From NCBI GenBank assembly GCA_016235545.1, contig JACRKB010000028.1:1-54766 (forward strand): a stretch of DNA of 54,766 nt. Reading direction: 5' to 3'. This stretch comes from Verrucomicrobiota bacterium. GTDB lineage: Bacteria; Verrucomicrobiota; Verrucomicrobiia; Limisphaerales; SXTU01. The position numbers and the translations under genes were made by a program. The notes under the pieces are model-generated. The model ran no database searches, had not been told where the DNA came from, and saw only the letters and a list, made by a program, of their open reading frames with translations. Shown here piece after piece: positions 1-54,766 of this stretch (the first letter of the stretch is position 1; every line of letters begins with the position of its first letter).

Positions 1-95
1 GAAGGAATTCAACAGCTCTTGGAGGCCAAGAAATCGGAAATTACAGAGGAATCGGTTATTGAAAAGGCGAGCGGTTCAAACAAGCCCGCCAGAGG
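1..95. other. Edge sequence with no assignable gene
   Basis: This stretch lies downstream of the YbaB stop codon at the window edge. Frame 1 of the plus strand is open here but continues as the antisense shadow of YbaB and the sulfatase, so it cannot be called. On the minus strand no start codon is visible. In many bacteria recR follows ybaB, but nothing here allows that to be tested. Confidence 0.3.
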
Positions 96-407
96 CTACA
101 TCATCCCGGGCAGATTAAACCCCTGCGTGACCTTGCCCATCTCGGCGTTGGAAATCTCCTTCGCTTGCAAGAGGGCGTTGTTCGCAGCCGCGAGCACCAT
201 GTCTTCGAGAAGCGACACGTCGGCGGGGTTCACCGCCGCGGGGTCAATCTTGATGGCGGCGAGGGAGCCATCGCACTTCGCGGTGACCTTCACCACACCG
301 CCGCCGCTGGTGGCCTCGACGGTCTTGGCCGCCATGTCACTCTGGACGCGCTCGATCTGCTGCTGCATCCGCGTCGCCTGCTTCATCAGTTTGCCAATGC
401 TCGACAT
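96..407 (-). CDS. ybaB: YbaB/EbfC family nucleoid-associated protein
   Basis: The 103-residue product has the family length and layout: an N-terminal amphipathic helix (SSIGKLMKQATRMQQQIERV), a central Gly-rich beta segment (GGGVVKVTAKCDG) and a C-terminal part ending in FNLPGMM, typical of YbaB/EbfC proteins. The family forms DNA-binding dimers associated with the nucleoid and is often encoded beside dnaX and recR. Neither gene is visible here: the upstream neighbour on the same strand is a sulfatase 50 bp away. The start is the only good ATG and gives full family coverage. Confidence 0.9.
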   Translation of the reverse strand: MSSIGKLMKQATRMQQQIERVQSDMAAKTVEATSGGGVVKVTAKCDGSLAAIKIDPAAVNPADVSLLEDMVLAAANNALLQAKEISNAEMGKVTQGFNLPGMM

Positions 408-456
408 AGTGCGTGGAGGCTTGCAGGTTCGCGCGCGGAGTGCAATCGCCCGGCAT

Positions 457-1950
457 TCACCGGATCTTCTGGTCCGGCAGCTCCTTCTTGATGCCTTCGT
501 CCAGCGGCATCTTGTCCGTGGCGGGGGTGAGACCGGTCTGCTTCAACTGCTTGAGCAGCTCGGCTTGCAGTTCCTTCACCACGCCCGCGTATTTCGGGTT
601 GGCGATGAGGTTGTGCCGCTCGCCGGGGTCGAACTCCATGTTGTAAAGCTCGGCCATGTGGCGGTCGGGAGAGCCGTCGCCGTGCGGGTAGCGGACGTAT
701 TTCCACTGGTCGGTGCGGACGCCACGGACGTTGGGCGTGTAGGGGAACTGCTTCTCGTAGTTGTAATGGTAGAGCCATGACTTGCGCCACGCGGGGTCGC
801 CGCGCTGCACGAGCTTCACCCAGGACTTGCCGTGAAGGTCTTTGAGCGGCGCGGCTCCGCAGAGTTCGAGGAGGCTCGGGGCCATGTCCACGGTGAGGAC
901 TTGTTGCTCGATGACTTTCGGCTTGTCCGTCGCCGTGAGGCCGGGATAGCGCACGACGAGCGGGATGCGGATGCTGGCCTCGTGCATGGTGCGCTTGTCC
1001 ACCATGCCGTGCTCGCCGTTGAGCAGGCCGTTGTCGCCCATGTGGACGATGATGGTGTTGTCCAGCTCGCCGCGCTGCTTGAGGAGTTCGTAGAAGCGGC
1101 CCACGGAATCATCCACACTGCGGATGGTGCCCCAGTAGGCGCGCGTCATGTTGGCGAAGTCCTTCACCGCCTCGGGCCGGCTGTCGGGGAAAACTTTCCG
1201 CCACTCGAAGAGCGGGCCGTAGATGCCGTGCCAGGTGCTGATGCGGTCTTGCAGCCAGAGCGGTTTGTCCGCGAGGCGGAAGGCGCTCTCGGGATATGGA
1301 ATCCAGACGTTGTCGAAGCTGTTCGAGTATTTCGGCTCGGGGAAATAGAAACTGTGCGGCGCCTTGTGGCCGACCATGAGGAGCCACGGCTTGCCGCCGT
1401 GGTCGCGCTTGAGCCAGTCCTCGGCGAGCTGCGTGACGACGTGCGTGTAGTAGCCGGGAATGACCTTGCCGCCCGCGCCGTTTTGGTTCCACTCGGTGTC
1501 GTAGTATTTGCCCTGTCCCTTGTGCGTGGTGAACCAGTTGAAGCCGGGGCGCGGCTTGTCGTTGTCCTCGCCCATGTGCCACTTGCCGAAATAGGCGGTG
1601 TCGTAGCCGGCCGACTGGAGCTGCATCGGGAAGCTGCGGAAGTTCGCGGGATACTCGGTGAAATTGTTCTGCACGCCGTGCGTGTGCGCGTAGACGCCGC
1701 TGAGGATGCTCGCGCGGCTGGGCGAGCACAGCGACGTGGTGCAGAAGGTGTGCTTGAAATACACGCCCTCCTTGCCGAGCCGGTCCATGTGCGGCGTCTT
1801 CAAGTGCGGGTTGCCAGCGAGGCCCAGCGCGTCCCAGCGCTGGTCGTCGGTGAGCATGAAGAGAATGTTGGGTCGCTTTGCGGCGGCGCTGGCGGACAGA
1901 GCTGTGGCCGTAAGGAGCGAAAGGCAGAGGCAGCGGATGAACTTGAGCAT
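457..1950 (-). CDS. Exported sulfatase (formylglycine type)
   Basis: This 497-residue member of the alkaline-phosphatase-like sulfatase family would hydrolyse sulfate esters, probably on sulfated polysaccharides, outside the cytoplasm. Residues 1-24 form a Sec signal peptide ([20 protein letters not shown]). The metal-binding Asp pair is in FMLTDDQRW (about residues 35-36). The core CSPSR (Cys75) is the motif converted to formylglycine in such enzymes. MGDNG and HxxD-like segments follow. The frame is open 38 codons further upstream, but ATG at 1950 directly precedes the signal peptide and is chosen. It shares the motif CTCGCGCC immediately before ATG with two other exported-protein genes in this window. 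The substrate cannot be told from sequence. No anaerobic sulfatase-maturase lies beside it; the next gene is a different type of radical SAM protein. Confidence 0.9.
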
Positions 1951-1985
1951 GGCGCGAGTGTGCGGGAAGCGGCGGTAGGATTCAA
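1951..1985 (-). promoter_or_regulatory. Putative leaderless promoter of the sulfatase gene
   Basis: Reading on the minus strand, TTGAAT (1985-1980) is followed by a 17-nt spacer, CACACT (1962-1957), six bases CGCGCC and then ATG. If these are -35 and -10 boxes, transcription would begin at or next to the start codon. The block ACTCGCGCCATG recurs before the genes at 37446 and, with one change, 16802. The boxes are seen in the sequence; their function is inferred. Confidence 0.4.
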
Positions 1986-2038
1986 CCCACGAGCGGAGCC
2001 AGCATGCCAGTCGTGGGCGAGCGGGAGCCGTCCGTTCG

Positions 2039-3340
2039 TTACGGTGAACGGGAACTTGATGCAAACCTCCGCTTCCGTCGCGCCGTCTCCGGCCCCGAAT
2101 ACAACTCAGTGAATAACCACCGCAGTCCCGCCTCCAGCTCTCCCACTGTCATCCGCGCGGGCCGGTAGTTCACATCGAAGAGCGTGCAACCCGGCCAAAA
2201 CTCCTCCAGCAACAACCGCCCCTCCCGCTTCAGCCGCGCATACAGCGGCGTGCCGGGGAACGGCGTCAGCACCGTGCATTGCACCTCCGCCAGCCCCGAC
2301 TCGCGCACGAAATCCCGCACCAGCGAAAACACCTCCGGCGTGTGCGCGTCCAGCCCGAGGATGAAGCACCCGTTTACGCTCACGCCGCGCGCTTGCAGTG
2401 TGTCAATCGCCCGTCGGTAGCGTGGCGCCTGTCGGCGTTTCCACTCCGCCGGGTCCAGCCCCGTGAGGTCGTCCGCCACCGGGCTTTCCATCCCGATGAG
2501 CAACTGCCGGCAGCCTGACTCCGCCAGCAAATCGCACAGCCCCGCGTCCTCCGCCACCGACACATCCGTCTCCGTGAACCAGTGCAGCTCCTCGCCGCGC
2601 AACGCCGTGAGCAACTCCCGCCCCCAGCGCCGGTCGAGGAACGTGTTGTCATCCGCAAACTCGAAGAACGGCTGGCGGAACGAACGCTTCGCCGCGCGAA
2701 TCTCCGCCAGCACCTGCGCCACCGGCTTTTGGTTAAACCGCCGCGTGATGAGCAAACTCGCGCCGCAAAACTCGCACGCGCGCGGACAGCCCCGCGACGT
2801 TTGCACCGTCACGCGGTTGTAAGCCCGGCCTGCCAACAAATCGAATCGTGGCTCCGCGTGAAGCGGCGGCGCGAACACCCCATCTGTCGCACCCAGGTAA
2901 CGCCGTTGCAGCCGCCCCGCCGCCGCATCCCGCACCACCTGCGGCCACGCACCCTCCGCGCCATTCACCACGACCGCGTCGCAGTGCCCCAGCGCCTCCT
3001 CTGGCAACGCCGACACGTGCAGCCCGCCCATCACCACCCGCGTCCCGCGCGCGCGATACCGCGCCGCCACCGCGTAAGCGTCCGCGATGCGCGCCGTCAG
3101 CGACGAGATGCCCACGAGGTCGAACTCCGGCCAGTCCGCGACGCCATCGAGCGCATCCACTTCGAGATACGTCACCTCGTGGCCCGGCGGCGTCAGCCCC
3201 GCCACCGTGAGCAGCCCGAGACTCGGCAGCGACGCGATGACCCGCCCGCGCCGCACCAACCCCGGCAACGTGACGCCCAGCGCCGCCAGCTCGGGGTGGA
3301 ACACCCGCACGCCACTCATCGCGATGAGGCCGATGTTCAT
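2039..3340 (-). CDS. B12-binding-type radical SAM protein
   Basis: The 433-residue protein has a Rossmann-like N-terminal half (about 1-170, with GISS and VMGGLHV segments) resembling cobalamin-binding domains. A radical SAM core follows with the 4Fe-4S cysteines in CPRACEFC (Cys185, 189, 192). The usual DxHxxG cobalamin ligand motif is not evident, so B12 binding is doubtful. The layout of [13 protein letters not shown], then TSRGC, then a TIM-barrel with [11 protein letters not shown] matches the large BchE/Elp3-like class that acts on lipids, hopanoids or natural products. The reaction cannot be named. It lies 88 bp upstream of the sulfatase on the same strand and may be co-transcribed with it. 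Confidence 0.8.
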
Positions 3341-3401
3341 GGTGCTGACACGGGCAGGAGGCTTTGCTCTGAGAGCATTCGCCCAACTCGTGCCGTGCTG
3401 C

Positions 3402-4733
3402 TCATGGCTTGGGTGGGCTGGTCGGCAAGCCTCCGAGTGCTGTTTCCACTCGCCCAGCCAGCAACTTCCAGCCTGGCTCTTGTGCCCGCCGCTCCGCCAT
3501 GGCCGCTGCCTTCAGCCCCTGCAAATACAGCTCGTTGCGACGCAGCCATTCCTGCCCCTCGGGCAGCCGCACCAAGCCATCCAACATCGTCACGAACCCT
3601 TCCGGCTTTGCCGAGTAAACCCAACTCCCATGTTCCACCCACTCGATGAACTTCACTCGGTCGTGCTGGTCCCTGGGTGCCCCATGCTTGTGGCCGCTGT
3701 GCGCAACCATCTCGTCGAGCTTCTTGAACATCACCTGCCGCACCCACGCCGGGTCCGTTGGCTGGAGCACGCCGATGACACCTGGTAATTGCTCAAACGT
3801 CGCGCGCTCGAAGGTCTTGGGCGGCAGCGGCACAGCGGGTGCAAAATCCCCCGGCTGCTGCCCGGCCAAGTAGTCCACCGCCTCGCGATACTTGCCGGAT
3901 TCCACGAGCCGCCGTGCCTTCGCCGTTCGCGCTACCTCCATCTGCGGACCGCACGCCACCGCACCCCATGCCACCGCCAGTCCGACCAGCAAGCTCACCG
4001 GCACACGGGCTGGCTGCTGCACCGGGAGCCCACGCACCCCTTTGGGTCGAATCAGAAAAACGGCCAGCAACGCTAGCGGGGTGCCGTAGAGCGCTGCGCC
4101 CATCGCGGTGTTGAGCGCGACCAGAAGAATCTCCTCTTCGGGTGAGTTTCGCATGCCACCCATCGCTGACATGATGGATTTGGAAAACGCAGGGCTGAAG
4201 ATTCCCACGACAAAGACTTCGACGCCCGCCGCCAACAACACCCACATCAACGCCGCGTAAAACGGAGCGCCACAAAGCACTTGAAGCACGCGCCCCATCA
4301 ACAACACCCGCCACAGCGAGACCACGCCCAGCAACGCAACGTTCACCTGCGTCGCCGACACGCTGTCGAGGAAACGTTCGACCGGCAGCGCGTAAAGCCA
4401 CGCGATGGGAGCCGTCAGCCAGAACAAGCCCATGAAGCACCGCCAGCCCGCGAAGAATTCGGCCTCCGTCCGGTCCTCTACGCCCATCCGCCAGCGTGCG
4501 AGCCACCCGTAAGCCACGCCATACAGCCACGTGCCCGACACTAGCGAGAAGAGCAGCGACGCGAACACCCAGCGCAACACGTCATCGCCAATGAACGTCT
4601 GGTCGTAGTTGCGCGGGATGGTGGTGAGGAGCACGAGCACCAGCCCGGTGACGAACGCGGCGCGGGATTGCGCCGCGTCGTGGATGGCTCCGGCGTGACC
4701 GCTGAGATACAGGAGAATAGTCCGCGCGCTCAT
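3402..4733 (-). CDS. Polytopic membrane protein of unknown function
   Basis: The product is about 443 residues. The first two thirds hold roughly six hydrophobic segments, for example TGLVLVLLTTIP, LLFSLVSGTWLYGVAYGWL, LLGVVSLWRVLLMGRVLQVL, YAALMWVLLAAGVEVFVVGI and VSLLVGLAVAWGAVACG. The last about 170 residues are soluble and charged, with a TPR-like phrase (RRLVESGKYREAVDYLAGQQ) suggesting one or two helical repeats. A multi-span membrane domain near the N-terminus resembles Yip1-like proteins, but no diagnostic motif was recognised. ATG at 4733 (MSARTILL) is preferred over ATG 14 codons upstream because the hydrophilic extension looks non-native. It lies between the PSD1 gene and the radical SAM gene on the same strand. 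Confidence 0.6.
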   Translation of the reverse strand: MSARTILLYLSGHAGAIHDAAQSRAAFVTGLVLVLLTTIPRNYDQTFIGDDVLRWVFASLLFSLVSGTWLYGVAYGWLARWRMGVEDRTEAEFFAGWRCFMGLFWLTAPIAWLYALPVERFLDSVSATQVNVALLGVVSLWRVLLMGRVLQVLCGAPFYAALMWVLLAAGVEVFVVGIFSPAFSKSIMSAMGGMRNSPEEEILLVALNTAMGAALYGTPLALLAVFLIRPKGVRGLPVQQPARVPVSLLVGLAVAWGAVACGPQMEVARTAKARRLVESGKYREAVDYLAGQQPGDFAPAVPLPPKTFERATFEQLPGVIGVLQPTDPAWVRQVMFKKLDEMVAHSGHKHGAPRDQHDRVKFIEWVEHGSWVYSAKPEGFVTMLDGLVRLPEGQEWLRRNELYLQGLKAAAMAERRAQEPGWKLLAGRVETALGGLPTSPPKP

Positions 4734-4803
4734 GATTCTGCGCCGGAGCGTGCCGGAAAGACCGGCCCGATTCAACCTGGACTCCGCCCAAGGCCCACGC
4801 TCC

Positions 4804-7392
4804 TCAGTTCAAGTAGATGAACTCGTTGGCCGCGAGCAGCGACTGGCAGAGCACGGCCCACGCGGACGGGCTGGCGGCGGAGTCAGGCTTGAAGTCGGCG
4901 AGGAACTTTTTCGCCCGGACGAGCTCCTTCGCGGTTGGCGGGCGGGCGTAGGCTTTCAGGTAGGCGAGCTCAAGGCGGCGCGCGTCGTCGTTGGAGGACG
5001 CGAGCAACGCGGCGGCAAACTTCTCCGCCGACTTCCCCACGAGGTTGCTGTTCATCATCAGGAGCGCCTGCGGGGCGACGACGGTCGCGTTGCGGTTGCC
5101 GTTGGGCACGGCGGGGTCGGGGAAGTCGAACTGCTCGAAGAGGTCATAGACGTTGTTCCGCACGACGGGGAGGTAGAGCGCGCGGCGTGGGCTGTCGTAG
5201 GTGGTCGCGTCCTTCGAGGTGTGGTTGAAGAAGAACTCGCGGTTCTTCACGGGGATGGTCTTGCCACCCATCGCCCGGTCGAGCGCGCCGGCGACGAACA
5301 GGACGGCGTCGCGGACCTCCTCGGCTTCGAGACGGCGGATGGGGAAGTGCGCGAGCAGCTTGTTCTCCGGGTCCGCGAGCGCGGCGCGGGAAGAGTGTTC
5401 AGTGTTCAGTTTCCAGTTTTCAGTGAGGCGACCGGACGGCTTGCTCCCTGCTGAATGCTGAACACTGGATACTGAATACTGGCTTGCTCGCTGATACGTC
5501 GCTGAGTTCATCACCAGCCGGTGCATCGCCTTCACGCTCCAACCCTCCGCGATGAAGCGGAGCGCAAGCCAGTCGAGCAGTTCCGGATGCGAAGGCCGTT
5601 CGCCGAGCACGCCGAAGTTGTCCGTGCTCGCGACGAGACCTTGCCCAAAATGCCAGCGCCAGATGCGGTTCACCATGACGCGCGCGGTGAGCGGGTGGTC
5701 AGGGCTGGCGAGCCACTGTGCGAGTTCGAGGCGGCCGCTTTGCTTCTCCGGCATCTCGGAGCGCAGGCTCGCCACCTGCATCACCTGCGGGAAACCACGC
5801 GGGACAGGCTTGCCAAGCGTGAGATGGCTGCCGCGGATGTGGACGGGCAACGTCATCACCACGTTCGTTGAGTCAGTCACGCCCATCGTGCTGGGCAGCT
5901 CCGGCGCGGCGTCCTCCAGCTTCTTGAGGTCGGCTCGGAGCTGCTTCAGTTCCGCGACCGTGTTCGTCGGATACTGGGTCTCAGCGTTCTTGGGCACTTC
6001 CTTCAAACCCTTGTCCGTGACGAGCGATTTGTTGGCCGTCGCGACGAGCTTGGCGATGACTGCCTGCTGCTCCGCCACCTTCTTCTGGTGCGCTTCCACC
6101 ACCGCGCGCTCGGCGGGCGTGGCGACTTCCGGCTCGTGCCACTTCGCGAGGGTCTTCAAGTCGTCCATCGTGCGCGTGCTCTTGAAGATGGCGGCCAGCG
6201 CGTAGTAATCCGCCGTGGGCACGGGGTCGAACTTGTGGTCGTGGCAGCGCGCACAGCCGAAGGTCATGCCCAGAAAAGCCCGGCCCAGCGTCTCGATTTG
6301 CTCGTCTATCAGGTCCATCTCCAGCTTCACCTTGTCCGGCTCGGCCAGCAGCTTCGGGCCAATGCTCAGGAAGCCTAGCGCCGTCAACTGCTCGTGCCGC
6401 TGCGGCGTGCCAACGGAGGGCAGCAGGTCGCCCGCGATCTGTTCCTGCACGAAGCGGTCGTAGGGCTTGTCCGCGTTGAAGGAGTTCACCACGTAGTCGC
6501 GGTAGCGCCACGAGTTGCCGAAGGCGACGTTCTCATCGAGGCCGTTCGAGTCGGCGTAGCGCGCCACGTCGAGCCAGTGCCGGCCCCAGCGCTCACCGTA
6601 ACCAGGCGTGTTGAGCAGGCGGTCAACGACCTTGGCGAACGCATCCGGGGACTTGTCCGCGAGGAACGCGTCCACTTCCTCCGGAGTCGGCGGCAGGCCT
6701 GTGAGGTCGTAGGTGGCGCGGCGGAGGAGCGAACGCCGGTCAGCGGGCGGGGCAGCGGTGAGTTTCTTCTCGGCGAGCCTGGCGTTGATGAACGCATCCA
6801 GCGTGGAGGAGTGATTAGTAATGAGTAATTGAGCGCTTAGTCGGAAGGCGGCCGACGCGCGCGCGGCTTTCGCACCACTTGCTTCCTTGCCAATTACTTT
6901 CTCCTCCCGCAGCGGCTGGAAGGCCCAGAACTGCCGGCCTTCCTCCACGCTGAGACCGCGCTTCGCGGTGGACTGCGCGATGGCCTCCGTGCGCGGGTCG
7001 GGCGCGCCGAGTTTCACCCATTGCTCCAGATCGCGCACCTGGTCCGGCGGAAGCGGACTCTTCGGCGGCATCTGGAGGTCGCGGTTCTTGTAGCGCACAG
7101 CCTCAATGAGTTTGGACTTCTCCGGATCGCCGGGGACGAGCACCGGGCCGGCGTCGCCGCCCTTGAGCAAGCCGTCGCGTGTGTCGAGCGTGAGGCCGCC
7201 CTTGCTCTTCTTCGCCGCCGCGCTGTGGCACTCGTAGCAGCGCTCGGCCAGCACGGGACGGATTTTCTTCTCGAAGAAATCCAGTTGTTCGCGAGGAAGT
7301 TCTGCACCCTGCGCCCCCAACCCGGCCAACCCGGCCACCGCGCAAAGCAGCAGCCGTTGTGATGCGGATTTGGTTGGAAGCACGAGATTCAT
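4804..7392 (-). CDS. Planctomycete cytochrome c / DUF1549 / DUF1553 (PSD1) protein
   Basis: The 862-residue exported protein has a signal peptide at about 1-28. A PSCyt1 heme domain follows (CYECH, with the SKGGLTLDTRDGLLKGG phrase). Next come a DUF1549 region (TYDLTGLPPTPEEVDAFL, GERWGRHWLDVARYADSNG, and CARCHDHKFDP, a second possible heme site) and a C-terminal DUF1553/PSD1 region (NRIWRWHFGQGLV, GERPSHPELLDWLA). These proteins are hallmarks of Planctomycetota and Verrucomicrobiota and are thought to act in extracytoplasmic polysaccharide oxidation. Two stretches do not belong to the family: about 30 residues encoded by a heptamer foldback at 5396-5482, and a short run (LLITNHSS) encoded by heptamers at 6810-6830. 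Both keep the frame open. The DUF1501 partner that usually follows is absent. Confidence 0.88.
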   Translation of the reverse strand: MNLVLPTKSASQRLLLCAVAGLAGLGAQGAELPREQLDFFEKKIRPVLAERCYECHSAAAKKSKGGLTLDTRDGLLKGGDAGPVLVPGDPEKSKLIEAVRYKNRDLQMPPKSPLPPDQVRDLEQWVKLGAPDPRTEAIAQSTAKRGLSVEEGRQFWAFQPLREEKVIGKEASGAKAARASAAFRLSAQLLITNHSSTLDAFINARLAEKKLTAAPPADRRSLLRRATYDLTGLPPTPEEVDAFLADKSPDAFAKVVDRLLNTPGYGERWGRHWLDVARYADSNGLDENVAFGNSWRYRDYVVNSFNADKPYDRFVQEQIAGDLLPSVGTPQRHEQLTALGFLSIGPKLLAEPDKVKLEMDLIDEQIETLGRAFLGMTFGCARCHDHKFDPVPTADYYALAAIFKSTRTMDDLKTLAKWHEPEVATPAERAVVEAHQKKVAEQQAVIAKLVATANKSLVTDKGLKEVPKNAETQYPTNTVAELKQLRADLKKLEDAAPELPSTMGVTDSTNVVMTLPVHIRGSHLTLGKPVPRGFPQVMQVASLRSEMPEKQSGRLELAQWLASPDHPLTARVMVNRIWRWHFGQGLVASTDNFGVLGERPSHPELLDWLALRFIAEGWSVKAMHRLVMNSATYQRASQYSVSSVQHSAGSKPSGRLTENWKLNTEHSSRAALADPENKLLAHFPIRRLEAEEVRDAVLFVAGALDRAMGGKTIPVKNREFFFNHTSKDATTYDSPRRALYLPVVRNNVYDLFEQFDFPDPAVPNGNRNATVVAPQALLMMNSNLVGKSAEKFAAALLASSNDDARRLELAYLKAYARPPTAKELVRAKKFLADFKPDSAASPSAWAVLCQSLLAANEFIYLN
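5396..5482. repeat. In-frame heptamer foldback inside the PSD1 gene
   Basis: The left arm is four 7-nt units (TGTTCAG, TGTTCAG, TTTCCAG, TTTTCAG; 5396-5423). The right arm is the inverted counterpart (CTGAATG, CTGAACA, CTGGATA, CTGAATA; 5451-5478), with a 27-nt GC-rich loop. It lies within the coding sequence and is translated on the minus strand as a Ser/Gln/Thr-rich insertion between YQRAS and ADPENKLLAHFP. Confidence 0.85.
6810..6830. repeat. Short heptamer tract inside the PSD1 gene
   Basis: Three tandem 7-nt units (AGTGATT, AGTAATG, AGTAATT) form an AT-rich island in a GC-rich gene. On the minus strand they encode LLITNHS in the linker between the cytochrome and DUF1549 domains. Confidence 0.7.
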
Positions 7393-7595
7393 CGGGAACG
7401 CGGGGAGTAGGACTTTGCCAGGCCCCGGGCAATTCACGGGGTGCATCCGCCTTCCGGGGCACGATCTGAGCAGGCCCGATGGCCGGGAAATGCTCTGACC
7501 GCGCTCGCTTTTTTTCCGGTCCCGAGCTATCAGACAGGCAACGCACGGCCCTGATTGCTTTGCCGCGACGGTCCGCTGTTGATCTCAGCCAGCGC

Positions 7596-10500
7596 ATGAA
7601 TCGTATCCTCACCGGCCTCCTCGGTCTGGGCTGCCTCGTTCTCGCCGGGGCGCAACCTGCGGCCGCGCAGACCATCACCACCACTGCCGGCACCGGCACG
7701 GCCAGTTCCACGGGCGATGGCGCATCCGCCGCCAGCGCCACTCTCAACGTCCCCTACCACGTCGTCGTGGACGCTGCTGGCAACCGGTTCATCGCCGAGC
7801 AGGCCGGTCACCGCATCCGTCGCGTGGACGCGGTGACGGGGAACATCTCCACCTTCGCCGGCACCGGCACGGCTGGCTTCAACGGGGACGGTGGCCCGGC
7901 GGCCGCTGCGCAGCTCAACAGCCCCAACGGCATCTGGATCGACAGCTTCAACGGCGATCTCATCATCGCCGACACCGGCAACCATCGAGTCCGCCGGGTG
8001 GTGGCCGCCACCGGCAATCTCATCACAGTGGCGGGCGACGGCACCGCCGGCAACGGTGGCGACAACGGCCCCGCCACCGCAGCGCAATTGAACGGCCCGT
8101 TCAGCGTCGTGGTGCAGGCAAATGGCAACATCCTGATCACCGATCAGAACAACAACCGCATCCGCTGCGTGGTCGCTCTCACCGGCAACCTCGTCCCCTT
8201 CGCGGGCACGGGAGTGGCGGGTTTCGCAGGCGAGGGAACCTCGGTCGCGCAGGCGCAAATGCGCCGGCCCAGCGGCATCACTATCCTCGCGCCGGACACC
8301 GTCTGCTTCACGGACACCGACAACCATCGCGTCCGCCGCATCGTCGCCGGGATCATCACAACCGTCGCTGGCAACGGGACTGCGGGTTTTGGCGGCGACG
8401 GCACGGCCGCCACCAGTTCCCAACTGAACTCCCCTGCTGGCGTGGCGATCCATCCCAACGGCTCGGTCTTCATCGCTGACACTGCCAACCAACGCATCCG
8501 GGTGGTGGGCACCGACGGGATCATCTCCACTTTCGCCGGCACGGGCGTGGCCGGTTCGAGCGGCGATGGTGGTCCCGCCACGGCCGCGCTGCTGAGGTTG
8601 CCGCACGGGATGGCCTTCGACAGCGGCACGAATCTCCATTTCGCCGACCGTGACAACCAAAAGGTCCGCCGCATCGGCGCGCCCTTGCCTGGCGTCCCGC
8701 CGGGCATCGCAGCGCAGCCGCAGCCCGCCTCGCAGGCCGTGGGCGCGAGCGTCTCGCTCTCCGTGACGGCCAGCGGCACCGCGCCACTGAGCTATCAATG
8801 GTTTTTCACGAACGGTCCCGTGGCCGGCGCGACCAGCCCCACGCTGACTTTCGTCAGCGCCCAGCTCGTGAACTCGGGCAACTATTTCGTCACCGTCACC
8901 AACGCCTTCGGCACCATCACCAGCGCGGCGGCGCTGCTCACGATCACAAACTCCACCGTGCCTCCCCCTCCGCCGAGCACCAACACGCCGCCAACGATCA
9001 CCACCGGGCCAGCAAGCCAGTCCGTTTCCCGCAGCAACAACGTGACCTTCGCCGTGGTCGCCGCCGGCTCGCCGCCGCTGGCCTATCAGTGGTTCTTCAA
9101 CTCCAATCTCATCAGCGGGGCGATCTCTTCGAGCCTCACGCTCACCAATGTCCAGACTGGCGCGGCCGGCGGCTACTTCGTCGTCGTGACGAACAGCTTC
9201 GGCAGCGCCACCAGCAGCGTCGCCACGCTCACCGTGTTGCTGACGCCCTTCATCACGGCGCAGCCAACGAACCTCACTGTGGCCGCCGGGAGCGCCGCCA
9301 CCTTCACAGTCGCTGCGGAAGGCACGCCGCCGCTGTCCTATCAATGGCGCTTCAATGGCGCGGACCTCCCCGGGGCCATCGCGCCGACGCTGGTGCTGGC
9401 CAGCGCACAGTCCGCCAACGCGGGCAGTTACTCCGTCCTCATCAGCAACCCGAACGGCAGCACGCCCAGCTCGAACGCGGTGCTCACCGTCAACTCACCG
9501 CCTGCGATTCTGGTCCAGCCGGCCAGCCGTGTTGCCACCGTCGCCTCGCCGGTCGCCTTCAGCGTGGGAGTGGGGGGCACCGCGCCCTTCACCTACCAGT
9601 GGCGTTTCAACGGCTCCGCCATTGCCGCCGCCACCGGCGCGAGCCACACCATCCCGGGCGTGGTCGGCACGCACGCCGGCGTGTATTCGGTGTTTGTCAC
9701 GAACGCCGTCGGCTCCGCCACCAGCGCCAGCGCCGCGCTCACCGTCATCCCAGCCCGGGTGCTCTCGCCGTGGGGCGCGTCCGCCGGTGGCCCCGGCCCG
9801 GATGGAGGCAACGCGGTGGCTGTGGACAACAACGGAAACGCGTTTGTGGCCGGCTACTTCACGGGCACCGCCACCTTCGGCACCAACCAGCTCGTGAGCA
9901 CCGGGGCGCGCGACGGTTTCCTCGCCAGATATGATCCCGCCGGCCAGTTGCTTTGGGTGCGCCGCTTCGGCGGCACAGGCTTCGACGATGTCAGCGCGCT
10001 GGCGCTGGACTCCAGCGGGAACTGCTACCTCGCCGGCAGCTTCGAGGGCGTCGCCGAGTTCGGCTCCGCCACGCTCACCAATTCCAACACATCCTCGTTC
10101 ACCGATGCCTTTCTCGCGAAGTTCAACTCCGGCGGCACAAATGTCTGGGCGCGCGCGCTGGGCGTCTCCGATGCAAACGACCTCGGCAGTGCCGTGGGCG
10201 TGGACGGCGCGGGAAATGTGTTCATCGCCGGCCTCTCGGTGCTGGCCAGCTTCAACGGAGTGACGCTCACGAACCACGGGCGCATCTTCCTCGCCAAGTA
10301 TGACAACGCCGGCACCCCGCAGTGGGCGCGCAAGGCCGGCGGCGGCCCCGGCGGTCAGTTCGACCAGGCCACCGCGCTGGCCGCCGACTTTGCGGGCAAC
10401 GTCTTCCTCGCTGGCGTGTTTGCCAGCGCGGCGGCCACCTTCGATGGCGCGCCGCCGCTGGCCAGCCGCGGCGGCACGGACGCATTTCTCGCGCGCTTCG

Positions 10501-11291
10501 ACGGGGCTGGCAGCCTCCAGTGGGTCCGGCAAATCGGCGGAGTTTCCGAGGACGGTGCCCGTGGCGTGGCGGTGGACAGCGCGGGCAACGCCTACGTCGT
10601 CGGCGAGTTCACCGGCACGCTGCAATTGCCCGGCACAAACCTCGTCGCCGGCATCGGGGAGCAGAATGCTTTCATCGCGCGCTTCAGCCCGGCGGGCGCG
10701 GTCAACTGGGCGCGCAAGGCGGGCGGCACGCTGCCCTCCGCCGCCCGCGCCGTGACGGTGGACCGCGGCGACCGCGTCTTCGTCGCCGGCTATTTCAGCG
10801 GCACGGCGACGTTCGGCGGGGAAATGCTCGCGAGCGTGGGCAACACCTACGATGCCTTCGTTACCCGCCTCGACACCAACGGCAACTTCGCCTTCGCGCA
10901 GCAGGCCGGCGGCAGCGACCTCGGCGGGGACGCGGCGCTGGGCGTGGCGGCGGATGCCGCAGGCAACGTGCTGCTCACCGGCTATTACAACGGCGCGGGC
11001 GCGCTGGGCAGCGCCAGCCCCGTGAGCGCGGGCAGCGAGGACATCTTCCTCACGCGCTTCAGCAACTTCACCGGCGACACCCCCCCGTCGCTGCTCGTGG
11101 TGCCGCAGGCTGGCCAGCTCCGCTTGTCATGGCCCGTCGGCGCGTCGAGCTTCATCCTTCAGACCACGCCCAGCCTGCTCAACCCGACGTGGACCGATGC
11201 CCTGGGCAGCTTGCTGGTGGAGACCAACGACCTGGTGATGACGAACACGCCCGGCCCGGCCAACCGCTTCTTCCGCCTGCGCAAGCCCTGA
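7596..11291 (+). CDS. Exported mosaic protein: NHL repeats, Ig-like domains, SBBP-type propeller
   Basis: A 1231-residue exported protein. A signal peptide spans about 1-30 (MNRILTGLLGLGCLVLAGAQ). About 30-340 holds NHL-type blades repeating the pattern ITTVAGNGTAGFGGDGG/PHGMAFD, a six-bladed beta-propeller signature. About 350-730 holds four Ig-like domains, each with a SYQWFFN or TYQWRFN core and GSY/YSV-NxxG closing. About 735-1140 holds repeats of the form DAFLARFDGAGSLQWVRQIG / VAVDSAGNAYVVGEFTG, as in SBBP propeller repeats. A C-terminal domain ending in NRFFRLRKP is common on large secreted verrucomicrobial proteins. No catalytic motif is visible, so a surface adhesion or scaffolding role is inferred. 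ATG 7596 is chosen because it begins the signal peptide. Base composition is very GC-rich and repetitive, so copy number may vary between strains. Confidence 0.85.
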   Translation: MNRILTGLLGLGCLVLAGAQPAAAQTITTTAGTGTASSTGDGASAASATLNVPYHVVVDAAGNRFIAEQAGHRIRRVDAVTGNISTFAGTGTAGFNGDGGPAAAAQLNSPNGIWIDSFNGDLIIADTGNHRVRRVVAATGNLITVAGDGTAGNGGDNGPATAAQLNGPFSVVVQANGNILITDQNNNRIRCVVALTGNLVPFAGTGVAGFAGEGTSVAQAQMRRPSGITILAPDTVCFTDTDNHRVRRIVAGIITTVAGNGTAGFGGDGTAATSSQLNSPAGVAIHPNGSVFIADTANQRIRVVGTDGIISTFAGTGVAGSSGDGGPATAALLRLPHGMAFDSGTNLHFADRDNQKVRRIGAPLPGVPPGIAAQPQPASQAVGASVSLSVTASGTAPLSYQWFFTNGPVAGATSPTLTFVSAQLVNSGNYFVTVTNAFGTITSAAALLTITNSTVPPPPPSTNTPPTITTGPASQSVSRSNNVTFAVVAAGSPPLAYQWFFNSNLISGAISSSLTLTNVQTGAAGGYFVVVTNSFGSATSSVATLTVLLTPFITAQPTNLTVAAGSAATFTVAAEGTPPLSYQWRFNGADLPGAIAPTLVLASAQSANAGSYSVLISNPNGSTPSSNAVLTVNSPPAILVQPASRVATVASPVAFSVGVGGTAPFTYQWRFNGSAIAAATGASHTIPGVVGTHAGVYSVFVTNAVGSATSASAALTVIPARVLSPWGASAGGPGPDGGNAVAVDNNGNAFVAGYFTGTATFGTNQLVSTGARDGFLARYDPAGQLLWVRRFGGTGFDDVSALALDSSGNCYLAGSFEGVAEFGSATLTNSNTSSFTDAFLAKFNSGGTNVWARALGVSDANDLGSAVGVDGAGNVFIAGLSVLASFNGVTLTNHGRIFLAKYDNAGTPQWARKAGGGPGGQFDQATALAADFAGNVFLAGVFASAAATFDGAPPLASRGGTDAFLARFDGAGSLQWVRQIGGVSEDGARGVAVDSAGNAYVVGEFTGTLQLPGTNLVAGIGEQNAFIARFSPAGAVNWARKAGGTLPSAARAVTVDRGDRVFVAGYFSGTATFGGEMLASVGNTYDAFVTRLDTNGNFAFAQQAGGSDLGGDAALGVAADAAGNVLLTGYYNGAGALGSASPVSAGSEDIFLTRFSNFTGDTPPSLLVVPQAGQLRLSWPVGASSFILQTTPSLLNPTWTDALGSLLVETNDLVMTNTPGPANRFFRLRKP

Positions 11292-11314
11292 TTCCCGGGC
11301 GGACAAGGAGATTC

Positions 11315-11383
11315 ATAAGGAGAGCAGGAATGCAGGAGGCAGACAGCAGCGGCCGCCTTCGCCTGCCTTCCTGCCCTCCTTAT
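11315..11383. terminator. Foldback between convergent genes, possible bidirectional terminator
   Basis: The arms ATAAGGAGAGCAGGAATGCAGG (11315-11336, split here for reading) and CCTTCCTGCCCTCCTTAT (11366-11383) are imperfect inverted repeats of roughly 7-nt periodic sequence. It sits between the stop codons of the convergent mosaic-protein and LysR genes. There is no U-tract, so termination is only inferred from position. Confidence 0.4.
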
Positions 11384-11401
11384 AAAAGTCTGGTTCTCCG
11401 C

Positions 11402-12340
11402 TTACGCCGCTGGCGTGCGGGCCTCTGCTCCACCACCCACGAGCTGCGCTCCTTCGCGGCGGCAGAGCGAGACGAATTGTTCCTCCGACAAGTTGAGCCG
11501 GCGACCGCGCCGGTGCAGCACCCCCCAGTTGCGCGTGAGCTTGCGGCGGCCCAGCGGCAGCGCGACGAGCTTGCCGCTGGCGATGTCATCTCGCGCCACC
11601 CACGGCGCGAGGATGCTCACGCCCAGGCCTCGACCCACCATCTCGCGGATGGCGCTCATGCTGCCCACCTCCATCATCGTCAGCAGCGTCATCTCCTCGT
11701 GCCGGAAATAGCCCTCCACCAGCCGCGAAGTGTGGCTCGACCGGCTGTAAAGGATGTAGGGCTGCGTGGGAATCTCCGCGCGCAGGACCTGCTGCGCGAT
11801 GGCCCACGGGTGCTGCGCGCTGACGAGGAACTGAAGCTCGTCGCTGAACAGCGGGATGAACTCCACCCCCGCCTCCGGCCCCGGTTCCAAGCTCAGGACG
11901 AGATCCGCGTGGCCGTTGTGCAGCAGCTCCACGGCCTCGCTCATGTCCGCCGAGGCCACCGTGACCTGGCATTGGGGGAACTGCTCCTTCTGCTGCGCGA
12001 GCACGTTGGGCAGCAGCGCCTCGCACACGGCCTCGCTCGTCGCGAGGCGCAAATGCGTGCGGCCCCACTTGCCCAGGTGCTCGAGCGCTTCACGCGCCTG
12101 CGCCATCTCTTCCAGCACGCGCTTGGCATGGTGCAGGAGCTGTTCCCCAGCAGGCGTGAGCGCCACGGATTTGCCCACCCTGTCAAAAAGCCGACAGCCC
12201 ACATCCGCCTCCAGCGCCCTGATGGCGTGGCTGATGGCGGACTGCGTGAGGAACAGCTCCTTGCCCGTGCCGGTGAAACTGCCCGTGTTTGCAAGGGTGA
12301 CGAAGGCGCGGAGCTGCCTGCTGTCGAGTGGTTCGCTCAT
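11402..12340 (-). CDS. LysR-family transcriptional regulator
   Basis: The 312-residue protein has the LysR plan: an N-terminal winged helix-turn-helix (LDSRQLRAFVTLANTGSF, LTQSAISHAIRALEADVGC, LFDRVGKSVALTPAGEQLL; residues 5-70), a linker helix and a two-lobed effector-binding domain to about 300. The LTQSAISHAI recognition region is typical. LysR proteins usually control a divergent neighbour. The divergent gene here is the M48 protease, 449 bp away, but most of that gap is repeat sequence, so a regulatory link is weak. The effector is unknown. The last residues (GAEARTPAA) are low in conservation. Confidence 0.9.
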   Translation of the reverse strand: MSEPLDSRQLRAFVTLANTGSFTGTGKELFLTQSAISHAIRALEADVGCRLFDRVGKSVALTPAGEQLLHHAKRVLEEMAQAREALEHLGKWGRTHLRLATSEAVCEALLPNVLAQQKEQFPQCQVTVASADMSEAVELLHNGHADLVLSLEPGPEAGVEFIPLFSDELQFLVSAQHPWAIAQQVLRAEIPTQPYILYSRSSHTSRLVEGYFRHEEMTLLTMMEVGSMSAIREMVGRGLGVSILAPWVARDDIASGKLVALPLGRRKLTRNWGVLHRRGRRLNLSEEQFVSLCRREGAQLVGGGAEARTPAA

Positions 12341-12410
12341 GTGGAATCTGTTTCAACTGTTGCTGCAATCCCTTTCAGCATGCAGTGGGCCAGCGCGGGA
12401 CGCCGCAAGA

Positions 12411-12488
12411 GCGCAGAGAGGAGAGAGCAGATACAGAATAGCAAGGCAACGGCGTGCCTCTCCTCTATCTGCTCTCGGTCCTCTGCGG
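12411..12488. repeat. Heptamer-based foldback
   Basis: The left arm 12411-12433 and right arm 12466-12488 are imperfect inverted repeats (GCAGAGAGGAGAGAGCAGATA against TATCTGCTCTCGGTCCTCTGC, read in two parts). The left side reads in 7-nt steps: GCAGAGA, GGAGAGA, GCAGATA, CAGAATA, GCAAGGC. Confidence 0.7.
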
Positions 12489-12519
12489 GCCAAATCAGCG
12501 TTTGACCGCACCTCACAAT

Positions 12520-12682
12520 CTCATTAGCACCCGGCTTCAGCCGGGTGAAAGCGGGGAGCGTGAGGGCGAACCGTTTCAACGGTTTGACCCAGATGGCTGG
12601 CGGTGCGGTTTGCAAAAGCCGTTGAAACGGCTGGCTTTCGTGCTTTTGCCCCAACACCCGGCTGAAGCCGGGTGCTAATGAG
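12520..12682. repeat. Palindromic element with perfect 28-bp terminal inverted repeats
   Basis: Positions 12520-12547 are the exact reverse complement of 12655-12682 (both contain CACCCGGCT and AGCCGGGTG cores and end in CTCATTAG/CTAATGAG). Inside lie a second pair of short palindromes, CCGTTTCAACGG (12571-12582) and CCGTTGAAACGG (12619-12630). A degenerate relative appears at 25700-25925. It has no coding capacity and no flanking duplication was recognised. Confidence 0.85.
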
Positions 12683-12789
12683 AGGAACTCAAATCCTGAT
12701 TTGCGCCCGTCCTCTGCTCCGATGGCAAAGGCCGCTCGACACGGCGTTCTCAAGCTGCTAACCAGCTCCTCGTCAACCAACCCACGCGC

Positions 12790-13935
12790 TTGAGCCAGGA
12801 GGAAAAAGCCTATCTCGCCAATGCCTCGCACCCGTCACTCGGGGATGCCGAGGTTGCGGGCAAACTTTTCTCCACCGAGTTCGCGCTGAAGTTTGAGTCC
12901 CAGGGCGGTGCGGTGGAGCTGCCCTACGATGGGATGGACATCGCCTTCGGGACAAAGCAGGACCCGCGCGTCACCTTCACCAACGCGAGCGCTCCCGACT
13001 GCGTCCTCACGGCCAGCAACGAGGACATCTTGCGCGAGCTGGCCTTCCGTCGGAACAGGCATTTGCGCCCGCAGGTCGAGGCGCGTCGCGAGCAGATCGA
13101 GGGCGTGCGACGGCTGGTGTTGACCGGCACGTTCTTCGCAGTCTTCGTGAGCCTGTCTGCGGCGCTGGGCGCGGCTGTGGAATGGATCATGCCCCGGCTC
13201 GTGGACCGTGTGCCGGTGAAGTTCGAGAAGGAGCTCGGTGACGAGGAGGCCGGAAACGTGCGCAGGCGGATGCGCGTGTCGGGCGAGACCAACGTGACCG
13301 CGCAGCTCAACGCGATGGTCGCGCGACTGACCAAGTCGCTGCCGAAGCATGAATACGAGTTCCGCGTCACGCTGCTGGCTAGCGGCGAGCCCAACGCCTT
13401 CGCGCTGCCGGGCGGAAACATCTTCGTCAACATGGGGCTGCTGCGCCTCTGCACCAACTCGGTCGAGGTGGCCGGCGTGCTCGCGCACGAAATCTCTCAC
13501 GTCACGCGCCGGCACGGGCTGCGCAAGATTGTCAGCACCATCGGCCCGGCGCGGGCGATGCAGACTGTGCTCGGCAACAACCACGGCTTCCTCAGCACGC
13601 TGGCGTCCGGGTCCCATGTGCTGGTGGGCCAGACCTTTTCGCGCGACTTCGAGCGCGAGGCGGACGAGGGCGGCTATGAGCTGATGGCGGCGGCAAACCT
13701 CGACCCCCGCGGGCTGGAGAACGGGCTGCGGCGGATCCAAAAGTTTGAGCAGAAGTTCGGCGGCGGAGACGGCCCGCGCGCGTTGATGAGCCATCCGCCC
13801 ACGCCCGAGCGTGTTGACCGGCTCGCGGCGAGGTGGGGCACGTCCGCCAAGAAATCCGGATTCACCGCGCTACCGCCGCTGCCGCTGCCGCCGGCGGAAA
13901 AGGGCGGCTCGCCCTTGGACAAACTTTTCGAGTAA
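12790..13935 (+). CDS. M48-family zinc metalloprotease
   Basis: The 381-residue protein has HEISH (about 233-237) as the HExxH zinc site and the downstream third ligand Glu in FEREADEGGYELM (about 288-292). ALPGGNIFVNMGLL and MSHPPTPERVDRL are hallmark M48 segments. One transmembrane helix (about 108-131, TGTFFAVFVSLSAALGAAVE) separates an N-terminal domain from the protease domain, which is likely periplasmic. The role is probably envelope protein quality control, as in HtpX/BepA relatives. The start is uncertain: TTG at 12790 gives a sensible protein, the frame is open to 12700 without ATG or GTG, and a repeat element lies just upstream. It ends 2 bp before the FHA-protein start, so the two are almost certainly co-expressed. 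Confidence 0.8.
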   Translation: MSQEEKAYLANASHPSLGDAEVAGKLFSTEFALKFESQGGAVELPYDGMDIAFGTKQDPRVTFTNASAPDCVLTASNEDILRELAFRRNRHLRPQVEARREQIEGVRRLVLTGTFFAVFVSLSAALGAAVEWIMPRLVDRVPVKFEKELGDEEAGNVRRRMRVSGETNVTAQLNAMVARLTKSLPKHEYEFRVTLLASGEPNAFALPGGNIFVNMGLLRLCTNSVEVAGVLAHEISHVTRRHGLRKIVSTIGPARAMQTVLGNNHGFLSTLASGSHVLVGQTFSRDFEREADEGGYELMAAANLDPRGLENGLRRIQKFEQKFGGGDGPRALMSHPPTPERVDRLAARWGTSAKKSGFTALPPLPLPPAEKGGSPLDKLFE

Positions 13936-13937
13936 CG

Positions 13938-15281
13938 ATGGGCCGCCTCCACATATTGACCGCCGGCATCGAACCCGCCGTGCTGGAACTCCCCGCCGGG
14001 ACGACGACGCTCGGGCGGCGAGAGGACAATCCGCTGCGTCTGTCCGACGACTCGGTGTCCAGCCGCCACTGCGAACTCACCGAGGCTGACGGCCGGTTGA
14101 CGATCCGCGACCTCGGCTCGACGAACGGCACCTTCATCAACGGCGAGCGGGTTGAGCAGGGAATCGTCACACCGGGTGCGACCTTCAAGCTGGGCAGCGT
14201 GGAACTGCGCTTCGAAGTGGACGCGCCTTCGCCCGCGCCCGCGCCAGAAGCACCGAAGCTTTCGCTCGGCAGCCGTTCACCCCAGGTCGTGCCACCGGCT
14301 CCGGCGGGTGCGGCACCACCGCCACCGCTGACCACCGCCCCGCTGGCGAAAGGCGTCAAAGCCTGCGCCCGCCACCCGGCCACCGCCGCGCAATACATCT
14401 GCCCCAAGTGCCGCACGCATTCCTGCGACGCGTGCGTGAAGGCCCACGAGTCCGTCAGCAAGCGGACGGTCTTCTGTCCCGTCTGCGCGACCAAGGCGCT
14501 GCCGCTGGCAGAGTTCGCCCAGATTCAAGGCGAGAGACAGGTCCGCGAGGATCTGGCGTTCCACCAGCAGATCAAGGGCGTGTTCAAGTATCCCTTCAGC
14601 AAGGGCGGGCTGGCCATGCTCATCATCGGCACGCTGCTCTTCTTCGGGTTGGATTTCCTGGTGACGTGGGGCTGGAAGATGCGGTTCATCATGCTGAAGG
14701 TGTTGGGCTACGTGGGCATCGTGGCACTCTTCTCCGCCGGCTACCTCTGCGCCTATCTTCAGAAGATCCTCTTCGCCACCGCGCAGGGCGAGGACGACGT
14801 GCCCGGCTGGCCGGAGTTCTCGCAATGGTGGGACGACATCGTGGTGCCGTTCCGTCTGGTCATCGTCGCCTGCATCGCCAGCTTCGGGCCGGCGTTCGCC
14901 TACATGGGTTTTCACGTCGGCAACGACTCGGAGATGAGCCTGACCATCCTGTTCCCGCTCTTCGCGCTGGGCTTCCTCTACTTCCCGATGGCCCTGCTGG
15001 CTGCGGCCATGTCGAACAGTTGTTTCGCCGTGAACCCGCTCGTGGTCCTGCCCGCCATCACGCGGCTGAACCTGCAATATGCCCTCGCCTGCGCGGTGTT
15101 CTTCGCGCTGGTGCTGGTGCGGTTTCTGAGTGAGACCCTGCTGCACGCTGTCCTGCCCATCCCCGTGCTGCCCACCCTCCTCAGCAGCTTTGTTGCACTC
15201 TATTTCCTCGCGGTCGAGGTGCGTCTGCTGGGCCTGCTCTACTACACAAACCGCCGACAGCTCGGGTGGTTCAGCTCTTGA
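13938..15281 (+). CDS. FHA-domain, zinc-binding, polytopic membrane protein
   Basis: The 447-residue product has three parts. Residues 1-95 are an FHA domain (TTLGRREDNPLRL, SVSSRHCEL, RDLGSTNGTFINGERV), which binds phosphothreonine. Residues 143-185 are a B-box-like zinc segment with paired Cys/His (CARHPATAAQYICPKC, CDACVKAH, CPVC). From about 220 there are five or six membrane segments, including MLIIGTLLFFGLDFLV and LTILFPLFALGFLYF. With the N-terminal domains cytoplasmic it could be a membrane anchor for Ser/Thr-kinase signalling. ATG 13938 is chosen because the FHA domain begins there and it follows the M48 stop by 2 bp. No kinase is encoded nearby. The linker at 96-140 is Pro/Ala-rich. 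Confidence 0.8.
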   Translation: MGRLHILTAGIEPAVLELPAGTTTLGRREDNPLRLSDDSVSSRHCELTEADGRLTIRDLGSTNGTFINGERVEQGIVTPGATFKLGSVELRFEVDAPSPAPAPEAPKLSLGSRSPQVVPPAPAGAAPPPPLTTAPLAKGVKACARHPATAAQYICPKCRTHSCDACVKAHESVSKRTVFCPVCATKALPLAEFAQIQGERQVREDLAFHQQIKGVFKYPFSKGGLAMLIIGTLLFFGLDFLVTWGWKMRFIMLKVLGYVGIVALFSAGYLCAYLQKILFATAQGEDDVPGWPEFSQWWDDIVVPFRLVIVACIASFGPAFAYMGFHVGNDSEMSLTILFPLFALGFLYFPMALLAAAMSNSCFAVNPLVVLPAITRLNLQYALACAVFFALVLVRFLSETLLHAVLPIPVLPTLLSSFVALYFLAVEVRLLGLLYYTNRRQLGWFSS

Positions 15282-15689
15282 ACCCATCCCCCCGGCAGGG
15301 GCGGGCGGGGAAGGGCCGGGCTGAATCCGATTTCCGAAGTTGGCCGCAAAGAGCGCAAGAAAACGCAAAGAAGATAGGGGCTTACATCACACAGCCCAGA
15401 ACTGTTTCACTCCGCGCAGTCTTGGCCGCAATCTCTTCTCTTTGCGTCTCCTTGCGTTTCTTGCGGCCATTCCATTTCGGAGTTCGGGCTGAATGTTCAC
15501 CGGCTCGGCCTTCGTCATGCTCGGCCTTCATCTTTCATCCTTTGCCCTCACCTTCAGCCGAAGCGCCACTGGAGTGGCAGGTTTGGGCAATTTTGGGCTT
15601 GTTGGCCATCCGTTGGGCGGGCAGATTCCCGACCATGCACGGCTCATTCGGCCATTGCGAAGCGAGTTCGTCACCAACAGAAACCAGCA
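15282..15689. other. Intergenic region with a CGCAAAG-type foldback
   Basis: About 15330-15495 is a large imperfect foldback (listed separately). The rest, up to the small ORF at 15690, shows no supported gene; open frames here lack starts or codon structure. Confidence 0.5.
15330..15495. repeat. Foldback repeat, CGCAAAG variant
   Basis: The left arm (CCGAAGTTGGCCGCAAAGAG and following, about 15334-15375) pairs with the right arm (TTTGCGTCTCCTTGCGTTTC and following, about 15440-15490). Both carry runs of CGCAAAG/CTTTGCG with roughly 9-nt spacing. The plan matches the CGCAGAG foldbacks at 18643, 22284, 35833 and 39624, but the sequence is a distinct variant. Confidence 0.7.
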
Positions 15690-15815
15690 ATGCCTAACCT
15701 GCCCTACGAAGATCCAGAAGATAAGGAGCGATCCGGACTTGGGACGTGGTTCCTCGTCTTCCTAGGCGTGGTCGCATTCTTCGGCGTGTTCATTTTCTTC
15801 GCCACACGTTGGTGA
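15690..15815 (+). CDS. Small single-span membrane protein (41 residues)
   Basis: ATG at 15690 opens a 41-codon frame ending TGA at 15815. The product has an acidic head (MPNLPYEDPEDKERSGLG) followed by one strong transmembrane helix (TWFLVFLGVVAFFGVFIFFA) and a short TRW tail. The codon pattern and clear amphiphilic design suggest a real gene. Size and shape resemble small accessory subunits or regulators of membrane enzymes, but no family could be named. It stands alone between a repeat and the convergent cysteine-hydrolase gene. Confidence 0.5.
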   Translation: MPNLPYEDPEDKERSGLGTWFLVFLGVVAFFGVFIFFATRW

Positions 15816-15881
15816 GTTTGTTGGAAGCGCACCCCACTCCTGGACACAGCGAACTGCTGCTGACCCCGCAGCGGCGCTCCC

Positions 15882-16802
15882 TCAACTCTTCCGCAGCGGC
15901 GCGCGGCTGAAGCTGAACGGTCTCCCGCCCAAAATATGATCCGACGTGATGGTCGGAGAGACGAACTTCTCCAAGTGCTCGATGAACAGGTCCGTGCCGC
16001 GGTAGTGGTCCACAAACGGCCATCGCGCGGGGTTATACATCGAGTCCGTCAGATCGCGCATGAGGACGACGTGCTTGCCGTTCTTCGCCAACTGCCGCAG
16101 CCCGAAGGGCCGCCCCGCCACGCACATGTTCACATGGACGCCCATGAGGACCACGTTTGAGATGCCGCGCTGCTCCAGAAGATTCCAAATCTCCACGCCG
16201 GAATCGCTGATGGCGTCGTGGTCGTAGATTTTCAGCACATCAATTTGCCGCGTCCACGGCGCGCGCGGGTTCAGCCCCCTTGCCTTCAGCTCCTCCGCCC
16301 ACGAGGCGTGTTCCTTCGGGTCGTCGTCCTCGCCGCCGTCGGTCTGGTCAATCGGATACTTGCCCTGCTCCTCCGCCGGAATCTGCCGGCACCACGCGCC
16401 GATCTCGGCGGGCAGGTTCGCGGCCTTTGGCGCGGCCTTGGCCCGCTCCCGAGCTGGCTGGCCCTCATAATACCTCATGCAACTGCTCGGCGCGTGGATG
16501 ATGAAGACGCCTTGTGCGCGCGCCTTCTCCAGAAGTTCGTTCATGCGCGGAGCCATCTCGCGCTCGCGCGTGACGGCGTTCTTGCAATGGTGCAGGTCCC
16601 ACATGTCGCAGACGATGATGGCGGTCTGCTTCGGCTGCCACGCCTCGGCGGTCATCGTCACGCGGAACTCGCCGGGCCTGGTCTCCACGCGCTTTTGCAA
16701 GGTGAGCTGAAGTGGAGGCTCGGCCCCGAACACGGTGGAGATGAGGAAAGCGGCGCTCAACAGGCAGGCCAAACGGCGATGCGGGAAAGCTGGGCTGAAC
16801 AT
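15882..16802 (-). CDS. Exported cysteine hydrolase (isochorismatase-like)
   Basis: A 306-residue protein with an N-terminal signal peptide (about 1-27, LACLLSAAFLISTVFGA) followed by an isochorismatase/nicotinamidase-like alpha/beta fold. The catalytic Asp is in AIIVCDMWD (Asp66) and the nucleophile Cys227 is in GVHVNMCVAGR. DHDAISDSGVEIWNLL and HVVLMRDLTDSMYN are the other conserved blocks. Members hydrolyse amides or related bonds, but the substrate is unknown, and export is unusual for the family. A central insertion (about 130-185) is rich in acidic residues (GGEDDDPKE). ATG 16802 begins the signal peptide and shares CTCGCGCC directly upstream with two other exported-protein genes. Confidence 0.85.
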   Translation of the reverse strand: MFSPAFPHRRLACLLSAAFLISTVFGAEPPLQLTLQKRVETRPGEFRVTMTAEAWQPKQTAIIVCDMWDLHHCKNAVTREREMAPRMNELLEKARAQGVFIIHAPSSCMRYYEGQPARERAKAAPKAANLPAEIGAWCRQIPAEEQGKYPIDQTDGGEDDDPKEHASWAEELKARGLNPRAPWTRQIDVLKIYDHDAISDSGVEIWNLLEQRGISNVVLMGVHVNMCVAGRPFGLRQLAKNGKHVVLMRDLTDSMYNPARWPFVDHYRGTDLFIEHLEKFVSPTITSDHILGGRPFSFSRAPLRKS

Positions 16803-16836
16803 GGCGCGAGCATAACGAGCGGCAGACGGAGGTGAA
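16803..16836 (-). promoter_or_regulatory. Putative leaderless promoter of the cysteine hydrolase gene
   Basis: On the minus strand TATGCT (16814-16809), a fair -10 box, is followed by CGCGCC and ATG. A weak TTCACC (16836-16831) lies 16 nt further upstream. The last eight bases before ATG are the same as in the genes at 1950 and 37446. Confidence 0.35.
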
Positions 16837-16916
16837 GGAATATCCCGCAGTGCTCGCCTGGAGCGCGGCTTTGACAACGCGCGCTTCACGGTCAAACTCG
16901 TTGCATCGCCACCGGC

Positions 16917-18062
16917 ATGGAACTCGCGCTCAAAATTCTGGAATGGACCGTCGGGCTGGCGGTGTTTGGGTGGTTTTTCTGGTGGCGCTTGCAGAAGGAC
17001 GAGTCGGGTTCAAGGGGTTTTGTCATCAAGTTCTCCGCCAGCCTCGTGGTCGGCTATCTCTTCATTCGCTTCGGCGTGGCTTGGTTTCGCGAGGGTGGAC
17101 TGATCGCAATCGTCGGGTTGGGCGCAGGAATGTCATGCGCGCTGGCGATGGCGATCATCTGGCGGGATGAACTGACCGGCGTGATCGGGAATCTGTTTGG
17201 TAGCGTTTACGAGGACAGGACTCCGATTGAACCCAAGCCTTACTACGCCCACGCCGAGGCCAGGCGCATGGCCGGCGACTTTCCCGCCGCCATCGCCGCG
17301 GTGCGCGAGCAATTGGAGAAGTTCCCCGACGACTTCGACGGGCGGATGCGGCTGGCTGCCCTGCTGGCCGAGCACTCGGAGGATTTGCCGGGCGCGCTCG
17401 TGGTGATTGAGGACACGCTTCGGCTGAAAACCCTCGCCCCGGGGCAAATTTCCTACGCGCTCAACACCGCCGCCGACTGGCACCTCAAGTTCGGCCGCGA
17501 CGTCGAGGCTGCGAGCCTCGCCATCGAGCGCATCAGCACGCTGCTCCCGGGCACGGAGGCCGCGCTGCACGCGCAGCAGCGCCTCGCCAATTTCGCCACG
17601 CCCGAGATGCTCGCGCGGGAGGACAACCGCCAGCCCATCGCGATGCCGGAATACGAGCGCAAGATCGGCATGCACCGGAAATTTGTCGCGGCGGAGAAGC
17701 CTGACATCAACGCCGAGGAACGCCGCCTGCGGGAGCGGCTGGCAAAACGCGCCAACGACTGGACCGCCCGCGAGGAGCTGGCACGTCTGTATGTCGAGCA
17801 GTTTGAGTTTTTCGAGCGCGGCTTGCAGGAGCTGGAGATACTCATCACCACGCCCGGGCAGCCAAAGCAGGAGGTGGTGCGCTGGCTCCATCAGAAGGCG
17901 GACTGGCAGGTGAAGTTGTTCAACGACGTGGAGGGTGGCCGCGCCACGCTGAAGCGCATCCAGGAACTTTTTCCCAACAGCGCCGCCGCGCACCGTGCCG
18001 CGACGGCGATGTTTCACCTCCAGCCCGTCAGCAAATTCGCCAGAAAAAAAGCCGAGGAGTGA
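16917..18062 (+). CDS. Membrane-anchored TPR-like protein
   Basis: The 381-residue protein starts with about three transmembrane segments (LKILEWTVGLAVFGWFFWW, FVIKFSASLVVGYLFIRFG, IAIVGLGAGMSCALAMAII; residues 5-85). A long helical cytoplasmic part follows with TPR-like units: YYAHAEARRMAGDFPAAIAA, LAALLAEHSEDLPGALVVIE and DWTAREELARLYVEQFEFFE. Such proteins usually scaffold protein complexes. No enzymatic motif is present. The start ATG is the first in frame and begins the first helix. Its stop codon lies inside the loop of a strong hairpin shared with the convergent lipoprotein gene. Confidence 0.7.
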   Translation: MELALKILEWTVGLAVFGWFFWWRLQKDESGSRGFVIKFSASLVVGYLFIRFGVAWFREGGLIAIVGLGAGMSCALAMAIIWRDELTGVIGNLFGSVYEDRTPIEPKPYYAHAEARRMAGDFPAAIAAVREQLEKFPDDFDGRMRLAALLAEHSEDLPGALVVIEDTLRLKTLAPGQISYALNTAADWHLKFGRDVEAASLAIERISTLLPGTEAALHAQQRLANFATPEMLAREDNRQPIAMPEYERKIGMHRKFVAAEKPDINAEERRLRERLAKRANDWTAREELARLYVEQFEFFERGLQELEILITTPGQPKQEVVRWLHQKADWQVKLFNDVEGGRATLKRIQELFPNSAAAHRAATAMFHLQPVSKFARKKAEE

Positions 18063-18073
18063 TCCTCGGCTTT
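18048..18073. terminator. Bidirectional terminator hairpin
   Basis: Perfect 11-bp arms AAAGCCGAGGA (18048-18058) and TCCTCGGCTTT (18063-18073) surround a 4-nt loop containing part of the upstream stop codon. A-rich and T-rich flanks on either side fit intrinsic termination for both the TPR-like gene (plus) and the lipoprotein gene (minus). Confidence 0.8.
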
Positions 18074-18099
18074 GGTTTGGAAAGGAAATTACCCGAGGC

Positions 18100-18489
18100 T
18101 CATGGGCGCAGGCGCAGTGCGATCTGCTTGTCGATCTCCGCCGCCCAGTCAATGTCCGCCCAGCCCGCGTCCGTGCGCACCTGGACGACGATTTCGGAGA
18201 TGTTCGGCTCCACCTCGGTGACCTTCACATAGACCATGCGGGTGTTGACCTTGGCGACGAGAGAGTTGTTGATGCGGTTCTCGGACTGGAGCACGCCCAG
18301 CCCGCCCTTCTCGGAGGCGAGCACTTCCTTTGCGGCGTCAACGATTTGTGCGACGGGGATTTGGTAGCGGCTGACGATCCGGTCCTTGCGGAAAGGCACG
18401 CCCGCTGACTTGTCGCCGTCCACCGTGGAGATGCAGCCCGTGCCACCGACCACCAGGACCGCCAAGAGACTAAAAAGCAATTTCTTCAT
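18100..18489 (-). CDS. Small lipoprotein of unknown function
   Basis: The 129-residue product begins with a lipoprotein signal peptide (MKKLLFSLLAVLVVGGTGC; lipobox GGTGC, Cys19). The mature part alternates strands and helices (QIPVAQIVDAAKEVLAS, NSLVAKVNTRMVYVKVTEVE, ISEIVVQVRTDAGWADI). It resembles small DUF3568-like lipoproteins, though this assignment is from memory of pattern only. It is probably anchored to a membrane facing the periplasm. Nothing in the neighbourhood reveals a partner. Confidence 0.75.
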   Translation of the reverse strand: MKKLLFSLLAVLVVGGTGCISTVDGDKSAGVPFRKDRIVSRYQIPVAQIVDAAKEVLASEKGGLGVLQSENRINNSLVAKVNTRMVYVKVTEVEPNISEIVVQVRTDAGWADIDWAAEIDKQIALRLRP

Positions 18490-18854
18490 GGGCGCGTATG
18501 CAATGCGGAAGGCCGGGAGGCGTCAAGCAATTGTTGGCCCCGCAACGGGAGTGGGGCACCCCAGTTTGCTCCAATCAAGCCGGCGGCCTTTCGCCTGATC
18601 CTATGCCCGCTCCTTCCCCGGCCCCGTAGAAGCGCACGATTGGCCGAATCCATGCAGTTGAAATCCGATGGCTTCGCTTTGACGCAGAGACGCAGAGGAC
18701 GCAAAGATGCGCGGAGAAGCCACCGGCGAGGGACACCAGATAGTGAACACAAACTGCCTGCCTCAACTCTGCGTTCCTCTGCGTCCCTGCGTTTAAGCGA
18801 CCGCCTCTCCAGTTGAATGGACTCGGATTAGGATTCCAAGCGGGAAGGCCAACT
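18490..18854. other. Intergenic region with a CGCAGAG foldback
   Basis: Apart from the foldback at 18643-18830, this gap between two minus-strand genes shows no supported gene. The first 110 bp upstream of the lipoprotein start presumably holds its promoter, but no clear boxes were seen. Confidence 0.5.
18643..18830. repeat. CGCAGAG foldback element, copy 1
   Basis: About 190 nt folding back on itself. The left arm runs from GAATCCATGCAGTTGAAATC into ACGCAGAGACGCAGAGGACGC. A central loop contains AAGCCACCGGCGAGGGACAC and GTGAACACAAAC. The right arm runs from CTCTGCGTTCCTCTGCGTCC to CCAGTTGAATGGACTC, which pairs with the left arm imperfectly. The same left end, core and loop recur at 35833-36023; the left half is at 22284-22380 (inverted) and the core at 39624-39762. 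Confidence 0.85.
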
Positions 18855-21800
18855 TTAGCGCGGAGTTGTCTCCCCCTCTTCCACGCCGGGCCGGAATTCC
18901 ACCCGGACTCCGTCTGGCACGCCCTGGCGGCGCAGGTCGGTGGCGCTCAGCTTTCGGCCTTTGCTGTCCACGAGGCCGGGCTGGCGGTTGCGGAATGTGA
19001 TTTCGGCCACGGTGACTTCGTTGCTGCCACGGTCGAGGAAGCGGGCGCGCAGTGGACCCCAGCGTGGCAGCGGTGCCTGGCCGCCGCCGGAGAGGAGGTT
19101 CGCGCCGTTGATCGCTTTCACCACGTAGGTCGCGGCGAGGCGGTTGGTGTCCACGAAGGCAGTCGGAATCACGCGCGTCATCAGCGGCGTGCCGGGGCTG
19201 TCTCCGGGGTCGTAGGCCAGCGGCGTGCGGTAAATTTCCCGGCCCAGCGCGAAGACCAGATACCCCATGATGCCTGACTCCGGGTCGTCTGCCGGATTCC
19301 ATTTGAGGTGGTGTCCGTCCGCGAGGATTTCCAACTCCACGCCCGGCACGGCGGTGGGCGGCGTGGCATCGAGGGGTTGCACGCCGGCTTGCAGGGAAAT
19401 GCTCTCGGGCTGGCCGCCGTCGCGCACGAGCATCGCGCCCTTTTTCACGTCGGCGTTCTTGAAGGTCGAGGTCGTCACGTAGCTGCTGTAGGGCAGTTCG
19501 TAAAAGCCACCGGCTGCTTCCACGTGATCCACCAGCAGCGGCGAGCGCGCCACGAGCGCGCGCTGGACGCCGGTGATTTTACAATGCGACACGCTCGCCT
19601 GGCCGCCCACGAGAATGCCCACCGGGCTGCCGGGGAAGTCCTGGTTCAGAATGTCGAGGTGGCTCAACGCCACTGCGCCGTGGCCTATCACCTCGACGAC
19701 CGCGTTGGTGGAAGTCTCCTTGCCCACGCGGCGGAAGAGGCAGTTCTGCACGAGGTGCGCCTCGCCGCCGAAGATGCGCACCGCCGTGTCTGCGATGTCC
19801 TCGAAGGCGCAGTTATGGATGCCCACGACTCCGGTCTTCGCCTGGCCTGGCCGCAGGTCTATCGCCCGTTCGGTGAGGTTGCGGAACGTGCAGTTGGCGA
19901 GGTTCAGCCGCGTGATGGCCGGGCCGCCCGCCATGCCGCGCTCGCCGGTGAAGACTCCGCGCGTCCGGTCGTGCCCGTGCGTGAATCCGACGCGGCCATT
20001 CACAAACTCGCAGTCCTGATATGACTGGTCCTGCGCCGCGTGGACGGTGACGCCCGCGTGCGCCTGCCCATCGAAGCGCACGCGCAGCAGGAGCGCGGTC
20101 GCGGTGTTCGTCGCGCCGCCCGTGCCAGCCTGAGCGTTGTGTCCGTAACGGCCGCCGCGCACGGTCAGGTTGACCAGTCCTTTGCAGTCGCGCTGCGAGC
20201 AATCCACGTTCGTGGGCCAGCTCACAAGGGTCCGGTCCATGCCCGCGCCAAAGAGCAGTCCGTTCGTGATGGGCTGGGACAGCGCGTAATCGCCCGCGCC
20301 GAGGAAGACGTTTTCCCCCGCGCCCAGCGCGCGCTCGATGGCGGCGGCGGGCTTGCCGGTGAAGTCCGTGAAGCGCCTGCCGAAGAGCAGCGGCGGCGGC
20401 GCGCGCAGATCCCCCAGCGGCACGAGCACGGGGCGGGCGAGGTTGACGCCCAGCACGGGGAAGCGCACCCGCAGGTCGCGCGCGGTGGAGTTGTATGCCG
20501 GCCCGCCGGCGCGCGGCAGCACGCGGAAAATGTTTTTCGGCTCGGCGAAGTTTGCGTTCAGCCCGCCCTGATCGACGGACCATTCCTGCAGGAACGGGTC
20601 GCGCGCCACGAGGCCGTCCGCGTAGTGCAGGCCCGGCAGCGCCGCGCGCCGCCCGATGCTCCAAGGTTTCAAGTCGCCGTGGCCGAAGAGGCGGTTGCGC
20701 TGGCCGCCGAGCTGGATGGCCGCGCCACGGAAGGGCGCGTTCGCGTGGTTGTGGCCCCACTCCTCGTGGTCGTGATACTTGAGCATGTCCGGCAGCCGGA
20801 GATAACCCGCGTTCGCCGCCTCGCCCCGCCCGGCCAGAGCCGTCGCGATCACCGCGCAGTCGATGCCGTAGTCCACTTCCAGAATCGGGTCCGCCCAAGT
20901 CCCGCCCTCCGCCGACGCGTGCGCAAAGGTCAGCCCCGTCGCGCGCACGACGTGGAAGGGTGTCCACGCCGTCTGCCCGCGCACCAGCGGGCTGAGGATG
21001 TAGCTGTGGTGCCCGTGACCATCGAGGTTCTCCGCCTGCACGCGCACGACCGGTGGCCAGTCCATGTCCCAGCGCCGCTCGCCCTCGGGCGGCGCGATGG
21101 TGAGCTTGTGGACGGTCACGCCGCGCACGAAGCCGCGCAGCCACAACTGCGCCTCGTCCAGCGGCGTCTTAAAATCCCCCGCCAGCACCGTGCTGCCGCC
21201 GTGGTAGAACGACACCGCGTCCGCGTGCGTCAGGTGCGTTGCCGGCCCGTGAGACTGGTAGAACGCGCACCGCTCCATCCGCGCCGCGCCCTGCGTCATC
21301 CGCGCAGGCGTGTGCCAGAAGAACTGGCAGTCCGTCACATCCGCGCGCAGCTCCCACGCCACGCTGCCGCCGATGAATTGCACGTCCTTCACCGGCCGCC
21401 GCACGACGATGCTGGCAAGGGGCCCGTCGAACACCACCGCATCGCCCTCGCCCGCCGCGTCCACCGCCGCCTGCGCGCCGATCTGCGAGGTGAAGTAAAT
21501 TTTCGCGCCAGCGCGGGCGGAGGATTTGGCCGCGCCGACGGGCAGCGCGTAGGGCAATGGCGGTGGCTCGCTGGCGATGCTGAAGCCCGACGGGAGTTCA
21601 GGCTCCGGCTCCGCAGGCGCGCCTGTTTGAGCGGCTCCGGGCTTGGCTGCGGGCGCGGGCGCGCCCAGCAGAGCGACGCCCTGTGTGATTCTTGCCTTGG
21701 CCTTCTTCCTGGCCGGCGGCGGCTTGGGATGGAACGCGGCCCAGATGCCCGCGACGGCCAGCGCCAGCATCGCACCCCAGACGAGTATTGGCCCTAGCTC

Positions 21801-22226
21801 GATGTCGAAGATGACTTTCTTCCTCTCCGCATTCTGCTCGCGGAGCAAGTCCTCGAAGCGCGGCCCCTCGCGCCGGACCTTCGCCGCGACGCCGCCGGGA
21901 GTGGGCTTGGGCGTCTGGCCGGCGGGCGGGCGCGGGATGGGGGTGCCCGCCTCGTAGAGCAGCTCGACGACGCCGATGCGGAGCACGTCGCCATCCTTGA
22001 GCGCGGCCGTGGTGATGTGCGCGCCGTTGACCGCCGTGCCGCCGCCGCTGCGGTCCTTCACGCGGCAGCCGTCCGGGTCCACGGAGAGAAGGAGATGCTG
22101 GTTGGCGACGGATTCGTCCGCGACGACAAGCGTGTTCCCGACCTGCCTGCCAATGGTGACGATGCCGGGGGACAGCTCGAAACGCTGCCCTCGGCGCGCG
22201 CCGGTGAGTATGGTGAGCCTGGCCAT
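18855..22226 (-). CDS. FHA-domain protein with transmembrane helix and right-handed beta-helix
   Basis: A 1123-residue protein. Residues 1-92 form an FHA domain (MARLTILTGARRGQRFEL, VTIGRQVGNTLVV, DESVANQHLL, DRSGGGTAVNGAHI). A charged linker leads to one transmembrane helix at about 145-166 (LGPILVWGAMLALAVAGIWA). The rest includes pectate-lyase-like beta-helix coils (for example INCTF/IHNCAFEDI-type repeats such as LNLANCTFRNLTERAIDL, GVVGIHNCAFEDIADTAV) and near the end a fibronectin-like segment (DATPPTAVPGVELEILADG). The topology implies a cytoplasmic phosphothreonine-reading head and an extracytoplasmic carbohydrate-type domain. ATG 22226 is chosen over an upstream frame extension that runs into a CGCAGAG repeat. 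It resembles the FHA protein at 13938 only over the FHA domain. Confidence 0.8.
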   Translation of the reverse strand: MARLTILTGARRGQRFELSPGIVTIGRQVGNTLVVADESVANQHLLLSVDPDGCRVKDRSGGGTAVNGAHITTAALKDGDVLRIGVVELLYEAGTPIPRPPAGQTPKPTPGGVAAKVRREGPRFEDLLREQNAERKKVIFDIELGPILVWGAMLALAVAGIWAAFHPKPPPARKKAKARITQGVALLGAPAPAAKPGAAQTGAPAEPEPELPSGFSIASEPPPLPYALPVGAAKSSARAGAKIYFTSQIGAQAAVDAAGEGDAVVFDGPLASIVVRRPVKDVQFIGGSVAWELRADVTDCQFFWHTPARMTQGAARMERCAFYQSHGPATHLTHADAVSFYHGGSTVLAGDFKTPLDEAQLWLRGFVRGVTVHKLTIAPPEGERRWDMDWPPVVRVQAENLDGHGHHSYILSPLVRGQTAWTPFHVVRATGLTFAHASAEGGTWADPILEVDYGIDCAVIATALAGRGEAANAGYLRLPDMLKYHDHEEWGHNHANAPFRGAAIQLGGQRNRLFGHGDLKPWSIGRRAALPGLHYADGLVARDPFLQEWSVDQGGLNANFAEPKNIFRVLPRAGGPAYNSTARDLRVRFPVLGVNLARPVLVPLGDLRAPPPLLFGRRFTDFTGKPAAAIERALGAGENVFLGAGDYALSQPITNGLLFGAGMDRTLVSWPTNVDCSQRDCKGLVNLTVRGGRYGHNAQAGTGGATNTATALLLRVRFDGQAHAGVTVHAAQDQSYQDCEFVNGRVGFTHGHDRTRGVFTGERGMAGGPAITRLNLANCTFRNLTERAIDLRPGQAKTGVVGIHNCAFEDIADTAVRIFGGEAHLVQNCLFRRVGKETSTNAVVEVIGHGAVALSHLDILNQDFPGSPVGILVGGQASVSHCKITGVQRALVARSPLLVDHVEAAGGFYELPYSSYVTTSTFKNADVKKGAMLVRDGGQPESISLQAGVQPLDATPPTAVPGVELEILADGHHLKWNPADDPESGIMGYLVFALGREIYRTPLAYDPGDSPGTPLMTRVIPTAFVDTNRLAATYVVKAINGANLLSGGGQAPLPRWGPLRARFLDRGSNEVTVAEITFRNRQPGLVDSKGRKLSATDLRRQGVPDGVRVEFRPGVEEGETTPR

Positions 22227-22283
22227 TGTGCAGCGAACGACGGGCGCGGAGGCTAGCAAGCCGGGCTGTCGTGTCAAAGAACC

Positions 22284-22380
22284 TCGCTGCAGCGCAGCTT
22301 TGCGTCCTCTGCGTCTCTGCGTTAAAGCGGAGCGATCGGATTTCAACTGCATGGATTCGGCTCAATCGTAATCTTAATCC
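22284..22380. repeat. CGCAGAG foldback element, half copy (inverted)
   Basis: The reverse complement of this stretch matches the left half of copy 1: GAATCCATGCAGTTGAAATC, then CGCTTTAACGCAGAGACGC, then AGAGGACGCAAAG. It ends in GTAATCTTAATCC, a phrase shared with the foldback at 42951-43015. It is 58 bp upstream of the FHA/beta-helix gene start. Confidence 0.8.
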
Positions 22381-22455
22381 CAGCGGTTGGAGCACGGCGG
22401 AGAAGTTGAGCAGGCAAAGTGATAAAGATTCAGAGTAAGAACGGAATCAGACCGC

Positions 22456-23259
22456 ATGGAAAAATACTGGCACGTCCTGAACATCGGCCTTCAGAACACG
22501 ATGGTGTATCGGCTGAACTTCCTCTTCCGTGCCACCTTCGGGCTCATCCCGCTCATCGCCATCATCTCCGTCTGGCGCGCGATCTACGACGGCAAGCCCG
22601 GCGGGCAGATCGCCAGCTATGGCCTGTCGGAGATGATTTCCTACTACCTCGTCATCACCATCGTGGACGCGCTGACCGCCGTGACGGAGGACGACTGGCA
22701 GATCGCCTCCGACATCAAGGATGGCAACATCAGCCAGTTCCTGCTCAAGCCGATGGACTACCTCACCTACCGCCTCTGCCTGTTCTGCTCGGGCCGGCTC
22801 GTGTATGCCGTCGTCGCGCTGGTGCCGACGTGCGCCTTCATCTGGCTGCTGCGGGACAACTTCATCCTGCCTCCCGACGCCGCTACCGCTGGCGGGTTCG
22901 CGGTCTCGGTTGCGCTGACCGCGCTGCTGCAATTCCTCTTCAGCTTCACACTCGCGCTGCTCGCCTTCTGGGTGCTGGAAGTCGCGACCTTCATCTTCAT
23001 CGCCTTCGCCTTCGAATACCTCGCTGGCGGCCACCTCTTCCCGCTGGACCTCCTGCCGCCCGCCCTCGCCGGCGCGCTGGATTACACGCCATTCCCCTAC
23101 ATGCTCTTCTTCCCCGTGAGCATCTGGCTGGGCCGCGTGACGGGAGACGCCCTCTGGCTCGGCGTGCTGGTGCAAGCCCTCTGGGTCGTGGCCGCCTACG
23201 CGCTCGCCCGCCTGGTGTGGAGCAGAGGCATCAAGAAATACTCGGCAGTGGGAGGGTGA
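22456..23259 (+). CDS. ABC-2 family transporter permease
   Basis: The 267-residue protein has six hydrophobic segments and the layout of ABC-2/DUF990-type permeases: N-terminal MEKYWHVLNIGLQNTMVYRL amphipathic start, ASYGLSEMISYYLVITIVDALT, the conserved region DIKDGNISQFLLKPMDYLTY, and C-terminal LVWSRGIKKYSAVGG. Such proteins pair with a second permease and an ATPase to export lipids or drugs. The second permease follows 2 bp later. No ATPase gene is adjacent, which is unusual. Start ATG 22456 fits family length. Confidence 0.85.
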   Translation: MEKYWHVLNIGLQNTMVYRLNFLFRATFGLIPLIAIISVWRAIYDGKPGGQIASYGLSEMISYYLVITIVDALTAVTEDDWQIASDIKDGNISQFLLKPMDYLTYRLCLFCSGRLVYAVVALVPTCAFIWLLRDNFILPPDAATAGGFAVSVALTALLQFLFSFTLALLAFWVLEVATFIFIAFAFEYLAGGHLFPLDLLPPALAGALDYTPFPYMLFFPVSIWLGRVTGDALWLGVLVQALWVVAAYALARLVWSRGIKKYSAVGG

Positions 23260-23261
23260 AG

Positions 23262-24137
23262 ATGAGTTCCGGGTTCAAAGTTCAAGGTTCAAAGTCAACG
23301 GGTGCCTCCCCGTCGCCAGACGCCATTCCCCATTCCCCATTCCCCATCCGCCATTACCTCGGCCTCTACGCCGCCCTCTGGCGCAACTCCGTCATCCGCG
23401 AGCTGGGCTTCAAGGCGAACTTTCTCATGTGGATCGTCGTCGAGGCGCTTTGGTTCGCGCTGCAACTGAGCTTCATCAGCGTGCTCTACCTGCACACTGA
23501 GAGCATCGGCTCGTGGACGAAGTGGCAGGTCGTCGCGCTCGTGGGCACGAGCCATCTCATCCAGCAGCTTTTCACCGCCATCTTCCTCACCAACCTCACC
23601 GCGCTCTCCGAGCACATCCGCACAGGCAAGCTCGACTTCATGATCCTGCTGCCCGTCAACACCCGCTTCCTCGTCTCGTTTCGGCAAGTGGACCTCGGCG
23701 GATTCGTCAACGCCATCGGCGCGCTCTGCGTCATAGGCTACTCCCTGCACCGGCTTGGCCACACACCGGGAGTCGCGCAGGTCGTGGGATTTCTCCTGCT
23801 CATCCTCGTGGGCATCCTCATCCACTACTCTCTAATGCTGATGCTCTCGGCCACGAGCTTCTGGACCGTGCGCGCGCAAGGCATCGTCTGGGGCTACTAC
23901 AACCTCTTCAACATCGCCCGCCTGCCCGACGAGGCCTTCCGAGGCCCGTTCAAGGCGGTCTTCACCTTCGCCCTGCCCATGCTGCTTGTCTCGAACGTCC
24001 CGGTGAGACTGCTCGTGGACAAGCTCGCTTCCCCGCTGGAAATCCTCCTGCTCGTCGCTCTCGCCGCGATCATCTTCGCCGCGTCAGAACTGCTCTGGCG
24101 CAGCGCGCTCAAGCGTTACACCAGCGCCAGCTCGTAA
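23262..24137 (+). CDS. ABC-2 family transporter permease, second subunit
   Basis: A 291-residue partner of the upstream permease: six membrane segments, with RNSVIRELGFKANFLMWIVV, SHLIQQLFTAIFLTNL, EHIRTGKLDFMILLPVNTRF and ELLWRSALKRYTSASS as recognisable blocks of this permease class. The first about 32 residues do not look like the family. They are encoded by heptamer repeats (FKVQGSK from GTTCAAA/GTTCAAG units and IPHSPFPIRH from CATTCCC units). No ATG lies between them and the conserved core (LGLYAALW), so the repeat seems to be translated from ATG 23262, 2 bp after the first permease's stop. Confidence 0.85.
   Translation: MSSGFKVQGSKSTGASPSPDAIPHSPFPIRHYLGLYAALWRNSVIRELGFKANFLMWIVVEALWFALQLSFISVLYLHTESIGSWTKWQVVALVGTSHLIQQLFTAIFLTNLTALSEHIRTGKLDFMILLPVNTRFLVSFRQVDLGGFVNAIGALCVIGYSLHRLGHTPGVAQVVGFLLLILVGILIHYSLMLMLSATSFWTVRAQGIVWGYYNLFNIARLPDEAFRGPFKAVFTFALPMLLVSNVPVRLLVDKLASPLEILLLVALAAIIFAASELLWRSALKRYTSASS
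23273..23358. repeat. Heptamer tracts at the start of the second ABC permease
   Basis: Units GTTCAAA, GTTCAAG, GTTCAAA, GTCAACG occupy 23273-23300. After 23 nt, CATTCCC x3, CATCCGC, CATTACC occupy 23324-23358. Both lie inside the reading frame. Confidence 0.85.
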
Positions 24138-24197
24138 GGGGAGCGCCTCGGCTTCTTGCAGGCGCCCAATGCAGTGAGCGATGCAGCAGGGCCGCTC

Positions 24198-24281
24198 CTC
24201 CTGCTCGTAATCCTGACTCGAATCCTGCTCCGTTGACCGAAACGCGTGGGGAAGGAGCAGGATTGGGATAACGAGCAAGAG
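24198..24281. repeat. Heptamer-based foldback
   Basis: The left arm 24198-24231 (CTCGTAA, TCCTGAC, TCGAATC, CTGCTCC steps) pairs imperfectly with the right arm 24254-24281 (GGAGCAGGATTGGGATAACG and following). A 22-nt loop separates them. Confidence 0.7.
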
Positions 24282-24300
24282 TGGGAAAGCCGGCGTTGCA

Positions 24301-24612
24301 ATAAACTGATTCGGGCGCATCTCACTTTCCTGCAGACCGGAGGCGAGTCGGTGCTTCGGGCTGAAAGCCCGGCATTCGCTAGCCTGGGGTGAAGCCCCAG
24401 GTCAACGAGGCCACGAGGAAGCCGAGCGCTGTAAGCGCGTCACCTTGGAAACCGGGCGGCGGCGTGGCGGGCTTACAGCCCCCGGCACGGCCTGGCGGGA
24501 CCACCTGGGGCTGCGTTCACTACGTTCACTCCACCCCAGGCTGACGAATGACGGGCTTTCAGCCCTGCCGACCCGGGTTGCAAGAAACTGAGATGCGCCC
24601 AACTGATTCCCT
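24301..24612. repeat. Large (about 310-bp) foldback element
   Basis: The outer arms share AACTGATTC next to GGGCGCATCTCA (24304-24325) with their inverted counterpart (TGAGATGCGCCCAACTGATT, 24589-24608). The inner arms share GGGCTGAAAGCCCG and AGCCTGGGGTG (24359-24390) with CACCCCAGGCT and CGGGCTTTCAGCCC (24531-24566). The loop carries further short palindromes such as GCGCTGTAAGCGC. It is non-coding and looks like a MITE-sized element. Confidence 0.75.
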
Positions 24613-24689
24613 GTCCCGAAAATCCGGTTGTCACGCAACGGCCCGCTGTTACATTCCCACGCCATTGCAGACCGGCAACCGCTGTTGAT

Positions 24690-24911
24690 ATGTCAAACAA
24701 CCCTGGCCAATCGGGCGACGACGAGTGGGTGAAAAACTCCGCGCTCTACCGCGAGTTTCTAGCCGAGCGTGAGGAGATCATGAAGCACAAGTGGATCGAG
24801 TCCGAGAAGGCCCAGCACGATGTCGGCTTCGAGCGCGCCCTGACCGACTGGATCGTCAAGCACCGTGGCAAGTGGCGCAAGACGCGCCACACCCAGCAGG
24901 GCCAGCACTGA
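24690..24911 (+). CDS. Small charged protein of unknown function
   Basis: A 73-residue, highly charged product with helical character. It includes YREFLAEREEIMKHKWIESE, GFERALTDWIVKHRGKWRK and a basic C-terminus. The E-K-A-x-H-D-V-G-F-E-R-A-L-x-x-W-I pattern appears deliberately conserved in design, but no named family was recognised with confidence. It precedes pyrR by 44 bp on the same strand and may share its transcript. Confidence 0.6.
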   Translation: MSNNPGQSGDDEWVKNSALYREFLAEREEIMKHKWIESEKAQHDVGFERALTDWIVKHRGKWRKTRHTQQGQH

Positions 24912-24955
24912 TTTTTCCCGCCGGCTTCCCCGCGCCCGTCCCCGTTCCTCCCGTC

Positions 24956-25501
24956 ATGCCCGACTCGCTCCTCCTCGACGCCGCTTCCCTGTCCCGTGCG
25001 CTCACCCGCATCGCCCATGAAGTCGTCGAGCGCAACGAATCCGGGGCGGACGTGGTCCTCGTCGGCGTGCAGACGGGCGGCGTGCACATCGCACACCGGC
25101 TCGCAAAAACCCTCGGCGAGTTGTGGGGGCAGCCCATCCCCTGCGGATCGCTGGACGTCAACATGCACCGCGACGACCTCGCCAACCACCTCGCCCCCAC
25201 CGTCCACCCGACGCGGATCCCCGGCGACATCACAGGGAAAACGGTCGTCCTGGTGGACGACGTTCTCTTCAGCGGACGCACCACCCGCGCCGCGCTGGAC
25301 GCGCTCAACGACTTTGGCCGCCCCCGCCGCGTGCAGCTCGCCGTGCTGATTGACCGCGGCCACCGTGAGCTGCCCATCAAGGCGGATTTCATCGGCAAGA
25401 AAATCGTGACCCGCGCCAACGAACGCGTGAACGTGAAGCTCAACGAAGCCGACGGCGAAGACAGCGTGTGGCTGGTGAAGAACGGCGCGGCGGTCAGTTG
25501 A
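24956..25501 (+). CDS. pyrR: PyrR: pyrimidine regulator / uracil phosphoribosyltransferase
   Basis: The 181-residue protein matches PyrR in length and motifs. The PRPP-binding loop is VVLVDDVLFSGRTTRAALDA (about 97-116). Upstream is the ADVVLVGVQTGGVHIAHRLA substrate segment, and downstream VQLAVLIDRGHRELPIKADF, HxELPI and ADFIGKKI are typical. PyrR can convert uracil and PRPP to UMP and in many bacteria binds pyr mRNA to control attenuation. No pyr gene or attenuator is in view, so only the enzyme/RNA-binding family is claimed. ATG 24956 is the family start. Its 3' end overlaps, on the opposite strand, the stop of a decayed gene. Confidence 0.9.
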   Translation: MPDSLLLDAASLSRALTRIAHEVVERNESGADVVLVGVQTGGVHIAHRLAKTLGELWGQPIPCGSLDVNMHRDDLANHLAPTVHPTRIPGDITGKTVVLVDDVLFSGRTTRAALDALNDFGRPRRVQLAVLIDRGHRELPIKADFIGKKIVTRANERVNVKLNEADGEDSVWLVKNGAAVS

Positions 25502-25697
25502 CCGCGAAGTCCGTCACCAGAGGCATGTTCACGATGCGGTAGCCGCCACCCTCTTCAAAGGCGGTGAAAACCTTCTCTTCGGGCCGAGGCGCAATTCGGT
25601 CGTAAGCCGCAATCTGGATTTGCACGCCACTGGTCAACCGGGCGGCGAGGGAGGCGGAACGTGCAGGATTCAACTGCCGCCTTGATGGCCTCCGTTG
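25494..25697 (-). pseudogene. C-terminal remnant of an unidentified gene
   Basis: On the minus strand a frame without any ATG reads as a plausible protein end (SASLAARLTSGVQIQIAAYD, RIAPRPEEKVFTAFEEGGGY, RIVNMPLVTDFAVN, stop at 25494-25496). The stop overlaps the last codons of pyrR convergently. Upstream the frame meets a TGA at 25698-25700, where repeat-like sequence (25700-25925) begins, so the gene body seems lost or displaced by the repeat. The function is unknown. It could be a frameshifted gene if sequence errors exist. Confidence 0.4.
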
Positions 25698-26021
25698 TCA
25701 CAGCCGAAGCGTCTCACTCAACGGCTTCAACCAAGCTCATGTTTTCGCCAGCTTGTCGTCCCTGCTGCTCCACTCAGAGCAATACCAAATCCCAACTGCG
25801 GTTTTTGGGTTCAACGGCTTCCGCCGGCTCGCCAGAACGGCTCGTCCCCCGGGCACAAACCGTTGAAACGGCTTGTGTCACGCCATCTCCTTCCACACCC
25901 CGCAATGGCCGTGAGCTAATGCGAGCGCTTCGGGCCTGTGCAAGGGACTGCGTTGTGCCGCTTGAAGAATTCTCGTTCAGGGCGGTTTGACGCACGCCTC
26001 CCAATCGCCTTAACTGCCGTC
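25502..26021. other. Intergenic region with gene remnant and degenerate palindrome
   Basis: The first part is covered by the minus-strand remnant. About 25700-25925 is a degenerate relative of the 12520 element: GAAGCCGTTGAG-type and ACCGTTGAAACGG phrases plus GAGCTAATGCGAG. No further gene was seen before the DCC protein. Confidence 0.5.
25700..25925. repeat. Degenerate copy of the CCGTTGAAACGG palindromic element
   Basis: It contains TCAACGGCTTCAACC (25718-25732), GGTTCAACGGCTTCC (25808-25822) and ACCGTTGAAACGG (25859-25871), and ends in GAGCTAATGCGAG (25913-25925). These correspond to the inner palindromes and terminal CTAATGAG of the element at 12520-12682, but the outer arms are eroded. 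Confidence 0.5.
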
Positions 26022-26435
26022 GTGTCTTCTGCACACCACATTGTTCTCTACGACGGCGAGTGCTCGCTCTGCACCTTTCAGATGAAGCTGCTCACGTGGC
26101 TGGACTGGTGCCACGTCGTGCGCCTGCTGCCCATCGCGGACCCGGAGGCATCGCGCGTCGCACCTGCGCTCACTCGCGAGGCGCTGCTGGAGGCGATTCA
26201 CTGTGTCGCGACAGACGGTGCGATCCATCGCGGTGCGCGTTGCCTGCGGTTCGTCGGCCTGCGGATGCCCCTGCTCGTGCCGCTGGCGCTGGTGCTGTGG
26301 ATTCCCGGCGTCATCTGGATAGCCGAGAGGGTTTACCAGTGGGTGAGCCGCAACCGCTACCTTCTGAGCAAATTCTTCGGCTGCAAGGAAGCGTGCGCCA
26401 TCCTGCCAGCACGCAAGCGGAACCAAGACGGATGA
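26022..26435 (+). CDS. DCC-family (DUF393) thiol-disulfide oxidoreductase-like protein
   Basis: A 137-residue protein. Near the N-terminus YDGECSLC gives the defining D-x-x-C-x-x-C pattern of the DCC family. Then come LLTWLDWCHVVRLLPIADPE, a segment with RFVGLRMPLLVPLALVLWIP (hydrophobic) and a C-terminal FFGCKEACAIL. The family has a thioredoxin-like fold with presumed redox activity. GTG at 26022 is chosen as start because YDGEC begins 11 residues later, as in relatives. ATG at 25938 would add 28 residues encoded partly by repeat sequence. The next gene, a glycosyltransferase, starts 21 bp downstream. Confidence 0.8.
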   Translation: MSSAHHIVLYDGECSLCTFQMKLLTWLDWCHVVRLLPIADPEASRVAPALTREALLEAIHCVATDGAIHRGARCLRFVGLRMPLLVPLALVLWIPGVIWIAERVYQWVSRNRYLLSKFFGCKEACAILPARKRNQDG

Positions 26436-26456
26436 AGCCGTCGAACTCAACATCGC

Positions 26457-27659
26457 ATGGCTTCAACCGGAAACTGGCTCGCCGCAACACCGTTGCCGTA
26501 TGGCGAGGATGCCACTCACTGGGAGCGGGATGCCGGATTGACCTGCTTGGGATTGCGTGAGCTGGGCCAGGATGCCCGGCTGGTCGCGCAAGGCCCGCCC
26601 GCAATCCGGAATGATCAACCGCTCATCTTGGGCAGTCTGGAGGATTTCAGGAATCCGGATTGGTGGAGCAGGACACAGGCCGAGGGCGTCATTCTGACTG
26701 CGGGCGGAGCGCCCCGGCATGAGCCTGTCGCCCGGGCCATCCGAGCCGCTGGCCTGCGCTTGATCGTGCGGCTGGACTCCGACGGGTGCAAAAGTCCGCG
26801 TGTTGGCTTCCGCCGTTTTCTGGCGTGGCAGAACAGCTATTATCACGATCAAGGCAGGAGGTTTCCTTGGTTGCTGGCGCTGGCCAAGACTCTCACGTTC
26901 CGCTGGTTCAAGGCTGCGCACGACACGGGCATGTGTGCGCACCTCGGCAACGCGGAGTGGATCACCATTGAATCTCCTGGAGCGGCTGCGCTGTTGCGAA
27001 CCCTGCTGGTGAAACTGGCCCGCGCGGATTTGGCCAGCCGCGTGCAGGTCGTGCCGCATCCGGTGCCGGCTCACTTTCAGTTCGACCCCGCTGTTGCCAA
27101 GCGGCGGCAACTGCTGGCTGCCGGGCGTTGGGATTCGCACTTCAAGGACACGCCCAAGCTCGTGCGTGTGCTGGGCGAAGTGCTGGCGCGCGAGCCGGAT
27201 TGCTCCGCAGTGGTCGCGGGCTCCCGGGATGATCTTGTGCGAGCCGGGCTGGCCCGGCTGCCTCGGTCCGTCTTCGAGCGGGTGCGCGTGCTTGGCTACG
27301 TCCCGCATGGCACATTGCGTCCGCTGCTGCAGGAATCTCAAATCGTGCTCTGCACCTCCCGTTCGGAAAGTTTTCATCTGGTGGCCGCGCAAGGGCTGGG
27401 CTGCGGCTGCTCCGTCGTCGGACCGGCGGCGCTGCCTTCGTTTGTGCATTTCGCATCGAGTGATTCCGGCACGGTGGCGCCGGACCGGAGCGATGCGGCG
27501 CTGGTCGCAGCGACGCGGGCGGAGCTGGCAGCGTGGAGCACGGGCCGAAGGTCCCCTGCCGCCATCAGCGCAGTCTGGCGCGCACGGCTTACGGCGCGCG
27601 CGGTGGCGGGGGAATTGATGCGTCTGGCCGGTGAAAGAGCGGGCCGAGGCTTGCCGTGA
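26457..27659 (+). CDS. Glycosyltransferase (GT-B type)
   Basis: The 400-residue protein looks like a GT4-type glycosyltransferase. The C-terminal half has the nucleotide-sugar-binding features QLLAAGRWDSHFKDTPKLVR, RVRVLGYVPHGTLRPLLQES and CTSRSESFHLVAAQGLGCGC. In the last, the usual E-x7-E pair is E-SFHLVAA-Q, so the second Glu is Gln. The N-terminal half is poorly conserved and holds IVRLDSDGCKSPR. It is first in a co-directional polysaccharide locus (26.5-33.5 kb). Donor and acceptor are unknown. ATG 26457 follows the DCC gene stop by 21 bp. Confidence 0.75.
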   Translation: MASTGNWLAATPLPYGEDATHWERDAGLTCLGLRELGQDARLVAQGPPAIRNDQPLILGSLEDFRNPDWWSRTQAEGVILTAGGAPRHEPVARAIRAAGLRLIVRLDSDGCKSPRVGFRRFLAWQNSYYHDQGRRFPWLLALAKTLTFRWFKAAHDTGMCAHLGNAEWITIESPGAAALLRTLLVKLARADLASRVQVVPHPVPAHFQFDPAVAKRRQLLAAGRWDSHFKDTPKLVRVLGEVLAREPDCSAVVAGSRDDLVRAGLARLPRSVFERVRVLGYVPHGTLRPLLQESQIVLCTSRSESFHLVAAQGLGCGCSVVGPAALPSFVHFASSDSGTVAPDRSDAALVAATRAELAAWSTGRRSPAAISAVWRARLTARAVAGELMRLAGERAGRGLP

Positions 27660-27765
27660 AGGTGGCCGGCGGCTATAGCTGGCGCGCTATGTTGCTCGCC
27701 CAAACCGTTCCTTCAGAGAGCGGGACGGTGCTGGCGGCGTGCTCCAAGCCGCATCGTTCCCAGCC

Positions 27766-28569
27766 ATGAAAATCAAGGAGTCCATCTGGTTTTTCATCCA
27801 CCATCACCGGCGCAACCGCGCGGTGGCGCGGCTCGCGCGGCTGTGCAAGAACATCCACCGCGCCTCGGAGCATCCCACCTATGACATTGCGCGCAACGGC
27901 GAGAGCGCGGTGCTGGCGCGCGTGGTGAGCGGGGCGGCTCCGGTGCTCTTCGACGTGGGGGCAAACGTGGGCGACTGGACGGTCATGGCGCGCGGACATT
28001 TCCCCCGTGCGCGAGTCCACGCGTTTGAATTGAATCCAGCCACGGCCACCCAACTGACCACGCGGCTCGGTGGCCAGGAGGGGGTGGAAATCCACGCCCA
28101 CGGGCTGGGGGCCACCACGGGCGAGGTCAGCTTCTTCGCCTATTCGGGAGAGCAAAGCGTCCTGAGCGGGATGAGGGCGCCGCTCCACAGCCGGGTGCCG
28201 CATGAGGTGAAACGCTCGCGGATTCGCACGGGGGATGAGTTTTGCCGGGAGCGCGGAGTGGAGCGAATTGACTATTTGAAGGTGGACGCCGAGGGGGCGG
28301 ACTACGAGGTGCTGACCGGGTTTTCAGAAATGTTGAGCGCTCAACGGGTCGGGGCCGTGCAGTTTGAGCACGAAGGCGGACGCTTCCTGCGTGACTACTA
28401 TGACTGGCTGCGGCCCCGGGGTTATGTGCTTGGAAAACTTTACGCCAACTACGTGGACTTCCGGGAGCATGACATCGATCAGGAACATTTCCTGGGGCCG
28501 AATTATCTGGCGCTGCCAGCGGCGCGGGAAGACTTGATACGTAGCCTGAAGGCTGGCTGGCCGGTTTGA
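27766..28569 (+). CDS. FkbM-family methyltransferase
   Basis: A 267-residue SAM-dependent methyltransferase. Motif I is VLFDVGANVGDWT (about 60-72), the acidic strand-2 region is RVHAFELNPATATQL and the FkbM-characteristic DYLKVDAEGADYEVLTGF lies at about 166-183. FkbM enzymes O-methylate sugars or polyketides. In a locus with glycosyltransferases and a flippase, sugar methylation on a cell-surface glycan is the likely role. The frame allows GTG 27739, but ATG 27766 (MKIKESIW) gives a normal N-terminus. A second FkbM gene follows the flippase. Confidence 0.82.
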   Translation: MKIKESIWFFIHHHRRNRAVARLARLCKNIHRASEHPTYDIARNGESAVLARVVSGAAPVLFDVGANVGDWTVMARGHFPRARVHAFELNPATATQLTTRLGGQEGVEIHAHGLGATTGEVSFFAYSGEQSVLSGMRAPLHSRVPHEVKRSRIRTGDEFCRERGVERIDYLKVDAEGADYEVLTGFSEMLSAQRVGAVQFEHEGGRFLRDYYDWLRPRGYVLGKLYANYVDFREHDIDQEHFLGPNYLALPAAREDLIRSLKAGWPV

Positions 28570-28609
28570 GCACCGACAGCCAATCACCCTGGACCTTCCC
28601 TCAGCGAAC

Positions 28610-30007
28610 ATGATGCAGCCCCTCCTCCTGCTGCGCCAGGCGGCCCAGTCCGCAGTGATCTGGTCATGGGGAATGAACGCGCTGCGGCTGGGCTCAAGCC
28701 TGATCCTGCTGCCCCTGTTGGTGAGCCGGCTCTCCACCGCCGACCTCGGCATGCACTACGTCCTGCTGAACGTTGGCGCGCTTGCCGCCGTGCTGGACTT
28801 CGGTTTCAGCGGCGCGGTGTGGCGAGCGGTCGCGCACGCGTCCGCCGGCGGCAAGGAGATGTTGAGCTTCGGCGTGGAGGAAACTCCGCCAGAAGGCAGC
28901 GAGCCAAACCGCCAGTTGATCTGGGACATGATGGCGGTGGCGCGGAGGCTGTATGGCGGCCTGGCACTGGTGGCGCTTTGCCTGATCGGGCCGGTGGGCA
29001 CTCTCCTGGTGAATGTGGGCGCGCAGGAAACCACCGCTCCCGGCCGCACCTGGCTGGCGTGGGGCGCGACCTTGCTTCTGGCCGTGTGGGAAGTATACGC
29101 GGGCTGGTGGAGCGCCTACCTCATGGGGCTGAACCGCGTGGCCACCTACGCCCGGCTCAACTTCATCGCCTACCTTCTCAAGCTGGCGGGCAGCGCGGCC
29201 CTGCTCTGGCTGGGCGTGGGTCTGCTCAGCGTGCCCCTTGCGGGACTGGCCGCCGTGCTGGTCCAGCGCACGCTGGCCCGGCGCGCGTGTCTTGCGTGCC
29301 TGGGCGCACCGCCGCCAACGCCGACCGACCCAGCGTTGTGCCGCGTCCTGATCGGGCGGCTCTGGCCCAATGCCAGCCGCATTGGCTTCCTCGGCGTGGG
29401 GAGCTATCTGGGTGGACAGGCCATGGCGTTCCTCTGCCTGACCACCCTCGGGCTGGCCGCGAATGCCCAGTATGGCCTGTCGTTGCAAATCATGTCCGTC
29501 GCCCAAGGCATGGCCGTGGTGTGGATTCAAGTGAAGTGGCCGGAGATCGCCCGGCTGCGGACGCAGGGTGATTTCGCCGGCATCCGGAGCATTCTGCGGA
29601 GACGACTTTGGTTGTCTGTTGCATCGTTTGTTTTCCTCGCAGCCGCGGCCATCCCGCTGGCTCCGCCGTTATTGGAATGGCTGCACACGGACAAGGTCGT
29701 GCTGCCCGCCGCCTGGCTGTGCGTGATGGCGGTCCACACGTTGCTCGAGCTGCACCTCTCTGTCTGGGGGATGCTGATCTACACCGACAACCGCGTGGCC
29801 TATCTGCGCCCGCTGCTGCTGGCGAATGGCGCGACGCTCGTGCTTGCGGTCGTCCTCATTCACTTCACCCGCCTGGGCCTGGGCGCGCTGGTGCTGGCCC
29901 CACTGCTGGCCGGCGCGGTGTTCAACTACTGGCACTGGCCCCGGGTGGGCAGCGCGATTCTGCAAACCTCTTGGAGCAAGCTGCTCTTTGCCCGCCGGGC
30001 TGACTGA
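28610..30007 (+). CDS. Flippase / polysaccharide exporter (Wzx-like, MATE/MOP fold)
   Basis: The 465-residue protein has about 12 hydrophobic helices. Its start (AVIWSWGMNALRLGSSLILL, STADLGMHYVLLNVGALAAV) is typical of the polysaccharide-synthase/flippase family that moves lipid-linked oligosaccharides across the inner membrane. The cytoplasmic stretch FGVEETPPEGSEPNRQ between early helices is somewhat long. It is positioned between two FkbM methyltransferase genes. The start MMQP at 28610 is the first ATG; the second ATG (28613) is equally possible. Confidence 0.82.
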   Translation: MMQPLLLLRQAAQSAVIWSWGMNALRLGSSLILLPLLVSRLSTADLGMHYVLLNVGALAAVLDFGFSGAVWRAVAHASAGGKEMLSFGVEETPPEGSEPNRQLIWDMMAVARRLYGGLALVALCLIGPVGTLLVNVGAQETTAPGRTWLAWGATLLLAVWEVYAGWWSAYLMGLNRVATYARLNFIAYLLKLAGSAALLWLGVGLLSVPLAGLAAVLVQRTLARRACLACLGAPPPTPTDPALCRVLIGRLWPNASRIGFLGVGSYLGGQAMAFLCLTTLGLAANAQYGLSLQIMSVAQGMAVVWIQVKWPEIARLRTQGDFAGIRSILRRRLWLSVASFVFLAAAAIPLAPPLLEWLHTDKVVLPAAWLCVMAVHTLLELHLSVWGMLIYTDNRVAYLRPLLLANGATLVLAVVLIHFTRLGLGALVLAPLLAGAVFNYWHWPRVGSAILQTSWSKLLFARRAD

Positions 30008-30014
30008 CACGGCC

Positions 30015-30911
30015 ATGAACCCCCTCAAGGTCTTCACGCGTCCTGAATACGCCTTCCGGCCACGGCAGATTTTCACCCGCCTGCGCCGTCTCCTCACGCC
30101 GCTGCCGGCCACTGCGGTCGTCACCCTGCCCTGGGGCGATGTGGTGCGTGTGTGCCCGCAGGAAACCATTGGAGCGGAGATTTGGTATTGCGGCGTGTTC
30201 GACCTGCCGGTGGCCGAGACGCTCTGGCGCTTGCTGGACGCGGGCGAGACGGCCCTGGATGTGGGCGCGAACCTCGGGCAGATGACCAGCCTGCTGCGCT
30301 GCAAGGCCGGGCCCGCCGGCCGTGTGCTCGCATTCGAGCCGCACCCACAACTCTTCGCTGCGCTGGAATTTTTGCGCGACACACCCGCCAATCAACGCCC
30401 CGGCGCGACGCTGGAGTTGTTTCGCGCAGGCTTGAGCGACGCGGCTGGGGAAGCATGGCTGGATCCGGGCACGCAATGGCAGGCCAACCACGGGCTGGGC
30501 CGCGTCACCACAGCAGACTCGGGCGGACGGGCCGTGCCCATCCAATTGAGCACTCTCGACGAAACGGTGCCGGCGGACACACGCGTGGGGGTGGCCAAGG
30601 TGGATGTGGAGGGCCACGAAATGGCCGTGCTGCGCGGCGCGGCGCGGCTGTTGGAGCGGCGGGCAATCCGGGACTGGGTGTATGAGGACCTGGCCCCGCA
30701 GCCCTCACCCGTGCAGGCATTGCTGCGCGCGAGAGGGTATTCCATTTTCACCCTTCAAACGCACAGGCGCGGTCCCGGCATCCGTGCCAGCGACATGGCT
30801 GCAGAGCCGGCAGACTTGCAGCACAACTTCCTCGCCACGCTGGACCCCGCCCGCGCACAGGCGCGGCTGTCGGCTCCGGGTTGGCAGGTATTGTCCACAG
30901 GAGGAACATGA
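30015..30911 (+). CDS. FkbM-family methyltransferase, second copy
   Basis: A 298-residue enzyme with SAM motif I TALDVGANLGQMTSLL, the acidic RVLAFEPHPQLFAALEFL and the FkbM signature VAKVDVEGHEMAVLRGAARL. It differs strongly from the first FkbM protein, so the two probably act on different sugars or positions. It starts 8 bp after the flippase stop and its own stop overlaps the next gene's ATG (ATGA). Substrate specificity is unknown. Confidence 0.82.
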   Translation: MNPLKVFTRPEYAFRPRQIFTRLRRLLTPLPATAVVTLPWGDVVRVCPQETIGAEIWYCGVFDLPVAETLWRLLDAGETALDVGANLGQMTSLLRCKAGPAGRVLAFEPHPQLFAALEFLRDTPANQRPGATLELFRAGLSDAAGEAWLDPGTQWQANHGLGRVTTADSGGRAVPIQLSTLDETVPADTRVGVAKVDVEGHEMAVLRGAARLLERRAIRDWVYEDLAPQPSPVQALLRARGYSIFTLQTHRRGPGIRASDMAAEPADLQHNFLATLDPARAQARLSAPGWQVLSTGGT

Positions 30912-32029
30912 CCGAGCCTCGCCCCATGCGGGTTCTCCTCCTGCACACTGAAAGCCTCTATTACGGCGGCACCGAGGTGCAGTTGGGCCGGCTCGTCGCC
31001 GGTCTGGCGGGCACAGGCGTTCACACCACCGTGGCGTGCGTGGCCGGGAGTCCTCTTGCGCGTGCGCTGCCGCCGGGCACGGCGACAGTGACGCTGCCGG
31101 CGAACCAACCATTCTCGTTCGAGGGTTTGCGGCAGCAGTTGCGAGCGGTGTCATCGGCGGGGTTCGACGTGTTGCACGGGTGGGGAGCGCGGTCATGGGA
31201 GCTGACCAGTCTTGCGGGCTGCTGGTTGCGCCGGCCAACCGTCGGAACGCTGCATGATCATCCGCACGCCGAGTATATGACGCCGCGCCGACAGCAGCTC
31301 CTGCGCTGGTGCGCCCGGCTCGGCCTCGATCAAGTCACCGTGGTCTCGCAGGCGTTGCGCGACGCGTGTGTGGCCACCGGCTGGCCGGCCCGGAAGCTTT
31401 CCGTGATTCACAACGGCCTGCCCATCCCGGCAGAAACCGTGGCAACGCGCGGTCCTGCCGGCCGGCTGCGCCTGGGCTTCCTCGGCTCGCTCTCCGAAGG
31501 CAAGGGTCTGCGGGACCTGCTCGCCTCCGTGGCAGAGTTGGAGCGGCGCGCGGCTGGACGCTGGGAACTGCATCTGGCGGGAGCGGCGCAGGATGCCGCG
31601 AGCGAGGCCTTGGTGCAGGAACTCAAGCGCACGTATTCTTCATGCCCCTGGTGGCCCCGGGTGCACTGGCGCGGCTGGGTGCGGGCAGAGGAAGTTCTGG
31701 GGGAGATTGACGTGCTCGTGTTTCCCTCTCGCACCTTCGAGACCTTCGGCCTGGCCCCGGCGGAGGCGGCGTTGGCAGGTGTGCCAGTGGTGGCGTCCCG
31801 CGTTGGAGCCGTGCCGGAAGTGGTGGCCGACGGGCGCACTGGCTGGCTGTTCGCTCCCGGTGACTGGGCCGGCTGCGCCGTCCTGCTCGAACGTCTCGTG
31901 GACCAGCCGACGGAGCTTGTTTCAGCTGGCCGGGCTGCGCGCGATCATGTGAGCGGGAGTTTTCCAGTGGCAAAAATGATTGCGGGCTACGCCGCCATCT
32001 ATTCTGCTCAGTCGCAAAATGGACACTAA
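30908..32029 (+). CDS. Glycosyltransferase family 4
   Basis: A 373-residue GT-B enzyme. The N-terminal domain opens with MRVLLLHTESLYYGGTEVQL, the donor-domain start of GT4. The C-terminal domain has RLRLGFLGSLSEGKGLRDLL, VFPSRTFETFGLAPAEAALA (intact E-x7-E) and GVPVVASRVGAVPEVVADG. It should transfer an activated sugar with retention of configuration to a lipid-linked glycan. ATG 30908 overlaps the previous stop and is preceded by a good Shine-Dalgarno sequence (AGGAGG, 30898-30903). Its end overlaps the polymerase start by 11 bp. Confidence 0.85.
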   Translation: MTEPRPMRVLLLHTESLYYGGTEVQLGRLVAGLAGTGVHTTVACVAGSPLARALPPGTATVTLPANQPFSFEGLRQQLRAVSSAGFDVLHGWGARSWELTSLAGCWLRRPTVGTLHDHPHAEYMTPRRQQLLRWCARLGLDQVTVVSQALRDACVATGWPARKLSVIHNGLPIPAETVATRGPAGRLRLGFLGSLSEGKGLRDLLASVAELERRAAGRWELHLAGAAQDAASEALVQELKRTYSSCPWWPRVHWRGWVRAEEVLGEIDVLVFPSRTFETFGLAPAEAALAGVPVVASRVGAVPEVVADGRTGWLFAPGDWAGCAVLLERLVDQPTELVSAGRAARDHVSGSFPVAKMIAGYAAIYSAQSQNGH

Positions 32030-33542
32030 CACGTTCACCGCCCGGTCGGCTCTGACGTATGCCGTGATCATCCCCCTCGCGCTGGTGTTTGGCTACCTGC
32101 TGACCACGCCGATGTCGATCATGAGCCTGGCAGGTGTTGGGCTGGCGCTGTTTGTCATCAGCCTTCCCATCCTGTTGCGCTGGCACCATGCGCTTGTGAT
32201 TTGCTGCTGGAACACGGTTTTCATCTGCTTCTTCCTGCCGGGAAAACCGCCGGTGTGGGTGGTGTTTGCGGCCTTGAGCCTGGGCATCGCCGTGGTGTCC
32301 CGGACTTTGAGGAACAAATCAAATTTCCTGCACGTCAGGTCGGTGACCCTGCCACTGGTGCTGCTGGCCACCATCGTGATCGTGACCATCAGCATCCGTG
32401 GCATGGGCGGGAGGGCGTTTGGCAGCGAGCTGTGGGGGGCCAAGCGGTATTTGGGGGTGTTGGGGGCGATCCTTGGATATTTCGCGCTGACGTCGCAGAC
32501 CATTCCGCGCCGCCAAGGCCAATGGCTGGCGGGCTGGTTCTTTCTCTCCGGCACAACGGCGGCGATGTGTGACATGGCCTTCGCCTTCGGGCCGGCTTTC
32601 TACTTCCTGTTCCTCCTGGTGCCCACCGAACTGGCGGTGGCGCAGGCATCCACGCAGGACACGTTGCTGCGGCTCACGGGCGTGGCCTGGATGGCTCAGG
32701 CCGGCAACTGGTTCATGCTCATGCGCTATGGCATTCGCGGGATGCTGGAGGTGCGTCACACATGGCGGGCGGTTGTGTTCGTCGCCCTCTTCCTGCTGGG
32801 GCTGGCCGGCGGGTTCAGGTCTTCCATCATCCTGCTGGGCATCTTGTTTGCGACGCAGTTCTGGTTCGAGGGATTGCTGCGCACCAAGTGGCTGCCCATC
32901 GCGGTGGTGGCGATGCTGCTGGTGGGGGCGGTGCTCGTCGGGTATGCCGAAAAACTGCCGCTGTCCGTCCAGCGCAGCCTGAGCTTTCTGCCCATTGATG
33001 TGCATCCGACCGCACGGCAGGACGCGCAGGGCACGCTCGAATGGCGGTTGCAAATGTGGCGGGTGGTGCTGCAGGAGGTGCCGCAGTATCTCTGGGTGGG
33101 CAAGGGCTACACCTTTAGCAGCACGGATTTCCTGCTGGTGCAGGAGGCCATCCGGCGCGGGATGTTCACCCTTTACGAGGACACGCTGGTCAGCGGCAAC
33201 TATCACAACGGCATCCTGACCTTGCTCGTGCCCTTCGGGCTGGCTGGCACGCTGGCCTTCGCCGCGTTTTGCTGGGCTGGGTGGCGGGTGCTGCACCGCA
33301 ACTACCTTTACGGCCCGCAGGAGTTCAAAAACATCAACACCTTCCTGATCGCCTTCTTCACCGCACGGCTCCTCTTCTACCTCGCCCTTTACGGGCAGTT
33401 CGACCTGGACCTTATGGTCTTCACCGGCGTCGTCGGCCTCAGCGTCTCACTCAACGGGGGAGTCAGTTCACCACCAGTGAGCTTGGAGCCGAGGCCAGCC
33501 CGGCAGCCAGCCAGTCAAACCTCACCGACGACGGCTGCTTAG
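32019..33542 (+). CDS. O-antigen ligase / polymerase-like membrane protein
   Basis: The 507-residue protein has about 12 transmembrane helices. A long loop has the Wzy_C/WaaL-type block WRLQMWRVVLQEVPQYLWVG, KGYTFSSTDF and the conserved NYHNGILTLLVPFGLAGTLA. This family polymerises or ligates O-antigen-type glycans at the outer face of the inner membrane. The tail (PPVSLEPRPARQPASQTSPT) is low in complexity. It overlaps the upstream GT4 by 11 bp and converges with the GT9 gene, overlapping it by 4 bp. Confidence 0.8.
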   Translation: MDTNTFTARSALTYAVIIPLALVFGYLLTTPMSIMSLAGVGLALFVISLPILLRWHHALVICCWNTVFICFFLPGKPPVWVVFAALSLGIAVVSRTLRNKSNFLHVRSVTLPLVLLATIVIVTISIRGMGGRAFGSELWGAKRYLGVLGAILGYFALTSQTIPRRQGQWLAGWFFLSGTTAAMCDMAFAFGPAFYFLFLLVPTELAVAQASTQDTLLRLTGVAWMAQAGNWFMLMRYGIRGMLEVRHTWRAVVFVALFLLGLAGGFRSSIILLGILFATQFWFEGLLRTKWLPIAVVAMLLVGAVLVGYAEKLPLSVQRSLSFLPIDVHPTARQDAQGTLEWRLQMWRVVLQEVPQYLWVGKGYTFSSTDFLLVQEAIRRGMFTLYEDTLVSGNYHNGILTLLVPFGLAGTLAFAAFCWAGWRVLHRNYLYGPQEFKNINTFLIAFFTARLLFYLALYGQFDLDLMVFTGVVGLSVSLNGGVSSPPVSLEPRPARQPASQTSPTTAA

Positions 33543-34687
33543 CGCGACAGCCTGCGCGCCTCGATCAGGCGCAGCAATGCCTCGACCACGGCGGCGGGTT
33601 GGATTTGCGCGAACCACCGCGCCTGCTCTGCGGGAGGCACGAACTCCACCGGCGGCGCGACATCACATTCCGTCGGGCAATACGCACCGCTCTCGACGCG
33701 GTTGACGTAAAGATTGCGCACGAAGACCACGGGGACATCTGCCGCGTTGGCCAGATGCCGCGTGCCGGTGTCCGGCGCGATGACGCCCGCGCACGGCTCC
33801 ATGAAGCACCCCAGCGCCCGCACCGGCAAATCACCCGCCAACACCGTGCAGTCCAAGCCCGCCAGTGCACGCACACGCTCCAAGGCCTCTCTGTCAGCCG
33901 CCGCGCCACCGAGCACGATGCGGTGGCGACCCAGTTGATTCAACAGCCTGAGCGTCTCTGCGAACTGTTCCGGCGGCCACACCCCGCTCGTCTGCCGGCT
34001 CGTGCAAAAGCACATTACCACCGGCAGACCATTGGCCAGGCCCAGCCCAGCCCAGCATTCCGCCGCTGCCCGACGGTCCGCATCGGTGGGAAACACCTGC
34101 GGCCGCAACGGCGCGTCCACTGGCCGCCCAGTGAGCTGGCTGACCAGATCGCGAAAATAGAACGGGAACGGCTGCGGGTGCCGGAGCGCCACCGGATGGG
34201 TGATGAAGCCGGAGAAGCCTTTGTGGACATAGCCCACGCGGTTGGGGATGCCCAGCCGCGCCAGGCGCAGCAAGTCCCGCCAGAAGGCGATGTTGCTGTA
34301 GGCGATGCCCACATCAAACGGGCCGGCGGCGGCCAGTTCCGCCCGTGTCCGCTCGATGGAGGCCGCCCCCACGTCGAGGCGCAGGCAGCCCCGCAAATGG
34401 GGGTTGGTCTCCAGCACTTCACACGCAGGCGGCGGGGCGGCACAAAACCATTCGCACTCCGGCAGCCCCGCCCGCAACGCGGGCAGACTGGCCGTCAGGT
34501 GCAGACAATCGCCGATGTGATTGGCCCCGACGAGCAGTCCGCGCCGCCAGCTCGCCGACGGCGTGGATGGGCCGGAACACCACTGGCGCGCGATGCCCGC
34601 GAGCGCAGGCCGGAGCAACTCGCTGGCGATGGCGAGCCAGTAGTTCTGGGGCTTTTGGAAGGCGCGCCGGTTGATTCGCGAAAGCAT
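33539..34687 (-). CDS. Glycosyltransferase family 9 (heptosyltransferase-like)
   Basis: A 382-residue enzyme with the GT9 N-terminal block LLVGANHIGDCLHLTASLPA (lipid-A-core heptosyltransferase style) and the C-terminal sugar-nucleotide block APDTGTRHLANAADVPVVFV. GT9 enzymes add heptose to LPS core or related sugars. It lies on the opposite strand at the end of the polysaccharide locus with its stop overlapping the polymerase stop by 4 bp. A run before the first block (GPSTPSASWRRG) is unusual but short. Confidence 0.82.
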   Translation of the reverse strand: MLSRINRRAFQKPQNYWLAIASELLRPALAGIARQWCSGPSTPSASWRRGLLVGANHIGDCLHLTASLPALRAGLPECEWFCAAPPPACEVLETNPHLRGCLRLDVGAASIERTRAELAAAGPFDVGIAYSNIAFWRDLLRLARLGIPNRVGYVHKGFSGFITHPVALRHPQPFPFYFRDLVSQLTGRPVDAPLRPQVFPTDADRRAAAECWAGLGLANGLPVVMCFCTSRQTSGVWPPEQFAETLRLLNQLGRHRIVLGGAAADREALERVRALAGLDCTVLAGDLPVRALGCFMEPCAGVIAPDTGTRHLANAADVPVVFVRNLYVNRVESGAYCPTECDVAPPVEFVPPAEQARWFAQIQPAAVVEALLRLIEARRLSR

Positions 34688-34825
34688 CGTAACGCGCGGC
34701 AGGCTGGCAGACCCTCCGCAGGCCGCAAGTTCAAGTCCAGCGCCCCCGGCCTGCCCCGCCTCAAAATGCTCTCATGCTGTCCGCGCATCCCGAGGTGGTC
34801 CGTGACCGCCGTCGTGAGGGAGCCC

Positions 34826-34846
34826 GACGCGCGCGGGGCGCGCGTC
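34826..34846. terminator. GC-rich hairpin at the esterase 3' end
   Basis: GACGCGCGC (34826-34834) and GCGCGCGTC (34838-34846) are a perfect 9-bp inverted repeat with a 3-nt loop, overlapping the esterase stop codon. No U-tract follows on the minus strand, so it may stabilise the 3' end or stop transcription only partly. Confidence 0.45.
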
Positions 34847-35723
34847 ACTTCTTGAGCCGCTGCTCGAAGTAGGCCAGGAGCGCGGCCTCGGCCTTTTCCG
34901 CGTCCGCGCCCTTGAAGCCGTGGCCCGCGCCCTCCAGCGTCTGCAACTCCACCGGCACACCGCACGCCGCGAGGCGGTCGCGCATCCAGACCGCCTGCTC
35001 GTAGGCCACGTATTTGTCCTCGGTGCCGTGGAGGATGAGCGTGGGCGCGGCGTTGGGCGTCACCCAGTTCAACGGGCTGGACTGGATGTGCTTCGCGCGC
35101 GCGGTGTCCACGTCGCCGCCCAGCCACATCGGCAGCACGACGTGCGCGTCCACGCTCTTGCCATAGGACTTGGTGAAGTCGCTCGGGCCATAGACGTTCA
35201 CGACGCATGTGACGGCGCTGGAGAAGCCCGGGTTGTCCGTGCCCTCGAAGTCCTTCACGCCCGCCGTCACGCCGAGGAACTGCGCCAAGTGCCCGCCTGC
35301 CGAGCCGCCCGTCACGCCGATGCGTGCGGCATCAATGCCGAGCCTTGCGGCATTCGCGCGGAGCCAGCGCACGGCGGCCTTCGTGTCGTGGACGGCGGCT
35401 GGGAACTGGTGCGCCGGTGCGAGGCGGTAGCTGATGGTCGCCGCCACGAAGCCGCGCTGCGCCAGGGTGAGGCAGAGCTTGTTGTAGCCCTCGCGGCTGC
35501 CCGCGCGGAAGCCGCCACCGTGGATGCACAGCACCGCCGGCAAGTGTCCGCTGCCGCCCTTGGGCCGCGCGAGGTTGAGCTGGAGCTTCGCGCCGCCGGC
35601 GTTGGCGTATTCCACGTCGCGCTCGAAGGTGACGTTGTCAGGGATTGCCAGCTCGGCCCCGTGCGACGATGTGGCGAAGCAGGCGAAGAGAATGGCTGCT
35701 GCAAGTGTGAGGCGTGTGCTCAT
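34845..35723 (-). CDS. Exported alpha/beta hydrolase (esterase/lipase type)
   Basis: A 292-residue protein with a signal peptide (about 1-22, STRLTLAAAILFACFATSSH). The oxyanion motif is HGGG (residues 68-71), the nucleophile elbow is GGSAGG (Ser141), and an Asp (HGTEDKYVAY) and a His (GAGHGFKG) complete a catalytic triad. The features place it in the BD-FAE/HSL-like esterase group, which includes deacetylases of plant polysaccharides. The natural substrate is unknown. The frame extends 75 codons upstream into a CGCAGAG repeat; ATG 35723 at the signal peptide is chosen. Confidence 0.85.
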   Translation of the reverse strand: MSTRLTLAAAILFACFATSSHGAELAIPDNVTFERDVEYANAGGAKLQLNLARPKGGSGHLPAVLCIHGGGFRAGSREGYNKLCLTLAQRGFVAATISYRLAPAHQFPAAVHDTKAAVRWLRANAARLGIDAARIGVTGGSAGGHLAQFLGVTAGVKDFEGTDNPGFSSAVTCVVNVYGPSDFTKSYGKSVDAHVVLPMWLGGDVDTARAKHIQSSPLNWVTPNAAPTLILHGTEDKYVAYEQAVWMRDRLAACGVPVELQTLEGAGHGFKGADAEKAEAALLAYFEQRLKK

Positions 35724-36066
35724 GGTGAAATGTGCGACGAGGCTGCCATCGGTCGTCTCTTCAAGCCAGCCAGATTGTGTCGCACGAAGGCCGCGAAGGG
35801 AGCGAAGGCAACGAGATATCCTTCGTGATCCAGCCGAATCCATGCAGTTGAAATCCGATGGCTTCGCTTCAACGCAGAGGACGCAAAGATGCGCGGAGAA
35901 GCCACCGGCGAAGGACACCAACGGGTGAACACAAACGGTTTCTCCCAACTCTGCGTCCCTCCGCGTCCTCCGCGCCCTCTGCGTTTCAGGAAGCGCGTCT
36001 CCATCTGCATGGATTCAGTTCAGGCTTGCTGTCCTTCGACAACTTCGCGGCCTTCGCGCGACACCT
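35724..36066. other. Intergenic region with a nested foldback
   Basis: Between the esterase start and the ceramidase-like stop lies CGCAGAG foldback copy 3, itself flanked by GCGAAGG-type repeats. No gene was found. Confidence 0.6.
35781..36062. repeat. CGCAGAG foldback element, copy 3, nested in a GCGAAGG foldback
   Basis: The inner part (35833-36023) repeats copy 1: GCCGAATCCATGCAGTTGAA, AACGCAGAGGACGCAAAGAT, AGAAGCCACCGGCGAAGGAC, then CTCTGCGTCCC and TCTGCATGGATTC. The outer part has 9-nt-spaced units (CACGAAGGC, CGCGAAGGG, AGCGAAGGC) at 35782-35808 that pair loosely with TCCTTCGACAACTTCGCGGC and CTTCGCGCG at 36031-36060. Confidence 0.8.
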
Positions 36067-37446
36067 TCAGCGTGCGAACGCCTTGGGCATGAGCGTCTGC
36101 ACCGCGTCCATGATGCGCGTCTCCTGCGTGCCGTCGAAGCGGGCCGGGCGGTTGTAATAGACCATCGCGCCCGCAGCCTCGTAGCCGCCCTCGTCCCACA
36201 CTCGGCGCGAGGGGATGTAGCAAGGCACGTCGTTCGCGTAGCTGTTGACCCAGACGCGCGTCCCATCGAACTCCCTCTTGATGCGCAGCCCATAGTCCAC
36301 GACGACTTCGCCAGGCAGGAAGACCATCGCGAGGTCGGGGCCGAAGTTCCAGACCTGCACGAGATACGGTAGGCGGTCGGCTATCGTTTCCCCCTTGTCC
36401 AGCTTGGCGAGGGCGAACTGCGCGCGCAGGCCGTCGGCTCCGGGTTTCTTCGCCGCGGCCTCCCACTCGGCACGCGTGGGCAGCTTGTCGAAGGGCAGCT
36501 CGATGCGCTTGGTCACGCCGGAAAGCGGGCTGTTCAGCTCGGTGAACTTGCCCTCCTTCAAGAGCCGGGCCACCTCGTCGGCGAGCGACTGGCCGTGTTT
36601 GTCCGCGAGTTCGTAGGTGCCACGCGGATTCGGATTCTGGTCCGCGCCGCAGCCGATGGCGGTGAGGGCGATGACGCCGGGGTGCGCCCTCTCGATGGCG
36701 AGCTGCGCGCAGCCGGCCCAGTCCGCGTGCATCTTGTTGAAGCCCGTGGTCGTGCAGTGGCAGGCGTAGCTGGCCAGCACGGCGCGCAGTTTTCCGTCCG
36801 GCGAAGTCACGCGCAGCAGCGGCAGCTCGTGGTCCACGGGGCCCGCGGGGTTGGGGGCGTTCTGGTAGCCGGTGGGCGTGGGCTTGCGGCGGTTGGAGGC
36901 GAACTTCACCTCGCCCTTCGACCACGCGAGCGACGCGGGCTGGCGGTCCGACAACGCGGCGAGGGCGACCTGCTCCAGCTTGTCGGTGAACTCGCCCGTG
37001 TAGCGGTCGATGTTCCGCTGGTGCTCCGGCGGGATGGGCACGCCAAAGATCGTGGGCAGCACGCCGTTGAGCATCGGCGCGGAGTGCGTGTGGCTGGAGC
37101 AAATGGCCAGCCGCTCGCTGATGACACCACGCCAGGCCAGTCGCCTGACCAGCTCGGTGCGAATCCATTCGGGCACGCCGCAGTTGTCCACCGTGATGAG
37201 CACCGCGGGCTTCTCCGTCACGTCGCCGATGGCCAGCGCCTTGGCGCGGATGCGTTGCACGATGCCCTCGGACTCGGCACGCCGTCCACCGTAGCCGTTC
37301 AGGCGGACCGGGTAGTCAGGCGTGATGTCCACCTGCGCGACGCCGACGAGGCGCGTGGAACTGGAGGCCGTCGGCGGGTGGGCGCAGGCAGCGAGGCAGG
37401 CGAGCAGGCAGGCGGCTGCGAGGCGGAGGAACAGGCGGCGGAACAT
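36067..37446 (-). CDS. Neutral/alkaline ceramidase-like lipoprotein
   Basis: The 459-residue protein starts with a lipoprotein signal peptide ending in a CLAAC lipobox. The enzyme core shows neutral-ceramidase-type blocks: VDITPDYPVRLNGYGGRRAE near the start, ICSSHTHSAPMLNG (metal-binding His), SYACHCTTTGFNKMHADWAG, and IGCGADQNPNPRGTYELADK. The C-terminal domain of true ceramidases appears shortened, so the substrate may not be ceramide. Many environmental bacteria carry such proteins as exported amidases of unknown role. ATG 37446 begins the signal peptide and is preceded by CTCGCGCC. Confidence 0.78.
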   Translation of the reverse strand: MFRRLFLRLAAACLLACLAACAHPPTASSSTRLVGVAQVDITPDYPVRLNGYGGRRAESEGIVQRIRAKALAIGDVTEKPAVLITVDNCGVPEWIRTELVRRLAWRGVISERLAICSSHTHSAPMLNGVLPTIFGVPIPPEHQRNIDRYTGEFTDKLEQVALAALSDRQPASLAWSKGEVKFASNRRKPTPTGYQNAPNPAGPVDHELPLLRVTSPDGKLRAVLASYACHCTTTGFNKMHADWAGCAQLAIERAHPGVIALTAIGCGADQNPNPRGTYELADKHGQSLADEVARLLKEGKFTELNSPLSGVTKRIELPFDKLPTRAEWEAAAKKPGADGLRAQFALAKLDKGETIADRLPYLVQVWNFGPDLAMVFLPGEVVVDYGLRIKREFDGTRVWVNSYANDVPCYIPSRRVWDEGGYEAAGAMVYYNRPARFDGTQETRIMDAVQTLMPKAFAR

Positions 37447-37482
37447 GGCGCGAGTGTCGGCAGGACTGGTGCGAGTTGTCAA
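37447..37482 (-). promoter_or_regulatory. Putative leaderless promoter of the ceramidase-like gene
   Basis: On the minus strand a consensus -35 box TTGACA (37482-37477) is followed by 18 nt, GACACT (37458-37453), CGCGCC and ATG. The arrangement matches the one before the sulfatase gene (TTGAAT, 17 nt, CACACT, CGCGCC, ATG). Transcription would start at or beside the start codon. Confidence 0.45.
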
Positions 37483-37699
37483 CCGAGCCAATCTCTGTGG
37501 AAGATTCCCACCCCCTCACCCGATTGGTGCACCCCAATTTCTTTCCAGGTTGCAAACCTTCGGAGCCAGATCCGCTCTTGCCAGATTTCGTGGCGATGGT
37601 CCGATGGCAGCCGTGGTTTTCAACCCGCAGACCTTGCGCGCAGCTTGCAAGGCGCCATGCCCACGCCGCTCCACCCGGTGCCACGTCAAGCCGCCAGCT

Positions 37700-39034
<1,335 letters not shown>

Positions 39035-39041
39035 TGCGGCT

Positions 39042-39076
39042 AGGAGAAAGGAAAAAGGCGAAAGGCAAAAGGGGAA
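39042..39076. repeat. Five perfect-period AGGNNAA heptamers
   Basis: AGGAGAA, AGGAAAA, AGGCGAA, AGGCAAA and AGGGGAA follow without interruption, 8 bp upstream of the purB ATG. Only two of seven positions vary. On the minus strand this is a pyrimidine-rich leader and it contains no Shine-Dalgarno sequence. Confidence 0.9.
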
Positions 39077-39150
39077 TCCACTGGCGGGCGGGCGATGGAA
39101 ATATTCCGCCCGGACAGCGGATGTCCCACCCGCGCCGCGATACTGTCGGC

Positions 39151-39375
39151 ATGAAACAACTCCTCTCGACATGGGCCAACACCGGTGAAGTGCTGGCAAA
39201 CTTCGGCGCGGCAACTCTGCGCCGGCACCGCGACGGACGCTGCGAACTCCATGGCGGAACGCACGCCGACCGACTCGCCGCGCAGGAATGGGCCTCGCTC
39301 TTCCAGCACGACGCGGTGTTTTCCCGCCATCCTGACACGCGAGGCGCTTGTGCTGCCCATCCGCCAGCGCGGTGA
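39151..39375 (+). CDS. Small hypothetical protein
   Basis: A 74-residue reading frame starting MKQLLSTWANTGEVLANFGA, then AATLRRHRDGRCELHGGTHA and DRLAAQEWASLFQHDAVF. It has a mixed alpha/beta pattern with a GRCELHGG turn. The first two thirds look protein-like. The end (SRHPDTRGACAAHPPAR) is less convincing and a frameshift near the end is possible. It is divergent from purB with 116 bp between starts. No family was recognised. Confidence 0.45.
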   Translation: MKQLLSTWANTGEVLANFGAATLRRHRDGRCELHGGTHADRLAAQEWASLFQHDAVFSRHPDTRGACAAHPPAR

Positions 39376-39824
39376 GCGCGCGAGTCGGCCCGCTGGAATT
39401 GCTGGTTCTCCGCTGTCTTGAGAAACCTGTTGGCTGGAAGCGATTCTCCCTCTCCTCCATCCGATGGGGGAGAAGGCCGGGGAGAGGAGGCTCATCTGTC
39501 GTGGTGTGATCAAAGCCGGAGAGGTCTGTGCGTCCAAACTGGAACACTGGGGGCGATCGGGCTGTTTTGCTTGAGCCATTCTGTGCCGGGCGCGCAAGGT
39601 GCCCCTGTTTCAGCAGAGGATAGGGCTCTGAGGGGACGCAAAGATGCGCTCAGAAACCACTGGCAAGGGACACAAAATCGTCAACACAGACTGTCTGCCT
39701 CAAACGCTGCGTTCCTCCGTGTCCTCTGCCTCTCCGTGTAAAAGCGACCTCGTCTCCAATAGGATCAGCCCAGCTTGCTGAAAACTGACTTTGGACGGCA
39801 GGCGAGGCACGCCCGCACCACCGT
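39376..39824. other. Intergenic region with a diverged CGCAGAG core
   Basis: It holds a diverged CGCAGAG-family element (39624-39762) downstream of the oxidase-like operon. The rest shows no gene; a short purine-rich run (GGGGGAGAAGGCCGGGGAGA, about 39467-39486) is the only other notable sequence. Confidence 0.5.
39624..39762. repeat. CGCAGAG foldback element, diverged copy 4
   Basis: The core reads GGGGACGCAAAGATGCGCTC, AGAAACCACTGGCAAGGGAC and CTGTCTGCCTCAAACGCTGC, corresponding block by block to copy 1, and ends CTCTCCGTGTAAAAGCGACC. The outer GAATCCATG arms are missing. Confidence 0.75.
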
Positions 39825-40439
39825 TCAGGGAACCGGCTCCAACGACTCGACTCGCCACTTCTGGGAACCCATCGCCGCTGTGCCGTCGCGAATGGCCTTC
39901 ACCTGCTGCGGCGTGACGAAGGCGGCGCTGTTGCCCCACTCCGCGTTGCCACGGATGAACGTGGCGATGGCCGCAATGTCATCGTCGGAATACACATCCC
40001 GGAACGCGAGCATCGCGGGGTTGTCGTAGGTGATGTCCTTGACCTTGATGGGGCCTTCGACGGCATTGAGCATGATGCGAATCAGGCGGTCGGGCTTCTC
40101 GCGCACCACCCATTCGGAGCCGGCCAGCGGGGGGAAGTTCAGCGCGGCGGAGCCAAGTCCGGTGGCCTGATGGCAACCCACACAGCCCGCGGCGTAAAGC
40201 TGCGCGCCACGCTTATAAGACTTCACCGCCGGCGGATCATCCGTCTGCGGCGGCAGCGTTCTCATCCCGGCTTGGAAGACATCCGCTCGGAACGCCCCGC
40301 CGGTGCTCTCCACATGGAGGAAGCAGCCAAAGAGCAGGACAACCAGCAGGACGAAGGGCCACGCGCTTCCGCCCCCGGCGGCAATCGTCGGCTCGGTCTC
40401 GGCGCTCTCGGTCTCGGGCTTTTTCGTTTTCTGGCTCAT
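39825..40439 (-). CDS. Membrane-anchored monoheme cytochrome c (third subunit of cbb3-like trio)
   Basis: A 204-residue protein: cytoplasmic acidic head (MSQKTKKPETESAETEPT), one transmembrane helix (AWPFVLLVVLLFGCFLHVES) and a periplasmic cytochrome c domain with heme site CVGCH (about 91-95) and a likely Met ligand in YDNPAMLAFRD. It is last in the ACIII operon, overlapping the CcoO-like gene by 4 bp. Position and size suggest the role of CcoP in cbb3 oxidases, but there is one heme instead of two. Electron transfer to or from ACIII is inferred from operon membership. Confidence 0.8.
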   Translation of the reverse strand: MSQKTKKPETESAETEPTIAAGGGSAWPFVLLVVLLFGCFLHVESTGGAFRADVFQAGMRTLPPQTDDPPAVKSYKRGAQLYAAGCVGCHQATGLGSAALNFPPLAGSEWVVREKPDRLIRIMLNAVEGPIKVKDITYDNPAMLAFRDVYSDDDIAAIATFIRGNAEWGNSAAFVTPQQVKAIRDGTAAMGSQKWRVESLEPVP

Positions 40440-41524
40440 GGCTTCGCGGGAGCGTTCGCGCCTGCGGGCGCAGCGGGCTTGGCCACGGCGGGCGTGGGCG
40501 CTTCCGGCAGGCTGACATCTGCGCGCTGGGTCATCAAGTAGGCGACGAGCGCGTGCGCGTTGTGCCTTGGATAGACGGACGGCAGCGGCTCGCGGGCTGG
40601 TCGGATCGAAGGCTTGTTCGTGTCAAAGAGATAGCTGGCTGACGGACAGGTCGAGTCCTTCGCGAGCAGGCGCGGATTGTAGAGGTGGACCAGCAAGCGA
40701 TGCTCAAGCTCATCTGTGGTGTTCGTGGTCGCAAACTTCCACGGCGCGGCGAACTTCTCCGGCGCGCGCGTGCCGATGCTGGCGAGGTCGGGGCCGATGC
40801 GCACACTGCCCAGCAGCACGGGCGAGTCGTTGACGAAGTCGCGGGCCACGCTGCGGCGCGCGCCCCACCCGCGCTCGATGTCGGGGCCGAGATTGTAGAT
40901 GACCAGCTCGGCTTTGGCACCGGTGTCGGTGAGAAGCTTGACGACGCGCTCGGCGGCGTCTGGGCCGGCTTTGACCAGGATTTCCGCCGGAAGCTTGACG
41001 GCCAGATCGTTGACCGTGGAACCGGATGCCGGCCGGACAATGGCAGACTTGTCGTCAGCATGCTTCAGGAGCGCGAGGTCTTTTGTGAACTGGGCGAGCC
41101 TGGGCGCGAGATTCGTGTCGCCCGCCAGCGCCGGCGGGGGGGTGACGTTCTTGATGCCGAGGTCGGGACGAGCTTTCGCGAGCGCGATGAGCAGGTCGAG
41201 GTTGACGAGGTTGGTCGTGCCGCTCGCTGGCAGCGAGAGGTTGATGGTGCTGGCGTTGGAGCCGATGTCGTTGAGCCGGGCGCCGAAGAGCAGCGCCTCC
41301 TGCCGCACCTGCCGCGTGTGACACTGGCTGCAGCCAAGCGAGCGATAGACCTCCGCACCCTGCGCGGCGAGACCGGGACGGACGGCGGGGTGAACGTCCG
41401 AGGTGTTCGGAATGGGCGCAGGGGCCAGCGCGCCGAGCTGAAGCTGCGGGGCCATGACCAGCGCCGCCCACGAGCAGGCAAGGGAGAAGAGAGCGCCCGC
41501 GCCAATGATGGGGCCGTGTCTCAT
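40436..41524 (-). CDS. CcoO-like monoheme cytochrome c subunit, divergent
   Basis: A 362-residue membrane-anchored cytochrome c with one N-terminal helix (IIGAGALFSLACSWAALVMA). The heme site CSQCH (Cys65, Cys68, His69) lies in the CcoO-type context YRSLGCSQCHTRQVR. CcoO motifs return only at about 212-300 (GPDIERGWGARRSVARDF, SPVLLGSVRIGPDLASIGTR, HLYNPRLLAKDSTCPSASYL). The intervening about 130 residues are extra compared with standard CcoO. Where CcoO has the axial Met of a MP motif, this protein has Cys293 (TCPS), so heme ligation may differ. The tail is Ala/Pro-rich. It overlaps both neighbours by 4 bp. Confidence 0.8.
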   Translation of the reverse strand: MRHGPIIGAGALFSLACSWAALVMAPQLQLGALAPAPIPNTSDVHPAVRPGLAAQGAEVYRSLGCSQCHTRQVRQEALLFGARLNDIGSNASTINLSLPASGTTNLVNLDLLIALAKARPDLGIKNVTPPPALAGDTNLAPRLAQFTKDLALLKHADDKSAIVRPASGSTVNDLAVKLPAEILVKAGPDAAERVVKLLTDTGAKAELVIYNLGPDIERGWGARRSVARDFVNDSPVLLGSVRIGPDLASIGTRAPEKFAAPWKFATTNTTDELEHRLLVHLYNPRLLAKDSTCPSASYLFDTNKPSIRPAREPLPSVYPRHNAHALVAYLMTQRADVSLPEAPTPAVAKPAAPAGANAPAKP

Positions 41525-42936
41525 CGAGCACCTCCACAGCAGGCGGCGCAGCAGCGGCGCAGCGCGAGGGCAAAGTTCGCGAGGAACGCGAGCGCCGCGA
41601 GCGCCAGCGCGCCGTAGCCGACGGTGACGAGCTTGAGGTTGCTGGCAATTCCCGTGACCGCACTTTCAAGGAACTTGCTCTCCGCGCTGCCGTTGACCAC
41701 GCCTTGCTTGAAGCCCGCGAGTGTGAAGCCGATGCCGATGGCGAGCACGCCCAGCAACGACGCCCAGAACGCGAGGTCCGCAAGACCGTCCGAGGGCATC
41801 TCATCCTCACCGGTCGTGAGACGTGGGACGATGTGGTGCAGCGCGCCCAGGGCCGCGAGGCCGAACACGCCGAGCACCACGATGTCCGTGCGGGCGGTCG
41901 CGAAGAAGGTGAACTGCGTGAAGTGCCCGCCGAAGACCGCCGTGCGGAGGGTCACGCCGAGCAGCAGAATGGCCGCGACCAGCAGGAAGCGGAAGGTGGC
42001 GTTGCTTTTCCACGTCTCGGCAATTTTCCCCTCGGCAGTCTGCCACAGGCAGACGAGCAGCGCGATGACCGGGACGAGGACGAGCACGTTGGCTGCGCCG
42101 CTGACGGCTGGAATCCACGCTGGCACCGCCGCGAGCTGCGAGAGGCCGCCCCAGCCGCCGATGAGCAGCAGCAGCCAGAAGCCCGTCTGCGCGAGGCCCG
42201 GATTGGCGAGCGGACGCTTCACGGTCTTTGGCACGAAATAAAAGAGCACCGCGAGCGCGAAGCCAGTCAGGACGATTTGCAGCAGGTTGTTCGCGAACCA
42301 GCCGGCGACGATGGCCTGCACGACGCCGGGCACCTGCCAGCCAAGCAGCAGGCCCTGCGCGGTGGATAGAATCCATGGAAACCACAGCAGCGCCGCGAGC
42401 ACGAACCAGAGCGAGACATAGAGGTCGCGCTCGGTGCGGCGATGCAGCGTGACGAGCGCCCACGCGCCAACCAGCGCGTAGGAGGCAAAGAGGGGCAGCG
42501 CGGCGTAGAGCGGGAACTCAAGCAGGTCGAAGCCCGTGGCGTCGCCCGCGAGGATGCCGATGACGCCGACAGTCACGGCGATGTTCCAAAACATCCCCGC
42601 GATGAAAAGGCCGAGCGTGTTTGTGAGCGTCACGCGGCCGAGGCGCGCGATGAGCCAGAGCGAGAGGCCGAAGGCGGCCTGCAGCGCGAAGCCGTAGGTG
42701 AGGGCGTTGACGGCTGCGGGGCGGAGGCGTCCGTAGGTGACCCACGGGCAGCCTTCCATGAAGGTGGGGTTGTAGAGCTGGATGCTGGCGAGCAGCGCGA
42801 GCACCGCGCCGACAGCGAGCCATTTCACACCGCTGAAAGCAAGGAACAGCACCGGCAGCCGGCACGACGCCTCGACCTCCGCGACGGAGGGCGCGGTGGT
42901 GCAGGCGGTCTGGCTGCTGAGTTGGGCGGTCGTCAT
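41521..42936 (-). CDS. CcoN-like heme-copper oxidase subunit I lacking all metal ligands
   Basis: A 471-residue protein with about 12 helices that aligns by eye with cbb3 subunit I. It keeps TYGRLRPAAVNALTYGF (CcoN: RPxHTNA), WFPWILSTAQ, VPGVVQAIVAGWFANNLL (CcoN: WWYxHN), YFVPKTVKRPL, VPAWI and GALHHIVPRL. In each place where cbb3 oxidases carry a metal-binding His it has another residue: Ala75 for the low-spin heme, Asn216 for CuB, Ser266-Gln267 for the other CuB pair, and no His at all between 338 and 367 where the two helix-X heme ligands belong. Only four His occur in total. It therefore cannot bind the usual heme b, heme b3 or CuB. A scaffold or quinone/electron-relay role in an ACIII complex is inferred. 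A 4-bp overlap with the CcoO-like gene shows co-translation. Confidence 0.8.
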   Translation of the reverse strand: MTTAQLSSQTACTTAPSVAEVEASCRLPVLFLAFSGVKWLAVGAVLALLASIQLYNPTFMEGCPWVTYGRLRPAAVNALTYGFALQAAFGLSLWLIARLGRVTLTNTLGLFIAGMFWNIAVTVGVIGILAGDATGFDLLEFPLYAALPLFASYALVGAWALVTLHRRTERDLYVSLWFVLAALLWFPWILSTAQGLLLGWQVPGVVQAIVAGWFANNLLQIVLTGFALAVLFYFVPKTVKRPLANPGLAQTGFWLLLLIGGWGGLSQLAAVPAWIPAVSGAANVLVLVPVIALLVCLWQTAEGKIAETWKSNATFRFLLVAAILLLGVTLRTAVFGGHFTQFTFFATARTDIVVLGVFGLAALGALHHIVPRLTTGEDEMPSDGLADLAFWASLLGVLAIGIGFTLAGFKQGVVNGSAESKFLESAVTGIASNLKLVTVGYGALALAALAFLANFALALRRCCAACCGGAR

Positions 42937-42950
42937 TGCGGCTGCGGGGG

Positions 42951-43015
42951 GGATTAAGATTATGAGTAAGATTAAGAGGGGGAAGCGGTGGTGCTCTTAC
43001 TCATAATCTTAATCC
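42951..43015. repeat. Perfect 21-bp inverted repeat within the ACIII operon
   Basis: Positions 42951-42971 and 42995-43015 are exact reverse complements. The left side steps as GGATTAA, GATTATG, AGTAAGA, TTAAGAG, again a 7-nt rhythm. It lies in the 92-bp gap between the Cys-rich protein gene and the CcoN-like gene and could attenuate transcription into the cbb3-like trio. Confidence 0.85.
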
Positions 43016-43028
43016 CTCTCCGTTCTTC

Positions 43029-43430
43029 TCACTCAAACGCGCTCGGCTTCTCCGGCGCCTTCGGCGGCGGGGCGGTGATTTTCTCGACGCGTGCGACGAA
43101 GGCGGCCCGGCTCGCGGCGGCGTTCTCGTAATCCTTCAAAGTCAGTTGCATCGCCGCCGTGACAGGGATGCGATAGACGCCCTTCGCCTTGTCGAGCAGC
43201 GCGGCGGTGCCCAACTCCTGCGCGGTGGTCTGGCGGATTTCGGACTGCGCCTTGGAGCGCTCTTTCGCGCGCGCATCGCGGGCGGCTTGGGCTCCGGTCT
43301 CGGTGTAGCTCTTGAGCATCGCGTTGAGGCCGACGCCCAGGAGGATGACGACGAGCGCGCCGAGGAAGTAGGCGGCCTTCGTGCGGCAGGCCGGAGTGCA
43401 GCAGGAGTCTTGAGATTCGGGGCAGCTCAT
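43029..43430 (-). CDS. Small Cys-rich membrane-anchored protein in the ACIII operon
   Basis: A 133-residue protein: N-terminal Cys cluster (MSCPESQDSCCTPAC; Cys3, 10, 11, 15), one transmembrane helix (AAYFLGALVVILLGVGLNAM), and a charged helical periplasmic part ending in a Pro-rich tail (APPPKAPEKPSAFE). The middle has YRIPVTAAMQLTLKDYENA, reminiscent of small periplasmic oxidase accessory regions (GIYRIPVEEAM-type). The gene is 12 bp after actF and 92 bp before the CcoN-like gene. Metal delivery or assembly is conceivable given the cysteines, but not shown. Confidence 0.65.
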   Translation of the reverse strand: MSCPESQDSCCTPACRTKAAYFLGALVVILLGVGLNAMLKSYTETGAQAARDARAKERSKAQSEIRQTTAQELGTAALLDKAKGVYRIPVTAAMQLTLKDYENAAASRAAFVARVEKITAPPPKAPEKPSAFE

Positions 43431-43442
43431 CGTGGGTGCAGG

Positions 43443-44837
43443 TTAGTGGGCAGCCTTGCCGGAAGCGGGCTCGACATAGACGCCCATCGCCTCGGCCACG
43501 CGCGGGTCACGCTGCGGGTAGGGCGGGTGGGCGTTGAAAGCGCGGGTGAACATGAAGGTGAGCACAGCCAGCATCCCACCGAGGGAGAGCACGTCGTAAA
43601 TGCCGAGGTGCAGGCCGTCAGGATAGAGCACCGGGCCGATGTTGAACTGGAGGTCGAGGTAATGGCAGGTCCATGCCCAGGCAGCGAGCATGCTCATGGC
43701 CGTGAAGTTCAGCTTGTTCCGAATCGGCAGCAGGAAGAGGAACGGGAACCAGAAGTGGCCGAAGATGGTGAGATAACCGACCCACTTCCATGTGCCCGCC
43801 TCGCGCGCGACATACCAGAAGGTCTCCTCCGGCACGGCAGCGTTCCAGATGAGGAAGTATTGGCTGAAGTGGATGTAAGCGTAGAAGACGGTGAAGGCGA
43901 AGAAGAGCTTGCCGCAGTCGTGGAAGGTCACTTCGCGCGTCACATCCTTCAGGTCGCCACGGTTGCGGAAGTAGAGCAACAGCCAGTAGGTCGTGATGGC
44001 CATCACCCACACGCTGCCGGCGAAATACACCACGCCATACATGGTGGAGAAGAACTGGTGCGAGAGCGCCTTCATCCAAAAGATGGCCGCGCCCGTCAGG
44101 CTGAAGGCGAAGGCGAAGATGCCGAAGGCAGCGTAGCGGCGCATGACGCGCGTGTGGACGGCGGCTCCGTCCTTGTCCTGGGCGAGCGAGGCGCGGCGCA
44201 GGCCGTGGGCGACGAAGCCCCAGACCAGGAAAATCACGCCGGAGATGATGTAGAAGGCGGTGATGGTAAAGAGCGGAAACTTCGCGAGCAACGCGTGGTC
44301 GGGGTTGCGCTGCATCTCCTCGCTCATCCACGGGTAAATGTCCCGCGCGAGGAAGCCGATGGGCAGCCAGAGGATGAACATCGTCGGGAACAACTGGCAG
44401 GCGATGTGTTCGAGAAAGCGGCGGATGGGCACCATCCACTGCGCGTCGAAGAGGTGGTTCAGGATGACGATGAACAGCGCGCCCAAGCAGAGGCTCAGGC
44501 AGAACATGTAAGCCGTGAGATAGGCATAGCCGAACTTCTTCAGCTCGGTCGGGTGCCCGGCGGGACCGTGGCTGTGGTCGTGCCCTGCGTGCGAAGCCTC
44601 GGCCTGATGCTCAGCCTTGGCTTCCGGCTTTGCGTGCTCGGCGGCCACGGCTCCGTTGCCCAGCAGCGCGGCGGCGAAAAGCGCGACCAAGACGGCGGCA
44701 ACGCCATGGCGCAGACCCGCGAAGAACCGTGCCGGCGACTTCCAGTCGCCGCCTTGCGTGCCTGCGAGCACCGCCGACGGCGATTGCAAATCGCCGGCAC
44801 GGGCTGCGGAGAGAAGGTTGATAGCGTGCGAGGTCAT
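43443..44837 (-). CDS. actF: ACIII subunit ActF (NrfD-like quinone-binding membrane subunit)
   Basis: The 464-residue product has ten membrane helices from about residue 105 on, including TELKKFGYAYLTAYMFCLSL, FPTMFILWLPIGFLARDIYP and AYIHFSQYFLIWNAAVPEET, which match ActF, the second NrfD/PsrC-like subunit of alternative complex III. The first about 100 residues are unusual. Residues 12-40 are encoded by a nested palindrome (GDLQSP and GDWKSPA mirror each other), then comes a signal-like hydrophobic run (VAAVLVALFAAALLGNGAVA), then a His-rich stretch (EASHAGHDHSHGPAGH). ATG 44837 lies 4 bp after the ActE stop and no better start exists downstream before the hydrophobic run. Confidence 0.9.
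   Translation of the reverse strand: MTSHAINLLSAARAGDLQSPSAVLAGTQGGDWKSPARFFAGLRHGVAAVLVALFAAALLGNGAVAAEHAKPEAKAEHQAEASHAGHDHSHGPAGHPTELKKFGYAYLTAYMFCLSLCLGALFIVILNHLFDAQWMVPIRRFLEHIACQLFPTMFILWLPIGFLARDIYPWMSEEMQRNPDHALLAKFPLFTITAFYIISGVIFLVWGFVAHGLRRASLAQDKDGAAVHTRVMRRYAAFGIFAFAFSLTGAAIFWMKALSHQFFSTMYGVVYFAGSVWVMAITTYWLLLYFRNRGDLKDVTREVTFHDCGKLFFAFTVFYAYIHFSQYFLIWNAAVPEETFWYVAREAGTWKWVGYLTIFGHFWFPFLFLLPIRNKLNFTAMSMLAAWAWTCHYLDLQFNIGPVLYPDGLHLGIYDVLSLGGMLAVLTFMFTRAFNAHPPYPQRDPRVAEAMGVYVEPASGKAAH
44726..44803. repeat. Nested palindromic element inside actF
   Basis: The left arm 44726-44752 and right arm 44776-44803 are near-perfect inverted repeats, and each arm is itself palindromic (GGCGACTTCCAGTCGCC; GGCGATTGCAAATCGCC). 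Translated on the minus strand the arms read GDLQSP and GDWKSPA. A partial relative (GTGCCGGCGACTTGCAGCCG) occurs at about 51791-51810. Confidence 0.85.
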
Positions 44838-44841
44838 GGCG

Positions 44842-45495
44842 TTACTTCAGCGTGGCGCGTTCAGCGGCGGGGACTTCATCCAGTGTCGCGAATCGCGCGC
44901 GCTGGAGGGCGCGGACGTAGGCGACGATGGCCCAGCGGTCGTTGATTTCGATGTTCGCGGCGTAGCCCTGCATGTTCGGGGCCTTGCCGTCGCTGATGAT
45001 TCGGAACACCTGGCCGTCGGGGATGATGATGGCGTTCTTGCCCGCCGCATCCACCAATGGGGCCACCACGGCCATCGCGCCGATTTTCTTGGTGATGCCG
45101 TTGCCGTCGCCGGTCGCGCCGTGGCAGGGGAGACAGGAGATGTTGTAGCGCTCGCGGCCCCGGTCCAGAAGGGCGGTGGTCACGGGCACCGGGATCGTGG
45201 CTACGAAGTTGGTCGTGCCGGGCACCATGCCGGTGTTCTGTGCCGTGCCCTGCCAGGTGTCGTTGCCCTGGTCGCCGATGCGCTGGGCGACGGTGCCGGC
45301 AACAAGGTGCTGCGAGCTGCGGCCGTCCGCGAAAAAGCTGTTGGGCACCTGCGGGCGGAGCTTGGCCTGGCGCACCATGTCGTTGAAGATTTCCAGCGGC
45401 GGTTTGCGGAAGTCGGTTCCACGCCGTCCGGCGATGCCAAAGACGGTCAGCGCCAGGAGCGCGACGCCAAGTAGAAAAGCGAAGAAGTAACGCAT
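44842..45495 (-). CDS. actE: ACIII subunit ActE (monoheme cytochrome c)
   Basis: A 217-residue lipid- or helix-anchored cytochrome c with N-terminal hydrophobic segment FFAFLLGVALLALTVFGIAG, the ActE-type block FRKPPLEIFNDMVRQAKLRP (DM-xQ-K-xRP region), and heme site CLPCH (about 119-123) in RYNISCLPCHGATGDGNG. The axial Met is probably in GKAPNMQGYAANI. ActE accepts electrons in ACIII and may pass them to the terminal acceptor. It is 2 bp from actD and 4 bp from actF. Confidence 0.92.
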   Translation of the reverse strand: MRYFFAFLLGVALLALTVFGIAGRRGTDFRKPPLEIFNDMVRQAKLRPQVPNSFFADGRSSQHLVAGTVAQRIGDQGNDTWQGTAQNTGMVPGTTNFVATIPVPVTTALLDRGRERYNISCLPCHGATGDGNGITKKIGAMAVVAPLVDAAGKNAIIIPDGQVFRIISDGKAPNMQGYAANIEINDRWAIVAYVRALQRARFATLDEVPAAERATLK

Positions 45496-45497
45496 GG

Positions 45498-46028
45498 TCA
45501 GTCCTCCACCATCTCGATGTGCTTGCTGCCGGCGGACGCGAGCAGCCTGCGGGTTTCCTGGTCGTTGAACTTCGGGTCCGCCGTCTCGATGACGAGGATG
45601 AACTTGTCATGGGTCGCGCCCTGGCAAAACTTTCGGTTCTTCAAGAGCGGGTGGTGCAGGCGGGGCAGGCGGTTCAAGAGGAACATTCCAATAAGGGAGC
45701 CGAACGAGGCGAAAAGAATCGTCAGCTCATAGCTCACCGGGAAGCTGTAGAACGGGCTGAACATGGGCTTGCCACCGATGACGATCTTGTAGTCGAAGGC
45801 GTTCATCCACCAGATCATCGTCATGCCCGTGGTGTAGCCGGTCACGCCCCCGAGGAAGGTGAACCAGCCGACCTTGGAGTTCGGGAGGCCCATCGCCGCG
45901 TCCAGTCCGTGGACTGGGAAGGGCGTGTGGACATCCCACTTGGAGTAGCCGGCGTCGCGCACCTGCTCCGCCGCGCGCATCGCGTCAGCCGGGGTGTCGA
46001 AGACCGCCATGAGGCCGTGAGCGTTCAT
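45498..46028 (-). CDS. actD: ACIII subunit ActD (DUF3341)
   Basis: A 176-residue membrane protein with two helices (VGWFTFLGGVTGYTTGMTMI and YELTILFASFGSLIGMFLLN) flanked by soluble segments, opening [20 protein letters not shown], as in ActD/DUF3341 proteins. KWDVHTPFPVHGLDAAMGL is a recognisable conserved block. It anchors or stabilises the complex. Its ATG overlaps the actC stop by 1 bp. Confidence 0.92.
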   Translation of the reverse strand: MNAHGLMAVFDTPADAMRAAEQVRDAGYSKWDVHTPFPVHGLDAAMGLPNSKVGWFTFLGGVTGYTTGMTMIWWMNAFDYKIVIGGKPMFSPFYSFPVSYELTILFASFGSLIGMFLLNRLPRLHHPLLKNRKFCQGATHDKFILVIETADPKFNDQETRRLLASAGSKHIEMVED

Positions 46029-47467
46029 TAGTGGTTGCCTCCGTGCTTGGCGCCGCCCTGCGGGTGGTGCGGGTCAGCCTGCGGCGTGACGCCCTTCACC
46101 TCGGAGATGGCAATCATCGGCAGGTAGCGCATGAAGAGGAGGAAGAGGGTGAAGAAAAGTCCGAAGCTCCCGAGGAACGTGCAGACATCCACCCAAGTCG
46201 GGCGGAAGTAACCCCAGCTCGACGGCAGGTAATCGCGGTGAAGCGAGGTCACGATGATGACGAAGCGCTCGAACCACATCCCGATGTTGACGAAGATGGT
46301 CACGATGAAGACGAAGACCATGTTGGTGCGGCACCACTTGAACCAGAACAGATGCGGGCTGATCACGTTGCACGAGATCATCCACCAGTAGCTCCACCAG
46401 TAGGGGCCGAACGCGCGGTTCTTGAACGCCGCCAGCTCGTAGGGGTTGCCGCCATACCATGCGATGAAGAACTCCATGCCGTAGGCGTAGCCCACGATGG
46501 AACCTGTCGCGAGGATGACTTTGCACATCAGCTCGACGTGCCGCACGGTCACGATGTCCTCCAGCTTGCAGAGCGTGCGCAGCGGAATCAGGAGGGTGAG
46601 CACCATGCCAAAGCCGGAGAACACGGCGCCGGCGACGAAGTAGGGCGGGAAGATGGTCGTGTGCCAGCCGGGCACCTGCGACACCGCGAAGTCGAACGAC
46701 ACGATCGAGTGCACGGAGAGCACCAGCGGCGTCGAGAGGCCGGCGAGGAGCAAATAGGCTTTCTCGTAGTTGCTCCAGTGGCGGTTCGAGCCGGTCCAGC
46801 CGAACGCGAAAAATCCGTAGAGGAATTTCTTCACCTTGCTCGTCGCGCGGTCGCGCATCGTGGCGAGGTCGGGGATGAGGCCGGTATACCAGAAGAGCAA
46901 CGAGACCGTGCCGTAGGTCGAGACGGCGAACACGTCCCACAGCAGCGGCGAACGGAAGTTGACCCAGATGTCGTAGTTGTTCGGGATGGGCGGCAGCCAC
47001 CAGACGGCATACCAGATGCGGCCCACGTGGATGATGGGGAAGATGCCGGCGCAGGCCACCGCGAAGAGGGTCATCGCCTCGGCGGCACGATTGACGGACG
47101 TGCGCCACTTCTGCCGAAGCAGGAAGAGAATCGCCGAGATGAGCGTGCCGGCGTGGCCGATGCCGATCCAGAAGACGAAGTTTGTGATGTCCCAAGCCCA
47201 CGCGACGGGCTGGTTCAAGCCCCAGACGCCCACGCCGGTGGAGATGAGGTAGCCGATGCAGCCAAACATCATCAGCATCATGGTGGAGCTGATGATGAGC
47301 GCGGGCAGCCACCACTTGGGCGCCTCGCCCTCGCAGATGCCGGCGATGTGGTCGGAGAGCCAGCCGATGCTGCGGTTGTGCAGCACCAAGGGCTGGCGCT
47401 CCAGCTCCGCGGGCGGCGGCGCAATCTTCACCGAGGACGGGACGGGGTGTTCAGCGGCGGCGCTCAT
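46028..47467 (-). CDS. actC: ACIII subunit ActC (NrfD-like quinol-oxidising membrane subunit)
   Basis: A 479-residue protein with ten membrane helices. [40 protein letters not shown] (quinone-site region with GIGHAGT), [20 protein letters not shown] and [11 protein letters not shown] are typical of ActC. It oxidises menaquinol or ubiquinol at the periplasmic side and passes electrons to the Fe-S subunit ActB. Its ATG overlaps the actB stop by one base (TAATG). Confidence 0.95.
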
Positions 47468-50400
47468 TAGTGCTTCGCTCCCTTCTGTTCACCGGCGGGG
47501 GCGTGTCCGTGGCCTTTCATTGGGTCGGAGTGGGAGATGTCCTTGTATTCCTCCAGGCTCCAAATCTTCGCGTCGGGCATGGCGAGGTTCACGTTGCGGA
47601 CGCGTGCGAGGTAGGTCGTGCGCGGCTTGTTGTCGAGGAAGCCGAGGACCGAGTAATTGCGCTCGTGGGCCTTGAGCTTGGAGACCTCGCTGTTCGGGTC
47701 GAGGATGTTTCCGAAGGCGATGGCGCCTGCGGGGCAGGCCTGCTGGCAGGCGGTCTTGATCGCGCCTTCCTTCACCGTCACGTCGTTGCCCGCGCCGGCC
47801 TTGACCTTCTGGCTGATCTTCGCACCCTCGATGCGCTGCTGGCAGAACGTGCATTTCTCCATGACGCCGCGCATGCGCACGGTCACGTCCGGGTTGCGTG
47901 CCATGGTCACGAGGTCAATCTCGTCGCCGGATCGCTGGCCCAGCGGGCCTTTGTAGAGGGCCACATCCAGCTTGAAGAAGCTGTCGGCCATCTTGCCGCC
48001 GCCGATGGGCCGCTTGTTGAAGTCGAAGAAGTTGAACCGCCGGACCTTCCACGCGCAGTTGTTGGCGCAATACCGCGTGCCGACGCAGCGGTTGTAGGCC
48101 ATCACGTTGATGCCCTCGTCATCGTGGGCCGTGGCGTTGACCGGGCAGACGCTCTCGCACGGCGCGCTCTCGCAGTGCTGGCACATCATCGGCTGGGTCA
48201 GCATCTGCGGGTCGTCAATCCACTTCTTCGTGGCCTGCAGCTCGTCGCGCTCGACGAGGTTGACGGTGTCCGGATTGCCCTGGCTGCCGGTGGCGTTGCT
48301 CAGGAAGGCGTCAATCATCCCGCCCTGCTGCTTCTTCTTCGGGTCCGCCGCGTAGTAGCGGTCAATGCGCATCCAGTGCATCTCGCGGCCCTTGGCCACC
48401 TGGTCCTTGCCGACGATGGGGATGTTGTTCTCGCTCTGGCAGGCGATGACGCACGCGGAGCAGCCGGTGCAGGCGTTGAGGTCCACGACCATTCCCCATT
48501 GGTGCGTCTTGCTGACCAGCTCGGGGTGTGTCTTGTAAGGATGCTCGTAAATGTTCTTGATGGAACCGTCCGGATTCTTGACGAGGAAATCCGTGTGGGC
48601 GTCGAGGCCCATGTTCTTCGCGAAGTCAGGCTTCGTGAGGAACTGGTCCACGTTCGCCTCGCGCACGACCGGGCGGCCATGCAGCGTCCAGTGGTCCTGC
48701 GTGCAGATGAACGCGTGCGTGCGGCCCGTGGCCTTCACCGCCGCGCCGGTCACGAAGCCGGCGCCGCCCGCGCGCAGCGGGTAGGCATTGAAGCCGACGC
48801 TGCTGTTCTCAAAGCTCGCGATGCGGCCCCACTTGCGGCCATAGCCCAGCGCGAGGCCGAGCGTGAAATCCGCCATGCCGGGCTGAATCCAGATGCCGCC
48901 CTCGACGGTGCGACCTTCCTTCGAGATGGCAATCACGTCGCCATTCTTCAAGCCGAGCTGTGTCGCCGTCTCGCGGCTGATGAGCACGGCGTTGTCCCAG
49001 ACGAGCTTGGTAATCGGGTCGGGCAGCTCCTGGAGCCAGCCGTTGTTCGTGTATCGACCATCGTCCACGCTGGCGTCGCGGTGGAAGACAACTTCGAGCT
49101 TGTCCTTCGAGGGCGCGGAAGCCGTGCCAGCCGCGCGAAGCGCACCGACGACCCCCAGCACATCGAAGGAGGGCTTGACCGGCGCGGACTTGGTGCCGGC
49201 GATGAAACCGTCGTGCAGAAACTGCTTCCACTTCTCCTCGTCAAGCGTGCCGCCGGTGCGGACGGCAAACGTCTCGCGGGTCAGGTCGTAGGCGCTTGCG
49301 GTCGCGTTGCCCAGCAGGCGGGCCAGCACTTCGCTCTCCGTCAGGCCGGCGAAGAGCGGCGCGATGAGCGGCTGGATGGCGACCACCGTGCCGTCACTGG
49401 TGCGGGCATCGCCCCATGATTCGAGATAGTGCGCGGCAGGCAAGTGCCACGTCGCGCCGGACGCCGACTCGTCCTCGTGGCAGCCCAGGCGGACGAGGGT
49501 CTTGGCTGTCTTGGTAATCTCGCTCCACGTCTCAGCCGCGGTGTAGGCCGGGTTTGCGCCGAGAACGACAACCGTCTCCGCGCCAACGGCAGCGGCGAGC
49601 CCGGCAGGGGGCTTCGGGGCCGCGTGCAGCTCAATCGTCTTGCCCACCGCGCCGAGCACTCCGTTCATCACATGCGCGAGCACATGAACGACAATGGGCT
49701 GGCGCTGGCCGGCAACCACGAGGACCGCGCCCCTGTGCGCGACGAGGTCTTTGGCGCATTCGGAAATCCACTTGGAGTCCACCTTCGCGCCCGCCGCGAT
49801 GGCGGCGGTGTCGAGCGGGAAGGGGGCGCCTGCCTGGCTGAGCACTTCCGCTGCAATCTGAGCCGCAACCGCCGCAACCTGGCTCGGAGCCACGCGGAGA
49901 CGGTGGTCGGCATTGCCGCCGGTGAGCGTCATCAGCGACTCGACGGCGTAGAGGCGGTTGATGAGGTCGTCCTTCTTGGCCGCGTCGGGCTTGGCAATCT
50001 TGCGGCCCTTCGCGAAATCGCGCGTGTAGCGATACATCTCGTCCTCGCCGCCGAGGAAATCGCAGTCGAGGGAGAGGATGCGCTTGGCCTGGTCGAACTT
50101 GAAATAGGGCGTGACCTGCTTGCCAGTCACGAGGCTCACGGCCTGCGTGTGGATGGTGGAATCCACCGCGTCGTAATTGGCCCAGACAGCGTTCGGCAAC
50201 TTCGCGGCGACGGCCCCCTGCAGCCGCGCGCGCGTCGGCGAGCTGTTGCTCTCCGCGATGATGGCGAGGCCGCGACCACCGTTGGCCGCAGCGCTCTTGG
50301 AGATTTGCGCGAGCGCGTCGAGGGCGTCCACTCGCTTGGCAATATTTCCCTTGTTGCGGAAGTGCTGCGCGCGGTCCGGGTCATACAGGCCGAGGACGGA

Positions 50401-50820
50401 GGCTTGCGCGAACTGGTCGGTGCCCGCCTGGTCAGGATGCAGCGGATTTGCCTCGACCTTCGTGGGCCGGCCATCGCTTGACTTCGCCAGCAGCGGAACC
50501 GCTCCCGTGCGCGTGGGCATCGCGGTCGCGAAGTGCTGCGGGATGCCGTGGATGTAGCCCTCCGGCTGTTTGCCAAAGGGATAAATGTTCTCCGTCGGAC
50601 GGCGGCAGCCGGTGAGGCCAAAGCCCGCCAGCATGAACGACGCGGACATGAGCTTCATGAAGTCGCGTCGCGACTCGGCGGCGGTCAGCTCGCTGGCCCC
50701 GGCGGGGAATTCACGCTCGGCCCACTCCTGAAGCTGGGCGGAGTTCGCCATCGCCTCGGGGCTGCGGAAGTATTGCGGGCCGGTTTCCGGCTCGGGACAG
50801 ACTGGAGGGATGAATTTCAT
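47467..50820 (-). CDS. actB: ACIII subunit ActB (iron-sulfur / molybdoprotein-like fusion)
   Basis: The 1117-residue protein fuses a molybdopterin-oxidoreductase-like N-terminal part with a C-terminal ferredoxin-like part, as in ActB. A twin-arginine signal with lipobox is seen at about 50-75 ([20 protein letters not shown], then TGC), so it is exported folded and probably lipid-anchored. Four-Cys cluster motifs occur at about 780 ([14 protein letters not shown]), 876 ([14 protein letters not shown]), 910 ([13 protein letters not shown]) and 988 (CTFCQQ, followed by [11 protein letters not shown]). As in other ActB proteins, the N-terminal domain lacks an evident cofactor Cys/Ser ligand. ATG 50820 overlaps the actA stop (ATGA). 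Confidence 0.95.
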
Positions 50821-51467
50821 CGGTGGCAGACGGAGCAGCTCTCGCCGGGATGCACGTTCCAATCCTTGACCAGCTTCGCGCCTTCCTTCTGGGCAAAGCC
50901 CTCGGGGGCCTGCCAGTCGAGGTTGAAGACCTGATCGTTGGGACGAATCTTGGCCGCCGGGTCACGGTGGCATTCGAGACAGAAGGCCATGCCCAGCGAC
51001 TTGCTGTGGCGCACCTCGTCCATCTTGTTCACCGGGCCGTGGCAATGCACGCATGAGACACCGCGGTTCACGTGGACGGAGTGGTTGAAATAGACGAAGT
51101 CCGGGGTCTTGTGGATTTGCACCCAGGGAATCGGCTTGCCGGTCGCCGCAGACTCGCGGACGAGCGCGAGCTTGGGGTCGTCCTTGAGCACCTGGTTGTG
51201 GCAGTTCATGCAGGTGCTGGCCGCCGGGACGTTGGAATACCAGGACTTCTCCACGCCGTTGTGACAGTAGCGGCAATCCAATCCGAGCTGGTCCGCGTGG
51301 ATCGCATGGCTGAAGGCCACCGGCTGCACCGGCGTGTAGCCCACGCGCGCATACTTCGGCGTCATGTAATAAGTCACGCCCGCCGTGACCACGCCACCGA
51401 CGATCATCCCGCCCACGATCACCATCGCGGGCAGCTTGTTCGTCCATTTCGGAAAAATGTCTGACAT
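50817..51467 (-). CDS. actA: ACIII subunit ActA (pentaheme cytochrome c)
   Basis: A 216-residue protein with one N-terminal membrane helix (AMVIVGGMIVGGVVTAGVTY) and five heme-binding sites: CRYCH, CMNCH, CVHCH, CLECH and CSVCH. This equals the pentaheme ActA of alternative complex III. The block QPVAFSHAIHADQLGLDCRY is characteristic. It is the first gene of the operon, with a CRP/FNR-type palindrome 35 bp upstream. Translation is coupled to actB through ATGA. Confidence 0.95.
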   Translation of the reverse strand: MSDIFPKWTNKLPAMVIVGGMIVGGVVTAGVTYYMTPKYARVGYTPVQPVAFSHAIHADQLGLDCRYCHNGVEKSWYSNVPAASTCMNCHNQVLKDDPKLALVRESAATGKPIPWVQIHKTPDFVYFNHSVHVNRGVSCVHCHGPVNKMDEVRHSKSLGMAFCLECHRDPAAKIRPNDQVFNLDWQAPEGFAQKEGAKLVKDWNVHPGESCSVCHR

Positions 51468-51868
51468 GGTGAGGTTGTTATCGTCAGGAGTGCGGCCAAC
51501 TTGTGAATTGTTTCACATCACTGCCGACAAAATTTTGCTTCGTGCGCAACTGCTCTGGTTATGCCGGACGCGGAAATGGTCGCGGCGGCGAGTTTTTAGT
51601 TGAGCCAACACTCGACTGCAAGCCCCGCGACCGCCGCCCGCACCGATTTCGGTTTTGATTATGCCAGCGATAAGTGGAACCAGCCGCGCTGATGCCCGCC
51701 GCCCGAAAGCGAGCGCCCGTTCTAGCGGTTCCCCGCCGTCGGTCAACCGCGAATTATCCACAACGGCCAAAAAATCCCCATCCGACCCTCGTGCCGGCGA
51801 CTTGCAGCCGCTGTCTCGAATTCTCCGTCTCCCGTCCCTTCCGGAAGGCAGCACCTCCGCGCCCCTGC
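51468..51868. promoter_or_regulatory. Upstream region of the ACIII operon
   Basis: This 401-bp gap lies upstream of actA and downstream of the small proline-linker gene. Near actA it contains a candidate -10 box (GATAAC on the minus strand, 51482-51477) and the CRP-like operator. Farther away are a single DnaA-box-like TTATCCACA (about 51755-51763) and a partial GCCGGCGACTT palindrome. No gene was identified. Confidence 0.5.
51502..51517. promoter_or_regulatory. CRP/FNR-family operator upstream of actA
   Basis: TGTGAATTGTTTCACA is a perfect TGTGA-N6-TCACA palindrome, the consensus of CRP-type regulators. Its centre is 42 bp upstream of the actA ATG and about 40 bp upstream of the start expected from the GATAAC box at 51482-51477. 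That is where class II activators of this family bind. The site is seen; the regulator is not in this window. Confidence 0.55.
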
Positions 51869-52369
51869 TCAGAAACCCATCTTCTGGAGCTCCATCTGCA
51901 ACTGCTCCTGAAACTCCAGCACGTCGGGCTGCGAAGGCTTGTAGCCGGGCTGCGCGGGCACGACGCCCATGCGGCCCATCTGGTCCAGATACCAGTCCGC
52001 CTTCTGGCCGTCACTGAACGTCACCTTGCCGCTCACCACTGTGCCGGGTCGCGCGAGCGCGTCCACCGAGAGCTTCACCGCAGCCAGTCCCGGCAATCCT
52101 GCTTCGGGCGCGGGGGACACCGCACCCGCGCCGGCGACGGGCTGGGCAGCAGCAGCGGACGACAAGGCGGCGGGCTGGGCGGGTGCGGGCTGCGCGGGAG
52201 GCTCGGGGTCTTTGGGCTTGAGGCGCAGGTCATCGAGCAGGAAGCGCACTTCCATGTAGGTCATGCTCACGCCCAGTTCAGCGGACAACTTCTTCTGCAC
52301 GTCGGCGACTTTGAGGCCCTGTTCGAGCCATGCGGAGACCTGTTGTTTATGAGCGTCGGATAAATTCAT
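51869..52369 (-). CDS. Hypothetical protein with N-terminal helical domain and Pro/Ala linker
   Basis: A 166-residue product. Residues 1-55 are helical (NLSDAHKQQVSAWLEQGLKV, ADVQKKLSAELGVSMTYMEV) and resemble a small helix-turn-helix. Residues 60-90 are a Pro/Ala-rich linker. The rest forms a small beta-type domain (GTVVSGKVTFSDGQKADWYL, DQMGRMGVV) followed by a C-terminal helix (EFQEQLQMELQKMGF). No family name is certain. ATG 52369 is used; a TTG two codons upstream is possible. It is the nearest gene upstream of the ACIII operon. Confidence 0.65.
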   Translation of the reverse strand: MNLSDAHKQQVSAWLEQGLKVADVQKKLSAELGVSMTYMEVRFLLDDLRLKPKDPEPPAQPAPAQPAALSSAAAAQPVAGAGAVSPAPEAGLPGLAAVKLSVDALARPGTVVSGKVTFSDGQKADWYLDQMGRMGVVPAQPGYKPSQPDVLEFQEQLQMELQKMGF

Positions 52370-52439
52370 GAGCAAGCTGCGTTGTTCTTACCCGCCTCGC
52401 CGCCCCGCACCAAGCTCCAAATCCCCGCCCAGCCTCCCT

Positions 52440-53069
52440 TCACAGCTTTTGCGCCAGCGGCAGAAGCGCAGCCTCCAGCCGCTCGGCGATTTTGGCGTAG
52501 CCGCTGTCGTTGGGGTGAATCTGGTCGGCCATCAGGCTGGGAGTGAAGAGAATGCCATCGAGGATGTTCGGCACGAGCAGCACGCGCTTGGACTTGGCGA
52601 GCTGCTCGAAGCGTCTCGCGTTCTTGTCCGAGAGGCCGGCGCCGCGCACGCCCAGCAGCACGACGAACGCGCCGGCTTGGTGGAGACGGTCAACCATCGT
52701 GCCGAGGTTCGCGAAGGTTGTTTCCGGCGACACTCCGCGCAGCGCGTCATTGCCGCCGAGACAGAGCAGCACGACGCGGGGCTGCAATTGCACCGCTTGG
52801 TCGAGCCGCGCGAGGCCGTCGGCTGTCGTGTGGCCGGACACGCCGAGGTTGCGGATTTTCACGCGCAGGCGCTTGGCGAGCTGGTTGGGATAATCGCCGC
52901 CCTCGTTCGCGCCATAGCCTTGCGTGAGGCTGTCGCCGAAGGCCACCCAGTCGCCGCGCGCGTTGGGAGGAAAGTTGACGAAGCTCGTGCGCGGGCCGGG
53001 CCGCAGCCAGACCCAGCCGCCGCCGAGAAGCAGCAGCGTCAACAAGAGCAGCCAATGTCCGCGTCGCAT
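52440..53069 (-). CDS. Exported SGNH/GDSL hydrolase (TesA-like esterase)
   Basis: The 209-residue protein starts with a membrane anchor or signal (HWLLLLTLLLLGGGWVWL). The SGNH blocks are in order: block I WVAFGDSLTQGYGA (Ser47), block II Gly in NLGVSGHTT, block III LCLGGNDALRG (Asn), and block V DQIHPNDSGY (catalytic Asp and His). Length and order fit the TesA-like arylesterase/lysophospholipase subgroup. On the minus strand a TACATT box lies six bases before ATG, so this gene too may be leaderless. The next gene upstream on the strand is the second sulfatase, 60 bp away. Confidence 0.88.
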   Translation of the reverse strand: MRRGHWLLLLTLLLLGGGWVWLRPGPRTSFVNFPPNARGDWVAFGDSLTQGYGANEGGDYPNQLAKRLRVKIRNLGVSGHTTADGLARLDQAVQLQPRVVLLCLGGNDALRGVSPETTFANLGTMVDRLHQAGAFVVLLGVRGAGLSDKNARRFEQLAKSKRVLLVPNILDGILFTPSLMADQIHPNDSGYAKIAERLEAALLPLAQKL

Positions 53070-53129
53070 GGTTTCAATGTAGCCGCCGACGTGCGGAGAC
53101 GGAAACTGGATTGTCGTCAGTTCGCCTCC

Positions 53130-54533
53130 TTACTTCGGTGGCTCCGGCTCCGGCGTCCCGGCGTCGCCCTGCTGCTTCATCCACGCGGCGAGTTTTTCCC
53201 GCAACCGTGCGATTCGGTCCCGGTGCGCTGGGTCGGCGATGAGGTTGTGAAGCTCAAACGGGTCGGCCTGCGTGTCGTAGAATTCCTCGCGTGCGTGTTG
53301 CTCGATGGTTTGCACGAGCCTCGCTGCCGCAGCGTTGGTCTGGGCTGCGGCGGTCCAAGTGGCATACACCTCGCCGTGGCTGTCGGGGATTTCCATGACT
53401 TTGGTGAAGTGCGTGGTCCACTTGTTCTCCGGGTTCAGGTTCAGGATGAACTTGTGGCGACCATCGCGCACCGCGCGTTGCGGGAAGATGTTCATCTGCC
53501 CGTCGCGCGTGTGGCTTGCGAAGACATGGTCGCGGTGCGCCTGTGCTTCGCCGAGCAGGACGCGCTTGAAACTCCTGCCATCCAAGTCCGCCGGAACTTG
53601 CCCGCCCGCCAGCTCGATGAACGTGGGCAGCACATCCACGAAGGACATCATCGCGTCACTCGTCGCGCCAGGCTTGAGCACGCCGGGCCAGCGCGCGAGG
53701 AAGGGCACGCGCAGGCCGGTGTCGTAACAGGTCCACTTGCAATGCGGCCACTCGGGGCCTTGGTCGGCGGTGTAGAGGAAGAGCGAGTTCGCCGCGAAGC
53801 CGTGGCGGTCGAGCGAGGCCATCACCTCGCCGACGCGCCCGTCCACGGTCGTGATGTCCTGATAGTAGTTCGCCAGCGCGGCGCGGGTCTTGGGCGTGTC
53901 CACCATGATGGGCGGGAGCGGAAGCTTGGCGGGGTCGTAAATCTTGTTCCTCTCCCAGACGACGTGCGGGCCGTTGTCAGCAAGGATGAGGCAGAGCGGC
54001 TGGTCGGGATGCTCGCGCCGGTGCGCGGCGAGGAAAGCGTCCACCTTCGCGGGGTCGAGGCCCTCAGCGCGGTAACGGCGCTGGTTCGCCGGGTTGCGCG
54101 GCAGCGTGGCGTCCAGCACCTCCACGGGGAACACGGACTCGGGCTTGATGTGCGACTTGTTCGCGAGCACGACGCGGTAGCCGAGCGGCTGGAGGAAATG
54201 CGGCAGCGTGCGCACGTCCGGGCGGCAGGCGGTGTGGTTGCCCATGAGGCCGTTGCGCGCGGGGTAGAGGCCGGAATACATCGCCGCCCGCGAGGGCGCG
54301 CAGGTGGGCGATGCTGCGAACACCCGCGTGAAGCGAGTCCCCTGCGTGGCGAGCCGGTCCATGTTTGGCGTGCGGATGACGGCATTGCCGTAGCACCCGA
54401 CGAAGTCCACGCCGTGGTCGTCGGCGAGATAGACGATGAGATTGGGCTTCGTCGGTGCGGCGGCCGCTGGGAAGCTCCAAAACCCAAATCCCAAGCTCCA
54501 AAGAAATCCCAAGAACCAAGCACCAGACTTCAA
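53130..54533 (-). CDS. Exported sulfatase (second), with repeat-derived signal peptide
   Basis: A formylglycine-type sulfatase of about 467 residues from the TTG at 54533. LADDHGVDFVGCYGN carries the metal-binding Asp pair and CAPSR (Cys78) the formylglycine site. LADNGPHVVWERNKIYDP and TADQGPEWPHCKWTCYDTGL are typical of heparan-N-sulfatase-like members. The start is uncertain: no ATG lies between the core and 54743, and the longer frame runs through palindromic repeats. TTG 54533 gives MKSGAWFLGFLWSLGFGFWS, a good signal peptide that is encoded entirely by a heptamer tract. A different start would need a sequence error or more upstream coding. Confidence 0.8.
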   Translation of the reverse strand: MKSGAWFLGFLWSLGFGFWSFPAAAAPTKPNLIVYLADDHGVDFVGCYGNAVIRTPNMDRLATQGTRFTRVFAASPTCAPSRAAMYSGLYPARNGLMGNHTACRPDVRTLPHFLQPLGYRVVLANKSHIKPESVFPVEVLDATLPRNPANQRRYRAEGLDPAKVDAFLAAHRREHPDQPLCLILADNGPHVVWERNKIYDPAKLPLPPIMVDTPKTRAALANYYQDITTVDGRVGEVMASLDRHGFAANSLFLYTADQGPEWPHCKWTCYDTGLRVPFLARWPGVLKPGATSDAMMSFVDVLPTFIELAGGQVPADLDGRSFKRVLLGEAQAHRDHVFASHTRDGQMNIFPQRAVRDGRHKFILNLNPENKWTTHFTKVMEIPDSHGEVYATWTAAAQTNAAAARLVQTIEQHAREEFYDTQADPFELHNLIADPAHRDRIARLREKLAAWMKQQGDAGTPEPEPPK

Positions 54534-54539
54534 CCTGAA
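54477..54539. repeat. Nine tandem heptamers encoding a signal peptide core
   Basis: CCAAAAC, CCAAATC, CCAAGCT, CCAAAGA, AATCCCA, AGAACCA, AGCACCA, GACTTCA and ACCTGAA follow in register. On the minus strand they read as Trp/Phe/Leu/Gly-rich residues of the second sulfatase's N-terminus. Confidence 0.85.
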
Positions 54540-54589
54540 CTTCGAAGCTTGACGCCAACCGACGGCCTGGAGCGCGGCCTGCGCAGACT

Positions 54590-54766
54590 GTGTGAAAACT
54601 CCACCAACGCACGGGAAAGGGCGGTCGCAGCAACGGAGTTGCGACAGAGAGTAGCCCACGGCGCAAGCCGTGGGTCCATCGGCAGAGCGTCGCAAGCCCC
54701 GGAGGGGCGGCAGAATGCGTGGCCAGCCATCGTGAGCGGACACCCTTCCTGCCGCCGCGCTGCGGC
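54590..54766. repeat. Cluster of short palindromes at the window end
   Basis: Successive small inverted repeats: CGCAGCAACGGAGTTGCG (about 54626-54643), CCCACGGCGCAAGCCGTGGG (54655-54674), GCCCCGGAGGGGC (54696-54708) and GCCGCCGCGCTGCGGC (54751-54766). They look like a repetitive extragenic palindrome cluster. The open frame that continues from the sulfatase through them is not considered coding. Confidence 0.6.

Follow-up and report, generated by a model that had tools for sequence, protein, structure and literature searches.

A CcoN-like protein without heme and copper ligands is encoded beside ACIII in Verrucomicrobiota

An ACIII-linked C-type oxidase has been reported in verrucomicrobial methanotrophs and Opitutaceae, where it is described as cbb3 (excerpts of PMC8498564, citing Refojo et al. 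2010), and in one verrucomicrobial methanotroph, high oxygen affinity has been associated with a cbb3 oxidase (excerpts of PMC6688271). ACIII-caa3 and ACIII-aa3 supercomplexes have been described in Rhodothermus and Flavobacterium (excerpts of PMC5928083 and PMC8552683). The protein analyzed here, NLS, comes from the same phylum and the same position adjoining ACIII as the reported C-type oxidase; however, that oxidase is treated as cbb3 in the excerpted text, whereas 89 of 114 members analyzed here, as well as the copies in four genomes with methane-monooxygenase (pMMO) genes, are without the ligand set. NLS resembles CcoN of the C-type (cbb3) oxidase in its fold, length, framework motifs, and CcoO- and CcoP-like operon partners. 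CcoN has the heme and copper ligands and an active-site Tyr, while NLS has neither and sits in an ACIII operon. Like the Rhodothermus and Flavobacterium supercomplexes as excerpted, the module proposed below would couple ACIII to an oxidase through a c-type heme relay; the excerpts mention no CcoN-like subunit, whereas here, judging from the genes, an inactive CcoN-like module adjoins ACIII. A literature search, based in part on excerpts, found no description of an inactive ACIII-linked subunit I.

The window, i.e., the whole stretch of DNA that was analyzed, comprises 54,766 nucleotides of a Verrucomicrobiota bacterium contig (JACRKB010000028.1). The operon is arranged as follows.

50817..51467, minus strand: ActA, multiheme cytochrome c (PF14522, 1.2e-13)
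47467..50862, minus strand: ActB, molybdopterin-type and iron-sulfur domains (PF12838, 1.5e-15; TIGR04519)
46028..47467, minus strand: ActC (NrfD) (PF03916, 4.7e-20)
45498..46028, minus strand: ActD (PF11821, 2.5e-66)
44842..45495, minus strand: ActE, monoheme cytochrome c (PF13442, 6.8e-9)
43443..44837, minus strand: ActF, ACIII membrane subunit, named from its place in the cluster (position and conservation)
43029..43430, minus strand: small protein between ActF and NLS (tblastn matches in relatives)
41521..42936, minus strand: NLS, CcoN-like subunit I without heme/copper ligands, 471 aa (PF00115, phmmer, AF2)
40436..41524, minus strand: OLS, CcoO/FixO-like monoheme cytochrome c with an N-terminal helix and a long insertion, 362 aa (PF02433, 1.9e-9)
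39825..40439, minus strand: PLS, CcoP-like monoheme cytochrome c with an N-terminal helix, 204 aa (PF00034, 1.1e-12)

The true start of ActB may sit downstream of the start of its open reading frame. ActF had no Pfam match, and the small protein matched neither Pfam nor NCBIfam at E 0.01; tblastn matched the latter in 65 of 87 inactive-type loci (those without the ligand set) and 13 of 27 ligand-bearing loci, with copies not collapsed. The gene order in Verrucomicrobiota is actABCDEF, then NLS, then the CcoO-like and cytochrome c genes, and the order ActF-(small gene)-NLS-OLS-PLS is kept across loci. NLS is co-encoded and co-occurs with actABCDEF, which assigns it to ACIII by gene context. NLS is present in every one of the 50 genomes with a full-length match to ActD, the genome of the window included (in G028 as a presumed contig-edge fragment only), and in the four genomes with NLS but no ActD, the contig ends on the ACIII side of NLS after no more than about 2.5 kb. 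The tie to ACIII, put forward in an earlier note on this DNA, was thus borne out.

The open reading frame and coordinates claimed for the gene in that note are correct (42936-41521, minus strand, 471 aa). NLS scored 106.1 bits against the Pfam profile of the heme-copper oxidase superfamily (PF00115; cutoff, 34.8), which places it within that fold, and it matched the solved CcoN 3mk7 with an E value of 1.8e-23 (phmmer, pairwise). The predicted structure (AF2; pLDDT, 90.7) aligned to Pseudomonas stutzeri CcoN with a TM score of 0.86 and to the CcoN structures 3mk7, 8smr, and 9g6b with scores of 0.85 to 0.87; residues structurally aligned to 3mk7_A were 22% identical. NLS fell below the curated ccoN cutoff (NCBIfam TIGR00780; 102.8 versus 583 bits), a cutoff also missed by two tested ligand-bearing ACIII-linked relatives (230 and 248 bits). 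Codon use was normal, as had been claimed, with a GC3 of 0.88 versus 0.82 to 0.92 in nine other operon genes (r = 0.96). The gene had also been described as translationally coupled to its neighbors; this holds downstream only, because the NLS stop overlaps the next start by 4 bases, whereas a 92-base gap separates NLS from the small gene upstream.

The central claim of the earlier note was that this CcoN-like protein has lost its heme and copper ligands. Sequence alignment agreed: none of the six metal-binding His residues is present (0/6), and the active-site Tyr is missing as well. The alignment with CcoN proposed in the note was made, and the pairwise alignment with 3mk7 and the family alignments concurred on the ligand columns. 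Residues 75, 216, 266, and 267 are A, N, S, and Q, as had been read, and the whole protein contains four His residues (165, 338, 367, and 368); the helix X His pair is absent, with R349 and D351 at the HxH columns. The relevant positions are listed below.

42748..42750, minus strand: C63, Cys in the loop before helix II (alignment)
42712..42714, minus strand: A75, replacing the low-spin heme b His of helix II (alignments)
42289..42291, minus strand: N216, replacing the CuB His of helix VI (alignments)
42136..42141, minus strand: S266-Q267, replacing the CuB His-His pair of helix VII (alignments)
41884..41892, minus strand: R349-T350-D351, replacing the helix X His-x-His of heme b3 and heme b (alignments)

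In the helix VII pair, S266 replaces one His, and the alignments differ in whether Q267 or a gap replaces the other. The active-site Tyr column of helix VII holds G260 in NLS; Tyr occurs there in 0 of 89 inactive-type and 25 of 25 ligand-bearing proteins. The same alignment recovered all six His residues and the Tyr in 7/7 canonical CcoN proteins and in 25 sister proteins, so a fault in the method does not account for the loss. By this sequence evidence, NLS is a CcoN-like protein with a kept fold and lost ligands, a loss that argues against O2 reduction by NLS, and we infer that it binds no metal.

Instead, NLS could still bind heme or another metal through Met, Cys, Lys, or a single His and remain an electron carrier, and non-His ligation is compatible with the sequence. 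C63 occurs in 57/89 inactive-type proteins, spanning both ligand-losing groups, versus 2/25 ligand-bearing and 0/7 canonical proteins; of 11 copies from the window genus, 10 keep H367 and 8 keep H338. Relatives L177 and L179 retain both low-spin heme b His residues, so the metal-free state may not hold for every member. However, among the Met, Cys, and Lys columns of the inactive-type set, only M1, C25, C63, and K237 reach 60% conservation; the window protein lacks the most conserved His residues (H55, 73%; H389, 65%), and the residues in the ligand columns vary freely between clades. Continued metal binding is therefore considered improbable.

In the ligand-bearing and canonical proteins, 71 columns are near invariant; 42 of these persist in 60% or more of the 89 inactive-type proteins, and 29 are lost, the six His residues and the Tyr among them. 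If the lost cofactors freed internal space, NLS might have gained a new membrane chemistry, e.g., quinone binding, which the earlier note had also raised, or a proton pathway that supplies energy conservation by ACIII, and the polar residues E140 (98%) and Y233 (92%) are kept in inactive-type proteins. These two residues are not new, however, because they are kept equally in ligand-bearing proteins and canonical CcoN, and C63 aside, no conserved polar position specific to the inactive type was seen. We regard a gain of this kind as quite unlikely.

The 114 distinct NLS relatives comprised 25 with all six His residues and the Tyr, 3 with two His residues, 33 with one, and 53 with none. A strict all-or-none split of the His residues held in the first set (0, 1, 2, or 6 His) and was rejected on the phylum sample (Verrucomicrobiota genomes only), in which three His residues remain in 2 of 33 inactive-type proteins. 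Named genomes were scanned with a single peptide pattern, and of 207 relatives, the best 80 were retained. Orthologs with the same loss, which the earlier note had suggested seeking, were found: none of the 10 other same-genus copies has any of the six His residues, and the loss is common to the whole genus and most of the family. The window copy is thus not a lone ligand-free protein among intact relatives, a case that the note had raised against its own reading. A ligand-bearing sister form occupies the same operon slot, and because it keeps the ligands, it shows the origin of NLS; records titled Opitutaceae include ligand-bearing copies (e.g., L099, L100, and L102). In the NLS tree, the starred branches force two changes in ligand state, while the ACIII tree requires nine losses if regain is barred. 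This difference could stem from long-branch effects or from NLS having been exchanged between operons, so the claim is held to at least two losses.

Could the gene be decaying, or the loss be an artifact of assembly or alignment? Inactive-type copies do diverge faster than ligand-bearing ones (at 80 to 85% ActC identity, the median NLS identity is 38% for inactive-type pairs versus 72% for ligand-bearing pairs), and one copy, L222, is truncated. Against this, purifying selection, which the earlier note had proposed as a check, was evident from an NLS dN/dS of 0.172 over 28 same-genus pairs, similar to that of ActF (0.174); the loss is common to 10/10 same-genus genomes, and intact inactive-type copies occur in seven single-contig genomes. 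Decay or artifact is very hard to credit, in keeping with the note's view that the gene is not decaying. A stop check found full-length open frames in 57 of the 58 listed matches in the NLS and CcoN ranges, a count that was not weighed against decay.

OLS is found after NLS across the family, and both partner cytochromes carry heme c motifs.

41318..41332, minus strand: OLS heme c motif CSQCH, C65-H69 (alignment A4)
40646..40648, minus strand: OLS C293, at the CcoO axial-Met position (alignment)
40170..40184, minus strand: PLS heme c motif CVGCH (sequence)

C65, C68, and H69 of OLS do not vary among the 40 rows of alignment A4. In the window genus, Cys takes the place of the OLS axial Met, and elsewhere the residue is Cys, His, Arg, Lys, or Ala, depending on the clade; PLS has its axial Met in 71 of 74 loci of the inactive type and in all 19 ligand-bearing loci. 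The identity of OLS rests on the FixO profile, because its model reached a pLDDT of 72.3 and a pTM of 0.53 and no PDB match was found under E 0.001. Of 110 distinct loci, 104 have a reading frame for a c-type cytochrome after NLS, and the remaining six lie at contig ends; this count is partly circular, because CxxCH formed part of the OLS search. The partners expected of a cbb3 subunit I, CcoO and CcoP with heme c motifs, thus have counterparts in OLS and PLS, with Cys as the OLS axial residue in the genus.

The shared operon with OLS and PLS, together with other oxidases encoded elsewhere in the genome, would also suit an assembly or maturation factor for the neighboring c-type cytochromes or for a separate oxidase, which would not be a stable subunit. 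However, NLS is linked to ACIII and not to other oxidase loci, and in G018, G029, and G032, where a second ActD lies near a high-scoring PF00115 gene, NLS is found with the other ACIII. A maturation role is unlikely.

Of the 30 long inactive-type loci in the phylum sample, 13 have an A-type CoxI after NLS, and in the four genomes with pMMO genes, the ACIII-linked copy is of the inactive type and an A-type oxidase follows it. This adjacency is not general, since neither the window nor any of the 114 loci L035 to L148 showed an A-type CoxI beside NLS, and the 13 loci come from three families (f50, f51, and f55). A further PF00115 gene was found in 30/30 inactive-type genomes reached through named loci; each of nine single- or few-contig inactive-type genomes has another PF00115 match above 430 bits, as do, at any score, 45 of the 51 inactive-type genomes among 58 genomes (in G024, the other match is a contig-edge fragment only). 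No other PF00115 match was found in the remaining six (G002, G008, G025, G049, G053, and G055), so feeding an A-type oxidase cannot be the role everywhere, unless these drafts are incomplete; G025 and G049 have a full bd oxidase. Another oxidase is likewise encoded in 20 of 22 ligand-bearing genomes, so redundancy fails to distinguish the two forms, and the contrast in oxidase inventory that would be expected if only inactive-type genomes had a second oxidase was weak (30/30 versus 20/22) and was not relied on.

We consider it likely that NLS descends from a C-type (cbb3-like) oxidase subunit and now serves ACIII as a metal-free membrane scaffold, holding two c-type cytochromes and passing electrons to A-type oxidases or other acceptors. 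The docking scaffold suggested in the earlier note fits the kept fold, the kept c-heme partners, and the A-type CoxI neighbors; the role itself is one that we infer. The catalytic subunit of an ACIII-linked C-type oxidase would have lost the ligands of heme b, heme b3, and CuB and would have been retained as a membrane scaffold, physically assembled with ACIII. It would still carry the CcoO-like OLS and the cytochrome PLS, so that the module would form a tethered c-heme relay on ACIII. Electrons would pass from menaquinol to ActB, to ActA/ActE, to the c hemes of OLS/PLS, and on to an A-type (caa3) oxidase or, in some species, to another periplasmic acceptor. Oxygen chemistry would take place at the A-type oxidase and not in NLS, which now probably carries partner proteins rather than consuming oxygen.

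Heme-copper oxidase genes serve to predict the oxygen respiration and oxygen affinity of microbes, and ordinary profiles name NLS as an oxidase subunit though every metal ligand is absent. Most sampled Verrucomicrobiota members of this operon type, including those of the four methane-monooxygenase genomes, are without the ligand set. It is reasonably probable that a terminal-oxidase subunit was more than once stripped of its metal sites and long kept as a structural arm of ACIII, and that the cbb3 oxidase credited to verrucomicrobial methanotrophs is inactive NLS, in which case there would be no cbb3 oxidase there. The ligand-bearing and inactive forms in one operon slot provide a natural series, from enzyme to scaffold, bearing on how ACIII hands over its electrons.

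The operon of alternative complex III (ACIII) lies on the minus strand, and its genes are as follows.

51467-50817, minus strand: ActA, the first of the operon genes in the window
to 43443 (end of ActF), minus strand: ActB, ActC, ActD, ActE, and ActF, in that order after ActA
43029-43430, minus strand: small protein of 133 residues, between ActF and NLS
42936-41521, minus strand: NLS, the CcoN-like protein
41524-40436, minus strand: OLS, the CcoO-like protein
40439-39825, minus strand: PLS, the CcoP-like protein

The small protein is conserved in many loci yet matched no Pfam or NCBIfam model. NLS matched the COX1 profile PF00115 (E 2.5e-30) and scored 102.8 bits against the ccoN model, for which the cutoff is 583 bits. 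Its closest solved relative by sequence was the CcoN structure 3mk7 (E 1.8e-23), and alignment to that structure placed no His at the ligand columns. An AlphaFold2 model built from 41 aligned sequences (mean pLDDT, 90.7; pTM, 0.92) had the CcoN fold, with CcoN chains at the top of the Foldseek list (3mk7_A; TM, 0.86; 2.3 Å). Ligand columns were taken from the canonical CcoN of the window's own genome (L002), which is complete for all ligands; ligand numbering and roles follow the Pseudomonas stutzeri protein. The six His positions of CcoN are A75, N216, S266/Q267, and R349/D351 in NLS, and the active-site Tyr position is G260. The four His of the protein (165, 338, 367, and 368) all lie away from ligand positions. 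The earlier note had reported only four His in all, with Ala75, Asn216, Ser266, and Gln267 in place of metal-binding His, and both the count and the alignment to CcoN bear this out.

Next, the ligand state was followed across relatives. In a first search of 58 genomes, including the window's own, an NLS match was found in 54, in one of which (G028) the matches were limited to a canonical CcoN and a short stretch presumed to be an NLS fragment. NLS was present at full length in all 10 other genomes of the same genus (73 to 86% identity), and all 10 copies lacked the six ligand His. The earlier note was correct in describing a ligand-free CcoN-like protein; the loss is not peculiar to this copy but common to the whole genus sampled. 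A scan of named genomes by one peptide pattern gave 207 relatives, of which the best 80 were retained. Record titles were mostly Verrucomicrobiota, with a few from Klebsiella, Proteobacteria, and Omnitrophota that are apparently mislabelled; the loci titled Akkermansia muciniphila (L037) and Klebsiella pneumoniae MAG (L039), both apparently so, encode NLS proteins 84% and 82% identical to that of the window. After duplicates were collapsed, the scored set comprised 114 members, counting the window: 25 had all six ligand His, 3 had two, 33 had one, and 53 had none. Proteins with all six His and the Tyr are termed ligand bearing, and those in any other state are termed inactive type.

A second sample covered 240 genomes of the phylum (3 of its 51 proteins overlap with the first set). 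The ACIII-linked copy was inactive type in 33 genomes, ligand bearing in 18, and truncated in one (L222). The 33 inactive-type copies kept none (7 copies), one (20), two (4), or three (2) of the His, and none kept six. A further 23 genomes had matches only outside the NLS range; the three that were checked (L218, L219, and L223) were ligand complete, with no act genes nearby. Seven single-contig genomes (G127, G151, G181, G208, G231, G261, and G332) carry inactive-type copies, so draft assembly does not account for the ligand loss. Several individual loci were also recorded. L177 (G122) and L179 (G275), two of the four copies with two His, keep both low-spin heme b His, with the heme b3 and CuB ligands gone, a possible halfway state of ligand loss. 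The shortened NLS of L222 (G187, 9015-10543; ORF of 346 residues) has an OLS-like cytochrome after it and is perhaps a relic; no act genes were found in the 20-kb locus. G127 and G208 hold, alongside the ACIII-linked inactive-type copy, free-standing ligand-complete relatives of NLS (L216 and L217) with OLS- and PLS-like neighbors and without act genes. The G048 draft carries ligand-bearing NLS, OLS, and PLS on C548 and inactive-type NLS with a full ACIII on C174 (L117 and L118).

An NLS tree of 121 proteins was built without the ligand columns. Fourteen inactive-type proteins, whose informative titles read Opitutae or Opitutaceae, nested within a ligand-bearing group, and the window's relatives were placed elsewhere; on the starred branches, no fewer than two changes are required. 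A second tree was thinned to 88 rows by dropping 33, most of them long or near-identical. It rejected a topology that unites all 64 inactive-type rows in a single clade (p-AU, 0.0135), and the 53 such rows outside the Opitutae group formed one clade. An ACIII tree of 71 rows forced five changes; with regain disallowed, the number of losses rises to nine. Because all trees were quick and contain long branches, the safe claim is that the ligands were lost two times or more. Regain of six His and the Tyr was judged implausible, so we take the ligand-bearing form to be ancestral.

For the window and L035 to L041, eight sequences of one genus, the median dN/dS of NLS was 0.172 (28 pairs), well below 1, the mark of purifying selection that the earlier note had asked for. 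Comparison values from 28 pairs each were 0.085 (ActC) and 0.174 (ActF), and those from 15 pairs each were 0.198 (OLS) and 0.240 (PLS). At greater evolutionary distances, divergence is faster in the inactive-type copies: at 80 to 85% ActC identity, median NLS identity was 38% for inactive-type (147 pairs) versus 72% for ligand-bearing (28 pairs) copies. The sequence is relaxed, with fold and frame constrained. A Cys at position 63 (window 42748-42750, before helix II) occurs in 57/89 inactive-type proteins, in both groups, versus 2/25 ligand-bearing and 0/7 canonical proteins.

The gene order ActF-(small gene)-NLS-OLS-PLS is conserved across the family. A c-type cytochrome ORF directly follows NLS in 104 of 110 distinct loci, a count that is partly circular because CXXCH formed part of the search; the remaining six lie at contig ends. 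OLS retains its axial Met in 69/80 inactive-type proteins (8 Cys, 1 Lys, and 2 gaps in the others) and 22/22 ligand-bearing ones. The window's genus has Cys at this position, and further clades show Cys, His, Arg, or Ala. Median OLS length is 267.5 in the 80 inactive-type versus 219.5 in the 22 ligand-bearing loci (p 2e-7, uncorrected for relatedness). PLS keeps its axial Met in 71/74 and 19/19 loci, respectively. Foldseek matches of the model of OLS, which contains an insertion, include the C-terminal domain of ribosomal protein L7/L12 (1ctf; probability, 1.00; E 0.26), a weak match and odd for a cytochrome c.

ActD was found in 51/58 genomes. The match in G014 is weak (26 bits, partial), and NLS is absent there; the other 50 all have NLS, although in G028 it is the presumed fragment. 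Contig ends truncate the loci of the four genomes in which NLS was found without ActD (G022, G024, G037, and G044). G018 (C114), G029 (C260), and G032 (C17) each have a second ActD gene, 4 to 6 kb from a high-scoring PF00115 gene (485 to 506 bits), and in these genomes the inactive-type NLS sits with the other ACIII. In the phylum sample, CoxI of an A-type oxidase follows the module in 13/30 long inactive-type loci, all from three families, and in 0/4 long ligand-bearing loci; none adjoins the module in loci L035 to L148. These CoxI proteins are 59 to 64% identical to the CoxI of the window's own genome; outside the window, that genome encodes this canonical CoxI together with a fused CcoN-CcoO that is also canonical. 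That genome also encodes, on C97 (L004, 1216-2787), a 523-residue protein that matches PF00115 in two stretches, confined to the region around helix X; several relatives have partial matches of this kind. A further PF00115 match was present in 30/30 inactive-type genomes reached via named loci, in 20/22 ligand-bearing genomes, and in 45/51 inactive-type genomes of the 58-genome set. Its absence from the other six, two of which have a full bd oxidase, suggests that the electron acceptor varies between species or that the drafts are incomplete.

G151, G163, G181, and G261 (2.2 to 2.5 Mb) each have three or four AMO/pMMO matches and are therefore taken to be verrucomicrobial methanotrophs. At the six ligand columns, the ACIII-linked NLS of these genomes carries S, E, S, H, F, and V. 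The protein scores 49 to 51 bits with PF00115 in three of them and is undetected in the fourth, and A-type CoxI lies downstream of it; no CcoN match of canonical strength was found in these genomes. In G181 (L187, 11478-18045), eight ORFs resembling a nos cluster by size and order separate ActF from the small gene before NLS. This insertion fits the layout described in PMC11102522 for Methylacidiphilum caldifontis IT6, with nos genes inside the ACIII cluster and aa3 and cbb3 genes adjoining. PMC8498564 and PMC6688271 place a cbb3 oxidase beside ACIII in verrucomicrobial methanotrophs; in our reading, the published cbb3 oxidase is probably the inactive module.

Inactive-type proteins keep 42 of 71 CcoN framework columns. 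These kept columns, the kept c-heme partners, the operon linkage, and the A-type oxidase beside 13 loci support a scaffold role. Most likely, NLS would be a retained membrane core, holding OLS and PLS in place and docking both to ACIII, and quinol electrons would pass through the c-type hemes before reaching an A-type oxidase or some other acceptor. The earlier note proposed a metal-free oxidase fold repurposed to act with ACIII, and this proposal stands as the best reading, with its exact job putative. The ligand loss seen in the window is one instance of an event that spans the whole family.
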